Below are positions 1-64,000 of a stretch of DNA of 64,000 nt, one piece after another. The stretch covers positions 124,001-188,000 of the forward strand of contig NZ_JABWRJ020000003.1 of assembly GCF_014268935.2 (NCBI RefSeq), in the 5' to 3' direction. Both the position numbers and the translations under genes were made by a program. Source of the DNA: Pseudomonas peradeniyensis. GTDB lineage: Bacteria > Pseudomonadota > Gammaproteobacteria > Pseudomonadales > Pseudomonadaceae. Each line of letters opens with the position of its first letter. The stretch's first letter is position 1. The notes beneath the pieces were generated by a model. That model was not told the origin of the DNA. It did no database searches and saw nothing but the letters and a program-made list of their open reading frames with translations.

Positions 1-751
1 CATGACCCAGTCGGCCCTGGAAGATGCCAGCCTGCACCTTGACGAGTCCGCGCCAGCCGTTTCCGGCGTACAGCTTGAGGCGCTGGTCAACGAATTCCGC
101 GCGGTGATGAAGACCCTCAAGCGTCTGTCGCGCCTGTACCCGGAAGAGCTGACCGAGCACTTCATCTACCTGCCAAAGGTCTCCCTCGAGCAATTGGCTG
201 ACAAGGCGCAGATGGATGGTTGGCTGAAGGCGTTCCAGCAGCGTCTGGATAATAGCCAGCGTTCTGGTCTGGCTTACAAGGCCGACCTGCACGAAGACAA
301 GGAGCGCAACCTCTGGCTGCCTGTCGTTGAAACGACCTCCCATGGTTTGGCTAGCTATGTCACCTTCAACCGTGATTTCTTCGGTAGCAATGACTACAAG
401 ACAGTCGTTGCCCTGGGTGAAAAGCTGGGTACCTTGCTGGGCGACGGCGCCTATGTTCAGCGCGGCGAGCGTCGCAAGGCGGTTACCGAGTTCAAGGAAG
501 CGCTCGACTGGCTGATGAACGAGAGCACCAAGCGCCACACCATCCAGCGATACAAAGGGCTGGGTGAGATGAACCCGGACCAGCTGTGGGAAACCACCAT
601 GGACCCGACCGTGCGCCGCATGCTCAAGGTGACTATCGAGGACGCCATTGCCGCCGACCAGCTGTTCAACACCCTGATGGGTGATGCGGTCGAACCGCGT
701 CGCGACTTCATCGAAAGCAACGCGCTGTCGGTGTCCAACCTGGACTTCTGA
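1..751 (+). CDS. gyrB: DNA gyrase subunit B, C-terminal part (5' truncated by window edge)
   Basis: This is the last 249 or so residues of the ATPase subunit of DNA gyrase, which introduces negative supercoils. The conserved tail with [10 protein letters not shown], the [10 protein letters not shown] block and the typical ending NLDF is visible. The reading frame is open at base 1, so the ATG at base 2 is an internal methionine and the ATPase, transducer and most TOPRIM sequence lie outside the window. A strong intrinsic terminator follows 20 bases after the stop. In pseudomonads gyrB ends the dnaA-dnaN-recF-gyrB block, which places the origin just to the left. Confidence 0.97.
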
Positions 752-771
752 TCACTCGGGCGACGCCAACC

Positions 772-804
772 AAAAAGCCAATACGCGAGTATTGGCTTTT
801 TTTT
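772..804 (+). terminator. Rho-independent terminator of gyrB
   Basis: The perfect stem AGCCAATAC / GTATTGGCT closes on a short loop, is preceded by five A and is followed by eight T. The A-tract on the other side means it could also stop transcription from the minus strand, although no minus-strand gene ends here. Confidence 0.92.
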
Positions 805-833
805 GCCCGTCTGATGATGATCGGCTGTTTACG

Positions 834-1502
834 TCACGGCCCAACGGATTTGTAGAGGTAGCCTTTGTCCGGCACACAGACTCCGATTCGCACAGGCTGC
901 GGTGTCTTGACCGGACCATTGCCAGTCAGCTCGCTGACTGAGACTTTGCAAGACGAGGACATGAAGCTTTCGTTTACGGTGATGTATCTGACTTCATAGT
1001 CCTTCCCCGCTTGTGGTACGAGGTAGACTGGTTTTGGGTAGCACCAGGCTTTTCCTTGGTCAGATACAGCGTGGTAACCCAAGCTCAGGACGATGGGTTT
1101 GCCAGCCGGGATCACATGCTCGTTGTAACCTACCCGGTCGTTCTTCAGCTCTTCTGTCGTTGTCGAAGCAGGAATACCGATAGTGCGGTTGATGTAGTCT
1201 TCTTCGACCATTCCCAACAGATCGACCCTTCTCCAAAGCATGTACTGCTTGGTAGAGGTGCGATCTTTGAACGTCACAGTGAGCGAATGGCCTTCCTTGG
1301 TTTCGAGGGGGCGGTACTGTTCACAAGTTGCATTGGCCTGATAGGACCCGGTGATCTCCGGAGACGTAAAGGCGCGAAAGCGAGCTGTAGTAGCGGGGTC
1401 GTACTTGGCCGTCTCGGCCTCGTTTAGAATGTTGGTTTTTTCATAGAAGCTGCAGCCCTGCAGAGCTGCTGCAACTAAGGCCAAGCCGATGATCTTTTTC
1501 AA
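834..1502 (-). CDS. Putative outer-membrane or periplasmic lipoprotein, function unknown
   Basis: I do not recognise the family. The product is about 222 residues with a lysine pair, a hydrophobic segment and a clear lipobox (ALQGC), so it should be a lipoprotein with Cys near residue 17. A longer ATG start upstream (at 1535) would put 11 extra residues before the signal peptide. The TTG at 1502 is preferred because GGAGAG lies about 5 bases before it and the signal peptide then starts correctly with LKKI. Several later cysteines could form disulfides in the periplasm. It stands alone, pointing towards gyrB, with a parS site just upstream. Confidence 0.7.
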   Translation of the reverse strand: MKKIIGLALVAAALQGCSFYEKTNILNEAETAKYDPATTARFRAFTSPEITGSYQANATCEQYRPLETKEGHSLTVTFKDRTSTKQYMLWRRVDLLGMVEEDYINRTIGIPASTTTEELKNDRVGYNEHVIPAGKPIVLSLGYHAVSDQGKAWCYPKPVYLVPQAGKDYEVRYITVNESFMSSSCKVSVSELTGNGPVKTPQPVRIGVCVPDKGYLYKSVGP

Positions 1503-1589
1503 CGTTCTCTCCGTGACCCAGGGCAAAGCTCGCAATCTTCCTTGAGCCGCGATATCAAAACAATACTATTCAGCAGTGTTCTCGTTGAA

Positions 1590-1605
1590 TGTTCCACGTG
1601 GAACG
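1590..1605. other. parS centromere site (ParB binding)
   Basis: The sequence TGTTCCACGTGGAACG contains a perfect 14-bp palindrome, GTTCCACGTGGAAC, and matches the bacterial parS consensus TGTTNCACGTGNAACA except for the last base. It sits in the gap between the lipoprotein and the sigma54 regulator. Pseudomonads carry several parS copies close to oriC, which fits the neighbouring gyrB. Confidence 0.88.
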
Positions 1606-1606
1606 C

Positions 1607-2905
1607 TCAAAGCCCTAGTGATTTGAGACGGCGATAGAGAGTCCGCTCACTCATGCCCAGATGTGCTGCCAGCTCGTTACGTGATCCTTTGAAGGTCTCC
1701 AAGGCATGCGCCAGCTCGGCCATTTCATTGCGTCCGCGACGGCCGAAATGGCTTTGATCTGCCACTGGATGGATATCTTCGGGCAGATGTTCAGGACGAA
1801 TTAAACCGTCATCGGCAAAAAGCCTGGCCCGTTCCAGAATATTCCTGAGCTCGCGAATGTTGCCTGGGAAGGTATGCAGGTTGAGGCACTCGAGTGCTTC
1901 GGCGGTAACCTTGGGTGCGTGCTTGCCGGCCATGCGTTGCAGCAGGCTCTCACAGAGCAACGGTAAATCCTCGCCTCGCTCGCGTAGTGACGGCAGGCGA
2001 ATCGGGAATCCGCTGATGCGGTAATACAGGTCTTCGCGGAACGTCCCCTCGGCAGCCATCTCTTTCAATGGCTTGTGCGTGGCCGAGACCAGGCGAAAGT
2101 CCGAATGGACCGTGCGCGTGCTGCCGACCGGACGGAAGCTGCCGGATTCGATCAGGCGCAGCAGTTTCACCTGCATCGCCAGCGGTACTTCACCGATCTC
2201 ATCGAGGAACAGGGTGCCACCGTGAGCGGCCTCGGCCAGGCCGATCTTGCGTTGAGTCGCGCCGGTGAAGGCGCCCTTCTCATAGCCGAACAGTTCACTC
2301 TCGAACAACGACTCGGTCAGCCCGGTGCAATCCACCACCACCAGGGGGCCATTGGCTCGGGGGCTGCCCAGGTGCAAGGCGCGGGCGAACAGCTCCTTGC
2401 CCGTGCCCGACTCGCCCTGGAGCAGTACCGGAATCTGCGCAGGGGCTGCACGTTGCAAACTGGCCACGGCGGTCTTGAAGGCTGGCGCCCGGCCAACCAG
2501 TCCTTGTTGTTGAGGTTGTGCCGATGCCAGGGTGACGCTGGTCAGGCGTTCGACGAAGGCCACCACCCTACCCTCGTCATCGAGGATCGGACGCAGCTCC
2601 ACATCCACATGTTCCGGCCCTCGCGGGGTGTGATGGATGTGCAGCACACGCTCGGGCACCTTGCTGTCCAGCGACTTGCGCAGCGGGCAATGTTCCCCGG
2701 CCTGGTCGCAAGGCACGGCATAGTGGTGCGAGACCCGGTGGCATTTTTCGCCGATCGGCGCGTGCTCCTCGTTGCCGAACTGGCGACGGTACGCCGCGTT
2801 GGCAGCCAGGATGTTGTAGTCGGTATCCAGCACGATACTGGGCAGCACATCGTGTTCGAGATAGGACACCAGCGCGAGGATCGCGGGATGGGAAGCGGCT
2901 AGCAT
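1607..2905 (-). CDS. fisR: FisR-type sigma54-dependent activator of sulfide oxidation genes
   Basis: A 432-residue regulator with an N-terminal PAS-like sensor (about 15-120), an AAA+ domain with Walker A GESGTGKE at 164-171 and the sigma54-contacting GAFTGA at 211-216, and a C-terminal Fis-type helix-turn-helix ending in [15 protein letters not shown]. The sensor holds Cys55, Cys66 and Cys73, spaced 11 and 7 residues apart, the spacing described for the sulfane-sulfur-sensing cysteines of Cupriavidus FisR. The start MLAASHPA is chosen because the open frame further upstream lacks domain-like sequence. It is divergent from the persulfide dioxygenase-like gene, whose promoter region has a sigma54 core and repeated half-sites. 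Confidence 0.88.
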
Positions 2906-2943
2906 GACAGCACCAGATGAAGGACCTGGCGAGGGTAGCAAGG

Positions 2944-2991
2944 ACTGCCAAACACTGCCATCGGCTGACAGTCGACTGCCAGGAACTGTCA
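2944..2991. promoter_or_regulatory. Candidate upstream activator sites for the FisR-like regulator
   Basis: Five copies of ACTGYCA or its complement lie at 2944-2950, 2954-2960, 2966-2972 (inverted), 2975-2981 and 2985-2991. They recur about every 10 bp, so they face the same side of the helix. The middle two make the dyad TGACAGT-CG-ACTGCCA. They sit roughly 110-160 bp before the expected start of transcription, the usual place for sigma54 enhancers. Confidence 0.65.
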
Positions 2992-3012
2992 CCTTTGGCT
3001 GGCTGGAATGGA

Positions 3013-3055
3013 GCTGCTGCGCAGCCCATCGCGGCACGAGGCCGCTCCTACAAGG
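3013..3055. repeat. REP element (single copy)
   Basis: The REP-like sequence has a CGCGGCACGAGGCCGCTCCTACA core preceded by the small stem CTGCTGCGCAG. It lies between the candidate FisR sites and the sigma54 promoter, which is unusual, since REP elements normally follow genes. Confidence 0.7.
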
Positions 3056-3078
3056 GGACGGCGTCCTATCTGAAAGGC

Positions 3079-3094
3079 TGGCATGTATCTTGAT
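3079..3094 (+). promoter_or_regulatory. Sigma54 (-24/-12) promoter of the sulfide oxidation operon
   Basis: TGGCATGTATCTTGAT matches the sigma54 consensus TGGCAC-N5-TTGC with the correct 10-base gap between the GG and the G of the -12 element. The -12 element has GA instead of GC. Transcription would start near 3105, about 50 bases before the persulfide dioxygenase-like gene. Confidence 0.7.
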
Positions 3095-3152
3095 AAAGCA
3101 CCCTTCACTGCCTATGCCTTCAAGGAGGCCCGGTGGATAACTGGAGAGTGCA

Positions 3153-4037
3153 ATGATCATCGGCAACAACCTTCACGTCGAAGAATTCTTCGACAAGGCG
3201 ACCTGGACCATCAGCTACCTGGTCATGGATGGCGAGACGCGCCAATGCGCGTTGATCGACAGCGTGCTGGACTACGACCCCAAGTCCGGGCGCACCTGCA
3301 CCGATTCGGCGGACAAGCTGATCGCCCGCGTCGAGGCGCTGGACGCCAAGGTGCAATGGATCCTGGATACCCATGTGCACGCCGACCATCTGTCTGCGGC
3401 GGCTTACCTCAAGGAGCGGCTTGGCGGCAGTATCGCGATCGGTGCGCAGATCACCCAGGTGCAGAAAGTCTTCGGCACCCTGTTCAACGCCGAGCCGGGT
3501 TTTGCCCGCGACGGCAGCCAGTTCGACGTCCTGTTCGAAGATGAAGAGGGATTTCGCATCGGCAACCTGCATGCCCGTGCCCTGCACACCCCAGGGCATA
3601 CCCCGGCGTGCATGAGCTACATGGTCGAGGACGCGGGCGAGACCGCCGTGTTCGTCGGCGACACCTTGTTCACTCCCGACTACGGCACCGCCCGTTGCGA
3701 TTTCCCGGGCGCCAGCGCGCGAACCCTGTACCAGTCGATCCGTCGCCTGCTCGCCTTCCCCGACCAGACCCGGCTGTTCATGTGCCACGACTACCTGCCC
3801 GGTGGCCGTGAGCTGCGCTTCGTCACCACCGTGGCCGAGCAACGCGCCGACAACATCCATATCCATGAAGGGGTCAGCGAAGACAGCTTCGTGCAGATGC
3901 GCGAAGCCCGTGACAAGACCCTCGACATGCCCGTGCTGATCCTGCCTTCGGTGCAGATCAACATGCGCAGCGGGCAATTCCCCGAACCTGAAGCCAACGG
4001 TGTGAGCTACCTGAAGATCCCGCTGAACAAGCTGTAA
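3153..4037 (+). CDS. Persulfide dioxygenase-like metallo-beta-lactamase-fold enzyme (ETHE1/Blh type)
   Basis: A 294-residue metallo-beta-lactamase fold protein. Metal ligands are visible as THVHADH (His74, His76, Asp78, His79), then HTPGHTPAC, FVGDTLFTPDYG and a late CHDYLP. This arrangement fits mononuclear-iron persulfide dioxygenases, which oxidise glutathione persulfide to sulfite. There is no rhodanese or DUF442 fusion. GGAGAG lies about 10 bases before the ATG. It is first in a co-directional run with an SQR-like gene and a TauE-type exporter and faces a FisR-type regulator, so persulfide oxidation is better supported than glyoxalase II activity. Confidence 0.85.
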   Translation: MIIGNNLHVEEFFDKATWTISYLVMDGETRQCALIDSVLDYDPKSGRTCTDSADKLIARVEALDAKVQWILDTHVHADHLSAAAYLKERLGGSIAIGAQITQVQKVFGTLFNAEPGFARDGSQFDVLFEDEEGFRIGNLHARALHTPGHTPACMSYMVEDAGETAVFVGDTLFTPDYGTARCDFPGASARTLYQSIRRLLAFPDQTRLFMCHDYLPGGRELRFVTTVAEQRADNIHIHEGVSEDSFVQMREARDKTLDMPVLILPSVQINMRSGQFPEPEANGVSYLKIPLNKL

Positions 4038-4078
4038 GCCACGCCGTATCCATAACGAGATTTCCAAGGAACACCGCC

Positions 4079-5359
4079 ATGCCTGCCTTGCTGTCCCCTG
4101 CCGATTCCTCCCGTGCCGATCACCACAAGGTGGTGATCGTCGGCGCCGGTGCCGCCGGTATCGCCACCGCCTCCAGCTTGATCGCCCGTGACCCGTCGCT
4201 GGACATTGCCCTGATCGACCCCGCCGACGTGCACTACTACCAGCCTGGCTGGACCATGGTCGGTGCCGGTGTTTTCAAGGCGCCGAGCACCGCCCAGACC
4301 ATGGCGGCCACCCTGCCCCGTGGCGTGCGCTGGATCAAGGCACGGGTGGAGGGCTTCGACCCTCAGGGGCAACTGGTGGTGCTCGAGGACGGGCGCGCGG
4401 TCAGCTATGAACAGCTGGTGGTCTGCCCAGGATTGAAACTCGATTGGAATGCCATCGAGGGTTTGAGCGAGACGCTCGGTCGCAACGGTGTCACCTCCAA
4501 CTACCGCTACGACCTGGCGCCCTACACCTGGCAACTGGTGCAGAACCTCAAGCAGGGGCGCGCCCTCTTCACCCAGCCGCCGATGCCGATCAAATGCGCC
4601 GGTGCGCCGCAGAAGGCGCTGTACCTGTCCTGCGATCACTGGTTGCGCAGCGGGCACCTGGGCAATGTCAGGGCCAGCTTCTTCAATGCCGGTGCGGTGT
4701 TGTTCGGTGTGCCGGACTATGTGCCGGCGCTGATGAGCTACATCGACAAGTACGAAGTGGACCTGAACTACCAGCATCGCCTGACGGCGGTGGATGGTCC
4801 GAACAAGCGCGCCACGTTCATTCGTACCCTCCCCGACGGCAGCACCGAGACCCGGGTCGAGGCCTTCGACATGCTGCATGTGGTGCCGCCCCAGGTGGCG
4901 CCTGACTTCATCCGCCAGAGCCCGCTGGCCGATGCGGCGGGCTGGGTGGATGTCGACCCGCATACCTTGCGTCATCGCCAGTTCGGCAATGTCCATGCGC
5001 TGGGTGACGTGGCCAATACCAGCAACGCCAAGACCGCCGCCGCTGCCCGCAAGCAGGCACCGGTGGTGGCCAACAATGTGCTGGTGGCACTCGGTCGCCT
5101 GTCGACCCTGGCCCAGTACGATGGCTACGGCTCCTGTCCATTGACGGTCGAGCGCGGCAAGATCGTCCTGGCCGAGTTCACCTATGGCGGCAAGGTGGCG
5201 CCGAGCTTCCCGCGCTGGCTGCTCGATGGCCGCAAGCCAACCCGCCTGGCCTGGTTGCTCAAGGCGCAGATCCTGCCGCCGCTGTACTGGAAGGCCATGC
5301 TCAAGGGCCGCGAATGGCTGGCCCGGCCGCAACCTCTGGTGGTCGAGGCGCAGCAGTGA
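4079..5359 (+). CDS. sqr: Sulfide:quinone oxidoreductase-like FAD protein
   Basis: A 426-residue flavoprotein of the pyridine nucleotide-disulfide reductase fold. The FAD-binding GAGAAG is at 23-28, and a second FAD contact (GNVHALGDV) is at about 303-311. The HYYQPGWT segment and PMPIKCAGAPQK around Cys173 are typical of type II SQR. Cys116 in VVCPG may be the partner cysteine. SQR oxidises sulfide to polysulfide at the membrane and passes electrons to quinone. AAGGA lies 9 bases before the ATG. The gene overlaps the exporter downstream by 4 bases, so the two are translationally coupled. Confidence 0.87.
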   Translation: MPALLSPADSSRADHHKVVIVGAGAAGIATASSLIARDPSLDIALIDPADVHYYQPGWTMVGAGVFKAPSTAQTMAATLPRGVRWIKARVEGFDPQGQLVVLEDGRAVSYEQLVVCPGLKLDWNAIEGLSETLGRNGVTSNYRYDLAPYTWQLVQNLKQGRALFTQPPMPIKCAGAPQKALYLSCDHWLRSGHLGNVRASFFNAGAVLFGVPDYVPALMSYIDKYEVDLNYQHRLTAVDGPNKRATFIRTLPDGSTETRVEAFDMLHVVPPQVAPDFIRQSPLADAAGWVDVDPHTLRHRQFGNVHALGDVANTSNAKTAAAARKQAPVVANNVLVALGRLSTLAQYDGYGSCPLTVERGKIVLAEFTYGGKVAPSFPRWLLDGRKPTRLAWLLKAQILPPLYWKAMLKGREWLARPQPLVVEAQQ

Positions 5360-6174
5360 TCGAACACCAACTGCTGGGCGCCGGGCTCGGCGCGATCATT
5401 GGCGCGGTGCTGGCCCTGACCGGCGCCGGCGGTGGCATCCTGGCGGTGCCGCTGCTGGTGTTCGGCCTGGGTCTGAGCATGGTCGAGGCGGCGCCGATCG
5501 GCCTGCTGGCCGTGGGGCTGGCGGCGTCGGTCGGTGCGGTGCTCGGCCTGCGCCAGGGACTGGTGCGCTACCGGGCGGCCGCGTTCATCGCGGTGATCGG
5601 GATTGCCTGTGCGCCGTTCGGCCTGATGCTCGCTCATCGTTTGCCTAACACGCCATTGGCCTTGGTGTTCGCCGGGGTGCTGGTGTACGCCTGCCTGCGG
5701 ATCTGGCGCAAGGCGGCGCGTGAACTGCGTGGCGAGTCGCCCTGTGGGGAGCGGGAGATCATGCCCTGCGTGCTCAACCCACTGCAGGGGCGCTTGCGCT
5801 GGACCCTGCCCTGCGCCCGGGCGCTGGCATTCACCGGGATGCTGTCGGGGTTGCTGTCAGGCCTGTTGGGCGTCGGTGGTGGATTCGTGATCATCCCGGC
5901 GCTGAACCGCTATACCAACCTGAACATGAAAAGCATCGTCGCCACCTCGCTGGCGGTGATCGCCCTGGTGTCCACCGGCAGCGTGGTCAGCGCCAGCGTG
6001 GCGGGGGTGATGCACTGGTGGGTCGGGGCGCCGTTCGCGGTGGGGGCGGTGCTGGGCCTGCTGCTGGCGCGGCCGTTGGCGAGCAAGCTGGCCGGCCCGC
6101 GCCTGCAGCAGCTGTTCGCCGTGGTGGGCTGTGGCGCCGCGGTACTGTTGGCCGGCAAGGCGCTACTCGGCTAG
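5356..6174 (+). CDS. TauE/SafE family membrane exporter (probable sulfite or other sulfur anion export)
   Basis: A 272-residue integral membrane protein with two glycine-rich repeats (ALTGAGGGILAVPL near the N-terminus and GLLGVGGGFVIIPAL in the second half), the hallmark of TauE/SafE. The GTG start at 5356 overlaps the stop of the SQR gene (GTGA) and has GAGG 8 bases upstream. An earlier ATG lies well inside the previous gene. In a sulfide-oxidising operon it plausibly removes sulfite made by the dioxygenase; the substrate is inferred. Its last 12 bases overlap the convergent LysR gene. Confidence 0.85.
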   Translation: MIEHQLLGAGLGAIIGAVLALTGAGGGILAVPLLVFGLGLSMVEAAPIGLLAVGLAASVGAVLGLRQGLVRYRAAAFIAVIGIACAPFGLMLAHRLPNTPLALVFAGVLVYACLRIWRKAARELRGESPCGEREIMPCVLNPLQGRLRWTLPCARALAFTGMLSGLLSGLLGVGGGFVIIPALNRYTNLNMKSIVATSLAVIALVSTGSVVSASVAGVMHWWVGAPFAVGAVLGLLLARPLASKLAGPRLQQLFAVVGCGAAVLLAGKALLG

Positions 6175-7050
6175 CAACTCGTCCTGCTCGGCGGCGCACA
6201 GCGCCAGCAGGTAGTCCCACACCACCCGCAGGCGTACCGACTTGTGCAGCTCGCGGCGGGTGCAGATCCAGTAGCTGCGCTGGATGGTCTCGCTGGGCAG
6301 CACGCGCACCAGCTTCGGATCGTGGCGGGCCATGTAGTTGGGCAGCACGGCGATGCCCAGCCCGGCCTGGGCAGCATGCTGCTGGGCGATCACGCTGGTG
6401 CTGCGAAACACCACGTTGGGCGCCCGGCAGAAACTGTTGAGGAACAGCAGCTCCTGGCTGAACAGCAGGTCGTCGACATAGCCGATCCAGCTGTGCCGGG
6501 CCAGGTCTTCGCGGCTGTGCAGCGGTGGCGCGCGGTCCAGGTAGTCCTGGCTGGCATACAGGGCCAGGCGATAGTCGGTGAGCTTGCGGGTGATCAGCAG
6601 GTCGGCGTTGGGGCGTTCCAGGTGAATGCTGATCTCGGCTTCGCGGTTGAGGATGCTGACGAAACGCGGCACCGCCACCAATTCCACTTCGAGCCCCGGG
6701 TAGCGCTGGAACAAGGCTTTCATGCGCGGGGTGAAGAACATGATGCCGATGCCTTCGGTCACCCCCAGGCGGATCTTGCCCAGTGGCGTGATGGCCTGGG
6801 TGATTTCTTCCTGCGCCAGCAGGGCGACGTTCTCCATCGCTTCGGCGTGCTTGAGCAGGGCCTGGCCGGAAGGCGTGAGCTCGTAGCCCTGGGCGTGCTG
6901 GACGAACAGCGCGGTGCCCAGGTGCTTTTCGATACTCTCGATATGCCGGGCCACGGTGCTGTGGGTGGTGTTGAGGCGCTTGGCGGCGGTAAGCAGGCGG
7001 CCGCTGCGCTGCAACTCGAGGAAAAACCGCAGATCGTTCCAGTCGAACAT
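6163..7050 (-). CDS. LysR-family transcriptional regulator
   Basis: A 295-residue LysR protein with the N-terminal winged helix (MFDWNDLRFFLEL, then LNTTHSTVARHIESIEKHLG) and a substrate-binding domain to the end. A longer in-frame start is possible, but this methionine is the family's usual beginning. It is divergent from the GMC oxidoreductase gene, with a 16-bp dyad in between, so it probably controls that gene and the MFS transporter. The inducer is unknown. Confidence 0.88.
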   Translation of the reverse strand: MFDWNDLRFFLELQRSGRLLTAAKRLNTTHSTVARHIESIEKHLGTALFVQHAQGYELTPSGQALLKHAEAMENVALLAQEEITQAITPLGKIRLGVTEGIGIMFFTPRMKALFQRYPGLEVELVAVPRFVSILNREAEISIHLERPNADLLITRKLTDYRLALYASQDYLDRAPPLHSREDLARHSWIGYVDDLLFSQELLFLNSFCRAPNVVFRSTSVIAQQHAAQAGLGIAVLPNYMARHDPKLVRVLPSETIQRSYWICTRRELHKSVRLRVVWDYLLALCAAEQDELLAE

Positions 7051-7080
7051 GGGCGTCCTTGGATGTGCTGGCTGTTGAAG

Positions 7081-7108
7081 CCATCGCGGGGCAAGCCCGC
7101 TCCCACAA
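7081..7108. repeat. REP element (single copy)
   Basis: The sequence CCATCGCGGGGCAAGCCCGCTCCCACAA is one arm of the REP type seen in pairs elsewhere in the window. It lies 30 bases upstream of the LysR start. Confidence 0.8.
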
Positions 7109-7120
7109 TCAGATAGTCGC

Positions 7121-7136
7121 TGTGCTAAAACGCACA
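7121..7136. promoter_or_regulatory. Candidate LysR operator between divergent LysR and GMC genes
   Basis: TGTGC-TAAAAC-GCACA is a dyad with 5-bp arms, matching the loose T-N11-A style of LysR sites. It lies about 90 bp upstream of the GMC start and 70 bp upstream of the LysR start. Confidence 0.5.
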
Positions 7137-7224
7137 ACGGCTGCGCGAAATCTCGTGTTTCCTCGGCGAAATTAATCAATAAGATGGATCGGGACAAGAA
7201 TAATAATCAGGCGCGAGGTTGCAC

Positions 7225-8874
7225 ATGCCATCAGCCGATCCTGTCTACGACTATGTGGTCGTGGGTGCCGGTCCCGCCGGTTGCCTGCTGGCCAACCGCT
7301 TGTCCGCCGACCCTTCGTGCCGCGTATTGCTGCTCGAGGCGGGTGGCCGCGACAACTATCCCTGGATTCACATCCCCGTCGGTTACCTCTACTGCATCGG
7401 CAATCCACGCACCGACTGGTGCCTGAAGACCGAGGCCCAGCCCGGCCTGAACGGTCGCAGCCTGGGTTACCCACGGGGCAAGGTGCTGGGAGGCTGCTCG
7501 TCGATCAACGGCATGATCTACATGCGTGGCCAGGCCGCCGACTACGACCGCTGGGCCGAGCAAGGCAACGACGGCTGGGCGTGGAAGGATGTGCTGCCCT
7601 TGTTCAAGGCCAGCGAAAACCACTTCGCCGGCGCCAGCGACAGCCACGGTACCGCGGGGGAGTGGCGGGTCGAGCAGCAGCGCTACAGCTGGCCGATCCT
7701 CGATGCCTTCCGCGATGCCGCCGAGCAGAGTGGCATCGCCAAGGTCGAAGACTTCAACACGGGCGACAACGCCGGCTGTGGATACTTTCAGGTCAATCAG
7801 CGCAGCGGCGTGCGCTGGAACTCGGCCAAGGCGTTTCTCAGGCCCATCCTCAAGCGCCCCAACCTGACAGTGTTGACGGGCGTGCAGGTCGACCAGGTGC
7901 TGCTCGACAACACCCGCGCGCGGGCGGTGAAGGCCTTGTGGCAAGGCGCCTGGCACGAGTTCGCCGCTCGCCGCGAGATCATCCTGTGCGCGGGCTCCGT
8001 GGGCTCGCCCGGCATTCTGCAACGCTCCGGCATCGGCCCACGCAAGCTGCTCGAAGGCTTGGGTATCGGGGTCCGCCATGAGATGCCCGGGGTCGGCGGC
8101 AACCTGCAGGATCACCTGCAACTGCGCCTGATCTACCAAGTCCGCAACACCCGCACCCTCAACCAGATGGCCAACAGTCTGTGGGGCAAGCTGGGCATGG
8201 GCCTGCGCTACGCCTACGACCGCAGTGGCCCGTTGGCCATGGCGCCGAGCCAGCTGGGCGCCTTCGCCCGTTCAGGCCCTGAGCAGGCAAGCGCCAACCT
8301 GCAGTACCACGTGCAGCCGTTGTCGCTGGACCGTTTCGGCGAACCGCTGCATCGCTTCCCGGCCTTCACCGCCTCGGTGTGCAACCTGCGCCCGGCGAGC
8401 CGTGGACGCATCGACATCCGCTCGGCGGACATGAATGCCGCGCCGGTGATCGACCCCAACTACCTGAGCGATCCCGAGGACCTGCGCGTCGCCGCCGAGG
8501 CCATTCGCCTCACCCGGCGCATCGTCCAGGCCCCTGCCCTGGCGGCCTTCGATCCTCGCGAGTATTTGCCAGGCCCCGCCTTGCAGAGCGAGGACGACCT
8601 GCACCAGGCCGCCGGCCAGATCGGCACCACCATCTTCCACCCGGTGGGCACCTGCCGCATGGGTAGCGGCGCGCTGGACGTCGTGGATAACCAGCTGCGC
8701 GTGCATGGCATTCCCGGTCTGCGCGTGGCCGACGCCTCGATCATGCCGCAGATCGTCTCCGGCAATACCTGTTCACCCACGTTGATGATTGCCGAAAAGG
8801 CGGCACAACTGATCCTCAAGGGAGCCAATACCCAGACCAACCTCAGCGACGCCAGCGCGATACCGACGCCCTGA
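7225..8874 (+). CDS. GMC-family FAD-dependent oxidoreductase (choline or alcohol dehydrogenase-like)
   Basis: A 549-residue glucose-methanol-choline oxidoreductase. The dinucleotide-binding GAGPAG is at 14-19, the GMC signature around GKVLGGCSSINGM follows, and the C-terminal active-site region has FHPVGTCRMG and NTCSPTLMIAEKAA. The ATG at 7225 is chosen because GAGG lies 6 bases before it; the TTG two codons earlier would touch the ribosome binding site. It is followed by an MFS symporter in the same direction, suggesting uptake and oxidation of one compound. No betaine aldehyde dehydrogenase is adjacent, so the substrate need not be choline. Confidence 0.88.
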   Translation: MPSADPVYDYVVVGAGPAGCLLANRLSADPSCRVLLLEAGGRDNYPWIHIPVGYLYCIGNPRTDWCLKTEAQPGLNGRSLGYPRGKVLGGCSSINGMIYMRGQAADYDRWAEQGNDGWAWKDVLPLFKASENHFAGASDSHGTAGEWRVEQQRYSWPILDAFRDAAEQSGIAKVEDFNTGDNAGCGYFQVNQRSGVRWNSAKAFLRPILKRPNLTVLTGVQVDQVLLDNTRARAVKALWQGAWHEFAARREIILCAGSVGSPGILQRSGIGPRKLLEGLGIGVRHEMPGVGGNLQDHLQLRLIYQVRNTRTLNQMANSLWGKLGMGLRYAYDRSGPLAMAPSQLGAFARSGPEQASANLQYHVQPLSLDRFGEPLHRFPAFTASVCNLRPASRGRIDIRSADMNAAPVIDPNYLSDPEDLRVAAEAIRLTRRIVQAPALAAFDPREYLPGPALQSEDDLHQAAGQIGTTIFHPVGTCRMGSGALDVVDNQLRVHGIPGLRVADASIMPQIVSGNTCSPTLMIAEKAAQLILKGANTQTNLSDASAIPTP

Positions 8875-8971
8875 CCCGGGTGTTTGCAACAGCGGTGGCT
8901 TGTGATCGCAAGTCGCCGGCAGTGGAACAACAAGAATAATCACTGTGGCCCGCGGGCCGAGGACAGCAACG

Positions 8972-10591
8972 ATGTCGGATTACATCCAGGAACAGGGGGC
9001 GGCGGCGAGCAGCCCAAGCCGTCGTGAAGAGCGCAAGATCATTTTCGCGTCATCCCTCGGGACGGTGTTCGAGTGGTATGACTTTTTTCTCTATGGCGCG
9101 CTGGCCGCGGTCATCAGCAAGCAGTTCTTCGCTGGCGTCAACGACACCACCGCCTTTATCTTCGCCCTGATGGCCTTTGCCGCTGGCTTCCTGGTGCGCC
9201 CGTTCGGCGCGCTGGTGTTCGGCCGGCTGGGCGACATGATCGGGCGCAAGTACACCTTCCTGGTGACCATCGTGCTGATGGGCCTGTCGACCTTCGCCGT
9301 GGGCCTGTTACCCACCTACGCCAGCATCGGCATCGCCGCGCCGATCATCCTGGTGGTGCTGCGCATGCTCCAGGGCCTGGCGCTGGGCGGTGAATACGGC
9401 GGCGCGGCTACCTATGTCGCCGAACACGCGCCACCCGGCAAGCGCGGTTTCCATACCGGCTTCATCCAGTCCACCGCCACCCTCGGCCTGCTGCTGTCGT
9501 TGCTCGTGGTCCTGGCCAGCCGCTACATCAGTGGCGACCAGTTCGAAACCTGGGGCTGGCGCCTGCCGTTCCTGCTGTCGATCGTGCTGCTGGCGATCTC
9601 TACCTGGATCCGCATGAGCATGCACGAGTCGCCGGCCTTCGTGAAAATGAAGGCCCAGGGCAAGGTCAGCAAGTCGCCGATCCGCGAGTCGTTCACCTCG
9701 TGGCCCAACCTCAAGGTGGTGCTCACGGCGCTGTTCAGCATCAATGCCGGGCAGGCGGTGACCTTCTACACCGCGCAGTTCTACGTGCTGTTCTTCATGA
9801 CCCAGATGCTCAAGATGGACCCGGCCCAGGCCAACACCCTGCTGATCATCAGCGTGGTGATCGGTGCGCCGTTCTTCGTGTTCTTCGGCTGGCTGTCTGA
9901 CCGGGTCGGGCGCAAGCCGATCCTGATGCTTGGCCTTTTGCTGGCGACGGTGTTGTACTTCCCGCTGTTCAAGGCCCTGAGCCATTACGCCAACCCGCAG
10001 ATCGACGCCGCCAGTCGCCAGGCGCCGATCGTCGTCACCGCCGATCCCAAGGGCTGCACCTTCCAGTTCGATCCGGTGGGCAAGGCACGCTTCGACAGCC
10101 CGTGCGACAAGGTCAAGACGTTCCTGGTCAAGCAGGGCCTGCCCTACAGTTCGGTGAATGTCGCTGGCAGCGAGGTGATCGTCAGCATCGGCGCCAAGAC
10201 CATCAATGGCTTCGACGAGACGGCCATGCGCAGTGCCATCGATAGCGCCGGCTACCCGGCCAAGGCGGATCCTGCGCATGTGAACCAGGTGATGGTGGTG
10301 GTGCTGATCGTTGCCATGATCCTGATCGCCACCATGACCTACGGGCCGTTGGCGGCGGTGATGGTCGAGCTGTTCCCGACGCGCATCCGCTACACCTCGA
10401 TGTCGTTGCCCTACCACATCGGCAACGGCTGGTTCGGTGGCTTCCTGCCGACGGTGTCGTTCGCGTTGGTGGTGTATACGGGGGATATCTTCTATGGGCT
10501 GTGGTACCCGGTGCTGATCACCGGGGTGAGCCTGGTGGTGGGAATCTTCTGCCTGAAAGAGACCCGGGATGTGGATATCGACAAGGTGTGA
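8972..10591 (+). CDS. MFS metabolite:H+ symporter with a large hydrophilic insertion
   Basis: A 539-residue major facilitator of the metabolite:H+ symporter type (opening FASSLGTVFEWYDFFLYG; motif A as GRLGDMIGRK). The family is usually about 430-450 residues. The extra length is a hydrophilic stretch of about 95 residues (roughly 337-434) between two late membrane helices, with Cys362 and Cys378. The ATG at 8972 has GAGGA 8 bases upstream. It is probably co-transcribed with the GMC oxidoreductase and supplies its substrate. A REP pair and a terminator follow. Confidence 0.87.
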   Translation: MSDYIQEQGAAASSPSRREERKIIFASSLGTVFEWYDFFLYGALAAVISKQFFAGVNDTTAFIFALMAFAAGFLVRPFGALVFGRLGDMIGRKYTFLVTIVLMGLSTFAVGLLPTYASIGIAAPIILVVLRMLQGLALGGEYGGAATYVAEHAPPGKRGFHTGFIQSTATLGLLLSLLVVLASRYISGDQFETWGWRLPFLLSIVLLAISTWIRMSMHESPAFVKMKAQGKVSKSPIRESFTSWPNLKVVLTALFSINAGQAVTFYTAQFYVLFFMTQMLKMDPAQANTLLIISVVIGAPFFVFFGWLSDRVGRKPILMLGLLLATVLYFPLFKALSHYANPQIDAASRQAPIVVTADPKGCTFQFDPVGKARFDSPCDKVKTFLVKQGLPYSSVNVAGSEVIVSIGAKTINGFDETAMRSAIDSAGYPAKADPAHVNQVMVVVLIVAMILIATMTYGPLAAVMVELFPTRIRYTSMSLPYHIGNGWFGGFLPTVSFALVVYTGDIFYGLWYPVLITGVSLVVGIFCLKETRDVDIDKV

Positions 10592-10610
10592 GGATTGAGA
10601 GGGATACAAC

Positions 10611-10680
10611 GTGGGAGCGGGCTTGCCCCGCGATGTCGCCAGCACTGAGGACGCCATCGCGGGGCAAGCCCGCTCCCACG
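10611..10680. repeat. REP pair (BIME), inverted
   Basis: Two arms with the core GTGGGAGCGGGCTTGCCCCGCGAT and its reverse complement are separated by about 20 bases just after the MFS gene. Confidence 0.9.
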
Positions 10681-10704
10681 ACTCGATCAAAGCGATCAAC
10701 CTAT

Positions 10705-10734
10705 AAAAAAACCGGCGTAAAAGCCGGTTTTTTT
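10705..10734. terminator. Bidirectional Rho-independent terminator
   Basis: ACCGGC-GTAAAA-GCCGGT has A6 before it and T7 after it. It ends the GMC-MFS transcription unit and could act in either direction. Confidence 0.9.
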
Positions 10735-10863
10735 ATCGCGGGAAAAAACTTATGCACGATTTTCGAAAAAACGTCATACATGGAAATAAATAGCTAATTC
10801 AATAACTTAGCTATGGTTGAAGACGCTTAATCCAAAATTTGCTAACACGTTATCCACAGATCG
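10735..10863. other. AT-rich intergenic stretch with a perfect DnaA box
   Basis: This 130-bp gap is clearly AT-richer than its surroundings and holds an exact DnaA box, TTATCCACA, at 10850-10858, five bases from the stop codon of the acyltransferase gene. I see no open reading frame or promoter that I can support. Confidence 0.6.
10850..10858 (+). other. DnaA box (perfect consensus)
   Basis: TTATCCACA on the plus strand, in an AT-rich gap. It is the leftmost of fifteen exact boxes in this window. Confidence 0.75.
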
Positions 10864-11634
10864 TCAGGCAGGCTGCTGCTCGGGTTTTTCCGCCGCTGGC
10901 GGCAGCGAACCCATGGCGCGTTGGGCCGCCTCGTTCCATGCCTGGGCACGGTCGTTGAGCTCGGCAATGGCACGCGGGCCCGTCCCCTCCGGATACATCG
11001 GCGCGCCAATCACCACCTCGATGGTGCCCGGGCGCTTGCCCCAGCCTTCACGCGGCCAGAACTTGCCGGCGTTGTGGGCGATCGGCAGTACCGGCAGGCC
11101 GGCATTCACCGCCAGCGCGGTGCCGCCGCGGGAAAACTTGCCCATCTGCCCATGCGGCACGCGGGTGCCTTCGGGGAAGATCAACACCCAGGTGCCCTGC
11201 TTGAGCAGCTCGTCGCCCTGGCTGGCAACCTGGCGCAGGGCCTCCTTCGGGTTCTTCCGGTCGATGGCGATCGGTCGCAGCATGGCCATGGCCCAGCCGA
11301 AGAACGGCACGTACAGCAACTCGCGCTTGAGCACCTGGCTCAGCGGCGAGAAGTACGCCGACAGGAAGAACGTCTCCCAGGTGCTCTGGTGGTTCGACAG
11401 GATCACGCAAGGTACGTCAGGCACGTTCTCGGCGCCGGTGACCTTGTAGTCGATACGCAGGATCGTCCTCACCAGGAACAACGCACAGCGGCACCAATAC
11501 ACGTTGATGAACTTGTAGCGCTTGGGGAACGGCAGGAAAGGCGCGACGAAGAAGCTCAGCGAGCACCACAGCAAAGAACTGGTGCCCAACAGCAGGTAAA
11601 AAAGAAAGATTCTGATCGCCTGCAGGATCGACAT
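10864..11634 (-). CDS. plsC: 1-acyl-sn-glycerol-3-phosphate acyltransferase (PlsC/HdtS family)
   Basis: A 256-residue membrane-bound acyltransferase that makes phosphatidic acid from lysophosphatidic acid. An N-terminal hydrophobic segment (about 5-33) is followed by the catalytic NHQSTWE (H-x4-E, His82 and Glu87) and the substrate-binding FPEGTR at 153-158. The place next to gmhB, glyS and glyQ matches the HdtS/LptA genes of other pseudomonads; HdtS was also reported to make acyl-homoserine lactones, which I cannot judge here. It lies last in the glyQ-glyS-gmhB-plsC run. The C-terminus is rich in Pro, Glu and Gln. Confidence 0.9.
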   Translation of the reverse strand: MSILQAIRIFLFYLLLGTSSLLWCSLSFFVAPFLPFPKRYKFINVYWCRCALFLVRTILRIDYKVTGAENVPDVPCVILSNHQSTWETFFLSAYFSPLSQVLKRELLYVPFFGWAMAMLRPIAIDRKNPKEALRQVASQGDELLKQGTWVLIFPEGTRVPHGQMGKFSRGGTALAVNAGLPVLPIAHNAGKFWPREGWGKRPGTIEVVIGAPMYPEGTGPRAIAELNDRAQAWNEAAQRAMGSLPPAAEKPEQQPA

Positions 11635-11699
11635 AGTGGCATGTACCGTTGCGGGGCGTGCCCGCCTAATGAAAAGTGCGCCGTTCCTGGCGCACTCAT

Positions 11700-12227
11700 T
11701 TAAATAAGTTCTCTGGCGATGGCTGCCAGATCGTCGAAAATCAGTGTAGTTTGCGGGACGCCTTTTTCCAGGGTCCTTTCGCCCTTGCCGGTTTTTACCA
11801 ACACGGGTTGTGCATCGACGGCCAGGGCCGCCTCCAGGTCACCTTTGCTGTCACCGACGAACCATACGCCGGCCAGCGGCGCCTGGTAGTGCTCGGCAAT
11901 GGTCCGCAGCATGCCGGGCTTGGGCTTGCGGCAGTCGCAGCCCTCGTCCGGGCCGTGCGGACAATGCACGATCAGGCCGACCTCGCCGCCCTGCTCGGCC
12001 ACCAGCGCGCGCAGGCGCGCATGCATGGCCTCGAGGGTTTCCAGCGGGTAGTAGCCGCGGGCAATGCCGGACTGGTTGGTGGCAACCGCCACCGTCCAGC
12101 CCGCCTTGCTCAACTGCGCGATGGCCTCGATCGAGCCGGGAATGGGGATCCACTCCTCCAGCGACTTGATATAGGCGTCGGAGTCGTGGTTGATCACTCC
12201 GTCTCGATCAAGAATCAGCAGTTTCAA
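11700..12227 (-). CDS. gmhB: D-glycero-beta-D-manno-heptose-1,7-bisphosphate 7-phosphatase
   Basis: A 175-residue HAD phosphatase of the ADP-heptose pathway for lipopolysaccharide core. The nucleophile motif DRDGVIN is at 7-13 (Asp7, Asp9), ATNQSG gives motif II, and CPHGPDEGCDCRKPKPGM carries the zinc-binding Cys/His cluster typical of GmhB. It starts 4 bases after glyS ends and precedes plsC, so all are probably one transcript. Confidence 0.95.
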   Translation of the reverse strand: MKLLILDRDGVINHDSDAYIKSLEEWIPIPGSIEAIAQLSKAGWTVAVATNQSGIARGYYPLETLEAMHARLRALVAEQGGEVGLIVHCPHGPDEGCDCRKPKPGMLRTIAEHYQAPLAGVWFVGDSKGDLEAALAVDAQPVLVKTGKGERTLEKGVPQTTLIFDDLAAIARELI

Positions 12228-12231
12228 CGAC

Positions 12232-14286
12232 TCACCCCAGCAGCGAGATATCGGCTACGCCCAGGAACAGACCGCGCAGGCGGCTGAGCAGGGCATAACG
12301 GTTGGCGCGCACCTTGGCATCCTCGGCGTTGACCATCACCGCCTCGAAGAAGGCGTCGACCGGGTCACGCAGGGCAGCCAGGCGGGCCAGGGCCTCGCTG
12401 TACTGACGCGCGGCCGCCATCGGTTGCACGGCCTGGTCGGCCTGCTGGATGGCCGAGTACAGGGAGAACTCGTTGGCGTTGTCGAAGTACTTCGGCTCGA
12501 CCTGGTCGGCGATGGCGCCTTCGGCCTTGCCCAGCAGGTTCGACACGCGCTTGTTCGCCGCGGCCAGGGCCTCGGCTTCCGGCAGCTTGCGGAAGGCCTG
12601 CACGGCCTGCACGCGCTGGTCGAAGTCCAGCGCCGAGCCCGGCTTCAGGGCACGCACCGACAGGTAGGTGGAGACGTCGATGCCTTCGTCCTCATAGCGC
12701 GCGCGCAGGCGGTCGAAGACGAACTCCAGCACCTGCTCGGACAGGCCGGCGGCCTTGACCTTGGCACCGAACTGCTTGACCGCGAACTCGACCGCGACGG
12801 CCAGGTCCAGGTCCAGCTGCTTCTCGATCAGGATGCGCAGCACGCCCAGGGCGGCACGACGCAGGGCGTACGGGTCCTTGCTGCCGGTGGGCAGCATGCC
12901 GATGCCGAAGATGCCGACCAGGGTGTCGAGCTTGTCGGCGATGGCCACGGCGGCACCGGTGAGGGTCTGCGGCAGCTCGGCGCCGGCGCCGCGCGGCATG
13001 TACTGCTCGTTCAGCGCCAGGGCGACGTCTTGCGGCTCGCCATCGTTGAGGGCGTAGTAGTAGCCGGCGATGCCCTGCATTTCAGGGAATTCGCCGACCA
13101 TTTCCGAGGCCAGGTCGCACTTGGACAGCAGGCCGGCACGGCCGGCGTTGGCGGCGCTGCCGCCGATGTACGGGGCAATGAAGGCGGCCAGCTTGGAAAC
13201 GCGCTCGGCCTTGTCGAACACGGTACCCAGCTGAGCCTGGAACACCACGTTCTTCAGGCGCTCGTTGAAGCTTTCCAGCGGCTGCTTCTTGTCCTGCTTG
13301 AAGAAGAACTCGGCGTCGGTCAGGCGCGGACGCACGACTTTCTCGTTACCTTCGACGATCTGCTTCGGATCGCGGCTCTCGACGTTGGCCACGGTGATGA
13401 AGCGCGGCAGCAGCTTGCCTTCGCTGTCCAGCAGGCAGAAGTACTTCTGGTTGTCCTGCATGGTGGTGATCAGGGCTTCCTGCGGCACCTCGAGGAAACG
13501 CTCCTCGAACGAGCACACCAGCGGCACTGGCCACTCGACCAGGGCGGTCACTTCGTCCAGCAGCGCCGGCGGCACGATGGCCGTGCCTTCCTGCTGCATG
13601 GCAAGCTCGGCGGTACGCTTGCTGATCAGCTCGCGACGCTCGGCGAAGTCGGCCAGCACGTGGGCCTTGCGCAGGTCCTCGACGTAGTTGGCCGGGGTGG
13701 TGATGAGTACGTTTTCCGGGTGGTGGAAGCGGTGGCCACGGGATTCACGGCCGGCCTTCTGGGCCAGGATGGTGCAGTCGACCACCTGATCGCCCAGCAG
13801 CATCACCAGCCACTGGGTCGGGCGCACGAACTCTTCACGGCTGGCGCCCCAGTGCATGCGCTTGGGGATCGGCAGGTCGTTGAGCGAATCCTCGACGATG
13901 GTCGGCAGCAGGCTGGCGGTGGCCTTGCCCGGAATGTGCTGGGAGAAGCGCAGCTTGGGGCCGCTCTGGTCGATGTCCGACAGCTCCACGCCGCACTTCT
14001 TGGCGAAGCCCAGGGCGGCCTGGGTCGGCTGGCCTTCGGCATTGAACGCGGCCTGCACGGGCGGGCCGTCGATGTTGATGCTGCGGTCCGGCTGCTGCAC
14101 GTCCAGCTGGCGGATCAGCACGGCCAGGCGGCGTGGCGCGGCGTAGACCTGCTTGCCGGTGTAGTTCAGGCCGGCGGCCTGCAGGCCTTTCTCGATGCCG
14201 GCGAGGAACGCGTCGCCCAAGCTGGCGAGGGCCTTCGGTGGCAGCTCTTCGGTGCCCAGTTCAACCAGGAAATCTTGAGCACTCAT
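12232..14286 (-). CDS. glyS: Glycine--tRNA ligase, beta subunit
   Basis: The 684-residue beta subunit of the bacterial alpha2beta2 glycyl-tRNA synthetase, full length for the family (opening [19 protein letters not shown]). It carries tRNA recognition and contributes to aminoacylation with GlyQ. It overlaps glyQ by 4 bases (ATGA), so subunit synthesis is coupled. A long open frame on the opposite strand is a GC-codon artefact. Confidence 0.98.
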
Positions 14287-15239
14287 TGTGCAGCCTCCAG
14301 CTTAGCCAACACTTCGTCACGCAGTTCAGGAGAGGCCATCGGGAAGCCCAGGCGTGCGCGGGCTTGCAGATAGCTTTGCGCCACGTCCCGGGCCAGGGTA
14401 CGTACGCGCAGGATGTAGCGCTGGCGCTCGGTCACCGAGATGGCGCGGCGGGCGTCCAGCAGGTTGAAGGTGTGCGAGGCCTTCAGGACCATTTCGTAGG
14501 TCGGCAACGGCAGGTCCAGCTTGATCAGGCGGTTCGCTTCGCTTTCGTAGAAGTCGAACAGTTCGAACAGCTTCTCGACGTTGGCGTGCTCGAAGTTGTA
14601 GGTCGACTGTTCCACTTCGTTCTGGTGGAACACGTCGCCGTAGGTGACCTTGCCGAACGGGCCGTCGGCCCATACCAGGTCGTATACCGAGTCCACGCCC
14701 TGCAGGTACATGGCCAGGCGCTCCAGGCCGTAGGTGATCTCACCGGTGACCGGGTAGCACTCGATGCCGCCGACCTGCTGGAAGTAGGTGAACTGGGTCA
14801 CCTCCATGCCGTTCAGCCAGATTTCCCAACCCAGGCCCCAGGCGCCGAGGGTCGGCGATTCCCAGTTGTCTTCGACGAAGCGGATGTCGTGAACCAGCGG
14901 ATCCAGGCCGATGGCTTTCAGCGAGCCGAGGTACAGCTCCTGGAAGTTGGCCGGGTTCGGCTTGAGCACCACCTGGAACTGGTAGTAGTGCTGCAGGCGG
15001 TTGGGGTTTTCGCCATACCGCCCGTCGGCAGGGCGACGGCTGGGCTGCACGTAGGCGGCGTTCCAGGTCTCCGGGCCGACGGCGCGCAGGAAGGTAGCGG
15101 TGTGGAAAGTGCCGGCGCCTACTTCCATATCGTAGGGCTGAAGCACCACACAACCTTGCTCGGCCCAGTAGTTCTGCAGGGCGAGGATCAGGTCTTGGAA
15201 GGTACGCACGGCTGGCGTAGGCTGGCTCACGAAATTCAC
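14283..15239 (-). CDS. glyQ: Glycine--tRNA ligase, alpha subunit
   Basis: The 318-residue catalytic alpha subunit of heterotetrameric glycyl-tRNA synthetase, with the family blocks [34 protein letters not shown]-like text and [17 protein letters not shown]. It is the first gene of the minus-strand run glyQ-glyS-gmhB-plsC. It is divergent from tag across a 74-base gap that must hold both promoters. Confidence 0.98.
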
Positions 15240-15313
15240 CTGTATCTGGGGATGCGGATGTAAAGAGCGGGAGTATACCCGATTCGCCTCGCCCTCTACG
15301 TTATTGGAGCCTT

Positions 15314-15865
15314 ATGCCACGCTGCTTTTGGTGTTCCGACGATCCGTTGTACCAGGCCTATCACGACCACGAGTGGGGAACGCCGCAGCGCGATCCGGCG
15401 TTGCTCTTCGAGATGCTTTTGCTCGAAGGGTTCCAGGCGGGGCTGTCATGGATCACGGTATTGAAGAAACGCGAGCGCTATCGCCAGGTGCTGGACCGCT
15501 TCGACCCGGTGAAACTGGCGCATCTGAGCGACGAGCGCATCGAGGAGCTGATGCTGGACCCCGGCATCATCCGCAACCGCCTCAAGCTCAAGGCCGTGCG
15601 CCGCAACGCCCTGGCCTGGCTGGCTGTGGATAACCCGGCGCAGTGGCTGTGGTCGTTCGTCGGCGGCGCGCCGAAGATCAATCATTTCCAGGGGCGCGGC
15701 GACGTGCCGGCGGTCACCGACGAGGCCAAGGCCATGAGCAAGGCCCTGCAGAAGGCCGGTTTCACCTTTGTCGGACCGACCATCTGCTACGCCTTCATGC
15801 AGGCCACCGGCATGGTCATGGACCACACCACCGACTGCGATCGCTACGCCGCGCTGGTGCGCTGA
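15314..15865 (+). CDS. tag: DNA-3-methyladenine glycosylase I
   Basis: A 183-residue base-excision enzyme that removes 3-methyladenine. It starts MPRCFWCSDDPLY and has DHEWGTP, and the zinc ligands expected in Tag are present: Cys4, His17, His171 and Cys175. It is divergent from glyQ. The gene ends 41 bases before the lpxL-like start. An exact DnaA box on the minus strand (15625-15633) lies inside the gene. Confidence 0.96.
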   Translation: MPRCFWCSDDPLYQAYHDHEWGTPQRDPALLFEMLLLEGFQAGLSWITVLKKRERYRQVLDRFDPVKLAHLSDERIEELMLDPGIIRNRLKLKAVRRNALAWLAVDNPAQWLWSFVGGAPKINHFQGRGDVPAVTDEAKAMSKALQKAGFTFVGPTICYAFMQATGMVMDHTTDCDRYAALVR

Positions 15866-15906
15866 AGGGGTACAATGCGCGCCTTGCTGAAATAAGGAAT
15901 TCGCCT

Positions 15907-16794
15907 GTGGAAAAGTTCAAGGGCGCCCTGATGGTCGGGGTGCTGCGCCTGTTTGCCAAGCTGCCCTGGGGCGCTGTGCAGCGCGTCGGCGCCGGTATCG
16001 GCTGGCTGATGTGGAAAATCCCCAATGGCTCGCGCAATGTCGTGCGGATCAACCTGGCCAAGTGTTTCCCGGAGATGGACCCGGTCGAGCGCGAGCAGCT
16101 GGTTGGCCGCGCGTTGAAGGACATCGGCAAGTCGTTCGTCGAGAGCGCCTGTGCCTGGATCTGGCCGCCGCAGCGCTCGCTGGAACTGGTCAAGGAAGTG
16201 CACGGCCTGGAAGTGCTGGAGCAGGCCCTGGCCTCGGGCAAGGGTGTGGTGGGCATCACCAGCCACCTGGGTAACTGGGAAGTGCTCAACCACTTCTACT
16301 GCAACCAGTGCAAACCGATCATCTTCTACCGCCCGCCGAAGCTGAAGGCGGTGGATGACCTGCTGCGTGAGCAGCGCGTGCAGATGGGCAACCGCGTGGC
16401 GCCTTCGACCAAGGAAGGCATCCTCAGCGTGATCAAGGAAGTGCGTCGGGGTGGTCAGGTGGGGATTCCGGCCGACCCGGAGCCGGCGGAGTCGGCGGGC
16501 GTGTTCGTGCCGTTCCTCGGGACCCAGGCGCTGACCAGCAAGTTCGTGCCGAACATGCTGGCCGGCGGCAAGGCGGTCGGGGTGTTCCTGCATGCCCTGC
16601 GGCTGCCGGATGGCTCGGGTTTCAAGGTGTTCCTGGAGGCGGCGCCGGAAGAGATGTACAGCACCGATGTAACTGAATCGGCGGCGGCCATGAGCAAGGT
16701 GGTCGAGCGTTATGTGCGCGAGTATCCGAGCCAGTACATGTGGAGCATGAAGCGCTTCAAGAAGCGCCCGGCGGGCGAGGCGCGCTGGTATTGA
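15907..16794 (+). CDS. lpxL: Lipid A biosynthesis lauroyl acyltransferase-like protein (LpxL/HtrB family)
   Basis: A 295-residue inner-membrane acyltransferase of lipid A maturation. The catalytic H-x4-E is in SHLGNWE (His120, Glu125), and GIPADPEPAESAGVFVPF corresponds to the conserved later block. The GTG start is supported by AAGGA 8 bases before it; in-frame starts further upstream fall within tag. It resembles the family as a whole; assignment of laurate as the acyl donor is from family and neighbourhood, not from the sequence. Confidence 0.87.
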   Translation: MEKFKGALMVGVLRLFAKLPWGAVQRVGAGIGWLMWKIPNGSRNVVRINLAKCFPEMDPVEREQLVGRALKDIGKSFVESACAWIWPPQRSLELVKEVHGLEVLEQALASGKGVVGITSHLGNWEVLNHFYCNQCKPIIFYRPPKLKAVDDLLREQRVQMGNRVAPSTKEGILSVIKEVRRGGQVGIPADPEPAESAGVFVPFLGTQALTSKFVPNMLAGGKAVGVFLHALRLPDGSGFKVFLEAAPEEMYSTDVTESAAAMSKVVERYVREYPSQYMWSMKRFKKRPAGEARWY

Positions 16795-16801
16795 GATTGC
16801 T

Positions 16802-16912
16802 GGGGGCGCTTTGCGCCCCTTTCGCCGGCAAGCCGGCTCCCACATGACGCAGCGCTCACCTGTGGGAGCCGGCTTGCCGGCGAAAGGGCTGCAAAGCAGC
16901 CCCGGCGATCTC
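16802..16912. repeat. REP pair (BIME), CCGGCTTGCCGG type
   Basis: Two inverted arms (GCCGGCAAGCCGGCTCCCACA and its complement) are flanked by the small stems GGGGCGCTTTGCGCCCC and GGGCTGCAAAGCAGCCC. The pair fills the gap between two convergent genes. Confidence 0.9.
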
Positions 16913-17219
16913 AGATCTTGTTCAATTTCTTCAGGAAAACGGTCATCTCTTTCTCGGCCTGCTTGTCACCATGGGCCTGCGCCGCAACGATCCCCTCTTC
17001 CCAGGCCTTGCGCGCGCCGTCCAGATCCCCGCTCAACTGATACGCCTTCCCCAGCAGCTTCCACGCCGCCGAGTACTTCGGATCCTGCTTCACACAGGCA
17101 GCCAGGTGTACCACCGCTTCAGCCCCATTGCCCTCGTCCAGCCAGGCCTTGCCCAGCCCGAACCTCAGCAGTGGGTTATCCACACCCTTGGCCAGCATCT
17201 TCTCCAGCGATTCGCGCAT
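16911..17219 (-). CDS. Small tetratricopeptide-repeat protein
   Basis: A 102-residue soluble protein with about two TPR units (NPLLRFGLGKAWLDEGNGAEAV and YSAAWKLLGKAYQLSGDLDGARKAWEEG), followed by a lysine-rich end. There is no signal peptide. TPRs mediate protein contacts; the partner is unknown. It begins 11 bases after trkA ends, so it is probably the last gene of the def/fmt-rsmB-trkA strand. A DnaA box (17176-17184) lies in its 5' part. Confidence 0.85.
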   Translation of the reverse strand: MRESLEKMLAKGVDNPLLRFGLGKAWLDEGNGAEAVVHLAACVKQDPKYSAAWKLLGKAYQLSGDLDGARKAWEEGIVAAQAHGDKQAEKEMTVFLKKLNKI

Positions 17220-17230
17220 GTCCTTCCCTC

Positions 17231-18604
17231 CTAGAAGAAACTCAGGCCCACGTGGAACAGCTTCTCCACGTCCCGAATATGCTTTTTATCCACAACGAAC
17301 AGGATCACATGGTCGCCCGACTCGATCACCGTGTCGTCGTGGGCGATCAGCACTTCCTCGTCGCGGATGATCGCGCCAATGGTGGTGCCTGGCGGCAGCG
17401 AGATGTCCTCGATGGCCTTGCCCACCACCTTGCTCGACTTCGAGTCGCCGTGGGCCACTGCTTCGATGGCCTCGGCCGCGCCGCGGCGTAGCGAGTGCAC
17501 ACTGACGATATCGCCGCGGCGCACGTGGGCCAGCAAGGTGCCGATGGTGGCCAGTTGCGGGCTGATGGCGATGTCGATCTCGCCGCCTTGCACCAGGTCG
17601 ACGTAGGCCGGGTTGTTGATGATGGTCATCACCTTGCGCGAGCCCAGGCGCTTGGCCAGCAGCGACGACATGATGTTGGCCTCGTCGTCGTTGGTCAGGG
17701 CCAGGAAGATGTCGGCGTCGGCGATGTTCTCTTCGAGCATCAGGTCGCGGTCGGAGGCACTGCCCTGCAGCACCACGGTGCTTTCTAGGGTGTCGGAGAG
17801 GTAGCGGCAGCGCGCCGGGTTCATCTCGATGATCTTTACCTGGTAGCGGCTCTCGATGGCCTCGGCCAGGCGTTCGCCGATCTGCCCGCCGCCGGCGATG
17901 ACCACGCGCTTGTTGGTCTCGTCGATACGCCGCAGCTCGCCCATCACCGCGCGGATGTCCTTCTTCGCGGCGATGAAGAACACCTCGTCGTCGGCCTCGA
18001 TCACCGTGTCGCCCTGGGGCGTGATCGGCCGGTCGCGGCGGAAGATCGCCGCCACGCGGGTGTCGACGTTGGGCATGTGGGCGCGGATCTGGCGCAGTTG
18101 CTGGCCCACCAGCGGGCCGCCGTAGTAAGCCCTTACCGCCACCAGCTGGGCCTTGCCTTCGGCGAAGTCGATCACCTGCAGCGAGCCCGGGTGTTCGATC
18201 AGGCGCTTGATGTAGTTGGTCACCACCTGTTCGGGGCTGATCAGCACGTCCACCGGAATGTGGTCGTTGTCGAACAGCTCTTCGCGGGTCAGGTAGGCCG
18301 ACTCGCGCACCCGGGCGATCTTGGTCGGGGTGTGGAACAGCGAATAGGCCACCTGGCAGGCGACCATGTTGGTTTCGTCGCTGTTGGTCACCGCTACCAG
18401 CATGTCGGCGTCGTCGGCGCCGGCCTGGCGTAGCACCGTCGGCAGCGAGGCGCGGCCCTGCACGGTGCGGATGTCCAGGCGATCGCCCAGATCGCGCAGG
18501 CGCTCGCTGTCGGTGTCGACCACGGTGATGTCGTTGGCTTCGCTGGCCAGGTGCTCTGCCAGCGTACCGCCTACCTGGCCTGCGCCGAGGATGATGATCT
18601 TCAT
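17231..18604 (-). CDS. trkA: Trk system potassium uptake regulatory protein TrkA
   Basis: A 457-residue peripheral membrane protein that gates TrkH/TrkG potassium channels. It has two RCK halves: an N-terminal NAD-binding [13 protein letters not shown] and a second Rossmann motif ([16 protein letters not shown]) at about 233, each followed by a TrkA-C domain. Length is normal for TrkA. It follows rsmB by 26 bases in the same direction, the usual gene order in gammaproteobacteria. A DnaA box (17286-17294) lies near the end of the gene. Confidence 0.96.
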
Positions 18605-18630
18605 CCGCTACTCCCTACCCTTTTTGTTCT

Positions 18631-19941
18631 TTACCCGCGCGAGGCGGCAATCTTGATCAGCTTGGCATAGTAGAAACCGTCGTGGCCGCCTTCCTGGGCC
18701 AGCAACTGGCGGCCATGGGGCTGGCGCAGGCCGGCCTCGGTGGCCAGGTCCAGCTCGCGGGCGCCGGGGGTGCGGGCGAGGAAGGCGTCGATCACTTCGG
18801 TGTTCTCGGTCGGCAGGCTCGAGCAGGTGGCGTAGAGCAGCATGCCGCCCACTTCCAGGGTCGGCCACAGGGCGTCGAGCAGCTCGCCTTGCAGCGCGGC
18901 CAGGGCCGGGATGTCCTCGGCCTGGCGGGTCAGCTTGATGTCGGGGTGGCGGCGGATCACGCCGGTGGCCGAGCACGGCGCATCGAGCAGGATGCGCTGG
19001 AACGGCTTGCCGTCCCACCAGCTGGCGGTGTCGCGGGCGTCGCAGGCGATCAGCTCGGCATCGAGCTTGAGGCGGTCGAGGTTCTCGCGCACGCGGGCCA
19101 GGCGCTTGGCTTCCAGGTCGATGGCGACCATGTGGGCCAGGCCTGGCTCGGCTTCGAGCAGGTGGCAGGTCTTGCCGCCCGGGGCGCAGCAGGCGTCGAG
19201 CACGCGCTGGCCGGGGGCCAGTTCGAGCAGGTCGGCGGACAGCTGCGCGGCTTCGTCCTGCACGCTCACCCAGCCGTCGGCGAAGCCCGGCAGGCCGCGC
19301 ACGTCGCAGGCCTCGGCCAGGACGATGCCGTCGCGGCTGTACTGGCAGGCGCTGGCCTGGATGCCGGCCTCGGCCAGCAGCGCCAGGTAGGCATCGCGGC
19401 TGTGATGGCGGCGGTTTATCCGCAGGATCATCGGCGGGTGGGCGTTGTTGGCGGCGCAGATGGCTTCCCATTGTTCCGGCCAGAAGGCCTTCAGCGACTT
19501 CTGCAGCCAGCGTGGGTGGGCGGTACGCACCACCGGGTCGCGTTCCATGCCGGCGAGCAGCTCCTCGCCTTCACGCTGGGCGCGGCGCAGCACGGCATTG
19601 AGCAGGCCCTTGGCCCACGGCTTCTTGAGCTTGTCGGCGCAACCCACGGTCTCGCCGATGGCGGCGTGGGCCGGGATGCGCGTGTAGAACAACTGGTACA
19701 GGCCGACCAGCAGCAGCGCCTGCACATCGGCGTCGGCAGCCTTGAACGGCTTCTGCAGCAGTTGCGCGGCCAGCAGGTCCAGGCGCGGTTGCCAGCGGGC
19801 GGTGCCGAAGGCCAGGTCCTGGGTCAGGCCGCGGTCGCGCTCCTCGACCTTGTCCAGTTGCGCTGGCAGCGAGCTGTTCAGCGAGGCCTTGCCACTAAGC
19901 ACGGCGGCAAGGGCACGGGCGGCGGCCAGGCGTGGGTTCAT
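18631..19941 (-). CDS. rsmB: 16S rRNA (cytosine-967-C5)-methyltransferase
   Basis: A 436-residue methyltransferase with an N-terminal NusB-like RNA-binding domain and a C-terminal Rossmann domain. The SAM site [16 protein letters not shown], the motif DAPCSATG and the catalytic-cysteine motif YATCS are all present. Its start overlaps the stop of fmt by 4 bases. The fmt-rsmB-trkA order is conserved in many proteobacteria. Confidence 0.96.
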
Positions 19942-20870
19942 TGGCCGAGCACCTTGCCACTGGCGAACTTCTCGCGGCGGCTGTTGAACAGGTCGCTGAA
20001 GGCCAGGGCCTTGCCGCCGGGCAGTTGCAGGCGGGTCAGGCTCAGGGCGCCATCACCGCAGGCGACGACCAGGCCGTCCTTGCTGGCGGAGAGGATTTCA
20101 CCGGGGGCGCCCTTGCCTGTGGACAAGTTGGCGGCCAGCACCTTCACGCTTTCGCCGTCGAGGGTGCTGTGGCACACCGGCCAGGGGTTGAAGGCACGGA
20201 TCAGGCGCTCCAGCTCGACGGCCGGGCGGCTCCAGTCGATGCGGGCTTCGTCCTTGTTCAGCTTGTGGGCATAAGTGGCCAGGGCATCGTCCTGCACTTC
20301 ACCTTGCAGCGAACCGTCTGCCAAGCCGGCGATTGCCTGGACTACAGCAGGTGGGCCCATTTCGGCGAGGCGGTCATGCAGGGTGCCACCGGTGTCCTCG
20401 GCGCTGATCGGGGTGACCACCTTGAGCAGCATCGGGCCGGTATCCAGGCCGGCTTCCATGCGCATCACGGTCACACCGCTCTCGGCGTCGCCGGCTTCCA
20501 CGGCGCGCTGGATCGGCGCCGCACCGCGCCAGCGTGGCAGCAGGGAGGCGTGGCTGTTGATGCAGCCCAGGCGCGGGATATCCAGCACTACCTGCGGCAG
20601 GATCAGGCCGTAGGCGACCACCACCATCAGGTCCGGCTTGAGCGCGGCGAGCTCGGCTTGCGCCTCGGCGTTGCGCAGGGTCTGCGGCTGGTACACCGGG
20701 ATGTCATGGGCTACAGCCAGCGCCTTGACTGCGGTTGGCATGAGCTTCTGGCCACGGCCAGCCGGGCGGTCGGGCTGGGTGTAGACGGCCACGATCTCGT
20801 ACGGGCTGTCGAGCAGGGCCTTGAGGTGTTCGGCGGCAAACTCTGGAGTGCCTGCGAAGACGATGCGCAT
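19938..20870 (-). CDS. fmt: Methionyl-tRNA formyltransferase
   Basis: A 310-residue enzyme that formylates initiator Met-tRNA. Diagnostic sequence includes [13 protein letters not shown], the catalytic block [18 protein letters not shown] with Asn and His, and the later [17 protein letters not shown]. It follows def on the same strand, but an intrinsic terminator lies between them. Overlap with rsmB suggests coupled translation. Confidence 0.97.
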
Positions 20871-20884
20871 GGAGTTCTCGCTTC

Positions 20885-20919
20885 TTCAAAAAGAAAAAGG
20901 CTTGCCGGAGCAAGCCTTC
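20885..20919 (-). terminator. Rho-independent terminator between def and fmt (minus strand)
   Basis: Read on the minus strand, AAGGCTTGC-TCC-GGCAAGCCTT is followed by TTTCTTTTT. The hairpin starts about 14 bases after the def stop and ends 15 bases before the fmt start, so it would limit read-through from def into fmt-rsmB-trkA. Confidence 0.8.
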
Positions 20920-20932
20920 TGGAAGGTGGGGA

Positions 20933-21439
20933 TCAGGCTTGCTGGCGGTGCTGCTTTTCCAGCTTCTTCTTGATCCGGTCGCGTTTGAGCTGGGACAGGT
21001 AGTCGACGAACAGCTTGCCGTTGAGGTGATCGAACTCGTGCTGCACGCACACGGCCAGCAGGCCTTCGCATTCCAGTTCGTAGGGCTTGCCGTCGCGGTC
21101 CTGGGCCTTGACCCGCACGCGCAGCGGGCGATCGACGTTCTCGTAGAAGCCGGGCACCGACAGGCAGCCTTCCTGGTACTGGCCCATGTCGTGGGTCAGC
21201 TCCTCGACCGTGGGGTTGATGAAAACGCGCGGTTCGCTGCGGTCTTCGCTCAGGTCCATTACCACGACCTGCTTGTGCACGTTGACCTGGGTGGCGGCCA
21301 GGCCGATGCCGGGCGCCTCGTACATGGTCTCGAACATGTCGTCGATCAGCTGGCTCAGGGCGTCGTCGAACTCCGTCACCGGTTTGGCGATGGTGCGCAG
21401 GCGCGGATCGGGGAATTCGAGAATGTTCAAAATGGCCAT
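20933..21439 (-). CDS. def: Peptide deformylase
   Basis: A 168-residue metalloenzyme that removes the formyl group from nascent proteins. The three signature blocks are present: [17 protein letters not shown] with metal ligand Cys92, and QHEFDHLNG with His134, Glu135 and His138. The start [11 protein letters not shown] is the family norm; an upstream ATG would add 15 unlikely residues. It is the first gene of the minus-strand set and is divergent from dprA. Confidence 0.97.
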
Positions 21440-21592
21440 GGCGGTCAGGCAGTCACTGTGCGGTCGGTTGAAAACTGAGCACACATAATAAAGGGAAATG
21501 GGGCGTTCGGCACCTGTGAAGCTTGGCTAGGGTCTCTATGGGCTTGATAGCTGCCATTTCATGGACAGCTTTTCAAAGTGTTACTCACAAAG

Positions 21593-21601
21593 TTATCCAC
21601 A
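21593..21601 (+). other. DnaA box (perfect consensus) upstream of dprA
   Basis: TTATCCACA within AAAGTTATCCACAGGTTGTG, 47 bases before the dprA start. The def-dprA divergent gap (21440-21647) otherwise shows no clear operator. Confidence 0.7.
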
Positions 21602-21647
21602 GGTTGTGCCACGTATCTGGCCCCCTGTCGATCAAGGACGATCCACC

Positions 21648-22745
21648 ATGAACCCATCCCGTTCGTCGCCTTGTCCGCCTGCGGAACTGGAGGCGCGGCT
21701 GCGTCTTCATAGCCTTCCAGAGATTGGCTTGCGTCGTTTCCATACCCTCATCGAAGCGTTCGGCAGTGCCTCGTCGGCACTTAGCGCGCCGGCCAGTGCC
21801 TGGCAGGCGTTGGGGCTGAAGGCTGCCAGTATAGACGCCCGGCGCAGCCCGCAAGTGCGCGATGGCGCATTGGCTGCAATGCTCTGGCTAGAGCGTCCGG
21901 GCCAGCATTTACTGATGTGGGACGGGCCTGGCTACCCGGCGTTGCTGGCCGAGATAGACGATCCGCCGCCGCTGTTGTTCGTCGCGGGCGACCCCGATTT
22001 GCTCGAACAACCGCAACTGGCGATCGTGGGTAGCAGGCGTGCTTCACCCCCGGCGCTGGATACCGCAGGCGCGTTTTCCCGATGCCTTTCCCAGGCTGGT
22101 TTCACCATCACCAGCGGGCTGGCGCTGGGCGTCGACGGTGCCGCTCATCGGGCCGCTTTGAAGGCCGGCGGGCACACCATCGGGGTGCTCGGCACGGGGC
22201 TGCAAAAACTTTATCCACAGCGCCATCGTGACCTGGCGCGGGCAATGCTCGACAGTGGCAGCGCGCTGGTTTCCGAGTACCCGCTGGATGCCGGGCCGCT
22301 GGCCGGCAACTTCCCGCGCCGCAACCGGATCATCAGCGGCTTGTCGCTGGGTGTGCTGGTGGTCGAGGCCAGCCTGGCCAGCGGTTCGTTGATCACCGCA
22401 CGGCTTGCTGCCGAACAGGGGCGGGAGGTGTACGCGATTCCCGGGTCCATTCATCACCCCGGCGCCAAGGGCTGCCACCAGCTGATCCGCGATGGCGCCC
22501 TGCTGGTGGAAAGCGTGGAGCAGATCCTCGACAGCCTGCGCGGTTGGCAGAACCTGCCGCCTGCGGTTGTGGATAAACCCGCTCATCCATTGATCGCCCT
22601 GCTCCACGCCGCACCCCAGACCACCGAGGGCCTGGCCAGCAGCAGCGGCCTGCCACTGGCTCAGGTACTGGCCAGCCTGACCGAGCTGGAGCTTGAAGGC
22701 CGGGTGAGCAATGAAGCCGGGCGTTGGTTTGCCCGTGCCGGCTAA
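21648..22745 (+). CDS. dprA: DNA-processing protein DprA/Smf
   Basis: A 365-residue RecA-loading protein that protects incoming single-stranded DNA. An N-terminal SAM/HhH-like part (LHSLPEIGLRRFHTL) precedes the Rossmann-like core with AIVGSRRASP, SGLALGVDGAAHRAAL, GTGLQKLYPQRH, FPRRNRIISGLS and a C-terminal winged-helix DML1-like part. The ATG at 21648 has AAGGA 9 bases before it. Two exact DnaA boxes lie inside (22211 and 22568). tsaC follows in the same direction. Confidence 0.95.
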   Translation: MNPSRSSPCPPAELEARLRLHSLPEIGLRRFHTLIEAFGSASSALSAPASAWQALGLKAASIDARRSPQVRDGALAAMLWLERPGQHLLMWDGPGYPALLAEIDDPPPLLFVAGDPDLLEQPQLAIVGSRRASPPALDTAGAFSRCLSQAGFTITSGLALGVDGAAHRAALKAGGHTIGVLGTGLQKLYPQRHRDLARAMLDSGSALVSEYPLDAGPLAGNFPRRNRIISGLSLGVLVVEASLASGSLITARLAAEQGREVYAIPGSIHHPGAKGCHQLIRDGALLVESVEQILDSLRGWQNLPPAVVDKPAHPLIALLHAAPQTTEGLASSSGLPLAQVLASLTELELEGRVSNEAGRWFARAG

Positions 22746-22784
22746 GTACACTGCGCGCACGGCGTTTATGCGGAGAGACGGAAA

Positions 22785-23342
22785 ATGGTGAGCAGTTGGC
22801 GTGTGCAACAAGCCGCGCGCGAGGTGAAGGCGGGTGCGGTGATCGCCTATCCGACGGAAGCGGTCTGGGGCCTGGGCTGCGACCCGTGGAACGAGGACGC
22901 GGTGTATCGCCTGCTGGCGCTCAAGTCGCGGCCTGTGGATAAAGGGCTGATCCTGGTCGCCGACAACATTCGCCAGTTCGATTTTCTGTTCGAGGATTTC
23001 CCCCAGGACTGGATCGACCGCATGAGCGCCACCTGGCCGGGGCCGAACACCTGGCTGGTGCCGCACCAGGGCCTGCTGCCCGAGTGGGTGACCGGGCAGC
23101 ATGACACCGTGGCGCTGCGGGTCAGCGATCATCCACAGGTGCGTGAGTTGTGCGCGCTGGTCGGGCCGTTGATCTCCACCTCCTGCAACCCGGCCGGGCG
23201 GCCGGCGGCGAAGAGCCGGTTGCGGGTGGAACAGTATTTCCACAACGAGCTGGACATGGTGTTGGGTGGGGCGTTGGGGGGGCGGAAGAATCCCAGCCTG
23301 ATTCGCGACCTGGCGACTGGCGAGGTTGTGCGCCCGGGCTGA
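22785..23342 (+). CDS. tsaC: Threonylcarbamoyl-AMP synthase
   Basis: A 185-residue YrdC-domain enzyme that makes the threonylcarbamoyl-AMP used for t6A37 of t[18 protein letters not shown], the [12 protein letters not shown] block and [14 protein letters not shown] are diagnostic. It lies 39 bases after dprA, an order common in gammaproteobacteria. A DnaA box (22934-22942, minus strand) overlaps the codons for PVDKG. Confidence 0.95.
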
Positions 23343-23344
23343 TA

Positions 23345-23455
23345 CCGCTGGCGAGGGCTTTGCCCTCGTTTCGCGGCACAAGGCCGCTCCTACAAGCAAT
23401 CGCGATCCCCTGTAGGAGCGGCCTTGTGCCGCGAAAGGGCCGCAAAGCGGCCCCA
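23345..23455. repeat. REP pair (BIME), GCGGCCTTGTGCCGC type
   Basis: Two inverted arms with TTTCGCGGCACAAGGCCGCTCCTACA and its complement are flanked by the stems GAGGGCTTTGCCCTC and GGGCCGCAAAGCGGCCC, directly after tsaC. Confidence 0.9.
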
Positions 23456-23579
23456 GAATTCCCGCCGATTTTTCTGATTTGCACCCAGATGGCTGCCCAT
23501 TCTGAATTCAGAGAAATATCCTACGCAGTCTGTCGACTGCCATTACCTTCTCAGTGGGAACGCTTGCCTCTAGGCTCCA

Positions 23580-23760
23580 AACCGTCGCCGAATAACTTGG
23601 CGATCGGGTGTGGTAGCCCGGGTATTCGATTCCCCATGTCAGTCCATGGCGGCTGTGCGTGGGAGGCTTTCGAGCCTGCCTGGTTTGGGAATCGCCCGGG
23701 TCTACCACCTCGCGTACAGTCGCCACCCAATTCGCGTGGTAGCGGGGCCGGTGGTTTTTT
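23580..23760 (+). ncRNA. Candidate structured leader or small RNA upstream of the DUF3077-like gene
   Basis: Several nested inverted repeats occur in about 180 bases: TCGCC...GGCGA (23585-23603); a long stem of GTGGTAG, CCCGGG and CGATTCCC (23610-23634) with GGGAATCG, CCCGGG and CTACCAC (23687-23708); and inside it the perfect UUCG tetraloop hairpin AGGCT-TTCG-AGCCT (23664-23677). CTACCAC can instead pair with a second GTGGTAG copy (23736-23742), extended by CGCG/CGCG. GCCACC (23722-23727) can pair with GGTGGT (23750-23755), followed by T6, a terminator-like end just before the ribosome binding site. It could be a cis-regulator or a free small RNA. Confidence 0.5.
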
Positions 23761-23775
23761 AAGGAGCGAATTCCC

Positions 23776-24087
23776 ATGACTAGAAAGCTTGTTCCCGATC
23801 CACCACTCCCAAATACCACAACCCACCCCTTTGGCCGCTGCGATGCCGGCCACCCACCGCTCTTCACCGTAAATCCCAACATCGAAGCCCACGACGCCCT
23901 GGTACACGTCGCGCTCTACCTGCGCTGCGCCTACGACACTGGCATCAAGGCCCTCGATCACCTGCGCGACGAGGGGCGTGGCATGTATTGGTCGAGCCTG
24001 CATTCGCTGGAAATGGCGGAGGGGTTGGTAGAGGCGATGCTCGATGGCATCGAGTCGGCGCCTGTAGCCCAAGGCGCTGCTGACTAG
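23776..24087 (+). CDS. Small DUF3077-like protein, function unknown
   Basis: A 103-residue soluble protein with a proline-rich N-terminus, then LFTVNPNIEAHDALVHVALYL and a helical end with SLEMAEGLVEAM. The pattern resembles the DUF3077 family of short Pseudomonas proteins; this is a judgement by eye. AAGGAG lies 9 bases before the ATG. It is alone between two REP pairs and behind the inverted-repeat leader, so its expression is probably controlled through that leader. No function can be proposed. Confidence 0.7.
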   Translation: MTRKLVPDPPLPNTTTHPFGRCDAGHPPLFTVNPNIEAHDALVHVALYLRCAYDTGIKALDHLRDEGRGMYWSSLHSLEMAEGLVEAMLDGIESAPVAQGAAD

Positions 24088-24144
24088 TTGGCGCTATCGC
24101 GGGCAATGTTTTGAATTTGCGTTCGACTTGGGCTCGCTGGGGCC

Positions 24145-26270
<2,126 letters not shown>

Positions 26271-26273
26271 GCC

Positions 26274-26282
26274 TGTGGATAA
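26274..26282 (-). other. DnaA box (perfect consensus) between hemF and aroE
   Basis: TGTGGATAA on the plus strand is TTATCCACA on the minus strand. It fills the 25-base gap just before the aroE ribosome binding site. Confidence 0.65.
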
Positions 26283-26295
26283 CCGAGGAGCCCTC

Positions 26296-27120
26296 ATGGA
26301 CCAGTACGTCGTATTCGGCAACCCCATCGGCCACAGCAAGTCGCCGCTGATCCACCGCCTGTTCGCCGACCAGACCGGCCAGGACCTGGAGTACGCCACC
26401 CTGCTCGCGCCGCTGGACGAGTTCAGTGACTGCGCCACAGGCTTCTTCAAGCAAGGCAGCGGCGCCAACGTCACCGTGCCATTCAAGGAAGAGGCCTATC
26501 GCCTGTGCGACAGCCTCACCCCGCGCGCCCAGCGTGCCGGTGCGGTGAACACCCTCACCAAGCTGGCCGACGGCACCCTGCAGGGTGACAACACCGACGG
26601 CGCGGGGCTGGTGCGTGACCTGACGGTGAACGCCGGGGTGACCTTGGCGGGCAAGCGCATCCTTATCCTTGGCGCCGGCGGTGCTGTTCGGGGTGTGCTG
26701 GAGCCGATCCTGGCGCACAAGCCGCAATCGCTGGTGATCGCCAACCGTACCGTTGAGAAAGCCGAGCAGCTGGCGCGGGAGTTCGATGAGCTGGGGCCGG
26801 TGGTGGCCAGTGGATTCAGCTGGTTGCAGGAGCCGGTGGACGTGATCATCAATGCCACCTCGGCGAGCCTTTCCGGCGAGCTGCCGCCGATTGCCGATAG
26901 CCTGGTCGAGGCGGGGCGCACCGTGTGCTACGACATGATGTATGGCAAGGAGCCGACGCCTTTCTGCCAGTGGGCGAGCAAGCTGGGGGCGGCCAAGGTG
27001 CTGGATGGGCTGGGGATGCTGGCCGAGCAGGCAGCCGAGGCGTTCTTTATCTGGCGGGGGGTGCGTCCGGACACGGCGCCTGTGCTGGATGAACTGCGTC
27101 GGCAACTGGCGCGCAGTTGA
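26296..27120 (+). CDS. aroE: Shikimate dehydrogenase (NADP+)
   Basis: A 274-residue enzyme of chorismate synthesis. [24 protein letters not shown] with catalytic Lys64, [11 protein letters not shown] and the NADP-binding [10 protein letters not shown] are present. GAGGAG lies 5 bases before the ATG. Its last 74 bases overlap a convergent small gene. The position after hemF is conserved in pseudomonads. Confidence 0.97.
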
Positions 27121-27355
27121 CGTCGGAGCGTTGTCGGATGAATTGGTGCTCCAGTTCGACCTGCTGACGGTAGTGAGCAAGTTTTGCTGCGGATTGCGTC
27201 ATGCCAGTGTAGGGTTCGTGTGCGGTCATATCGCTTTCCAGACGGGCAATACGTGCCTGTGCATCGGCAACGCTCCAGCAGTTTTCCGCAGCGCCGCTGT
27301 TAGGCGCGGCCAGTAATGGCACCAGTGCCAGTGCGAAATAAACGCAACTACTCAT
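27047..27355 (-). CDS. Small secreted protein, function unknown
   Basis: A 102-residue protein with an N-terminal hydrophobic segment and a likely signal peptide cut after a Gly-Ala-Ala stretch near residue 23. The mature part is helical, with a Cys near the start and two near the end. GGAG stands 6 bases before the ATG, which supports translation. The last 25 or so codons are antisense to the end of aroE, so the C-terminal sequence is constrained by that gene. I do not recognise a family. Confidence 0.55.
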
Positions 27356-27438
27356 GGCGTGCTCCGCAGTGAATGAGCGTTATTCACTCTTTCACTGCCT
27401 GCACGTTGCACGCAACTGACAGAAATGCCAGTTGACCG

Positions 27439-29004
27439 TCAGCCCTCGAAGCGTATTGGGCAGCTCGCCAGGCCTTCCAGCTTCTGCAGTTCCTCTATCA
27501 CCTGCGGCCGCGCTCGCTGCAATGTCAGGCTCCCGCCATTGCGCAGCAACCGCCGCGCCTCGCGGTGCAACATATCCACACCCGAGTAATCGATGAAGTT
27601 CACCTGCCGTGCATCGATCACCACATGCGGCCCCTGGCAGCGCTGCAAGCGCACCTGCAGGTAATGCGCCGCGCCGAAGAAGATCGACCCGCCCACCCGC
27701 AACACATCCGCCTCCCCTTCCCGGCTCTGCTGCACCCGTGGCCGCGAAGTGCGCTTGAGGTAGAAGAACAGCGACGCCAGCACCCCGGCGTAGATCGCCG
27801 TCTGCAACTCCAGCAGCAGGGTCGCGGTGGCGGTCAGCGCCATCACCAGGAACTCCGAGCGGCTGACCCGGAACAGCGCACGGATGCCGCGATGGTCCAC
27901 CAGCCCCCAGCAGATCAACAGGATGCTGCCCGCCATCGCCGGGATCGGCAGATGGGCGATCAGCCCGGCACCAGCGACCGCGAACAGCGCCACCCACAGC
28001 GCCGAGAACACCCCGGCCAATGGCGAGCGGGCACCTGCGTCGTAGCTGAGCCCGGAGCGGGTAAAGGAGCCGGAGGACAGGTAGCCGGAAAACAATGCCC
28101 CGACGATGTTCGACAGGCCCTGGGCGCGGATCTCCTGGTTGGCGTCGATCAGTTGCTCGGAGCGCGCGGACAGGGAGCGTGCGATGGACAGGCTGGTGAC
28201 CAGCCCGAGCATGCCGACAGCCACGGCACTGGGCAGCAGGCGCAGTATCAATTCCACATCGAGTAACGGTAGTGGGCTGAGCGGTGGCAACTGGCCGACG
28301 AAGGCGGGCACGCGCGGTACATGGCCGAACACGCCGGGCAACAGCCAGGCCGCCAGGCTCACCAGCAGCAGGCTTATCAACAGGCTCGGCCAGCGTGGAC
28401 GCCACAGCTTCAACACCATGCCAATCACCAGGGTGCTCAGCCCCAGAATCAGCGATGGCATGTCCACCTCGCCAACATGGCCAGCCAAATCCTGCACGGT
28501 CTTCAGAGCCGTGGCCTGGCTAGGTAGGTCCAGGCCCAGCAGGTTGGGCAGTTGCCCCAGGGCGATGACGACAGCGGCACCGAGGGTGAAGCCCAGTACC
28601 ACCGAATGGGAGACGAAGTTGACCAGCGCGCCGAAGCGCAGCAGCCCCAGCAAGAGTTGGAAGATGCCGCCGAGGAAGGTCAGCAGCAGCACCAGGGTCA
28701 CGTAGTCGGTGCTGCCGGCCACGGCCAGTGGGCTGATGCTGGCATAGAGGACGATGGAAATGGCGGCGGTTGGGCCGCAGATCAGGTGCCAGGACGAGCC
28801 CCACAGGCAGGCAACCAGCACTGGCACGATGGCGGCGTACAGGCCGTACTCGGCGGGCAGGCCGGCGATCAGCGCGTAGGCGATCGATTGCGGCAGGGCG
28901 AGGATAGCGCCGCTCAGGCCCACCAGCAGGTCCTGGCGCAGGCTGCGGCCCGATTGGCGGGGGAGCCAGGTAAGGAAGGGCAGCAGGAAGGTCAGGCGTG
29001 GCAT
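27439..29004 (-). CDS. SulP-family anion transporter with STAS domain (probable sulfate)
   Basis: A 521-residue SLC26/SulP transporter: signature region LSGAILALPQSIAYALIAGLP, about ten or more membrane segments, and a C-terminal STAS domain with VIDARQVNFIDYSGVDML. The ATG at 29004 has AAGGA upstream; an earlier in-frame start adds 26 hydrophilic residues without support. It follows choX and betC in the same direction. Sulfate released from choline-O-sulfate by BetC could be its substrate, but this is inference. A REP pair separates it from choX. Confidence 0.88.
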   Translation of the reverse strand: MPRLTFLLPFLTWLPRQSGRSLRQDLLVGLSGAILALPQSIAYALIAGLPAEYGLYAAIVPVLVACLWGSSWHLICGPTAAISIVLYASISPLAVAGSTDYVTLVLLLTFLGGIFQLLLGLLRFGALVNFVSHSVVLGFTLGAAVVIALGQLPNLLGLDLPSQATALKTVQDLAGHVGEVDMPSLILGLSTLVIGMVLKLWRPRWPSLLISLLLVSLAAWLLPGVFGHVPRVPAFVGQLPPLSPLPLLDVELILRLLPSAVAVGMLGLVTSLSIARSLSARSEQLIDANQEIRAQGLSNIVGALFSGYLSSGSFTRSGLSYDAGARSPLAGVFSALWVALFAVAGAGLIAHLPIPAMAGSILLICWGLVDHRGIRALFRVSRSEFLVMALTATATLLLELQTAIYAGVLASLFFYLKRTSRPRVQQSREGEADVLRVGGSIFFGAAHYLQVRLQRCQGPHVVIDARQVNFIDYSGVDMLHREARRLLRNGGSLTLQRARPQVIEELQKLEGLASCPIRFEG

Positions 29005-29030
29005 GGGGGGTCCTTGATAATGCACGATCT

Positions 29031-29117
29031 CTGTAGGAGCGGCTTCAGCCGCGATGAAGGCAACGCGGTGTCTGGCACCCACTGTGTGGGTGATCGCGGC
29101 TGAAGCCGCTCCTACAG
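29031..29117. repeat. REP pair (BIME), GCGGCTTCAGCCGC type
   Basis: Inverted arms CTGTAGGAGCGGCTTCAGCCGCGAT and ATCGCGGCTGAAGCCGCTCCTACAG enclose a short loop that itself holds CACCCACTGTGTGGGTG. It lies between choX and the SulP gene. Confidence 0.9.
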
Positions 29118-29137
29118 GTGTTGTGTCGCTTGTTAAG

Positions 29138-30061
29138 TCATAGTTTGGCCTTTATCGCCTCTTGTGCGTCACGGCCGGATTTCGTGGTCACTCCAGCCAG
29201 CCATCCTTCCAGCACCTGCGGATGGTCCCTTAGCCAAGCCTTGGCGGCCTCATCGAAGCCCACCTTCTTATCCACAACCTCGGCCATGATGCTGTTCTCC
29301 ATATCCAGCGTGAACGTCAAGTTGGCCAGCAGCTTCGCCGCATTCGGGCACGCCTGTGGATAGCCCTTGCGGGTCAGCGTGTACACATCGCCTTTGCTGC
29401 CAAACCATTGTTCGCCACCCGTGAGGTAATGCATCTTCAACTTCACGTTCATCGGGTGCGGGGTCCAGCCCAGGAAGGTGATGAACTGCTGCTTCTTCAC
29501 CGCCCGATCCACCTGGGCCAGCATCGCCTGCTCGCTGGACTCGACCAGCTTCCACTGCCCAAGCGCGAAGTCGTTCTTGTCGATGATCTCCTTCAGCGAC
29601 AGGTTGGCCGGCGCGCCGGAGCCGATGCCGTAGAGCTTCTTGTCGAACTTGTCGGCGTACTTGTGCAGGTCGGCGAAGTCCTTCACGCCGGCTTCCCACA
29701 CATAATCGGGCACCGCCAGGGTGAACTCGGTGCCCTCCAGGTTGCGCGCCAGCTGCTGCACGTCGCCATTGGCGATGAACTTGTCATGAAAGCCTTGCTG
29801 CGCCGGCATCCAGTTGCCGAGGAAGGCATCCACCCGGCCATCCTTCAGGCCACCATAGATGATCGGCACGGCCAGGCTGTCGATCTTCACCTGGTAGCCC
29901 AGGCTTTCCAGGAGCAGGCGGGCGACGGCGTTGGTGCTGGCGATATCGCTCCAGCCGGGGTCGGCCAGTTTCACGGTGCTGCATTGCGCGTCGCCGTCGG
30001 CGGCGTGGGCCGTGCCCAGGCTCAGCGCCAGGGCAAGCACGGTGGTGGAGAACTTCTGCAT
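29138..30061 (-). CDS. choX: Choline/betaine ABC transporter periplasmic binding protein
   Basis: A 307-residue binding protein with a Sec signal peptide ending in AHAA near residue 21. LADPGWSDIASTNAVARLLLESLGY, GNWMPAQQ and FLGWTPHPMN are characteristic of the OpuAC/ChoX quaternary-amine family, with several Trp residues for a cation cage. It lies 14 bases after betC, so choline sulfate utilisation is the likely context. No permease or ATPase gene is adjacent, so it must use a transporter core encoded elsewhere. A DnaA box (29268) lies in the 3' part. Confidence 0.88.
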   Translation of the reverse strand: MQKFSTTVLALALSLGTAHAADGDAQCSTVKLADPGWSDIASTNAVARLLLESLGYQVKIDSLAVPIIYGGLKDGRVDAFLGNWMPAQQGFHDKFIANGDVQQLARNLEGTEFTLAVPDYVWEAGVKDFADLHKYADKFDKKLYGIGSGAPANLSLKEIIDKNDFALGQWKLVESSEQAMLAQVDRAVKKQQFITFLGWTPHPMNVKLKMHYLTGGEQWFGSKGDVYTLTRKGYPQACPNAAKLLANLTFTLDMENSIMAEVVDKKVGFDEAAKAWLRDHPQVLEGWLAGVTTKSGRDAQEAIKAKL

Positions 30062-30075
30062 GGCGGCCTCTCTTC

Positions 30076-31593
30076 TCAATCCAGGGGTGCGGGCTGTGGA
30101 TAACGTGCCTTGCGCTCGAGGTCGTCGAGATCGATGTGGTTGCGCATGTACTGTTGGCTGGCGTCCACCAGGGGTTGGTGGTCCCAGCTTTTCAGCGTGC
30201 CGATGGCCAGCGCCTCGGCCACCAGCCGGCGGCGGCGTTGGCTGGCCAGCACCTGCTGGCGCAGGCTGGGGATATCCCAACGCTGGCGTGCTTCATCGAC
30301 AAATGCCTGCAGCAGCGCCTGGTGGTCCGGGCTGCCGGTGAGGTTCTCCCGCTCGTGCGGGTCGCGGCTCAGGTCGTAGAGTAAACAGGGGTCGTCCTCG
30401 CTGTACACGAACTTGTAGGCGCCGCGGCGGATCATCATCAGCGGGCCGACGGTACCCTCGGCCATGTATTCGCCGATCACCTCGTCATGCCCGCCCTGCC
30501 CTTGCAGGTGCCCGAGCAGCGAGCGGCCGTCCAGGTGCAGGTCTTTATCCACAGCGCCGCCGGCCAGTTCGACCAGGGTCGGCAGCAGGTCGCAGGTGGA
30601 AACGCTGGCGCTGATGCGCGCAGGTTTGAAGTGCTTGGGCGCGTAGATCAGCAGCGGTACCCGCGCCGACATCTCGAACCAGTGCATCTTGTACCAAAGC
30701 CCCCGCTCACCAAGCATGTCGCCGTGGTCGCCGGAGAAGACGATCAGGGTGTCGTCGGCCAGGCCGCAGTCCTCCAGCGTCTGCAGAAGCAGGCCGATAT
30801 TGTCGTCGATATAGCTGCAGGCGCCGAAATAGGCGCGGCGGGCATCGCGGATCTTGTCCACGGGCAGCGGCTTGTCCCACAGGTCGTAGACCTTGAGCAG
30901 GCGTTGCGAGTGCGGGTCTTGCTGGCTCTGGGCGATCACGTCGCGGGGCAGCGGGATATCCACAGCCTCGTAGAGATCCCAGTAGCGTTTGGGGATGGTG
31001 TACGGGTCGTGTGGGTGGGTCATCGATACGGTCAGGCAGAAAGGCCGGCCATCGTCTTCGCGCACGTGGTCGTAGAGATACTGACGTGCCTTGAACACCA
31101 CTTCCTCGTCGAAATCCAGCTGGTTGGTGCGCACGCACGGCCCGGCCTGCAGCACCGAGGACATGTTGTGGTACCAGCTCGGGCGTTGGTCTGGCGCGTC
31201 CCAGTTCACCGCCCAGCCATAGTCGGCCGGGTAGATGTCGCTGGTCAGGCGCTCTTCGTAGCCGTGCAGCTGGTCCGGGCCGCAGAAGTGCATCTTGCCC
31301 GACAGCGCGGTGCGGTAGCCGAGGCGGCGCAGGTAGTGGGCGTAGGTCGGTATGTCGGCGGGGAAGTCGGCGGCGTTGTCGTAGGCGCCGATGCGGCTGG
31401 GCAGCTGGCCACTGACCAGGGTGAAGCGCGAAGGCGCGCACAGCGGGCTGTTGCAGTAGGCGGAATCGAACACCACGGCCTGCTCGGCGAGGCGTGCCAG
31501 GTGGGGCATCTTGATCGGCGATGGGGCATAGATCGGCAACAGCGGCGCGGCCATCTGGTCGGCCATGATGAACAGGATGTTGGGTTGTTTCAT
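30076..31593 (-). CDS. betC: Choline-sulfatase
   Basis: A 505-residue type I sulfatase that cleaves choline-O-sulfate to choline and sulfate. The formylglycine motif CAPSR has the modifiable Cys at 52. NILFIMADQ carries metal ligands, SGKMHFCGPDQLHGYE and SMTHPHDPYT complete the active site, and FSGDHGDMLGERGLWYKMHWFE is present. The start MKQPNILF is the family start; an upstream extension overlaps the divergent regulator. It is encoded with choX and opposite a LysR regulator. Exact DnaA boxes lie at 30095 and 30545. Confidence 0.95.
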   Translation of the reverse strand: MKQPNILFIMADQMAAPLLPIYAPSPIKMPHLARLAEQAVVFDSAYCNSPLCAPSRFTLVSGQLPSRIGAYDNAADFPADIPTYAHYLRRLGYRTALSGKMHFCGPDQLHGYEERLTSDIYPADYGWAVNWDAPDQRPSWYHNMSSVLQAGPCVRTNQLDFDEEVVFKARQYLYDHVREDDGRPFCLTVSMTHPHDPYTIPKRYWDLYEAVDIPLPRDVIAQSQQDPHSQRLLKVYDLWDKPLPVDKIRDARRAYFGACSYIDDNIGLLLQTLEDCGLADDTLIVFSGDHGDMLGERGLWYKMHWFEMSARVPLLIYAPKHFKPARISASVSTCDLLPTLVELAGGAVDKDLHLDGRSLLGHLQGQGGHDEVIGEYMAEGTVGPLMMIRRGAYKFVYSEDDPCLLYDLSRDPHERENLTGSPDHQALLQAFVDEARQRWDIPSLRQQVLASQRRRRLVAEALAIGTLKSWDHQPLVDASQQYMRNHIDLDDLERKARYPQPAPLD

Positions 31594-31647
31594 GGTGCCC
31601 TTCCATCGTCGAGGGTTATGGTGAACGCTTGCAATCCAGCATGGTGC

Positions 31648-31656
31648 TGTGGATAA
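31648..31656 (-). other. DnaA box (perfect consensus) in the betC-LysR divergent gap
   Basis: TGTGGATAA on the plus strand. It overlaps an imperfect dyad, ATCCAGCA...TGCTGTGGAT, which could instead be the LysR operator, so its meaning as a DnaA site is uncertain. Confidence 0.55.
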
Positions 31657-31702
31657 CGTGGGTAAAGCCCATGCCGGGCAATGACTGGGATTAGCCAAGC
31701 TT

Positions 31703-32602
31703 ATGTTTGAGCACCTTGACGATCTGTCCCTCGATGCCTTGCGCGTGTTCGAGTCCGCCGCGCGCTTGCGTAGCTTCACGGCTGCGGCCCTTGAGCTGGG
31801 CACAACCCAGCCGGCTGTGAGCCAGCAGGTCAAGCGCCTGGAGGCGCAACTGGGGACGCGGTTGTTCGACCGTATCTACCGGGGCATCGAGCTGACCGAA
31901 GCGGGTCAGCTGCTGTTCGAGCAGGTACATCAAGGGCTTCAGGCCATGGACGATGGTGTTGCCTTGGCCAGCGGGCGTGGTCAGCGCGAGGTGTTGCAGG
32001 TGGCCACTGACTTCGCGTTTGCCGCGTTCTGGTTGATGCCGCGTCTGCAGCGTTTCCACGAGGCTTATCCACAGGTGGATGTGAGCCTGGTGACTGGCGA
32101 GCGCAGCCAGGGGATGTTGCGTCCGGACATCGATGTGGCGGTGCTGTTTGGCGATGGGCGCTTTCATCAGGGCGAGAGTCGCTGGTTGTTCGACGAGGAG
32201 GTCTTCCCGGTCTGCAGCCCACGGCTAACTCATGGCAAACCCTTGTCAGCCGTGGCTTTGCAACGATTGCCTTTGCTTCATTTGAAGGGTGAGCAGGCCA
32301 GTCGCTGGTTCGATTGGGCGGGGGTATTTCGTGGTCTTGGCGTGGACAGCCCGCCTCCGTCCGGGCAGCTGCGGTTCGATAACTACACGCTGCTGATCCA
32401 GGCCGCGATTGCCGGGCAAGGGGTGGCGATCGGCTGGGCACACCTGGTTGATGGGCTGGTCGAGCAAGGGTTGTTGTGTCGGCCTATGGAAGGCAGTTTG
32501 CGGTCGGAGCGCGGGTATTACGTGGTGCTGCCGCCGCGCAAACGGCGCGGGGCGCTGATCCAGCGGTTCGTGGATTGGCTGGAGCAGGAGCGTGGCCGAT
32601 GA
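31703..32602 (+). CDS. LysR-family regulator of choline sulfate utilisation
   Basis: A 299-residue LysR protein (LDALRVFESAARLRSFTAAALELGTTQ, then AVSQQVKRLEAQLG). The divergent arrangement with betC and the overall sequence fit the regulator that accompanies choline-sulfatase genes in proteobacteria. The 109-base gap holds a dyad around 31634-31656. A DnaA box (32065-32073) lies inside the gene. Inducer, probably choline sulfate or choline, is inferred. Confidence 0.87.
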   Translation: MFEHLDDLSLDALRVFESAARLRSFTAAALELGTTQPAVSQQVKRLEAQLGTRLFDRIYRGIELTEAGQLLFEQVHQGLQAMDDGVALASGRGQREVLQVATDFAFAAFWLMPRLQRFHEAYPQVDVSLVTGERSQGMLRPDIDVAVLFGDGRFHQGESRWLFDEEVFPVCSPRLTHGKPLSAVALQRLPLLHLKGEQASRWFDWAGVFRGLGVDSPPPSGQLRFDNYTLLIQAAIAGQGVAIGWAHLVDGLVEQGLLCRPMEGSLRSERGYYVVLPPRKRRGALIQRFVDWLEQERGR

Positions 32603-32612
32603 ACGGCGCTGT

Positions 32613-32740
32613 CTGTAGGAGCGGCCTTGTGTCGCGAAAGGGCTGCGCAGCAGCCCCGGCGATCGTGATCATCACGCAAATTCTGGGGCCGCTTCGCGCC
32701 CCTTTCCGACCGGTCCGATGCCTCGGCAAGGCCGCTCAGG
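32613..32740. repeat. REP element, intact arm followed by a decayed arm
   Basis: The intact arm (CTGTAGGAGCGGCCTTGTGTCGCGAAAGGGCTGCGCAGCAGCCCC, about 32613-32657) is followed by a second stem (GGGGCCGCTTCGCGCCCC at about 32685) and a diverged arm ending AAGGCCGCTC. Confidence 0.8.
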
Positions 32741-32788
32741 GATGGCGTAGACTTCAAGATGTTCGCATTACCGCTATCAGGAGCCATC

Positions 32789-33121
32789 GTGCAAAGGATC
32801 AAAGGCTATCACGCCCACGTGTACTACGACGCATCGACCATGGAACAGGCCCGTGAGCTGTGCGAGGAAGCGACGCGGCTGTTTCCCGTGACCATGGGAC
32901 GCATGCACCAGAAGCCGGTCGGGCCGCACCCGGACTGGAGCTGCCAGCTGGCCTTCGGGCCGGAGGTGGTCGGTGTGGTGCTGCCGTGGCTGGCGTTGTA
33001 TCGCAAGGGGCTGGTGGTATTCCTGCACCCGGAAACCGGGGATGAGCTGGCGGATCACCGCGATCATGCGATCTGGATGGGGGCGATCAGGCCGTTGGAT
33101 CTGTCGATATTTGGTGCTTGA
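32789..33121 (+). CDS. DOPA 4,5-dioxygenase family protein
   Basis: A 110-residue protein with the small ferredoxin-like fold family of DOPA 4,5-dioxygenases (YHAHVYYD near the start with His8 and His10, VGPHPDWSCQLAF, HPETGDELADHRDHAIWMG). The family name comes from plant and fungal enzymes; bacterial members have no established substrate. The GTG at 32789 is chosen because AGGAG lies 5 bases before it; the ATG 10 codons upstream has no ribosome binding site. It is flanked by REP elements. Confidence 0.82.
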   Translation: MQRIKGYHAHVYYDASTMEQARELCEEATRLFPVTMGRMHQKPVGPHPDWSCQLAFGPEVVGVVLPWLALYRKGLVVFLHPETGDELADHRDHAIWMGAIRPLDLSIFGA

Positions 33122-33124
33122 TGC

Positions 33125-33191
33125 AACGTGGGAGCGGGCTTGCCCCGCGATGGCTTCACTGCCGCCATCGCGGGGCAAGCCCGCTCCCACA
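33125..33191. repeat. REP pair (BIME), CGGGCTTGCCCCG type
   Basis: Inverted arms GTGGGAGCGGGCTTGCCCCGCGATGGC and GCCATCGCGGGGCAAGCCCGCTCCCAC lie between two convergent genes, ending three bases before trpA. Confidence 0.92.
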
Positions 33192-33194
33192 ACC

Positions 33195-34004
33195 TCAATT
33201 GCGGGCGGCGCGCACGCCTTCGGCCAGCGCCGAGCACAGGCTCAGCACATCCTTCACCGCCTGGCCGGCATCCTTGGCCTGGGCGATCTTGTCGACCAGC
33301 GCCGAACCGACCACCACGCCATCGGCCAGGCGGGCAATGGCAGCAGCCTGCTCCGGTGTGCGGATGCCGAAACCGACGCTGATCGGCAGATCGGTATGCC
33401 GGCGTAGGCGCGCAATGGCCTCGGTCACATGCTCGGTGGTTGCCGAACCCGCACCGGTCACACCTGCAACCGACACGTAGTAGACGAACCCGGAGCTGCG
33501 CTCCAGCACGCGCGGCAGGCGCGCATCGTCGGTGGTCGGGGTGGTCAGGCGGATGAAGTCGATGCCCGCGGCCTGGGCCGGGGTGGCCAGCTCGGCGTCG
33601 TGCTCCGGCGGCAGGTCGACGATGATCAGGCCATCGACGCCGGCCTCTTTCGCCTCGGCGACGAACTGCTCGACGCCGAAACGGTGGATCGGGTTGTAAT
33701 ACCCCATCAGCACGATGGGCGTGGTCTGGTTATCCACACGGAATTCGCGAACCATCTGCAGGGTCTTGGCCAGGGTCTGGCCGGCTTCCAGGGCGCGCAG
33801 GGTGGCGAGCTGGATGGCCACGCCGTCGGCCATCGGGTCGGTGAACGGCATGCCCAGCTCGATCACGTCGGCACCGGCGGCCGGCAGGCCCTTGAGGATC
33901 TGCAGCGAGGCATCGTAGCCCGGATCGCCAGCGGTGACGAAGGTGACCAGGGCGGAACGGCCTTCGGCCTTGAGTTCGGCGAAGCGTTGTTCGAGACGGC
34001 TCAT
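33195..34004 (-). CDS. trpA: Tryptophan synthase alpha chain
   Basis: The 269-residue alpha subunit, which cleaves indole-3-glycerol phosphate. The catalytic Glu49 in [12 protein letters not shown] and Asp60 in MADG sit at the same numbers as in Salmonella TrpA. Its start overlaps the stop of trpB by 4 bases. A DnaA box (33730) lies inside. The trpBA pair is separate from other trp genes, as usual in pseudomonads. Confidence 0.98.
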
Positions 34005-35218
34005 GCCTGTTTCTCCTGGGCGGCCATGTGGTTCATCACGGTTTGCATGTCCTTGTCGCCGCGACCGGACAGGCAGATCACCATCAGGTGGTCCTTGGGC
34101 AGCTTCGGCGCGCGCTTGATCGCCTCGGCCAGGGCGTGGGAGCTTTCTAGCGCCGGGATGATGCCTTCCAGGCGGCAGGTGGCGTGGAAGGCGTCGAGGG
34201 CTTCGTCGTCGGTGATGCTGACGTATTCCACGCGCTTCACTTCGTGCAGGTAGGCATGCTCCGGGCCGATGCCGGGGTAGTCGAGGCCTGCGGAGATCGA
34301 GTGGGCGTCGGTGATCTGGCCGTCGTCGTCCTGCAGCAGGTAGGTGCGGTTGCCGTGCAGCACGCCCGGCACGCCGCCGTTCAGGCTGGCCGCGTGCTTG
34401 TCGGTGTGCACGCCGTGGCCGCCGGCTTCGACGCCGATGATCTGCACGCTGGCATCATCGAGGAAGTCATGGAACAGGCCCATGGCGTTGGAGCCGCCGC
34501 CGACGCAGGCGATCAGGCTGTCGGGCAGGCGCCCTTCCTTCTCCTGCAGCTGGGCGCGGGTTTCCTTGCCGATGATCGACTGGAAGTCGCGGACCATCGC
34601 CGGGTACGGGTGCGGGCCTGCCACGGTGCCGATCAGGTAGAAGGTGTCCTCGACGTTGGTGACCCAGTCGCGCAGGGCCTCGTTCATGGCGTCCTTGAGG
34701 GTGCCGGTGCCGGCGGTCACCGGGACGATCTCGGCGCCCAGCAGCTTCATGCGGAACACGTTGGCCTGCTGGCGCTCGATGTCGGTGGCACCCATGTAGA
34801 TCACGCAGGGCAGGCCGAAGCGCGCGGCGACGGTGGCGGTGGCCACGCCGTGCATGCCGGCGCCGGTCTCGGCGATCAGGCGCTTCTTGCCCATGCGCTT
34901 GGCCAGCAGCACCTGGCCGATGCAGTTGTTCACCTTGTGCGCGCCAGTGTGGTTGAGCTCTTCACGCTTGAAGAAGATCTTCGCGCCGCCGCAGTGCTCG
35001 GTCAGGCGCTCGGCGAAATACAGCGGGTTGGGGCGGCCGATGTAGTCGCGCTGGAAGTAGGCCAGTTCTTCGAGGAACTTGGGGTCGGCCTTGGCGGCTT
35101 CGTATTCGCGGGCCAGGTCCAGCACCAGGGGCATCAGGGTTTCGGCCACGTAGCGGCCGCCGAACGAGCCGAACAGGCCGTTGGCATCGGGGCCGGCGCG
35201 GTATTGGGTCTGGGTCAT
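34001..35218 (-). CDS. trpB: Tryptophan synthase beta chain
   Basis: The 405-residue PLP enzyme that joins indole and serine. The PLP lysine is Lys95 in NHTGAHKVN, and the phosphate-binding [10 protein letters not shown] is present. It is the first gene of trpBA and is divergent from trpI, across a 110-base gap holding a TrpI-like site. Confidence 0.98.
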
Positions 35219-35305
35219 GGGGCGCTCCAGGGCGTGATGGATGAGTGATGGGCTTTACTCTAACCACGACGCGGCCGGCTGAAAACCGATAAGATTGCGC
35301 AAACC

Positions 35306-35322
35306 TGTCAGGAAAACTCACA
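35306..35322 (-). promoter_or_regulatory. Candidate TrpI operator (site I type)
   Basis: On the minus strand it reads TGTGAG-TTTTC-CTGACA. This resembles the strong TrpI site described in the trpI-trpBA gap of P. aeruginosa and P. putida. It lies close to the trpI start, so it would also mediate autoregulation. Confidence 0.65.
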
Positions 35323-35328
35323 AGTAAA

Positions 35329-36225
35329 ATGGCCCAGGACCTTCCCCCCCTCAACGCCCTGCGGGCCTTCGAGGCGACCGCCCGGCTGAACAGTGTCAGC
35401 CAGGCTGCCGAGGCGCTTCACGTTACCCATGGCGCCGTCAGCCGACAGATCAAGGTGCTCGAGGAGCATCTGGGCGTGGCCCTGTTCGCCAAGGACGGGC
35501 GTGGCGTCAAACTCACAGATGCAGGGGTGCGCCTGCGTGATGCCAGCTTCGAGGCGTTCGACCGCTTGCGCAGCGTCTGCGCCGAGCTTTCCCGCGATGC
35601 CGACGAAGCGCCCTTCGTGCTCGGCTGTTCCGGCAGCCTGCTGGCGCGCTGGTTCATCCCGCGCCTGGGGCGCTTGAAGGCCGACCTGCCGGAACTGCGC
35701 CTGCACTTGTCCGCTGGCGAAGGCGATCTCGATCCTCGCCGCCCGGGGCTGGATGCCCTGCTGGTCTATGCCGAACCGCCTTGGCCTGCGGACATGCAGG
35801 TGCATGTGCTCGCCGAAGAGCGGATCGGCCCGGTGATGAGCCCGCACTTCGAAGGCTTCGATCGTTTGAAAGCCGCGCCAGCCGTGGCTTTGCAACGAGA
35901 GGCGGTGTTGCACACGACCTCGCGGCCACAGGCCTGGCCGACCTGGGCGCAGCAGCATGGCATCGAGCCCGGCGCGCTCAGTTACGGCCAGGCATTCGAG
36001 CATTTGTACTACCTGCTGGAGGCGGCGGTGGCCGGCCTTGGCGTGGCCATCGCGCCACAGCCGCTGGTGGCGGACGACCTGAAGGCCGGGCGGCTGGCTG
36101 CGCCATGGGGCTTCTCCCCGACCCGCGCCGCGTTGGCCCTGTGGGTGCCCCGGCGCGCCGCGGATGGGCGCGCCGAGCAGCTGGCGCAATGGCTGCGCCG
36201 AGAGCTGCAGCAGCAGGTCGGTTAG
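35329..36225 (+). CDS. trpI: LysR-family activator of trpBA
   Basis: A 298-residue LysR protein of the GcvA/TrpI type ([30 protein letters not shown], then [18 protein letters not shown]). It is divergent from trpBA, the classic pseudomonad layout, where TrpI with indoleglycerol phosphate activates trpBA. The last 4 bases overlap the convergent ElaB-like gene. Confidence 0.95.
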
Positions 36226-36545
36226 TTACGCCGGCACATCAGGTAGGCGGCCAGCAGGCCGAGGGCGCCGACTGCCACGCCCGCGGTGGTCCAAGGGTGT
36301 TCCTGGGCATAGTCGCGGGTGGCGACACCAGTCTGGCGAGTGCGGGTCTTCACTTCCTCGTAGGCGTCACCGAGCAGGCTGCGCGAATGCCTGAGGGCGT
36401 TCTCGGCATTGCCGCGCAGCGCCTTCATGGTCTTGTGCGACTCCTCCGAGGCGTCGTGCTTGAGGTGCTCCAGCGTCTTGAGCAGGCTCTCGATCTCGGC
36501 TTCCATGCTTTCCAGGGAGGCTTGGCGCAGGGAATTGCGTGGCAT
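36222..36545 (-). CDS. ElaB/YqjD (DUF883) family membrane-anchored protein
   Basis: A 107-residue protein with a long amphipathic helix (about 8-75) and a C-terminal membrane segment with [19 protein letters not shown], preceded by the family hallmark [16 protein letters not shown] lies before the ATG. E. coli relatives are ribosome-associated, stress-induced inner-membrane proteins; that role is only inferred here. It is divergent from dodecin. Confidence 0.9.
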
Positions 36546-36576
36546 GTTGACTCTCCTTCGCGGTATGGGCTGTAAG

Positions 36577-36616
36577 AAGTGCGACTGCGCGGCGGTGGGA
36601 AAGTGCAGTCGAACTT
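36577..36616. promoter_or_regulatory. Inverted repeat in the ElaB-dodecin divergent region
   Basis: AAGTGCGACTGC (36577-36588) and GCAGTCGAACTT (36605-36616) are inverted repeats with 11 of 12 matches, located between two divergent small stress-type genes. Confidence 0.45.
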
Positions 36617-36695
36617 TCTCCTGCGGCGATCGCTCGCAGGTAAACCGGGCCTGCGCTGCTAGGCTCAACGGACTACCCAACCAAGGAGAGCGCTC

Positions 36696-36911
36696 ATGTC
36701 GGATCATCACACCTACAAGAAGATCGAGCTGGTCGGATCCTCCCCCACCAGCATCGAAGAAGCGATCAACAATGCCCTGGCCGAGGCCGGCAAGAGCATC
36801 AAGCACCTGGAATGGTTCGAGGTGGTCGATACCCGCGGGCATATCCGCGACAACAAGGCCGCGCACTTCCAGGTGACGCTGAAGGTGGGCTTCCGCATCG
36901 CCAACAGCTGA
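36696..36911 (+). CDS. Dodecin (flavin-binding protein)
   Basis: A 71-residue protein of the dodecin family, which forms hollow dodecamers that store flavins. [22 protein letters not shown], the flavin-stacking Trp40 in HLEWFEV and the C-terminal VTLKVGFRI are characteristic. AAGGAG lies 7 bases before the ATG. An intrinsic terminator follows. Confidence 0.95.
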
Positions 36912-36960
36912 AACGAAGCTGGGCTAGGCTTGCCCGGCCTGATCGGGTAATAAGGTTGCA

Positions 36961-36983
36961 GGGCGCGAGCTTCGCGCCCTTTT
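36961..36983 (+). terminator. Rho-independent terminator of dodecin
   Basis: GGGCGCGA-GCT-TCGCGCCC is followed by TTTT. Confidence 0.85.
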
Positions 36984-37013
36984 CGTCTTTGATCTGTACA
37001 AGGAAAGCGATCG

Positions 37014-37235
37014 ATGAAGAAGTTGATTCTGGCCGTGGGGCTGATGGCGTTGGCCGGTGGCGCGCTGGCGGCGGGCAAGCCGTGCGAGGAGCTCAAGGCG
37101 GAGATTGCGGCGAAGCTCGATGCCAAGGGTGTGAAGGGCTATACGCTGGAGATCGTCAACAAGGGCGATCCGGCGGGCAAGGTGGTCGGCACCTGCGAGG
37201 GTGGGACCAAGGAGATTGTCTACCGCCGCGGTTGA
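37014..37235 (+). CDS. Small periplasmic DUF1161 protein
   Basis: A 73-residue protein with a signal peptide (MKKLILAVGLMALAGGALAA) and a mature DUF1161 domain: KPCEELKAEIAAKLDAKGVK, YTLEIV, and VVGTCEGGTKEIVY, with two Cys that probably form a disulfide. Function of the family is unknown. AAGGA stands upstream. A paralogue lies 1.2 kb further on. Confidence 0.9.
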   Translation: MKKLILAVGLMALAGGALAAGKPCEELKAEIAAKLDAKGVKGYTLEIVNKGDPAGKVVGTCEGGTKEIVYRRG

Positions 37236-37239
37236 CTGG

Positions 37240-37305
37240 CCTTATCGCGGGGCAAGCCCGCTCCCACGGACCGTATCCTGTGAGAACGGTTTTGCCCCGC
37301 TATGG
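37240..37305. repeat. REP pair with one degenerate arm
   Basis: One arm is intact (ATCGCGGGGCAAGCCCGCTCCCACGG); the other, GTGAGAACGGTTTTGCCCCGCTATGGCC, has several changes, which shows ongoing decay. Confidence 0.8.
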
Positions 37306-37307
37306 CC

Positions 37308-38312
37308 TTAATCGGCCTTCAGGGCCTGTGCCATCAGCTCATAGGACCTGATCCGGTCGGCATGCTCATACAGATCGCTGGTGAAGATCAGCTCATCTGC
37401 TCCGGTCTGCTCCAGCAGTACCTCCACCTTCGCCCGTACCTTCTGCGGGCTGCCGATCATCGCCAGGCCCAGGAAGCTGCTCACTGCATCGCGCTCATGG
37501 GGCAGCCATAGTCCATTCATGCTTTCGACCGGCGGGCGTTGCATCAGGCTCTGGCCACGGATCAGCGCGAGGATGCGCTGGTACACCGAAGTCGCCAGGT
37601 AATCGGCCTTTTCGTCGGTCTCGGCCACCACCATAGGGATGCCAAGCATCACGTAAGGCTTGTCCAGCGTGGTGGACGGCTTGAAATGGTCGCGGTAGAT
37701 GCGGATGGCCTCGTGCATGTAGCGCGGCGCGAAGTGCGAGGCGAAGGCGTAGGGCATGCCGCGCATGCCGGCCAGCTGGGCGCTGAACAGGCTGGAGCCG
37801 AGCAGCCACATCGGCACCTCGGTGTCATGGCCGGGTACGGCGATCACTTTTTGATCATCGGTACGCGGGCCGAGGTAGCGCGACAGTTCCTCGACATCGT
37901 CGGGGAAGTCGTCGGCGCTGCCGGAGCGTTCACGGCGCAGGGCGCGGGCGGTCATCTGGTCGGACCCCGGGGCGCGGCCCAGGCCCAGGTCGATACGCCC
38001 CGGGTACAGGCTGGCCAGGGTGCCGAATTGCTCGGCGATCACCAGCGGCGCATGGTTGGGCAGCATCACCCCGCCGGAACCGATGCGGATGGTCGAGGTG
38101 CCACCGGCCAGGTAGCCGATCAGCACGGCGGTGGCCGAACTGGCGATGCCGTCCATGTTGTGGTGTTCGGCGACCCAGAAGCGGTTGTAGCCGAAGCGCT
38201 CGACGTGCCGGGCCAGGTCCAGCGAGTTGCGCAGCGATTGCGCCGGGCCGCCGTCGGCGCGCACGGGCACCAGGTCGAGGGTGGAAATCTTCAGGTCTCG
38301 CAGGTGCGTCAT
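37308..38312 (-). CDS. LLM-class flavin-dependent oxidoreductase (luciferase-like)
   Basis: A 334-residue bacterial-luciferase-like monooxygenase of the YhbW subgroup. [37 protein letters not shown] and [15 protein letters not shown] are typical. These enzymes use FMNH2 supplied by a reductase; the substrate is unknown. It lies between two DUF1161 genes. Confidence 0.92.
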
Positions 38313-38478
38313 TGGAGCCTCCGCATCAGGTGGTTGGCCAAGGGCCTTTGAACCTCTGTATGGGCACTTTCGAAGGATTCAATGGGCGACGGGTTTTTGC
38401 AGGGCGGCGCAACGGCGGTGGTTTCCTGTAGTCTAAACAGCGTTGGCAGCGTGTCTGCCCTGTTTCAGGAGCCGTTCC

Positions 38479-38712
38479 ATGATCCGCGTAGCAATGGGTG
38501 TGCTGGTTTCCCTGCTGGCCACCGCCGCACTGGCCGCGCCCAAGCCGTGCGAGGAACTGAAGGCCGAGATCGAAGCGAAGATCCAGGCGCGCGGGGTGAC
38601 CTCCTACACGCTGGAAATCGTGCCCAACAGCGAAGTCCGGGACCAGAACATGGTCGTCGGCAGCTGCGAGGGCGGCACGAAGAAGATCATCTACCAGAAG
38701 AACGACAGGTAA
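38479..38712 (+). CDS. Small periplasmic DUF1161 protein (second paralogue)
   Basis: A 77-residue relative of the protein at 37014: signal peptide (MIRVAMGVLVSLLATAALAA), PKPCEELKAEIEAKIQARGV, YTLEIV and VVGSCEGGTKKIIYQ. It keeps the two Cys. The ATG at 38479 has AGGAG 7 bases before it; the longer upstream start is rejected. Function is unknown. Confidence 0.9.
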   Translation: MIRVAMGVLVSLLATAALAAPKPCEELKAEIEAKIQARGVTSYTLEIVPNSEVRDQNMVVGSCEGGTKKIIYQKNDR

Positions 38713-38752
38713 GTCTTGATACCAGGGGCCGCCAGGCGGCCCCGTGGTGCGC

Positions 38753-39166
38753 TCAAGGAATGCAGGTCACATTGCTCGGCTCGTTGACCACCACCTTGCG
38801 GTTGGCGTCGTACAGCAGCACCTGCGGCTGCATTGCCGGGGCCCGGGCTTCCAGGCGATAACGCTGGCCGGCCTTGAAGTCGTTGTAGCGCACGGTGAGG
38901 TAGCAGGTTCGCTCGGTGGGGTCGGTGCTGAAACCGCCGGAATAGATCTCGTAGTCGAAGCGCACCACCAGCTCATGCTTGCCGGGCGTCACCTGGAAGT
39001 AGCGGCCGTCGTCCAGGCGCTGGCCGTCCAGACGGTCGGCCATGATGGTTCTGCCGGGGGTGATGGTGTAGAGATCGACCCAGGCCTTGCCTGGGTCTAC
39101 GGGCGGCAAGGGGCTGGCGCACGCCCCCAGGGCACTGAGGGCCATCAGCATCATGGGCTGGCGCAT
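38753..39166 (-). CDS. Putative lipoprotein, tandem paralogue A
   Basis: A 137-residue protein with a short signal peptide and a lipobox-like GACAS, so the mature protein probably starts at Cys16. The domain includes DPGKAWVDL, DDGRYFQVTPGKHELVVRF, CYLTVRYNDFKAGQRYRLEA and ends with a Cys. The neighbour at 39222 has the same blocks in the same order. The blocks look like a small beta-sandwich that binds at the envelope, but no function is known to me. Confidence 0.8.
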   Translation of the reverse strand: MRQPMMLMALSALGACASPLPPVDPGKAWVDLYTITPGRTIMADRLDGQRLDDGRYFQVTPGKHELVVRFDYEIYSGGFSTDPTERTCYLTVRYNDFKAGQRYRLEARAPAMQPQVLLYDANRKVVVNEPSNVTCIP

Positions 39167-39221
39167 GGTGAAACTCCCGCTCGCGGTTCACAGGTTACAA
39201 GCATAGCGCCGTTCGCGGGGT

Positions 39222-39641
39222 TCAGGTGCGCTGGCAGCCTGCCGGCTCGCCCTGGCCGATCAATTTCTGCTGCTGGTCGTAGAGCTTGATCCAGGGGCGG
39301 AAACCGATGCTGCCCGCCTGCATCTGGTAGCGCTGCCCGGCGGTGAAGTCCTTGTAGCTGAGATTGAGCTGGCAGTCGCGCCATAGCGGCTCGTCCACCG
39401 GGCCGATATTGCTGGGCGTCACGGCGAACTGGTAGCGCACGGTCAGCTCGTGATTGCCGGGCTGCACCTGGAAATAGCGGGTGTCGGCCCAGTCGCGCTC
39501 ATCGACCTGCAGGGCATGCAGCGAGTCGTTGTCACCGGGGGCCAGGTCGATCCAGGCCTGGTTTGGGTCGGCGCGGGGCAGGAAGGAGGCACAACCGGAC
39601 AACAGCACGAGCGTGCCGGCGGCAAACAGCAGAGTACGCAT
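39222..39641 (-). CDS. Putative lipoprotein, tandem paralogue B
   Basis: A 139-residue lipoprotein with the clear lipobox LLSGC (Cys18). Shared with the downstream paralogue are DPNQAWIDL, DTRYFQVQPGNHELTVRY, CQLNLSYKDFTAGQRYQMQA and a late Cys. The ATG at 39641 has AAGGGGAAG upstream; longer starts overlap the divergent peptidase gene. It probably heads a two-gene unit with the gene at 38753. Confidence 0.83.
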   Translation of the reverse strand: MRTLLFAAGTLVLLSGCASFLPRADPNQAWIDLAPGDNDSLHALQVDERDWADTRYFQVQPGNHELTVRYQFAVTPSNIGPVDEPLWRDCQLNLSYKDFTAGQRYQMQAGSIGFRPWIKLYDQQQKLIGQGEPAGCQRT

Positions 39642-39708
39642 GGCGAAGCTTCCCCTTGGCGAGATAGTCTTGGTCGCATTCGGCCGACAAGCGAGATAGA
39701 CAGCCTCG

Positions 39709-40800
39709 ATGTTTGGACTTTTTCTTTTCATGCGCTGCAGCCGTCGGGTTCTCGACCGCAGTTTCACCCGGTTGGTTCCCGTGGCGCTGGGCGTCCTGCT
39801 GAGCGGTTGCTCCAGCGTGGGCTATTACGGCCAGTTGGCTGAAGGCCAGTGGCAGCTGTTGCGGGCGCGTCAGCCGGTGGACCGGGTGATCGAGGATCCT
39901 GCCACCAGCCCGGTGCTGCGCCAGCGCCTGTTGTTCGCCGAAAAGGCCCGGGCGTTCGCCAGCACGCAGTTGAAGTTGCCGGACAACGGCAGTTACCGGG
40001 TCTACGCCGACCTGGGTCGACCGTATGTGGTGTGGAATGTGTTCGCGACCCCTGAGCTGTCGTTGCAGCCGGTGACCCATTGCTTCCCCATCGCCGGCTG
40101 CGTGGCCTACCGCGGCTATTACCGACAGGGCGCGGCCCGCGGCGCGGCGGCGCTGATGCGCCAGGAAGGCCTGGATGTCTATGTGGGAGGTGTGGAGGCT
40201 TATTCCACCCTGGGCTGGTTCGACGACCCGATCCTGTCGACCATGGCCGGCTGGGGCGATGAGCGCCTGGCCACGGTGATCTTTCATGAGCTGGCGCACC
40301 AGCGCTTCTACGTGCAGGACGATACCGAGTTCAACGAGTCGTTCGCCTCGTTCGTCGAACAGGAGGGCACCCGGCAATGGCGTGCCGCGCGTGGGTTGGC
40401 AGCCATCGAGGAGGCTGGCGCCAGGCAGCGCGAGCAGTTCACCCGCTTGGTGCTGGCCAGTCGCGAGCGGTTGCAGGCGATCTATGTCGGGCCGCTGGAT
40501 GAGGCGGGCAAGCGGGCGGCCAAGCAGGCCGAGTTCGAGCGGTTACGCCGGGAGTACCGTGAGGTACGGGATCGGGACTGGGGCGGGGATCGGCGCTTCG
40601 ATGCCTGGGTCTTTGCGCCGTTGAACAATGCCAAGCTGCTGCCTTTTGGGCTTTATGACCAGTGGGTTCCGGCGTTTTCGCAGCTGTTCAAGGATGTCGG
40701 TGGGGACTGGGCACTGTTCTATGAGCGGGTCGAGGTGCTGGGGCGGATGCCGATCGAACAGCGCAAGGCGGTGCTTGGACGGTTGATGGCAGGTCAGTGA
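39709..40800 (+). CDS. Putative lipoprotein aminopeptidase (zinc metallopeptidase, PF10023-like)
   Basis: A 363-residue protein with a signal segment and lipobox LLSGC near residue 34. The zinc motif HELAHQ and a downstream FNESFASFVEQEG, supplying the third ligand Glu, match the putative aminopeptidase family. The start is uncertain: no strong ribosome binding site is visible, and Met8 is an alternative. It is divergent from the lipoprotein at 39222. Confidence 0.85.
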   Translation: MFGLFLFMRCSRRVLDRSFTRLVPVALGVLLSGCSSVGYYGQLAEGQWQLLRARQPVDRVIEDPATSPVLRQRLLFAEKARAFASTQLKLPDNGSYRVYADLGRPYVVWNVFATPELSLQPVTHCFPIAGCVAYRGYYRQGAARGAAALMRQEGLDVYVGGVEAYSTLGWFDDPILSTMAGWGDERLATVIFHELAHQRFYVQDDTEFNESFASFVEQEGTRQWRAARGLAAIEEAGARQREQFTRLVLASRERLQAIYVGPLDEAGKRAAKQAEFERLRREYREVRDRDWGGDRRFDAWVFAPLNNAKLLPFGLYDQWVPAFSQLFKDVGGDWALFYERVEVLGRMPIEQRKAVLGRLMAGQ

Positions 40801-40802
40801 GA

Positions 40803-40925
40803 TTTCGGGGCCGCTTTGCGGCCCATCGCTGGCAAGCCAGCTCCCACAGATATAGCGCCGGTCTTGAGCTTAGCGCAGTCGAGGTGGGAGCCGGCTTGCC
40901 GGCGATGGGCTGCGTAGCAGCCCCG
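40803..40925. repeat. REP pair (BIME), CCGGCTTGCCGG type with divergent arm
   Basis: One arm is GTGGGAGCCGGCTTGCCGGCGATGGGCTGCGTAGCAGCCCC; the other is CATCGCTGGCAAGCCAGCTCCCACA, with a matching stem change (CTGGC/GCCAG). A flanking GGGGCCGCTTTGCGGCCC stem follows the peptidase stop. Confidence 0.88.
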
Positions 40926-40930
40926 ATGCC

Positions 40931-41578
40931 CTAACGCACAAACGCCAAGTGCAACTCAGCCAGCGTCTCGAAATGGAACGCAGGCGCCTCGGCCTGCAGT
41001 TCCTCTCGGCTGCCGAACCCGTATCCCACCGCTACCGCCTGCAACCCATTGCTGCGCGCACCGATCAGGTCATGCTTGCGGTCGCCGATCATCAGGGTCT
41101 GCGCCGGGTCCAGCCCTTCTTCGTCCAGCAGATGGCGAATCAGCTCGACCTTGTCGGTGCGGGTGCCGTCCAGCTCGCTGCCGTAGATCACCTTGAAGTG
41201 GTGGTCGAACTCGAAATGCCGGGCGATCTCGCGGGCATACACCCACGGCTTGGAAGTGGCGACATACAGGGTGCGGCCTTGGCCGTTGAGCGCCTGCAGC
41301 AACTGCGGCACGCCGTCGAACACCAGGTTCTCGTACAACCCGGTGACCTTGAAGCGCTCGCGGTAGAAGTTCACCGCGTCCCAGGCCTTGGCCTCGTCGA
41401 AGCCATAGAACTGCATGAAGGCCTGCAACAGGGGGGGGCCGATGAAGTGCTCGAGGCGGGTCAGGTCCGGCTCGTCGATGCCCAGCTTGGCCAGGGCGTA
41501 CTGGATCGAGCGGGTGATGCCCTCGCGTGGGTCGGTCAGGGTGCCGTCGAGGTCGAAAAGGATGTTCTGCTGGTGCAT
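40931..41578 (-). CDS. HAD-superfamily hydrolase, phosphoglycolate phosphatase-like
   Basis: A 215-residue HAD phosphatase: nucleophile motif FDLDGTLTD (Asp9, Asp11), a C1 cap, motif II VATSKP, and motif IV MIGDRKHDLIGAR. The substrate cannot be read from sequence; Gph- or PpaX-like roles are possible. The start MHQQNILF is chosen because it gives the usual distance to the nucleophile; an ATG 8 codons earlier is also possible. Confidence 0.85.
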   Translation of the reverse strand: MHQQNILFDLDGTLTDPREGITRSIQYALAKLGIDEPDLTRLEHFIGPPLLQAFMQFYGFDEAKAWDAVNFYRERFKVTGLYENLVFDGVPQLLQALNGQGRTLYVATSKPWVYAREIARHFEFDHHFKVIYGSELDGTRTDKVELIRHLLDEEGLDPAQTLMIGDRKHDLIGARSNGLQAVAVGYGFGSREELQAEAPAFHFETLAELHLAFVR

Positions 41579-41606
41579 GGAGCTGTCCACTCTGCTGTTC
41601 ATCTGG

Positions 41607-41657
41607 ACGCCATCGCGGGGCATGCGACGGTCGTGGGAGCGGGCTTGCGCCGCGATG
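41607..41657. repeat. REP pair with short spacer, partly decayed
   Basis: CGCCATCGCGGGGCATGCGAC and GTCGTGGGAGCGGGCTTGCGCCGCGATGG form one full arm and one shortened arm between two minus-strand genes. Confidence 0.75.
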
Positions 41658-41660
41658 GGG

Positions 41661-42209
41661 TCATTCCGGTTGGTCGTAGCCTTCGGCCAGGTGCTGGTCC
41701 TTGAGCTTCACGTAGTTGCCGGCGCTGTAGGGGAAGAACGCGTGTTCCTGCTCGCTCAGCAGGCGCACCTGTTTCACCGGGCTGCCCATGTACAGGTAGC
41801 CGCTGACCAGGCGCTTGCCCGGCGGTACCAGGCTACCGGCGCCGATGATCACCTCGTCCTCGACGATGGCGCCGTCCATGATGGTACTGCCCATGCCGAC
41901 CAGGATGCGGTTGCCCAGGGTACAGCCATGCAGCATGACTTTGTGACCGATGGTCACCTCGTCGCCGATGATCAGTGGAAAGCCGTCGGGGTTGAACGGC
42001 CCGGCGTGGGTGATGTGCAGCACGCTGCCGTCCTGCACGCTGGTGCGCGCGCCGATGCGGATGCGGTGCATGTCGCCGCGCACCACGGTCAGCGGCCAGA
42101 TCGAGCTGTCCGCGCCGATCTCGACGTCGCCGATGACCACCGCCGAGCGGTCGACGAAGGCCCGTGCTCCCACTTTCGGCGTGTGTTGCTGGAAGGTCCG
42201 GAGGGCCAT
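41661..42209 (-). CDS. Gamma-carbonic-anhydrase-like hexapeptide-repeat protein
   Basis: A 182-residue left-handed beta-helix protein of the YrdA/CaiE/gamma-CA family, with hexapeptide repeats from about 25 to 140. Metal-ligand histidines are visible at His65 or His68, His89 and His94 (VLHITHAG and GHKVMLHG). Whether it hydrates carbon dioxide is not certain; many family members lack activity. The ATG at 42209 is divergent from prlC. Confidence 0.88.
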   Translation of the reverse strand: MALRTFQQHTPKVGARAFVDRSAVVIGDVEIGADSSIWPLTVVRGDMHRIRIGARTSVQDGSVLHITHAGPFNPDGFPLIIGDEVTIGHKVMLHGCTLGNRILVGMGSTIMDGAIVEDEVIIGAGSLVPPGKRLVSGYLYMGSPVKQVRLLSEQEHAFFPYSAGNYVKLKDQHLAEGYDQPE

Positions 42210-42311
42210 GATAGTGTTCCTCTGCAATGCCGATAGGCAGGCTGCCTGCTGCGGTCGGCGTCGATTGTAATTAAGATGGTCCCGTGTTTCTCCTGCCAAG
42301 GTACCCGAACC

Positions 42312-44360
42312 GTGAGTGCGAACAACCCGCTGCTGCAGTCCCATGATCTGCCGCCCTTCTCGGCAATCCGCGCCGAGCATGTGCTGCCGGCGATCGAGCA
42401 GATCCTCGCCGACAACCGCAAGGCCATCGCCGAGATCCTCGAAAAGCAGGGCAAGAACCCGACCTGGGCCGGCCTGGTGCTGGCCATGGACGAACTCAAC
42501 GACCGCCTGGGCGCCGCCTGGAGCCCGGTCAGCCACCTCAATGCGGTGTGCAACAGCCAGGAACTGCGCGAGGCCTACGAGTCGTGCCTGCCTGCCCTGA
42601 GCGCCTATTCCACCGAACTGGGCCAGAACCGTGCCCTGTTCGAAGCCTATGAAGCCCTGGCCGCCAGCCCCGAGGCCGCTGGCTTCGATGTGGCGCAGAA
42701 AACCATCATCGACCACGCCCTGCGCGACTTCCGCCTGTCGGGCATCGACCTGCCCGCCGACAAGCAGCAGCGCTATGCCGAAGTGCAGAGCAAGCTCAGC
42801 GAGCTGGGCAGCCGCTTCTCCAACCAGTTGCTCGACGCCACCCAGGCCTGGACCAAGCACGTCACCGACGAGGCCGCCCTCGCCGGCCTGACCGATTCGG
42901 CCAAGGCGCAGATGGCCGCCGCCGCCCAGGCCAAGGGCCTCGACGGCTGGCTGATCACCCTGGAATTCCCCAGCTACTACGCGGTGATGACCTACGCCGA
43001 CGACCGCGCCCTGCGCGAAGAGCTGTACGCCGCCTACTGCACCCGCGCCTCCGACCAGGGCCCGAACGCCGGCCAGTTCGACAACGGCCCGGTGATGGAA
43101 GAAATCCTCGACCTGCGCCAGGAGCTGGCCAAGCTGCTAGGCTACCCGAACTTCGCCGAGCTGAGCCTGGCCACCAAGATGGCTGAGTCCAGCGACCAGG
43201 TGCTGAGCTTCCTGCGTGACCTGGCCAAGCGATCCAAGCCGTTCGCCGCCCAGGACCTGGAGCAGCTCAAGGCCTACGCCGCCGAGCAGGGCACCCCTGA
43301 GCTGGCCAGCTGGGACGCCGGCTACTTCGGCGAGAAGCTGCGCGAACAGCGCTACAGCGTGTCGCAGGAAGCCCTGCGCGCCTACTTCCCGATCGACAAG
43401 GTGCTGTCCGGCCTGTTCGCCATCGTCCAGCGCCTGTACGGCATCGAGATCGCCGAGCTCAAGGGCTTCGACAGCTGGCACCCGGACGTGCGCCTGTTCG
43501 AGATCAAGGAAAACGGCCAGCACGTCGGCCGCTTCTTCTTCGACCTCTATGCCCGCGCCAACAAGCGTGGCGGCGCCTGGATGGACGGTGCCCGCGATCA
43601 TCGCCGCACCGCCGCCGGCTCGCTGCAGAGCCCGGTGGCCAACCTGGTGTGCAACTTCACCCCGGCCACGCCCGGCAAGCCTGCGCTGCTGACCCACGAC
43701 GAAGTCACCACCCTGTTCCATGAGTTCGGCCACGGCCTGCACCACCTGTTGACCCGCATCGAGCATGCCGGCGTGTCCGGCATCAACGGCGTGGCCTGGG
43801 ACGCGGTGGAGCTGCCGAGCCAGTTCATGGAGAACTGGTGCTGGGAGCCCGAGGGCCTGGCGCTGATTTCCGGCCACTACGAGACTGGCGAACCGCTGCC
43901 GCAAGACCTGCTGGACAAGATGTTGGCGGCGAAGAACTTCCAGTCCGGCATGATGATGGTGCGCCAGCTGGAGTTCTCGCTGTTCGACTTCGAGCTGCAC
44001 GCCACCCACGGCGACGGCCGCGGCGTGCTGCAGGTGCTCGAAGGCGTGCGCGACGAGGTCTCGGTGATGCGCCCGCCGGCCTACAACCGCTTCCCCAACA
44101 GCTTCGCGCACATCTTCGCCGGCGGTTACGCGGCGGGTTACTACAGCTACAAGTGGGCCGAAGTGCTGTCGGCCGATGCCTTCTCGCGCTTCGAGGAAGA
44201 AGGTGTGCTGAACGCCGAGACCGGCCGTGCCTTCCGCGAAGCCATCCTGGCCCGTGGCGGTTCCCGCGAGCCGATGGTGCTGTTCGTCGACTTCCGCGGC
44301 CGTGAGCCTTCCATCGATGCACTGTTGCGCCACAGCGGCCTCACCGAGGACGCGGCGTGA
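42312..44360 (+). CDS. prlC: Oligopeptidase A
   Basis: A 682-residue M3 zinc metallopeptidase that degrades signal peptides and other oligopeptides in the cytoplasm. The catalytic HEFGHGLHH starts at about residue 470, and ENWCWEPEGL follows. The GTG at 42312 gives VSANNPLLQ, the normal family start, with CAAGG about 10 bases before it; the upstream ATG lacks support. It overlaps yheV by 4 bases, a conserved pair. Confidence 0.95.
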   Translation: MSANNPLLQSHDLPPFSAIRAEHVLPAIEQILADNRKAIAEILEKQGKNPTWAGLVLAMDELNDRLGAAWSPVSHLNAVCNSQELREAYESCLPALSAYSTELGQNRALFEAYEALAASPEAAGFDVAQKTIIDHALRDFRLSGIDLPADKQQRYAEVQSKLSELGSRFSNQLLDATQAWTKHVTDEAALAGLTDSAKAQMAAAAQAKGLDGWLITLEFPSYYAVMTYADDRALREELYAAYCTRASDQGPNAGQFDNGPVMEEILDLRQELAKLLGYPNFAELSLATKMAESSDQVLSFLRDLAKRSKPFAAQDLEQLKAYAAEQGTPELASWDAGYFGEKLREQRYSVSQEALRAYFPIDKVLSGLFAIVQRLYGIEIAELKGFDSWHPDVRLFEIKENGQHVGRFFFDLYARANKRGGAWMDGARDHRRTAAGSLQSPVANLVCNFTPATPGKPALLTHDEVTTLFHEFGHGLHHLLTRIEHAGVSGINGVAWDAVELPSQFMENWCWEPEGLALISGHYETGEPLPQDLLDKMLAAKNFQSGMMMVRQLEFSLFDFELHATHGDGRGVLQVLEGVRDEVSVMRPPAYNRFPNSFAHIFAGGYAAGYYSYKWAEVLSADAFSRFEEEGVLNAETGRAFREAILARGGSREPMVLFVDFRGREPSIDALLRHSGLTEDAA

Positions 44361-44638
44361 GCGAGGTAGCCGTGAGCAAGAGCAAGCGACGTTTCATCGC
44401 CGGGGCGGTATGCCCGGCGTGCAGCGAGATGGACAAGCTGATGATGTGGAACGAAGACGGCGTGCCGCACCGCGAGTGCGTGGCCTGCGGGTTCACCGAT
44501 ACCCTGAATGAACAGGGCCTGTCGGTACCCTCGGAGCTGGGCACCCGGGTCAACCACCTGGCGCCCAAGGCGGCGCCGGCCAAGGTGCAGACCGTGCAGT
44601 TCTTCCCCAATCCGAAGCTGAAGAAGCCGCAGGATTGA
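44357..44638 (+). CDS. yheV: YheV-family zinc-ribbon protein
   Basis: A 93-residue protein with two Cys pairs, CPACSEMDK and CVACGF, consistent with a small zinc ribbon. It begins with GTG inside the prlC stop (GTGA). The pairing with prlC is conserved in gammaproteobacteria. Function is unknown; the GTG 15 bases later is an alternative start. Confidence 0.88.
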   Translation: MSEVAVSKSKRRFIAGAVCPACSEMDKLMMWNEDGVPHRECVACGFTDTLNEQGLSVPSELGTRVNHLAPKAAPAKVQTVQFFPNPKLKKPQD

Positions 44639-44657
44639 AGGTAAATCACGCGGCAAG

Positions 44658-44690
44658 CGTGGGAGCGGGCTTGCCCCGCGATAATCGGTT
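44658..44690. repeat. REP element (single copy)
   Basis: The sequence GCGTGGGAGCGGGCTTGCCCCGCGATAAT is a single arm after yheV. Confidence 0.8.
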
Positions 44691-44704
44691 GTAGCTATCC
44701 TGCT

Positions 44705-44744
44705 GAACCCGGATTACTGTATGCATATACAGCAATCCGGGTTC
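44705..44744. promoter_or_regulatory. LexA (SOS) box inside a 40-bp palindrome
   Basis: CTGTATGCATATACAG (44717-44732) is a LexA box of the CTG-N10-CAG type. It is flanked by perfect 11-bp inverted repeats GAACCCGGATT (44705-44715) and AATCCGGGTTC (44734-44744). The box ends 17 bases before the radical SAM start. TATACA (44726-44731) could act as the -10, which LexA would cover. Confidence 0.85.
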
Positions 44745-44749
44745 TCATC

Positions 44750-45805
44750 ATGAAACCAGCCCCCATTCGTGGCCGCGGCACCGCCGACAATCCCCACAAC
44801 CGCTTCGCCCCGAGCATTTCAGTAGCCGAGGACGATGGCTGGTACCAGGAAGTCCCACTCACCCAGGGCACCGAGGTGCGGATCGAGACGGCCAAGACCA
44901 TCATCGCCCGCAACACCTCCCCCGACCTGCCCTTCGACCGCTCCATCAACCCCTACCGCGGTTGCGAACACGGCTGCATCTACTGCTATGCCCGCCCCAG
45001 CCACGCCTACTGGGACCTCTCTCCCGGCCTCGATTTCGAAACCAGGCTGATCGCCAAGACCAATGCCGCCGAGGTACTTGAACAGCAATTGAGCAAGCCC
45101 GGCTACGTCTGCGCACCGATCAACCTGGGTTCCAACACCGACCCCTACCAGCCCATCGAGCGTGAGCACCAGCTCACCCGACGCCTGCTCGAAGTGCTGC
45201 TGCGCTACCGCCACCCGGTGACTATCGTCACCAAGGGCTCGCTGATACTGCGCGACCTTGATCTCATCTGCGAACTGGCCAGCCGACGCCTGGTGCGGGT
45301 AATGATCAGCCTCACCACCCTCGACGATGAGCTCAAGCGCACCCTCGAACCCCGCGCGGCCGCCCCCAAGGCGCGTTTGCGAGCGATCCGCGTGCTGCGC
45401 GAGGCCGGCGTTCCGGTGGGCGTGCTGTGTTCGCCGATGATCCCGATGATCAACGACAGTGAGCTGGAGCATCTGCTGGAGGCGGCAATGGAGGCCGGTG
45501 CGCAAAGCGCGGCGTACATGATGCTGCGCCTACCGCTGGAGGTCGCACCGTTGTTCGAGCAGTGGCTGCAGGATCACTACCCACAGCGGGCCGCGCATGT
45601 GCTGAGCCTGATTCGCCAGAGCCGGGGGGGCGAGTTGTATGACAGCCGTTTCGGCGCCCGGATGCGCGGCGAAGGAGTGTTCGCCGAGCTGTTGGCCCAG
45701 CGCTTTCGCAAGGCAGCCAGGCGGCTGGGGTTCGAGGGGCGTGAGGAACTGCAGCTCGATTGCACCGCCTTCTGCGTCCCGGGCGCACAGATGGCGTTGT
45801 TCTAG
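44750..45805 (+). CDS. Radical SAM protein of the PA0069 family (SOS-regulated)
   Basis: A 351-residue radical SAM enzyme with the cluster motif CEHGCIYC (Cys72, Cys76, Cys79) and a spore photoproduct lyase-like core (FDRSINPYRG, NLGSNTDPYQPIE, TIVTKGSLILRD). The family is known as PA0069, and I recall that gene as belonging to the LexA regulon of P. aeruginosa. A LexA box lies directly upstream. There is no clear ribosome binding site, so the mRNA may have a very short leader. A role in DNA repair or metabolism after damage is likely, but the substrate is unknown. Confidence 0.9.
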   Translation: MKPAPIRGRGTADNPHNRFAPSISVAEDDGWYQEVPLTQGTEVRIETAKTIIARNTSPDLPFDRSINPYRGCEHGCIYCYARPSHAYWDLSPGLDFETRLIAKTNAAEVLEQQLSKPGYVCAPINLGSNTDPYQPIEREHQLTRRLLEVLLRYRHPVTIVTKGSLILRDLDLICELASRRLVRVMISLTTLDDELKRTLEPRAAAPKARLRAIRVLREAGVPVGVLCSPMIPMINDSELEHLLEAAMEAGAQSAAYMMLRLPLEVAPLFEQWLQDHYPQRAAHVLSLIRQSRGGELYDSRFGARMRGEGVFAELLAQRFRKAARRLGFEGREELQLDCTAFCVPGAQMALF

Positions 45806-46102
45806 CAGCGTAATTTCTCGGATCAGGAGCTATAAGTACAACTAAGACAACCCAACAATTTCACTCATGAAGCTTGGCATCTGATGCTTTTTTGCTATTA
45901 TCCAGCACTCCCCTCGCCCATCTAGAACGCCCGTTCTAGAGCCTGCGCAATTAAGTTTCAGTTAAGTTTCCTACGCTAGCGTGAGTCATGAGTCAGCAGT
46001 GACTGTGATTATTTACCCGTGCGCGTCATCTAAATCCCCGCGTCACCCCAATCTTTCCCCGGTAACATGGAATTCACTTTCAAACCGTCAAGAGGATGAA
46101 TC
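45806..46102. promoter_or_regulatory. AT-richer regulatory region upstream of carbonic anhydrase
   Basis: This 297-base gap holds a perfect palindrome TCTAGAACG-CC-CGTTCTAGA (45921-45940), then two direct repeats TTAAGTTTC (45951-45959 and 45962-45970, one turn of DNA apart), then CGCTAGCG (about 45974). The direct repeats look like a site for a response regulator; the palindrome looks like an operator of a dimeric repressor. No gene is visible. Confidence 0.5.
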
Positions 46103-46822
46103 ATGCCCGTCAAGGACCCATCCAAGGTTGTCCCGGCCGCACCCGCCGAAAGCGCCGATGCCGCCCTCAAGCATATCGTCGACGGCTTCCTGCGGTTCCA
46201 CACCGAAGTCTTCCCCGAGCAGCAAGAGCTGTTCAAGAAACTGGCCACCGCGCAGAAACCGCGCGCCATGTTCATCACCTGCGCCGACTCGCGCATCGTG
46301 CCTGAACTGATCACCCAGAGCTCGCCGGGCGACCTGTTCGTCACCCGTAACGTCGGCAACGTCGTGCCGCCGTATGGCCAGATGAACGGCGGTGTGTCGA
46401 GCGCCATCGAATACGCGGTGCTGGCCCTGGGCGTGCATCACATCATCGTTTGCGGCCACTCCGACTGCGGCGCCATGCGCGCGGTGCTCAACCCGCACTC
46501 GTTGGACAAGATGCCGACTGTCGCGGCCTGGCTGCGCCACGCCGAGGTGGCGCGTACCGTGGTCGAAGACAATTGCTCCTGCGACACCCCGCACGAAAGC
46601 ATGCAGTTGGTGACCAAGGAAAACGTCATCGCCCAGCTGCACCACCTGCGCACCCACCCATCGGTGGCCTCGCGCCTGGCTGCGGGCCAGTTGCACATCC
46701 ATGGCTGGCTGTATGACATCGAGACCAGCCAGATCGAAGCCTACGACGCCGCCAGCGATCGCTTCCTGCCGCTGACTGCAGGTCAGCCGATCCCCTCTGC
46801 CACACCGAGAGGCCGCTACTAA
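46103..46822 (+). CDS. can: Beta-class carbonic anhydrase
   Basis: A 239-residue carbonic anhydrase. The zinc site is complete: Cys60 and Asp62 in CADSR, His119 and Cys122 in GHSDCGA. RNVGNVVPPYG is also typical. AAGAGGA lies before the ATG. The next gene, 188 bases on, is a SulP transporter, a combination known in several bacteria and suggestive of bicarbonate uptake linked to hydration of carbon dioxide. Confidence 0.95.
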   Translation: MPVKDPSKVVPAAPAESADAALKHIVDGFLRFHTEVFPEQQELFKKLATAQKPRAMFITCADSRIVPELITQSSPGDLFVTRNVGNVVPPYGQMNGGVSSAIEYAVLALGVHHIIVCGHSDCGAMRAVLNPHSLDKMPTVAAWLRHAEVARTVVEDNCSCDTPHESMQLVTKENVIAQLHHLRTHPSVASRLAAGQLHIHGWLYDIETSQIEAYDAASDRFLPLTAGQPIPSATPRGRY

Positions 46823-47010
46823 GCGACCCGAACACGCTGAAAAAGCCTTGATTGCCGGCTGCACCCGATGGGTGCGGCGCGGCCTTCGCCTGCCTTGAAT
46901 CTCCCTGAATGCCTTGCCGGCAGACCCGCTGGCGGCCCGCGCCTGCGCGTCATTCAGGGTTCCCCGTGCTAGCGGCCAGCGGAATGGCCGTGAATTTAGA
47001 AAGGAGCTAC

Positions 47011-48546
47011 ATGGTGAACATGACACAGATAAAGGCGGCCCTGCCGCGCGAGTTGCTGGCTTCGGTGGTGGTCTTCCTGGTCGCCCTGCCGTTGTGCATG
47101 GGCATTGCCATCGCCTCGGGCATGCCACCGGCCAAAGGACTGATCACCGGCATCATCGGCGGTATCGTGGTGGGCTTTCTCGCCGGCTCGCCTTTGCAGG
47201 TCAGCGGCCCGGCGGCGGGGCTGGCGGTGCTGGTGTTCGAACTGGTGCGCCAGCACGGCATGGCCATGCTCGGGCCGATCCTGTTGCTGGCCGGTCTGCT
47301 GCAACTGCTGGCCGGGCGCCTGCGCCTGGGCTGTTGGTTCCGGGTCACGGCGCCGGCGGTGGTGTATGGCATGCTCGCCGGGATCGGCGTGCTGATCGTG
47401 CTGTCCCAGGTGCATGTCATGTTCGATACGGCACCACAGCCCTCGGGTGTGGACAACCTGCTGGGCTTCCCGGCGACGCTGGCTTCGGCCCTGCCGCTGG
47501 AAAGCGCGGGCAATGGTTGGCAGGCCGGCGCGCTTGGACTGGGCACCATCGCCATCATGTGGGGCTGGGAGCGCCTGCGCCCGCAACGCCTGCGCTTCAT
47601 TCCCGGCGCCCTGCTCGGAGTGGCGGCGATGACCGCCGTCAGCCTGTGGCTGGCGCTGCCGGTCAACCGCGTTCAGGTGCCGGCCGATCTGTCCGAGGCC
47701 ATCGACTGGTTGCGTCCGGATGACCTGCTCAAGTTGGCCGACCCGACCCTGCTGGTGGCGGCTTTCGCTCTGGCCTTCATCGCCAGTGCCGAAACCTTGC
47801 TGTCCGCCGCAGCCGTCGACCGTATGCACAGCGGCCAGCGTTCGGACTTCGACCGTGAGCTGTCGGCGCAGGGCATCGGCAACATGCTCTGCGGGGTGCT
47901 TGGTGCGCTGCCGATGACCGGGGTGATCGTGCGCAGCTCGGCCAACGTCCAGGCCGGTGCCCGGACACGGGCCTCGGCGATCTTCCATGGGCTCTGGCTG
48001 CTGGCCTTCGTGGTGGCGCTGAGCAGCGTGCTGCAGCAGATCCCTGTGGCCAGCCTGGCCGGGGTGTTGGTCTATACCGGGGTCAAGTTGGTGGACTTCA
48101 AGGCGTTCCGTGGGCTGGGCCGTTATGGGCGGATGCCGATGTTCACCTATGCGGCGACGGCACTGGCGATCATCTTTACCGACCTGTTGACCGGCGTGCT
48201 GCTGGGCTTTGCCCTGACCCTGCTGAAGCTGGCGTTGAAGGCGGCGCGGTTGAAGATCAACCTGGTGGTATTGGGTACGCCGGGGCACATGGAGTTGCGT
48301 CTGAGTGGGGCGGCGACCTTTCTCAAGGTGCCGGCGCTGACTCAGGTGCTGGATACGGTGCCGGAGGGGACCACCTTGCATGTGCCGCTGGGCAACCTGA
48401 GCTATATCGACCATTCCTGCCTGGAACTGCTGGAGGATTGGGGGCGCAGTGGCGCGGCCAAGGGTTCGCGGCTGGTGCTGGAGCAGCGGCGTCTGAAGCG
48501 GCGGGTGGAGGGAAGGTTGCGGACTACCGCGGGGGTTGGGGCTTAG
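47011..48546 (+). CDS. SulP-family anion transporter (probable bicarbonate)
   Basis: A 511-residue SulP/SLC26 transporter with about ten or more membrane segments (VVVFLVALPLCMGIAIASG near the start) and a short C-terminal STAS-like domain (LSYIDHSCLELLEDWGR). AAGGAG lies 5 bases before the ATG at 47011, which decides the start; an earlier Met adds 9 residues. It is one of two SulP genes in the window and differs in neighbourhood: this one is beside carbonic anhydrase, so bicarbonate is the best guess; sulfate cannot be excluded. Confidence 0.88.
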   Translation: MVNMTQIKAALPRELLASVVVFLVALPLCMGIAIASGMPPAKGLITGIIGGIVVGFLAGSPLQVSGPAAGLAVLVFELVRQHGMAMLGPILLLAGLLQLLAGRLRLGCWFRVTAPAVVYGMLAGIGVLIVLSQVHVMFDTAPQPSGVDNLLGFPATLASALPLESAGNGWQAGALGLGTIAIMWGWERLRPQRLRFIPGALLGVAAMTAVSLWLALPVNRVQVPADLSEAIDWLRPDDLLKLADPTLLVAAFALAFIASAETLLSAAAVDRMHSGQRSDFDRELSAQGIGNMLCGVLGALPMTGVIVRSSANVQAGARTRASAIFHGLWLLAFVVALSSVLQQIPVASLAGVLVYTGVKLVDFKAFRGLGRYGRMPMFTYAATALAIIFTDLLTGVLLGFALTLLKLALKAARLKINLVVLGTPGHMELRLSGAATFLKVPALTQVLDTVPEGTTLHVPLGNLSYIDHSCLELLEDWGRSGAAKGSRLVLEQRRLKRRVEGRLRTTAGVGA

Positions 48547-48561
48547 TCTGATCTGAGGATC

Positions 48562-48692
48562 CTGGGGCTGCTGCGCAGCCCTTTCGCGACACAAGGCCGC
48601 TCCCACAGATACAGCGCAGAAATTGAATCATGCACTGAACCTGTGGGAGCGGCCTTGTGTCGCGAAAGGGCCGCAAAGCGGCCCCGGCAATT
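48562..48692. repeat. REP pair (BIME), GCGGCCTTGTGTCGC type
   Basis: Inverted arms TTTCGCGACACAAGGCCGCTCCCACAG and CTGTGGGAGCGGCCTTGTGTCGCGAAAGG are flanked by GGGGCTGCTGCGCAGCCC and GGGCCGCAAAGCGGCCCC stems between two convergent genes. Confidence 0.92.
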
Positions 48693-48703
48693 TTGAGGTT
48701 TGC

Positions 48704-49345
48704 TCAGGCCGATTGCCCCAGCTCCACACCAAGCTGGCGCGAAAGGCACGGCCAGCGTTTCCACGCAGCGCCAGTTTCCGGGCTCGACAGCTTGTCGCGG
48801 TAGATCTCCACCGATTCCACGGCAAAGCTTTCCTCATCGAGCATCTTGTCCACCGAATGATGCACCACCTCATCCAGCTGGTTGGCAAACGTCTCGCCGA
48901 TCAGCTGATGGGCGATCAGGTTGGCGACCGTGGTATCCACCGGAATCAGCGGCTGCTGGAAATGGCGGATATACAGGTCGTTGACCTCCTCGACCAGGCG
49001 ATGCGCCAGGTAGGCCTCGTCCAGCAGGCAGTCCAGCCCGACCTGCCCCGCCATCACGCTCGGCGGCTGCAGGAAATAGGCCTCGGCAATCTTCAGTACC
49101 GGTTTGATCTGCGTCTCGATGCCTGCTTCGAGCGCCACGTTGTGCGCGGCCTCGAGCAGTTCCGGAACCTCGTTGATGTAGGCGCCGACAAAGCGCGCCA
49201 AGGTACCCTGGGCATCCTGCTCAGGCAGTTGGATCGACGGATGCAGGTGTGGCAGTTGCAGTTCGAGGCGGGCTTTCAGTTGGCCTGTGCGGCTCTCATG
49301 TTGATGGGCGTTTTCGATCTGCTCGCGTACAGCAGCGATGTTCAT
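48704..49345 (-). CDS. Conserved hypothetical protein, soluble, function unknown
   Basis: A 213-residue protein without signal peptide or membrane segment. It is largely helical and acidic, with several histidines (HQH near residue 15, HLHP at about 33, VVHHSVDKM at about 160). The gene is divergent from the cytochrome oxidase locus. I recognise no family. Confidence 0.75.
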   Translation of the reverse strand: MNIAAVREQIENAHQHESRTGQLKARLELQLPHLHPSIQLPEQDAQGTLARFVGAYINEVPELLEAAHNVALEAGIETQIKPVLKIAEAYFLQPPSVMAGQVGLDCLLDEAYLAHRLVEEVNDLYIRHFQQPLIPVDTTVANLIAHQLIGETFANQLDEVVHHSVDKMLDEESFAVESVEIYRDKLSSPETGAAWKRWPCLSRQLGVELGQSA

Positions 49346-49726
49346 GACAACTCCAGGGACATGGCGTTACAAACGGAAGACACTAAGTTAGCTTGCTTAC
49401 GAGAATCGCTAAGACGCATTTGTTATATCGCTGAGATACGTGTAGGAAATTGGCTATATCAAAGTGCCATTATTGTGCCTCGGCCCAGTATTCATGCGGC
49501 TTTCAGCGCAAACGTTTGGTTACGTGAAGATCATTTCAAGCCCTGCGTTGCGCACCATTGGTCGGTGTCTATACTCCGGGTGAAACGTGATTCGTTGATG
49601 AGGCCCGACTGCCTTAAGCAGGGGGCTCGGTCGTCGAAGCCAGGCAGTCTTGGCCACCGTTCCCCCCTTTGTCGTAGCAGGTCGTCCACGCCTCCGGGAC
49701 TACAAGAACGATAAGGGGAACCCGCA
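49346..49726 (+). promoter_or_regulatory. Promoter and leader of the cytochrome oxidase locus
   Basis: TTGCGC (49548-49553) and TATACT (49570-49575), 16 bases apart, make a plausible sigma70 promoter, giving a leader of about 145 bases. Within it GACTGCCT (49607-49614) pairs with AGGCAGTC (49642-49649), and GGCT/AGCC lies inside that stem. No gene is seen in this 381-base gap. Confidence 0.5.
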
Positions 49727-50854
49727 ATGATGCGACATCCACATGTCTGGATGGGCCTGTTGCTGTGGTCGGTTTTCGGTCAGGCACAGGCAGCATGGAC
49801 GGTGAACATGGCGCCCGGGGCGACGGAAGTCTCCCACGCAGTGTTCGACCTGCACATGACCATCTTCTGGATCTGCGTGATCATCGGTATCGTGGTGTTC
49901 GGCGCGATGTTCTGGTCGATGGTCATCCACCGCCGCTCGACCGGGCAACAAGCCGCGCACTTCCACGAGCATACCTGGGTCGAGATTCTCTGGACGGTGG
50001 TTCCCTTCCTGATCCTGGTAGTCATGGCCATCCCGGCCACCAAGACCCTGATCGACATCTACGACGCCAGCGACTCGGATATCGACATCCAGGTCACCGG
50101 CTACCAGTGGAAGTGGCACTACAAGTACCTGGGCCAGGACGTCGAGTTCTTCAGCAACCTGGCCACCCCCGCCGAGCAGATCCACAACAAATCGCCGAAG
50201 GATGAGCACTACCTGCTCGAGGTCGACCAGCCGCTGGTGCTGCCGGTGGGCGCCAAGGTGCGCTTCCTGGTGACCGCCGCCGACGTCATCCATTCCTGGT
50301 GGGTGCCGGCCTTCGCGGTCAAGCGCGACGCCATCCCCGGCTTCGTCAACGAGGCCTGGACCCGGGTCGAGAAGCCGGGCATCTACCGTGGCCAGTGCAC
50401 CGAGCTGTGCGGCAAGGACCACGGCTTCATGCCGGTGGTGGTCGAGGTTAAGTCCAAGGCCGACTACGACACCTGGCTCGGCGAGCGCAAGGCCGAGGCG
50501 GCCAAGCTCAAGGAGCTGACCAGCAAGGAATGGACCCTCGAAGAGCTGGTCGCCCGCGGCGACAAGGTCTACCACACCACCTGCGTGGCCTGTCACCAGG
50601 CCGAAGGCCAGGGCCTGCCGCCGATGTTCCCGGCGCTCAAGGGCTCGAAGATCGCCACCGGGCCCAAGGAAGCCCACCTGGGCATCGTCTTCCACGGCAA
50701 GCCCGGCACCGCCATGGCGGCGTTCGGCAAGCAGCTTTCGGAAGTCGATATCGCCGCCGTGGTCACCTACGAGCGCAATGCCTGGGGCAACAACAAGGGC
50801 GACATGGTCACGCCGAAGGACGTGCTGGCGCTCAAGCAGGCCGAAGCGCAATGA
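49727..50854 (+). CDS. coxB: Cytochrome c oxidase subunit II with fused cytochrome c domain
   Basis: A 375-residue subunit II with a signal peptide (cut near AQA at about 23), two membrane helices, a cupredoxin domain with the CuA motif GQCTELCGKDHGFM and the upstream His in HSWWVP, and a C-terminal cytochrome c domain with CVACH (heme c site) at 286-290 and a later Met. This is the caa3-like arrangement that takes electrons directly from cytochrome c partners. AAGGGGAA lies before the ATG. It is the first gene of the cox operon. Confidence 0.96.
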   Translation: MMRHPHVWMGLLLWSVFGQAQAAWTVNMAPGATEVSHAVFDLHMTIFWICVIIGIVVFGAMFWSMVIHRRSTGQQAAHFHEHTWVEILWTVVPFLILVVMAIPATKTLIDIYDASDSDIDIQVTGYQWKWHYKYLGQDVEFFSNLATPAEQIHNKSPKDEHYLLEVDQPLVLPVGAKVRFLVTAADVIHSWWVPAFAVKRDAIPGFVNEAWTRVEKPGIYRGQCTELCGKDHGFMPVVVEVKSKADYDTWLGERKAEAAKLKELTSKEWTLEELVARGDKVYHTTCVACHQAEGQGLPPMFPALKGSKIATGPKEAHLGIVFHGKPGTAMAAFGKQLSEVDIAAVVTYERNAWGNNKGDMVTPKDVLALKQAEAQ

Positions 50855-50897
50855 GCCGGGCTAGCCGCGGCAGTCAGTGGATTGCAGGAGACAGGAC

Positions 50898-52487
50898 ATG
50901 AGTGCAGTGATCGACGACCACGCCCACGGTCATGAACACGCCCACGGCCCGGCCAAGGGCCTGATGCGCTGGGTGCTGACCACCAACCACAAGGACATCG
51001 GCACGATGTACCTGTGGTTCGCCTTCAGCATGTTCCTGCTCGGCGGCTCGTTCGCCATGGTGATCCGCGCCGAGCTGTTCCAGCCCGGCCTGCAGATAGT
51101 GGAGCCGGCGTTCTTCAACCAGATGACCACCATGCACGGGCTGATCATGGTGTTCGGCGCGGTGATGCCGGCCTTCGTCGGGCTGGCCAACTGGATGATC
51201 CCGCTGATGATCGGCGCGCCGGACATGGCCCTGCCGCGGATGAACAACTTCAGCTTCTGGCTGCTGCCGGCGGCGTTCCTGCTGCTGGTCTCGACCCTGT
51301 TCAGCCCCGGTGGCGGGCCGAACTTCGGCTGGACCTTCTATGCCCCGCTGTCGACCACCTACGCTCCGGCCAGCGTGACCTTCTTCATCTTCGCCATCCA
51401 CCTGATGGGCATCAGCTCGATCATGGGCGCGATCAACGTGATCGCCACCATCCTCAACCTGCGCGCCCCGGGCATGACCCTGATGAAGATGCCGCTGTTC
51501 GTCTGGACCTGGCTGATCACCGCGTTCCTGCTGATCGCGGTGATGCCGGTGCTGGCCGGCGTGGTGACCATGATGCTGATGGACATCCACTTCGGCACCA
51601 GCTTCTTCAGCGCCGCCGGCGGTGGTGACCCGGTCTTGTTCCAGCATGTGTTCTGGTTCTTCGGCCACCCCGAGGTGTACATCATGATCCTGCCGGCCTT
51701 CGGCGCGGTCAGCTCGATCATCCCGGCGTTCTCGCGCAAGCCGCTGTTCGGCTACACCTCGATGGTCTACGCCACCGGGGCGATTGCCTTCCTGTCGTTC
51801 ATTGTCTGGGCCCACCACATGTTCGTGGTCGGCATCCCGGTTGTGGGCGAGTTGTTCTTCATGTACGCGACCATGCTGATCGCCGTGCCCACCGGGGTGA
51901 AGGTGTTCAACTGGGTCAGCACCATGTGGGAAGGCTCGTTGACCTTCGAGACACCGATGCTGTTCGCCATCGCCTTCGTCATCCTGTTCACCATCGGTGG
52001 TTTCTCCGGTTTGATGCTGGCCATTGCGCCGGCGGACTTCCAGTACCACGATACCTACTTCGTGGTCGCCCACTTCCACTACGTGCTGGTGCCCGGGGCG
52101 ATCTTCGGCATCTTTGCCTCGGCCTACTACTGGTTGCCGAAGTGGACCGGCCACATGTACGACGAAACCCTCGGCAAGCTGCACTTCTGGCTGTCGTTCG
52201 TCGGTATGAACCTGGCCTTCTTCCCCATGCACTTCGTCGGCCTGGCCGGCATGCCGCGACGCATCCCGGATTACAACCTGCAGTTCGCCGACTTCAACAT
52301 GGTCTCGTCGGTGGGCGCGTTCATGTTCGGCGCCACGCAGATCTTCTTCCTGTTCATCGTCATCAAGTGCATCCGCGGCGGCGCGCCGGCAGCGGCCAAG
52401 CCCTGGGACGGTGCAGAAGGCCTGGAGTGGTCGGTCCCGTCGCCGGCGCCCTACCACACCTTCCAGACCCCGCCGGAAGTGAAGTAG
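50898..52487 (+). CDS. coxA: Cytochrome c oxidase subunit I
   Basis: A 529-residue catalytic subunit with about 12 membrane helices. FGHPEVYI (CuB His cross-linked to Tyr), the CuB pair in WAHHMFVVG, and HDTYFVVAHFHYV for heme a and a3 are all present. The ATG at 50898 has AGGAG upstream; the start 7 codons earlier overlaps that site. A His-rich N-terminus (HAHGHEHAHG) is notable and may bind copper. Confidence 0.97.
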   Translation: MSAVIDDHAHGHEHAHGPAKGLMRWVLTTNHKDIGTMYLWFAFSMFLLGGSFAMVIRAELFQPGLQIVEPAFFNQMTTMHGLIMVFGAVMPAFVGLANWMIPLMIGAPDMALPRMNNFSFWLLPAAFLLLVSTLFSPGGGPNFGWTFYAPLSTTYAPASVTFFIFAIHLMGISSIMGAINVIATILNLRAPGMTLMKMPLFVWTWLITAFLLIAVMPVLAGVVTMMLMDIHFGTSFFSAAGGGDPVLFQHVFWFFGHPEVYIMILPAFGAVSSIIPAFSRKPLFGYTSMVYATGAIAFLSFIVWAHHMFVVGIPVVGELFFMYATMLIAVPTGVKVFNWVSTMWEGSLTFETPMLFAIAFVILFTIGGFSGLMLAIAPADFQYHDTYFVVAHFHYVLVPGAIFGIFASAYYWLPKWTGHMYDETLGKLHFWLSFVGMNLAFFPMHFVGLAGMPRRIPDYNLQFADFNMVSSVGAFMFGATQIFFLFIVIKCIRGGAPAAAKPWDGAEGLEWSVPSPAPYHTFQTPPEVK

Positions 52488-52497
52488 GAGCCCGCCC

Positions 52498-53055
52498 ATG
52501 GACGGCCTGTCGCTCAAACGCCTGGTCAGCCGCCTGCTGATGCTGACCGTGGTGATGTTCGCCTTCGGCTTCGCCCTGGTGCCGATCTACGACGTGATGT
52601 GCAAGGCCTTCGGCATTAACGGCAAGACCGGCGGGCAATACGCGGGCACCCAGGTGAGCGACCCGTCGCGCTCGGTGCGGGTGCAGTTCATGTCCACCAA
52701 CGCCGGTGACATGAGCTGGGAATTTCATTCCACCGCCGACCAGATCGAAGTCAACCCGGGGGCGGTGAACCAGATGATCTTCATCGCCCGCAACCCGACC
52801 AACCAGCCGATGAGTGCCCAGGCCATCCCCAGCATCACCCCGGCGGAGGCTGCGGCGTACTTCCACAAGACCGAGTGCTTCTGCTTCACCCAGCAGGTGC
52901 TGCAGCCGGGCGAGCGCATCGAGATGCCGGTGCGTTTCATCGTCGACCGCGACCTGCCGGAGTCGGTGAAGCACCTGACCCTGGCCTACACCCTGTTCGA
53001 CATCACCGCTCGCCACCCGCCGGTCGCCCATGCCGCGACCGAGGCCGCCCGTTGA
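52498..53055 (+). CDS. ctaG: Cytochrome c oxidase assembly protein CtaG/Cox11
   Basis: A 185-residue membrane-anchored copper chaperone for CuB. One N-terminal helix (about 8-30) is followed by a periplasmic domain with the copper motif CFCF (Cys127, Cys129). It lies 10 bases after coxA and 16 before coxC. Confidence 0.95.
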   Translation: MDGLSLKRLVSRLLMLTVVMFAFGFALVPIYDVMCKAFGINGKTGGQYAGTQVSDPSRSVRVQFMSTNAGDMSWEFHSTADQIEVNPGAVNQMIFIARNPTNQPMSAQAIPSITPAEAAAYFHKTECFCFTQQVLQPGERIEMPVRFIVDRDLPESVKHLTLAYTLFDITARHPPVAHAATEAAR

Positions 53056-53071
53056 GGGAAGGAGATCAAGC

Positions 53072-53959
53072 ATGGCAAGCCACGAGCACTACTACGTCCC
53101 GGCGCAGAGCAAGTGGCCGATCATCGCCACGATCGGCATGTTCATCACCGTGTTCGGCTTGGGCACCTGGTTCAACGACCTGAAGGCCGGCCACCCGGAA
53201 TCCCACGGGCCACTGATCTTCTTCGTCGGTGGGCTGTTCCTGGCGTACATGCTGTTCGGCTGGTTCGGCGCGGTGATCAAGGAGAGCCATGCCGGGCTGT
53301 ACAGCGCGCAGATGGACCGCTCGTTCCGCTGGGGCATGAGCTGGTTCATCTTCTCCGAGGTGATGTTCTTCCTGGCCTTCTTCGGCGCGCTGTTCTACGT
53401 GCGGGTGCTGGCCGGGCCATGGCTGGGGGGCGATGGAGCCAAGGGCGTGGCGCACATGCTCTGGCCCAACTTCGAGTTCGTCTGGCCGCTGCTGCACACG
53501 CCGGACCCGAAACTGTTCCCGCCACCGAAGGAAGTCATCGACCCGTGGCACCTGCCGCTGATCAACACCATCCTGCTGGTTAGCTCCAGCGTGACCGTGA
53601 CCATCGCCCACCATGCCCTGCGCAAAGGTCATCGTGGCCCGCTGAAACTGTGGTTGGGGCTGACCATCCTGTTGGGGCTGGGGTTCCTCGCGCTGCAGGC
53701 CTATGAGTACCACGAGGCCTATAACAAGCTGGGGCTGACCCTGGGGTCGGGGATCTATGGCGCGACGTTCTTCATGCTTACGGGCTTCCACGGCGCCCAC
53801 GTGACGCTGGGGACACTGATCCTGTTCGTGATGTTCTGCCGGGTGATGCGCGGGCACTTCGAGCCGGACAAGCACTTCGGTTTCGAGGCGGCGAGCTGGT
53901 ACTGGCACTTCGTGGATGTGGTGTGGGTGGGGTTGTTCATCTTTGTGTATGTGCTTTAG
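53072..53959 (+). CDS. coxC: Cytochrome c oxidase subunit III
   Basis: A 295-residue membrane protein with about seven helices: MDRSFRWGMSWFIFSEVMFFLAFF and FHGAHVTLGTLILFVMFCRV with the final WYWHFVDVVWVGLFIFVYV. GGAAGGAG lies before the ATG. It stabilises the catalytic subunit I. A REP pair follows. Confidence 0.96.
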   Translation: MASHEHYYVPAQSKWPIIATIGMFITVFGLGTWFNDLKAGHPESHGPLIFFVGGLFLAYMLFGWFGAVIKESHAGLYSAQMDRSFRWGMSWFIFSEVMFFLAFFGALFYVRVLAGPWLGGDGAKGVAHMLWPNFEFVWPLLHTPDPKLFPPPKEVIDPWHLPLINTILLVSSSVTVTIAHHALRKGHRGPLKLWLGLTILLGLGFLALQAYEYHEAYNKLGLTLGSGIYGATFFMLTGFHGAHVTLGTLILFVMFCRVMRGHFEPDKHFGFEAASWYWHFVDVVWVGLFIFVYVL

Positions 53960-53971
53960 GGCCTTGCATCT

Positions 53972-54028
53972 CGTGGGAGCGGGCTTGCCCCGCGATTGCA
54001 ATCGCGGGGCAAGCCCGCTCCCACGAGG
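53972..54028. repeat. REP pair forming a near-perfect palindrome
   Basis: CTCGTGGGAGCGGGCTTGCCCCGCGATTGC and GCAATCGCGGGGCAAGCCCGCTCCCACGAG are exact reverse complements with no spacer: about 60 bp in total. Confidence 0.95.
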
Positions 54029-54043
54029 AAAAGTTCAGTGATC

Positions 54044-54247
54044 TCAGAAGGGTGCGTGCGACACCAACTGCCCGCTGATCAGCCCCCAGGCCACCAGCGC
54101 GATGGTCAGGGTGGCGAGGGCAACACGCACGGTAAGGGCCTTGAGCAGGCGGGTCGACTGGTCGTCGTCCTTGACCAGGAACACCAGGCCACTGAACAGG
54201 CTGGCGATGGTGGCCAGCAGCATCAGGACTATCGCGGCCTTGAGCAT
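54044..54247 (-). CDS. DUF2909 family twin-transmembrane protein
   Basis: A 67-residue protein with two membrane helices (IVLMLLATIASLFSGLVFL and LATLTIALVAWGLISG) and a short charged loop (KDDDQSTR). It is encoded opposite to the cox genes, between coxC and SURF1. Family members occur at this locus in other gammaproteobacteria, so a link to oxidase assembly is possible but unproven. Confidence 0.83.
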   Translation of the reverse strand: MLKAAIVLMLLATIASLFSGLVFLVKDDDQSTRLLKALTVRVALATLTIALVAWGLISGQLVSHAPF

Positions 54248-54310
54248 GGCGTAACTCCAGGGGGATGCGGTGATGGGTACAAGTATAGCGCTCGACCTGA
54301 CGAGGCCCCG

Positions 54311-55054
54311 GTGAAGCCGTTTCGCCCCGGCCTGCTGCCGACCCTGGTGGTGCTCGCGCTGCTGCCGGGGCTGATCGCGCTCGGCTGCTGGCAGTTGCGC
54401 CGCGCCGACGAAAAGCGCGACCTGCTCGCCGCTTACACCGAGCGCCAGATCGAGGCGCCGGTAGCTGTCGAACAGCTGCGCCAACTGCCAGACCCGGCGT
54501 TCTACCCGGTGCACCTGTATGGCCGTTTCGACGCCGCGCACAGCCTGTTGCTGGACAACCAGATGCGCGACGGCAAGGCCGGCGTCGAGCTGCTGCAACC
54601 CTTCCACGACCAGGCCAGCGGGCTGTGGCTGCTGGTCAACCGCGGCTGGCTGCCCTGGCCCGATCGCCGGGTGCCGGTGCGTTTCGACACCCCGGACCAG
54701 GCCCTGGCGCTGGACGCCACGGTCTACGTGGCGCCGGGCAAGACCTTCCAGCTGCACCCGGACAACCCGGACGGCCGCTGGCCGCAACTGCTGACGGCAA
54801 TCGACCCGGCCGGGCTCTGGCTACAGCTGGGCCGCGAAGGCTTTGCCCAGGAACTGCGCCTGCAGCCCGGCCCGGCCGCCTATCGTTTGGACTGGCCGGT
54901 GGTCGCCATGGGCCCGGAAAAGCACCAGGGCTACGCCGTGCAGTGGTTCGCCCTGGCCACCACGCTGGTGCTGCTCTACCTGTATTTCGGCTGGCATCAC
55001 AACGACAAGGAGAACCACCATGGCCGCCGCCACGAGTCCACTGGACGTGCCTGA
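54311..55054 (+). CDS. SURF1 family oxidase assembly protein
   Basis: A 247-residue protein with an N- and a C-terminal membrane helix (LLPTLVVLALLPGLIALGCWQL and QWFALATTLVLLYLYFGWHH) and the family motifs GCWQLRRADEK and WLLVNRGWLP. SURF1 helps insert heme a. The GTG at 54311 has GAGG 5 bases upstream. It overlaps the next gene by 35 bases. Confidence 0.9.
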   Translation: MKPFRPGLLPTLVVLALLPGLIALGCWQLRRADEKRDLLAAYTERQIEAPVAVEQLRQLPDPAFYPVHLYGRFDAAHSLLLDNQMRDGKAGVELLQPFHDQASGLWLLVNRGWLPWPDRRVPVRFDTPDQALALDATVYVAPGKTFQLHPDNPDGRWPQLLTAIDPAGLWLQLGREGFAQELRLQPGPAAYRLDWPVVAMGPEKHQGYAVQWFALATTLVLLYLYFGWHHNDKENHHGRRHESTGRA

Positions 55055-55598
55055 CCGCCGCAAGCCGCGGGGTCGTCTGCAACTGTTGCTGATCCTGTTC
55101 GTTGTGCTCGGGCCGATGATCCTTGCCACCTTCATGTACAAGCTCAAGTTCTGGGTGCCGGAGGGGCGCAGCTATCACGGCGTGATGATCGGCAACGGCG
55201 AGGGCCGCGCGGACATCGGCATCGATGCCCGGGACGAGCGCTGGCAGCTGCTGGTCAGCGCCCCCGAGGCCTGCGCCGAGGAGTGCCGGCAACTGGTGTA
55301 CCTGGCCCGGCAGATCCAGGTCGGCCTGGGCCGCGACGCCAGCCGTGCCAGCCATGCCCTGGCGGTGGCCCAGCCACTGGCTGCCGACTACCAGGCACTG
55401 CTGGGCCGCGAATACCCGCAGTTGCAGCGCTACCCGCTGGACGCCCAGCGCTATGTGCAGAAGGTCGGCGAAGCGGGCCCGCAGCTGTGGATCGTCGACC
55501 CCCACGGCAACCTGGTGCTGCGCTACGACGCCAAGGTCAACGGCAAGCATGTACTGGACGACCTGCGCCACCTGCTCAAGCTGTCCAACATCGGCTAG
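55020..55598 (+). CDS. Sco/thioredoxin-like membrane protein of the cox locus
   Basis: A 192-residue protein with one membrane helix (about 23-42), a periplasmic domain with a CAEEC motif (Cys85, Cys89), and WIVDPHGNLVLRY near the end. The CxxxC lies at the same distance from the start as in the SCO1/SenC gene at 57562 (Cys84, Cys88), and the Asp-x-x-Gly after it is typical of the thioredoxin fold. I see no SCO histidine equivalent. AAGGAG lies before the ATG. Oxidase assembly is likely from the neighbourhood. Confidence 0.8.
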   Translation: MAAATSPLDVPDRRKPRGRLQLLLILFVVLGPMILATFMYKLKFWVPEGRSYHGVMIGNGEGRADIGIDARDERWQLLVSAPEACAEECRQLVYLARQIQVGLGRDASRASHALAVAQPLAADYQALLGREYPQLQRYPLDAQRYVQKVGEAGPQLWIVDPHGNLVLRYDAKVNGKHVLDDLRHLLKLSNIG

Positions 55599-55607
55599 GA
55601 GGCCGCC

Positions 55608-56681
55608 ATGGCCAGACCCGGATTCCGTCTCGCTGTGTTCGCCACCCTGCTGGCGCTGCTTGTCGTGCTGCTCGGCGCCTATACCCGGCTGACCCATGCC
55701 GGTCTCGGCTGCCCCGACTGGCCGGGGTGCTACGGCTTCATCAGCGTGCCCAAGACCGATGCCCAGCTGGCCCATGCCGAGCTGCACTTCCCCGAGCACC
55801 CGGTGGAAGAAGCCAAGGGCTGGGCCGAGATGGTCCATCGCTATTTCGCCGGCACCCTGGCGCTGGTGATCGCCCTGCTCGCCTTCCAGGCCGTACGCCG
55901 GCATGCCCGCGACGGCCAGCCCTACCGCCTGCCGGTACTGCTGCTGGCTGTGGTACTGGCCCAGGCGGCGTTCGGCATGTGGACGGTTACCTTGAAGCTT
56001 TGGCCCCAGGTAGTCACCGCGCACCTGCTCGGCGGGTTCACCACGGTGAGCCTGCTTTTCCTGCTGTCCCTGCGTCTATCCCGGGCCTTTGCGCCATTGC
56101 CGAAATTGCCGCTGAGCCTGCGCCGGATCGCCGCGCTGGCGCTGTTGGTGGTCATCGGCCAGATCGCCCTGGGGGGCTGGGTCAGCGCCAACTACGCGGC
56201 GGTGGCCTGCATAGACCTGCCCACCTGCCACGGCCAGTGGTGGCCGGCGGCGGACTTCAGCAACGGCTTCCACCTGACCCAGCACGTCGGCCCCAATTAC
56301 CTCGGCGGGCAACTGGACAGTGACGCGCGCACCGCGATCCATATCAGCCATCGCCTGGGCGCGATGCTGGTGATGCTGGTGTTGCTGACCCTGAGCTGGA
56401 AGCTGCACCGCCATGGTCTCGGTGGCCTGGCCCGCCTGGTGTTGCTGGCGCTGGCGCTGCAACTGGGCCTGGGCATCAGCAACGTGCTGTTCCACCTGCC
56501 CCTGGGCGTGGCCGTCGCGCACAACGCCGGCGGCGCCCTGCTGCTGCTGTGCATGGTGCTGGTCAACTACCGCATCCGCGTGGTCGACAAGGTCCGTGTG
56601 GGCCACGGCTGGCGCCTGACGCCAGTGACCGGCGTGCACCTTTCCCATCACATGAGGAACGATTCGTGGCGACGCTTCTGA
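55608..56681 (+). CDS. ctaA: Heme A synthase (COX15/CtaA)
   Basis: A 357-residue membrane protein that oxidises heme O to heme A. Conserved histidines are in EMVHRYFAGTLAL, VTAHLLGGF, HISHRLGAML and VAVAHNAGGALLL. RLTHAGLGCPDWPGC carries the conserved Cys pair. It follows the Sco-like gene by 9 bases and overlaps cyoE by 16 bases. Confidence 0.96.
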   Translation: MARPGFRLAVFATLLALLVVLLGAYTRLTHAGLGCPDWPGCYGFISVPKTDAQLAHAELHFPEHPVEEAKGWAEMVHRYFAGTLALVIALLAFQAVRRHARDGQPYRLPVLLLAVVLAQAAFGMWTVTLKLWPQVVTAHLLGGFTTVSLLFLLSLRLSRAFAPLPKLPLSLRRIAALALLVVIGQIALGGWVSANYAAVACIDLPTCHGQWWPAADFSNGFHLTQHVGPNYLGGQLDSDARTAIHISHRLGAMLVMLVLLTLSWKLHRHGLGGLARLVLLALALQLGLGISNVLFHLPLGVAVAHNAGGALLLLCMVLVNYRIRVVDKVRVGHGWRLTPVTGVHLSHHMRNDSWRRF

Positions 56682-57565
56682 GCACGGAACGCCAGCGCGC
56701 CGGATGGCGCGACTACATGGAGCTGACCAAACCGAAGGTGGTGGTGCTGATGCTGATCACCTCGCTGGTGGGCATGTTTCTCGCCACCCGCGCGGGGGTG
56801 GCCTGGAGCGTCCTGCTGTTCGGCAACCTGGGGATAGGCTTGTGCGCGGGGGCCGCGGCGGCGGTCAACCACGTGGTCGACCGCCGCGTCGATGCGCTGA
56901 TGGCCCGCACCCACAAGCGCCCGCTGGCCCAGGGCCGGGTCGCGCCCCTGCCGGCGTTGCTGTTCGCCTTGCTGCTGGCCGTGGCGGGGATGGCCCTGCT
57001 GCTGGCGTTCACCAACCCCCTCACCGCCTGGCTCACGCTGGCCTCGCTGCTGGGGTACGCGGTGCTCTATACCGGCTTTCTCAAGCGTGCCACACCGCAG
57101 AACATCGTGATCGGCGGCCTGGCAGGAGCGGCCCCACCGTTGCTGGGCTGGGTGGCGGTCAGCGGGCACCTGGGGGCCGAACCACTGCTGCTGGTGCTGA
57201 TCATCTTCGCCTGGACGCCACCGCACTTCTGGGCCCTGGCGATTCATCGCAAGGAGGAGTACGCAAAAGCTGATATTCCCATGCTCCCCGTTACCCACGG
57301 CGAGCACTACACGGCCCTGCACATCCTGCTCTACACCTTGATATTGCTGGCGGTGAGCCTGTTGCCCTATGCCATCCACATGAGCGGACCGCTGTACCTG
57401 GCCTGTGCCCTGGTGCTGGGCCTGCGCTTCCTGCACTGGGCCTGGGTGTTGTACCGTGGCACCCGGCCGCACGCGGCGATCAAGACGTTCAAGTACTCTA
57501 TCGGCTACCTGTTCGCCCTGTTCATCGCGTTGCTCGTAGACCACTACCTGTTGCTGAACCTATGA
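56666..57565 (+). CDS. cyoE: Protoheme IX farnesyltransferase (heme O synthase)
   Basis: A 299-residue prenyltransferase with the Asp-rich motif NHVVDRRVDALMARTHKRP and seven to nine membrane helices. ELTKPKVVVLMLITSLVGMF is the family start. The GTG at 56666 has GAGGAA 6-7 bases upstream. Its product is the substrate of CtaA. Overlaps with both neighbours indicate coupled expression. Confidence 0.95.
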   Translation: MATLLSTERQRAGWRDYMELTKPKVVVLMLITSLVGMFLATRAGVAWSVLLFGNLGIGLCAGAAAAVNHVVDRRVDALMARTHKRPLAQGRVAPLPALLFALLLAVAGMALLLAFTNPLTAWLTLASLLGYAVLYTGFLKRATPQNIVIGGLAGAAPPLLGWVAVSGHLGAEPLLLVLIIFAWTPPHFWALAIHRKEEYAKADIPMLPVTHGEHYTALHILLYTLILLAVSLLPYAIHMSGPLYLACALVLGLRFLHWAWVLYRGTRPHAAIKTFKYSIGYLFALFIALLVDHYLLLNL

Positions 57566-58194
57566 CCCGAACCCAGAAAACCGTCTTCATCCTCGTTGCC
57601 CTGGTCGCGCTGATCATGGGCCTGACCGTCAACAAGGTGCTCAACGACCGTGGTCAGTTGAACCCCACCGAGCTGATCGATGCCGGCATCATCCTGCTGC
57701 CGCAGAGCCGCACCGTGCCCGACGTGACCATGACCGACCAGAACGGCCAGCCGCTGGTGCTTGACCAGCTCAAGGGCAAGTGGTCATTGCTGTTCTTCGG
57801 CTACACCTATTGCCCGGACATCTGCCCGACCACCCTGGCCCAGCTGCGCCAGGTGAAGAGCGAGCTGCCCAAGGAGGCGCTGGAGCGTTTGCAGGTGGTG
57901 CTGGTGAGCGTCGACCCGAACCGCGACACGCCGAACCAGCTCAAGCAGTACCTGGGCTACTTCGACAAGGACTTCGTCGGGGTGGCAGGGTCGATCGAGG
58001 ACACCCAGAAGCTGGCCAATGCCTTGAGCATCCCGTTCATTCCGGCCGATACCAGCAAGCCGGGTTACACCGTGGATCACAGTGGCAACCTGGCGGTGGT
58101 CGGCCCGGATGGGCGCCAGCGCGGGTTCATCCGTGCGCCGTTCAACAACCAGAAGCTGGTGGCGCAGTTGCCGGGGCTGGTCAAGCGCGACTGA
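57562..58194 (+). CDS. SCO1/SenC family copper chaperone
   Basis: A 210-residue membrane-anchored thioredoxin-like protein. The copper ligands are visible: CPDIC (Cys84, Cys88) and His173 in TVDHSG. It delivers copper to the CuA site of subunit II. The ATG overlaps the cyoE stop by 4 bases. It is the last gene of the cox locus. Confidence 0.95.
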   Translation: MTRTQKTVFILVALVALIMGLTVNKVLNDRGQLNPTELIDAGIILLPQSRTVPDVTMTDQNGQPLVLDQLKGKWSLLFFGYTYCPDICPTTLAQLRQVKSELPKEALERLQVVLVSVDPNRDTPNQLKQYLGYFDKDFVGVAGSIEDTQKLANALSIPFIPADTSKPGYTVDHSGNLAVVGPDGRQRGFIRAPFNNQKLVAQLPGLVKRD

Positions 58195-58201
58195 CCGTAG
58201 A

Positions 58202-58298
58202 AATGAATCGCGGGGCCAGCCCGCTCCCACACCAGAACGCAATCTGGCGTGGGAGCGGGCTGGCCCCGCGATGGGCCGCAAAGCGGCCCCGGGGATGT
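58202..58298. repeat. REP pair (BIME) with GGCTGGCCCC variant
   Basis: Inverted arms ATCGCGGGGCCAGCCCGCTCCCACA and GTGGGAGCGGGCTGGCCCCGCGATGGG, with a GGGCCGCAAAGCGGCCC stem, between SCO1 and metQ, which converge. Confidence 0.92.
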
Positions 58299-58302
58299 CA
58301 GC

Positions 58303-59073
58303 TTAGAACGCCGGAATCACCGCGCCCTTGTACTTCTCGGTGATGAACTGCTTCACCTCAGGCGAATGCAGGGCCGCAGCCAGCTTCTTCATGGCATCGG
58401 CGTCCTTGTTGTCCGGACGCGCCACCAGGATGTTCACGTAAGGCGAATCGCTGCCTTCGATCACCAGGGCGTCCTTCTCCGGATTCAGCTTGGCTTCCAG
58501 CGCATAGTTGGTGTTGATCAGCGCCAGGTCGACCTGGGTCAGCACGCGCGGGATGGTGGCCGCTTCCAGCTCGCGGAATTTCAGCTTCTTGTCGTTGCCG
58601 GTGATGTCCTTCACGGTCGACAGGATGTTCTTGCTGTCCTTGAGCTTGATCACGCCAGCCTTGTCCAGCAGCAGCAGGGCACGGCCGCCGTTGGTGGCGT
58701 CGTTGGGGATGACCACGGTGGCGCCGGATGGCAGTTCGTCGAGCTTCTTGTACTTGCTCGAGTAGGCGCCCAGCGGCTCCAGGTGCACGCCGGCAACGCT
58801 GACCAGCTGGGTGCCCTTGGCCTTGTTGAACTCATCCAGGTATGGCTGGTGCTGGAAGAAGTTGGCGTCCAGGCGCTTTTCCGCGACCTGCACGTTCGGC
58901 TGGATGTAATCGGTGAATTCCTTGACCTTCAGCTCCACGCCCTCTTTGGCCAGCTGCGGCTGGACGAACTTGAGGATCTCGGCGTGCGGCACCGGGGTGG
59001 CGGCGACGGTCAGGGTCTCGGCGTGGGCCGAGAAGGCCGCGACGGCGGCGACAACAGCAAGCAGCTTCTTCAT
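58303..59073 (-). CDS. metQ: Methionine ABC transporter substrate-binding protein
   Basis: A 256-residue NlpA-family protein. The signal peptide ends in SAHAE without a lipobox Cys, so it should be a soluble periplasmic protein, unlike E. coli MetQ. HAEILKFVQPQLAKEGVELKVKEF-type text, FFQHQPYL and DATNGGRALLLL are typical. It follows metI by 64 bases and metN-metI in the same direction. Confidence 0.95.
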   Translation of the reverse strand: MKKLLAVVAAVAAFSAHAETLTVAATPVPHAEILKFVQPQLAKEGVELKVKEFTDYIQPNVQVAEKRLDANFFQHQPYLDEFNKAKGTQLVSVAGVHLEPLGAYSSKYKKLDELPSGATVVIPNDATNGGRALLLLDKAGVIKLKDSKNILSTVKDITGNDKKLKFRELEAATIPRVLTQVDLALINTNYALEAKLNPEKDALVIEGSDSPYVNILVARPDNKDADAMKKLAAALHSPEVKQFITEKYKGAVIPAF

Positions 59074-59137
59074 TGATCACTCCTTGTGAGGGCCGCGACG
59101 GCCCCCGAACGGGTCGGCCAGGCCGACCCCATTGGGG

Positions 59138-59812
59138 TTACTTACGGGAAAAGTGCACGACCAGCTTGTCGCCGACGCTTTGCAGCACCTGCACCAGGAT
59201 CAGCAGCAGGACCACGGTGACCACCATCACGTCGGTCTGGAAACGCTGGTAGCCGAAGCGGATGGCCAGGTCGCCCAGGCCGCCCGCGCCCACCACGCCG
59301 GCCATGGCGGTGTACGAGACCAGGGTGATGGCGGTGACGGTGATCGCCGCGAAGATGCCCGGACGGGCCTCCGGCAGCAAGGCGTTGGTGATGATCTGGC
59401 GGGTGGTGGCGCCCATCGACTGGGTGGCTTCGATGATGCCGCGATCCACCTCGCGCAGGGCGGTTTCCACCAGGCGCGCGAAGAACGGTGTGGCCCCCAC
59501 CACCAGCGGAGGAATGGCCCCCGCGACACCCAGCGAGGTGCCGGTGATCAGGACCGTGATCGGGATCATCACGATCAGCAGGATGATGAACGGCAGCGAG
59601 CGCAGGATGTTCACCACCAGCGACAGCAGCGCGTAGACGCCCTTCTGCTCGAACATCTGCCGCGGCCCGCAGAGGAACAGCAGCACGCCCAGCGGCAGGC
59701 CCAGCAGCACGGTGAAGAACAGCGAGCCGAACAGCATGATCATGGTGTCGATGCTGGCCAGCCAGATTTCGGCCCAGTCGACGTTGGCGAAGAAATTCAG
59801 GGCGTCCATCAA
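59138..59812 (-). CDS. metI: Methionine ABC transporter permease
   Basis: A 224-residue permease with five membrane segments and the EAA-type loop [25 protein letters not shown]. It overlaps metN by 4 bases. Confidence 0.96.
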
Positions 59813-60816
59813 CGCAGTACCTCCATATGTACGTCAGCTGCAGTGAAGCGGGCGAATGCCGCGTCCATGTCTCCGCCGATCAGGGCGAGGGTCAGCTGGC
59901 CATAGGGAATGTCCTTGATGCGATCGATGCGTCCGGCCAGGATGCTGTAGTCGACACCGGTTTCGCGGGCCACGGTGCCCAGCAGCGGCGCGTAGGTGGC
60001 GCAGCCCTGGAACGTCAGGCGCACGATGCGGCCCGGCACATGGGCGAAGTCGTCGCGTTGCTCGTTCTCGTCGACCTGCTCGTCCTCCTGGACGAAGCGT
60101 CGGGTGGTGGCGTGCTGCGGGTGCAGGAACACGTCGGCCACCGGGCCTTGCTCGACGATCTGCCCGGCGTCCATCACTGCCACGCGGTCGCAGACCCGGC
60201 GGATCACGTCCATCTCGTGGGTGATCAGCACGATGGTCAGCTTCAGTTCGCGGTTGATCTCGGCCAGCAGTTGCAGCACCGAGGCGGTGGTCTGCGGGTC
60301 GAGGGCGCTGGTGGCCTCGTCGCACAGCAGGATCTTCGGGTTGGTGGACAGGGCGCGGGCGATGCCGACGCGCTGCTTCTGTCCGCCCGACAGTTGCGCG
60401 GGGTACTTCTTGGCGTGCTCGGACAGGCCGACGCGGGCCAGCAGCTCGGTGACGCGCTTGTCGATCTCGCCGCGCGGCAACTCCCCGGCCAGCACCAGCG
60501 GCAGGGCGACGTTGTCGGCGACGGTCTTGGACGCCAGCAGGTTGAAGTGCTGGAAGATCATCCCGACCTGCTGGCGGAAGCGGCGCAGCTGGTTGGCGTC
60601 GAAGGCGGTGACGTCCTCGCCGTCGACCACGATCTTGCCGCCGGATGGCTCCTCGAGGCGGTTGATCAGACGCAGCATGGTGCTCTTGCCGGCACCGGAG
60701 TGGCCGATCAGGCCGAACACCTGGCCATCTTCGATGGTCAGGCTGGTCGGGTTCAGGGCCGGGATATCCCTACCGGCGACGCGGTAGGTCTTGTGGACAT
60801 TTTGAAACTCGATCAC
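59809..60816 (-). CDS. metN: Methionine ABC transporter ATP-binding protein
   Basis: A 335-residue ATPase: Walker A GHSGAGKS at 38-45, signature [15 protein letters not shown], Walker [13 protein letters not shown], and a C-terminal NIL domain (about 255-335) that inhibits transport when methionine is bound. It is the first gene of metNIQ. It is divergent from katE across about 210 bases in which I find no certain operator. Confidence 0.97.
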
Positions 60817-61024
60817 TGAGCGAACCTTGTGGGGCGCATGGAATTTGGGTCAGCGGTTAGCTGGGGTCGCGCATTTTAGCCTTTTCCCCTGCCTGTTCTT
60901 AGCATTAATTTCGCAATGCTCCAATCCAATCGGCATATCGCGACGGTCGGCAATCCGATTGAACGCATCCGAAGGCCTCCCAGTCATCTACTTGAACAAG
61001 CCCAAGTACTGATGAGGAGAGCCG

Positions 61025-63172
61025 ATGATGCCCAGCAAGAAGCCCCAGGCGCCGCAGCCGAGCCCGGTCGCGGGCACCGAAACCCCCGACAAGGCCAACA
61101 CCAACGCCAAGTTGCAGAGCCTGGAAGCCTTCCGCAGCGACGCCAGCGGCCAGGCGCTGCGCACCAACCAGGGCGTGAGGATCGCCGACAACCAGAACAG
61201 CCTCAAGGCCGGCGCCCGCGGGCCTTCGCTGCTCGAAGACTTCATCATGCGCGAGAAGATCACCCACTTCGACCATGAGCGCATCCCGGAACGCATCGTC
61301 CATGCCCGGGGCTGTGGCGCCCACGGCTATTTCCAGAGCTACGGTTGCCATGGCGAACTGACCAAGGCCGGTTTCCTGCAGGATCCCGAAAAGATCACCC
61401 CGGTGTTCGTGCGTTTTTCCACCGTGCAGGGGCCACGTGGCTCGGGCGACACGGTGCGTGACGTGCGGGGCTTCGCCGTGAAGTTCTACACCGACGAGGG
61501 CAACTTCGACCTGGTCGGTAACAACATGCCGGTGTTCTTCATCCAGGACGCGATCAAGTTTCCCGACTTCGTCCACGCGGTGAAACCCGAGCCGCACAAC
61601 GAGATGCCCACCGGCGGCTCGGCCCACGACACCTTCTGGGACTTCGTCTCGCTGGTGCCGGAGTCGGCGCACATGGTCATGTGGGCCATGTCCGACCGCG
61701 CCATCCCGCGCAGCCTGCGGATGATGGAAGGCTTTGGCGTGCATACCTTCCGCCTGGTCAACGCCGAGGGCGTGGGAAGCTTCGTCAAGTTCCACTGGAA
61801 GCCGCGCCAGGGCGTGCATTCGGTGCTGTGGGACGAGGCGCAGAAGCTGGCGGGCAAGGATACCGACTACCACCGCCGCGACCTGTGGGAGGCCATCGAG
61901 ACCGGCCATTACCCGGAGTGGGAGCTGGGCGTGCAGATCGTCCCCGAGGCCGATGAGCACAGATTCGACTTCGACCTGCTCGACCCGACCAAGCTCATCC
62001 CCGAAGAGCTGGTGCCGGTGACACCGCTGGGCAGGATGGTGCTCGACCGCAACCCCGACAACTTCTTCGCCGAGGTCGAGCAGATCGCCTTTTGCCCAGG
62101 GCATATCGTCCCGGGCATCGACTTCAGCAACGACCCGCTGCTGCAGGGCCGGCTGTTCTCCTACACCGATACCCAGATCAGCCGCCTGGGCGGGCCGAAC
62201 TTCCATGAGATCCCGATCAACCGTCCTGTTGCCCCCAACCACAGCAGCCAGCGCGATGCCATGCACCGCATGACCCTCGACAAGGGGCGCGCCGCCTACG
62301 AGCCCAACTCCATCGATGGCGGCTGGCCGCAAGAGACGCCGCCCGCCGCGCGGGATGGCGGCTTCGAGAGCTATGGGGAGCGTATCGATGCCCACAAGAT
62401 CCGCCAGCGCAGCGAATCGTTCGGCGATCATTTTTCCCAGGCCCGGTTGTTCTTCCAGAGCATGAGCCCGACGGAGCAGCAGCACATCATCAAGGCCTAC
62501 AGCTTCGAGTTGGGCAAGGTGGAGCGCGAGGCGATTCGCGCCCGGGAAGTGAACGAGATCCTCGCCAACATCGACCTCAAGCTGGCGGCGGCGGTGGCGG
62601 CCAGACTCGGGCTGCCGGCACCCAAGTCCGGGACGGTCAAGGTAAAAGGCAGCAAGCCCGCGCAGTCAAAGGCCTTGAGCCAGATGAACCATCCCGGTGC
62701 GATCGGCATCAGTGGGCGCAAGGTCGCCATTCTGGTGGCCGATGGCGTGGATGCCGGCAGCGTCGACAAGGTTGTGAAGGCGCTGGAGGCCAAGCGCGCA
62801 CGTCCCGTGCTGTTGGGCTCGACCTCGGCGCCGGTCAAGGCTGCCGATGGCACGCCACTGCCGGTGGATGCCTCCATGGAAGGCATGCCGTCGGTGATGT
62901 TCGATGGCGTGTGGGTGCCGGCGGGCAAGGTGTCGCTGGAGGCGCTGGAGAAAAGCGGCGTGGCCAGGCATTTCCTGCTGGAAGCCTATAAGCATCTCAA
63001 GCCGATTGGGGTAAGCAGTGAAGGCAAGCTGCTGCTGAACAAACTGGGGCTGAAGGAGGACGCGGGGCTGCTGCTGGGGGATGGGCAGAAGGCGTTCGAT
63101 GGGTTCTTCAAGGCGCTAGAGGGGCATCGAGTGTGGGCGCGGGAGACGGCTGCCGAGGCGATACCAGCGTAA
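61025..63172 (+). CDS. katE: Large-subunit catalase HPII (clade 2)
   Basis: A 715-residue heme catalase with the long N- and C-terminal extensions of clade 2. The active site has His in [12 protein letters not shown], Asn in [13 protein letters not shown], and the proximal heme Tyr in RLFSYTDTQ. The C-terminal part (about 565-715) is a DJ-1/PfpI-like domain starting at [21 protein letters not shown] lies before two adjacent ATG codons (61025 and 61028), either of which may be used. It is a stress enzyme, usually under RpoS. Confidence 0.96.
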
Positions 63173-63221
63173 GAATCAGCCCTTTCAAGTGTCGATAGTT
63201 GGTGCTCGGCCTGGAGTTGCC

Positions 63222-63308
63222 TGGGCTGCTTTGCAGCCCTTTCGCGGGGCAAGCCCGCTCCTACAGGGATCGCATAACCCCTGTAGGAGCGGGCTTGCCC
63301 CGCGATTG
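63222..63308. repeat. REP pair (BIME), CGGGCTTGCCCCG type
   Basis: Inverted arms TTTCGCGGGGCAAGCCCGCTCCTACAGG and CCTGTAGGAGCGGGCTTGCCCCGCGATT fill the gap between katE and the convergent lipoprotein gene. Confidence 0.93.
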
Positions 63309-63309
63309 A

Positions 63310-64000
63310 TCACTGCTGATGAGGGATCAAGACCACCTGCGCCGGCAGCGAGCGCTGGATCTCATGCTTCTGCTCAAGCTCGAAACCACTGTCGAGCCTG
63401 CGCACGCGCTTCTCCAGCAGGGTCTTGAGCCACGGCGCGTCCTGGGTGCGCGGCACCTGGAACACCACCTCGCACTGGTAGTTCACCACGTCGGCGGCGA
63501 TGTCATCCAGCTGGCGGCGCATCGCCCGGCTGTCGGTGGTCTTCAGCGCCACGACGGTGCTGGGCGCGGTCGGGTCGATGACCCGGGCCTTGGGCTTGGA
63601 CTCGGCCGCCTTCAGCGCCGCCTCGGCCTTTTCCAGCTCGGCCTTGCGCGCCTGGGCCATGGCATCGCCGCCGGTCAGGGCCGGTGCCTGGGGCATCAGC
63701 GCCCGGGCGCGGGCCAGCGCGGTGGCGGCGGCATTCACATCGCCCTTTTGCAGGACGATGCGGCTGCGTTGCAGGTAGGCCTCGGCCAGCTGGCGCTGGT
63801 GCGGTTCGAGGCGCGCATCGCCCGGCACCTGGGCCTGCAGTGCGGCCAGCTGGTCCTCGGCGGTGGCCAATTCGTTGCTGGCGATGCTTTGTTCCAGCTG
63901 CTGCCAGGCATCCGGCTGGGCAGGCGCGACCGGCTGCTCGGCCGGCTTGCTGGAGCAGGCGGCCAGGAACAGGGAAAACGCGGCAACAAGCAGATAACGT
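63310..64000 (-). CDS. Putative lipoprotein, start cut by window edge
   Basis: The open frame runs to the right edge; its visible end is about 229 residues. Near the edge it reads a hydrophobic stretch, then the lipobox LAAC (second codon position from the edge about 15), so the true start lies only a few codons beyond 64000. The apparent TTG start at 63870 is internal. The mature part is helical, with Ala/Gln-rich sequence (LATAEDQLAAL, AYLQRSRIVLQKGDVNAAATAL), then VVALKTTDSRAMRRQL and VVFQVPRTQDAP. In P. aeruginosa a hypothetical gene sits between metNIQ and znu/zur; this may be its counterpart. Confidence 0.78.
   Translation of the reverse strand, partial: RYLLVAAFSLFLAACSSKPAEQPVAPAQPDAWQQLEQSIASNELATAEDQLAALQAQVPGDARLEPHQRQLAEAYLQRSRIVLQKGDVNAAATALARARALMPQAPALTGGDAMAQARKAELEKAEAALKAAESKPKARVIDPTAPSTVVALKTTDSRAMRRQLDDIAADVVNYQCEVVFQVPRTQDAPWLKTLLEKRVRRLDSGFELEQKHEIQRSLPAQVVLIPHQQ

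Follow-up and report, generated by a model that had tools for sequence, protein, structure and literature searches.

A leader RNA upstream of a gene of unknown function belongs to a known Rfam class, the C4 antisense RNAs (RF01695). It lies in the window, by which we mean the whole 64-kb stretch of DNA analyzed here. The match scores 66.7 bits against a gathering threshold of 45 and covers model positions 1 to 87 of 87, and RF01695 is the only Rfam family that reaches its gathering threshold in the window. C4 RNAs are processed, trans-acting repressing RNAs of about 77 to 90 nt. The original prediction of a regulatory RNA before this gene was thus borne out. It had also proposed a new RNA class, which the Rfam match contradicts, and a riboswitch, to which nothing points; the sites are accounted for by RF01695 together with RF03163 (c4-a1b1). 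We consider it probable, at roughly 85%, that the locus is a domesticated chromosomal C4/CI immunity cassette, in which processed C4 would silence its own gene and the upstream a1b1 copy would compete for it. The features of the locus are as follows.

23548 to 23576, + strand: promoter-like pair TTCTCA ... CTAGGCT, 5' of the a1b1 hairpin, putative, from conservation
23570 to 23624, + strand: c4-a1b1 element (upstream hairpin plus a1 target), RF03163 at 34.8 bits, sub-threshold
23610 to 23616, + strand: a1 target GTGGTAG, fully complementary to a', as in 33 of 34 homologues
23627 to 23634, + strand: b1 target CGATTCCC, 8-base complement of b'
23642 to 23730, + strand: C4 antisense RNA, RF01695, full length, fold z −3.5
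23687 to 23694, + strand: b' antisense loop GGGAATCG, complement of b1 and b2
23702 to 23708, + strand: a' antisense segment CTACCAC, complement of a1 and a2
23736 to 23742, + strand: a2 target GTGGTAG, fully complementary to a', as in 32 of 34 homologues
23750 to 23754, + strand: c2, here the degenerate GGTGG, complementary to the 3' outer strand of C4
23755 to 23760, + strand: T6 run after c2, not conserved (five or more T's in 2 of the 34 homologues)
23761 to 23766, + strand: Shine-Dalgarno AAGGAG, read from the sequence
23770 to 23776, + strand: b2 target ATTCCCA, whose last base is the A of the start codon; complementary to the b' loop over 7 bases
23776 to 24087, + strand: 103-aa DUF3077/DUF6124-like gene (MTRKLVPDPP...), near-cutoff PF19619/PF11275 scores, dN/dS 0.14

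The CTACCAC segment and its two GTGGTAG partners were found exactly where they had been predicted, and GCCACC (23722 to 23727), GGTGG with T6 (23750 to 23760), and AAGGAG lie within a base or two of the expected places. We assigned the three 7-mers to a1, a', and a2 because the record of phage P1 has the same element order, annotating promoters, a1, b1, c4, a2, b2, icd, and ant in succession. At the locus itself, a' is complementary at 7 of 7 bases on both sides, and b' at 8 bases upstream and 7 downstream. The RF03163 match stays below its gathering threshold of 46.7 bits, yet has an E value of 2.6e-7 in a permissive search of 351 bases. The CTAGNCT-type box occurs in 57 of 119 loci (12 of 25 in the host genome of the window, hereafter the own genome; 29 of 34 homologues; 16 of 60 in a five-genome sample), and the two T's opening the first promoter hexamer are present in 98% and 96% of the 57 boxed loci; a sigma-70 scan found no promoter. 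REP-like inverted repeats (GTAGGAGCGGCCTTGTGCCGCGAAAGGG) were seen by eye on both sides of the cassette, at 23355 to 23450 and 24140 to 24245.

The predicted first state, in which GTGGTAG at 23610 pairs with CTACCAC at 23702, is indeed the minimum fold of the leader: over 23582 to 23790, a1/b1 pair with b'/a' at −91.2 kcal/mol (z −3.0, none of 200 shuffles as stable). The C4 part folded alone is likewise more stable than all of 200 shuffles (z −3.5). Among the 25 C4s of the own genome, 15 of the 22 stem pairs have changed on both sides, a count reached in 0 of 500 shuffles and falling to 1 to 8 pairs when the structure is slid, with the structure derived from the same 25-sequence alignment. 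A covariance model built from these 25 sequences finds P1 c4 at 45.8 bits.

By analogy with P1 and P4, a single transcript would run from just 5' of the a1b1 hairpin through C4 into the gene. The C4 segment would be processed out of it and fold with b' and a' exposed. On this same message, C4 would then bind a2 and b2, the sites near the ribosome-binding site and start codon, leaving the gene silent by default. The a1b1 copy would compete for a' and b' in cis, forming the long stem that disarms C4 and turns the gene on; alternatively, it may compete in trans as a decoy. As in the C4 class, a downstream target lies at the ribosome-binding site, namely b2 at 23770 to 23776. We count against the proposed silencing that b2 has only 7 bases here: it starts 3 bases past AAGGAG and reaches the A of ATG, leaving the Shine-Dalgarno itself uncovered.

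A rival explanation is a cis-only switch without any free antisense RNA. The leader would choose between two folds during transcription, the on fold pairing a1/b1 with b'/a' and the off fold pairing a'/a2 together with b'/b2. In its favor, the on stem is the minimum fold of the leader. Moreover, b1 and C4 nearly touch in this lineage, which mostly lacks the T-run found between the two in phage C4 loci (present in 2 of 25 own loci and 2 of 34 homologues). Such a switch would not obviously need the C4 scaffold, which is nevertheless kept and covaries, and P1 c4 acts in trans, according to excerpts of PMC8546580. We regard the cis-only switch as possible but doubtful.

The original prediction also included a terminator made of GCCACC/GGTGG and T6, and a ligand riboswitch or attenuator ending in this terminator at 23755 to 23760 would be the corresponding explanation. 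We find it hardly credible: the letters exist at that place, but a terminator scan of 23400 to 23800 was negative, T5 or more 3' of C4 occurs in 2 of 34 homologues, and RF01695 and RF03163 explain the sites. Of the palindrome TCTGAATTCAGA predicted upstream, the sequence itself is present at 23501 to 23512, but it is perfect in just 2 of 34 homologues, and we rejected it as an operator. The proposed T6 terminator and the palindrome are both confined to the closest relatives.

We then considered how this locus is kept among homologues. A scan of named genomes gave 35 relatives of the gene, 33 filed under Pseudomonas, one under Pantoea, and a weak match in Xanthomonas; judging by genome names, we take the homologous loci to belong mostly to the P. 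putida group. The own-genome C4 model matches just 5' of the gene in 34 of the 35 loci, the exception being Xanthomonas, and in 30 of 35 the cassette occupies the same position, flanked by tsaC on the upstream side and/or qor on the downstream side (gene names read by eye). The predicted mutually exclusive pairings are real, and they held up in the proposed comparison of homologous leaders: exact a1/a'/a2 complementarity is maintained in 31 of 34 loci through three alleles, TTACCAC, CTACCAC, and TTTCCAC. The exceptions are L124 with a G-U pair at a1, L120 with a changed a2, and L102, in which a2 and the gene start are lost. In the L102 locus (one P. mosselii genome, 2934 to 3080), C4 runs straight into mid-gene, and a2, the ribosome site, and the start are absent. 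The b loop has 26 different sequences among 34 loci; in every one of these, the best complement found downstream scores between 6 and 12, although it lies off the expected place in a few (L094, L102, L109, and L110). In the 27 of 35 loci covered by the search pattern of the pairing test (the model, flank, and triplet counts use 34), the a sites hardly vary, so that self pairing only slightly exceeds non-self pairing, at 6.97 versus 6.76 and 6.94 versus 6.72 (1 of 5,000 permutations). In one homologous locus, L110 (2863 to 3866), the tsaC/qor site is occupied by a tandem pair of C4 cassettes.

Purifying selection acts on the gene, with a median pairwise dN/dS of 0.14 over 574 of 595 pairs, 21 pairs lying outside the limits and many dS values being near saturation; the protein alignment comprised 28 of 34 homologues (L107, L092, L098, L109, L116, and L118 were left out). 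This dN/dS value, the common site in 30 of 35 loci, and the compensated changes in a and b speak against a functionless phage remnant. The best-studied family members are phage encoded and a few copies look broken (the frame of L019, the lost start of L102), as one would expect of a remnant, which we nonetheless judge very unlikely.

The own genome carries 25 C4 RNAs that exceed the threshold. Each of the 25 has a different matched a'/b' pair, although in L017 and L026 the matches are of chance length. On average, a C4 core pairs more strongly with its own flanks than with the flanks of other C4s: the mean energy was −29.3 kcal/mol for self versus −21.7 kcal/mol for non-self downstream, and −37.7 versus −27.9 kcal/mol upstream, with 0 of 10,000 permutations as good in either case. 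The self partner is the best one in 10 of 25 downstream and 16 of 25 upstream, and since it often is not, cross-talk among some own-genome paralogues is predicted. The excess of self over non-self at the four site pairs was reached in 0 of 5,000 permutations each in the own-genome (25 loci), other-Pseudomonas (40 loci), and non-Pseudomonas (20 loci) sets, and in 0 to 11 of 5,000 inside each of five further genomes.

We investigated the distribution of C4 in the genus and the class, where copy numbers are lower bounds, since at most 27 and 11 candidates per genome, respectively, were scored under stricter filters. At least one C4 was found in 136 of 149 Pseudomonas genomes, the own genome included, and 36 of the 149 have at least 27 among the matches listed. 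Across the class, C4 was found in 28 of 370 genomes, again with the own genome included. DUF3077 was found in 1 of 276 genomes of the class, which is the own genome, and 16 of its 19 DUF3077 matches lie at most 600 nt downstream of a C4. For L128, one of the three DUF3077 matches outside these 16, the right strand gives a very weak C4-like signal (21 bits, E 0.0045). In the same search, true C4s score at least as well on their opposite strand, and the Rfam model does not see the L128 signal. L127, L129, and L130 are own-genome DUF3077/DUF6124 matches that have no C4 upstream; L130, a DUF6124 match, also holds a PrrF RNA. In L049, C4 precedes a BRO-N domain gene (PF02498, one sequence scanned) instead of DUF3077, and by eye the C4s of L043, L045, L048, L052, and L055 do so likewise; the product of such genes is perhaps an antirepressor. 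Our literature search, outside of which most subscription papers lay, returned no description of a chromosomal C4/DUF3077 family.

C4 loci mostly contain a third complement, c2, a stretch downstream of a2 that can pair with the C4 3' outer strand. It was scored as a gapless run with 1 per Watson-Crick pair and 0.3 per G-U pair, and 6 or more was counted. With this score, c2 was found in 16 of 20 non-Pseudomonas loci (0 of 20 in a control region; self preference matched in 0 of 5,000 permutations), 27 of 40 in Pseudomonas (control 1; 1 of 5,000), and 16 of 25 in the own genome (control 0; 18 of 5,000). The lineage of the window has it in 6 of 34 loci (control 2), where self pairing is not significant (283 of 5,000). 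Phage P4 is included among the C4 loci with c2: by eye it has nine bases, GCTATCGCC and GGCGATAGC, and P1 has five. Its position between a2 and b2 prevents c2 from pairing collinearly within the antisense duplex, and it could instead open the C4 stem in cis. It is the grain of truth behind the predicted GCCACC/GGTGG hairpin.

The locus resembles the immunity region immI (c4-icd-ant) of P1 in the order a1, b1, C4, a2, b2, small gene, and the same model recognizes C4 in both. According to excerpts of PMC8546580, the trans-acting c4 RNA represses Ant synthesis in P1. Unlike P1, the locus is chromosomal, at a stable site, and present in many copies per genome, and it controls, as we propose, DUF3077/DUF6124-like genes, not icd and ant. 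The CI system of P4, with its seqA, seqB, and seqC, also has targets on both sides of the RNA and acts by transcription termination on replication genes (PMC4825925, in the excerpts available), while here a single small gene follows C4. The P4 immunity region scores 74.9 bits for RF01695, 60.8 for isrK, and 44.1 for c4-a1b1, which lies upstream and falls just short of its gathering threshold of 46.7. IsrK of the Salmonella prophage Gifsy-1 lies upstream of a C4-like RNA with which it shares complementary sequences, and it has its own terminator and activates in trans, as far as excerpts of PMC4825925 go. The window reaches 16.2 bits for isrK (RF01394) against a gathering threshold of 50, and its sequence has no T-run between b1 and C4 that could serve as the isrK terminator. 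Elsewhere, C4 and isrK form one transcriptional unit in Burkholderia (PMC4603805, in excerpt), and C4 and c4-a1b1 are listed for Proteobacteria and phages in the part available of Weinberg 2010 (PMC2864571).

The upstream T-run, which marks a putative terminator, separates the phage C4 loci from ours. In the 60 nt preceding C4, a run of at least five T's was found in 61 of 95 viral loci (14 of 109 had been dropped, as the pattern found no 5' strand; the kept set includes at least one locus unlike C4, L291, and some contigs with host flanks), 19 of 20 non-Pseudomonas loci, and 28 of 40 top-scoring Pseudomonas loci. The corresponding counts were 16 of 60 in the five-genome sample, a fair sample comprising 60 of 82 C4s from 5 of 6 genomes (G057 left out), and 2 of 25 and 2 of 34 in the own genome and the homologues. 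Where the T-run is missing, a1b1 and C4 would invariably share a transcript, a situation that favors competition in cis, as folded. In the Pseudomonas phage phiAH14b (16.8 kb), which we judge to be P4-like from the integrase, AlpA, primase, and helicase in its record, C4 precedes small genes and a Toprim primase, suggesting that phage control was the older role.

The 103-aa protein scores just under the Pfam cutoffs, at 25.6 of 27 for PF19619 (DUF6124) and 19.3 of 21 for PF11275 (DUF3077), and we call the gene DUF-like because the C4 units of this genome contain paralogues that exceed the cutoffs. The protein had no match in NCBIfam or PADLOC and no sequence relative in the PDB better than an E value of 0.23, and its two-helix model (mean pLDDT 67) had no fold match at an E value of 0.001 or better. 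Kinship with the 95-aa epsilon protein of P4 was rejected (hhalign probability 0.1%). Using tblastn, we found no DUF3077 with the window protein in phages and plasmids, nor with one phage-like DUF3077 protein in phages. Two PHROG families match 3 of 9 proteins scanned, all three being DUF3077, and none of ten proteins scanned from two phage operons is DUF3077. Insertion restored a DUF3077 pseudogene in furfural-evolved P. putida (excerpts of PMC9630843), which gives a hint of function only.

Many of the genes behind C4 share a PDPP-type start, M-x(2-7)-P[DN]PP, found after 46 of 60 C4s in the five genomes and 21 of 25 in the own genome with a pattern of a start codon followed by x(2-7)-P[DN][PL][PLR], 15 to 75 nt from C4. 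It reads P[DN]PP in 66 of these 67 starts, and the codon for the first residue of the P[DN]PP motif varies (CCC 33, CCA 19, CCT 12, and CCG 3). Because the residues are near-invariant while the codons vary, the peptide rather than the RNA seems to be selected. The start might conceivably act as an EF-P-dependent pause. In the controls, the pattern occurred in 9 of 3,190 window stretches (both strands) and 0 of 20 non-Pseudomonas loci. It was present in 31 of 34 homologues and 32 of 95 viral loci. Of the 40 top-scoring Pseudomonas loci (L031 to L070), which are among the best C4s of the genus by score and biased to phage-like ones, 6 had it. The window unit consists of one gene, and other units of a PDPP gene followed by a DUF3077 gene. 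In L014 and L025 of the own genome, a PDPP leader peptide ends within the ATGA at which a separate gene begins, an arrangement that recalls the icd-ant order of P1. The PDPP start of L019 (C1, 796111 to 796202) is one base out of frame relative to its paralogues, possibly a pseudogene, as judged by eye.

Beyond the proposed control of single genes, the genus-wide array of C4 cassettes, each with its own a/b address, might be an RNA-coded sensor or immunity layer that keeps the PDPP proteins silent. If so, an invading phage or satellite that carries a matching C4 target or a1b1 decoy would be silenced by the resident C4, or would titrate it and release the protein. Three C4s, L026, L017, and L006, lie in tandem within 500 bases (contig C2, 606875 to 607360). 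L017 and L026 are upstream of L006 and have no target of their own, the gene after L006 has no PDPP start, and the best own-genome downstream partner of L026 is the neighboring L006. Under the immunity reading, the solo C4s L017 and L026 would be pure trans-immunity copies. Their a'/b' were compared with 90 distinct viral targets, a set that includes a contig with the same cassette (L255), and 45 of 60 and 23 of 60 shuffled loops, respectively, were as good. Only L010, of six C4s tried, beat all 60 shuffles. Because L017 and L026 showed no excess, we lowered our already small expectation and now hold an immunity layer to be unlikely.

The leader is therefore a known kind of RNA in an unusual use, a domesticated, multi-copy, and largely self-addressed antisense system in one genus. 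Its identity as C4 is firm, and silencing of the gene is predicted. A phage-immunity RNA appears to have been turned into a standing gene-control device, with dozens of copies per cell. The C4 loci provide naturally occurring antisense pairs that differ in their recognition sequences, and DUF3077 and DUF6124 gain a regulatory context and hence a testable handle.
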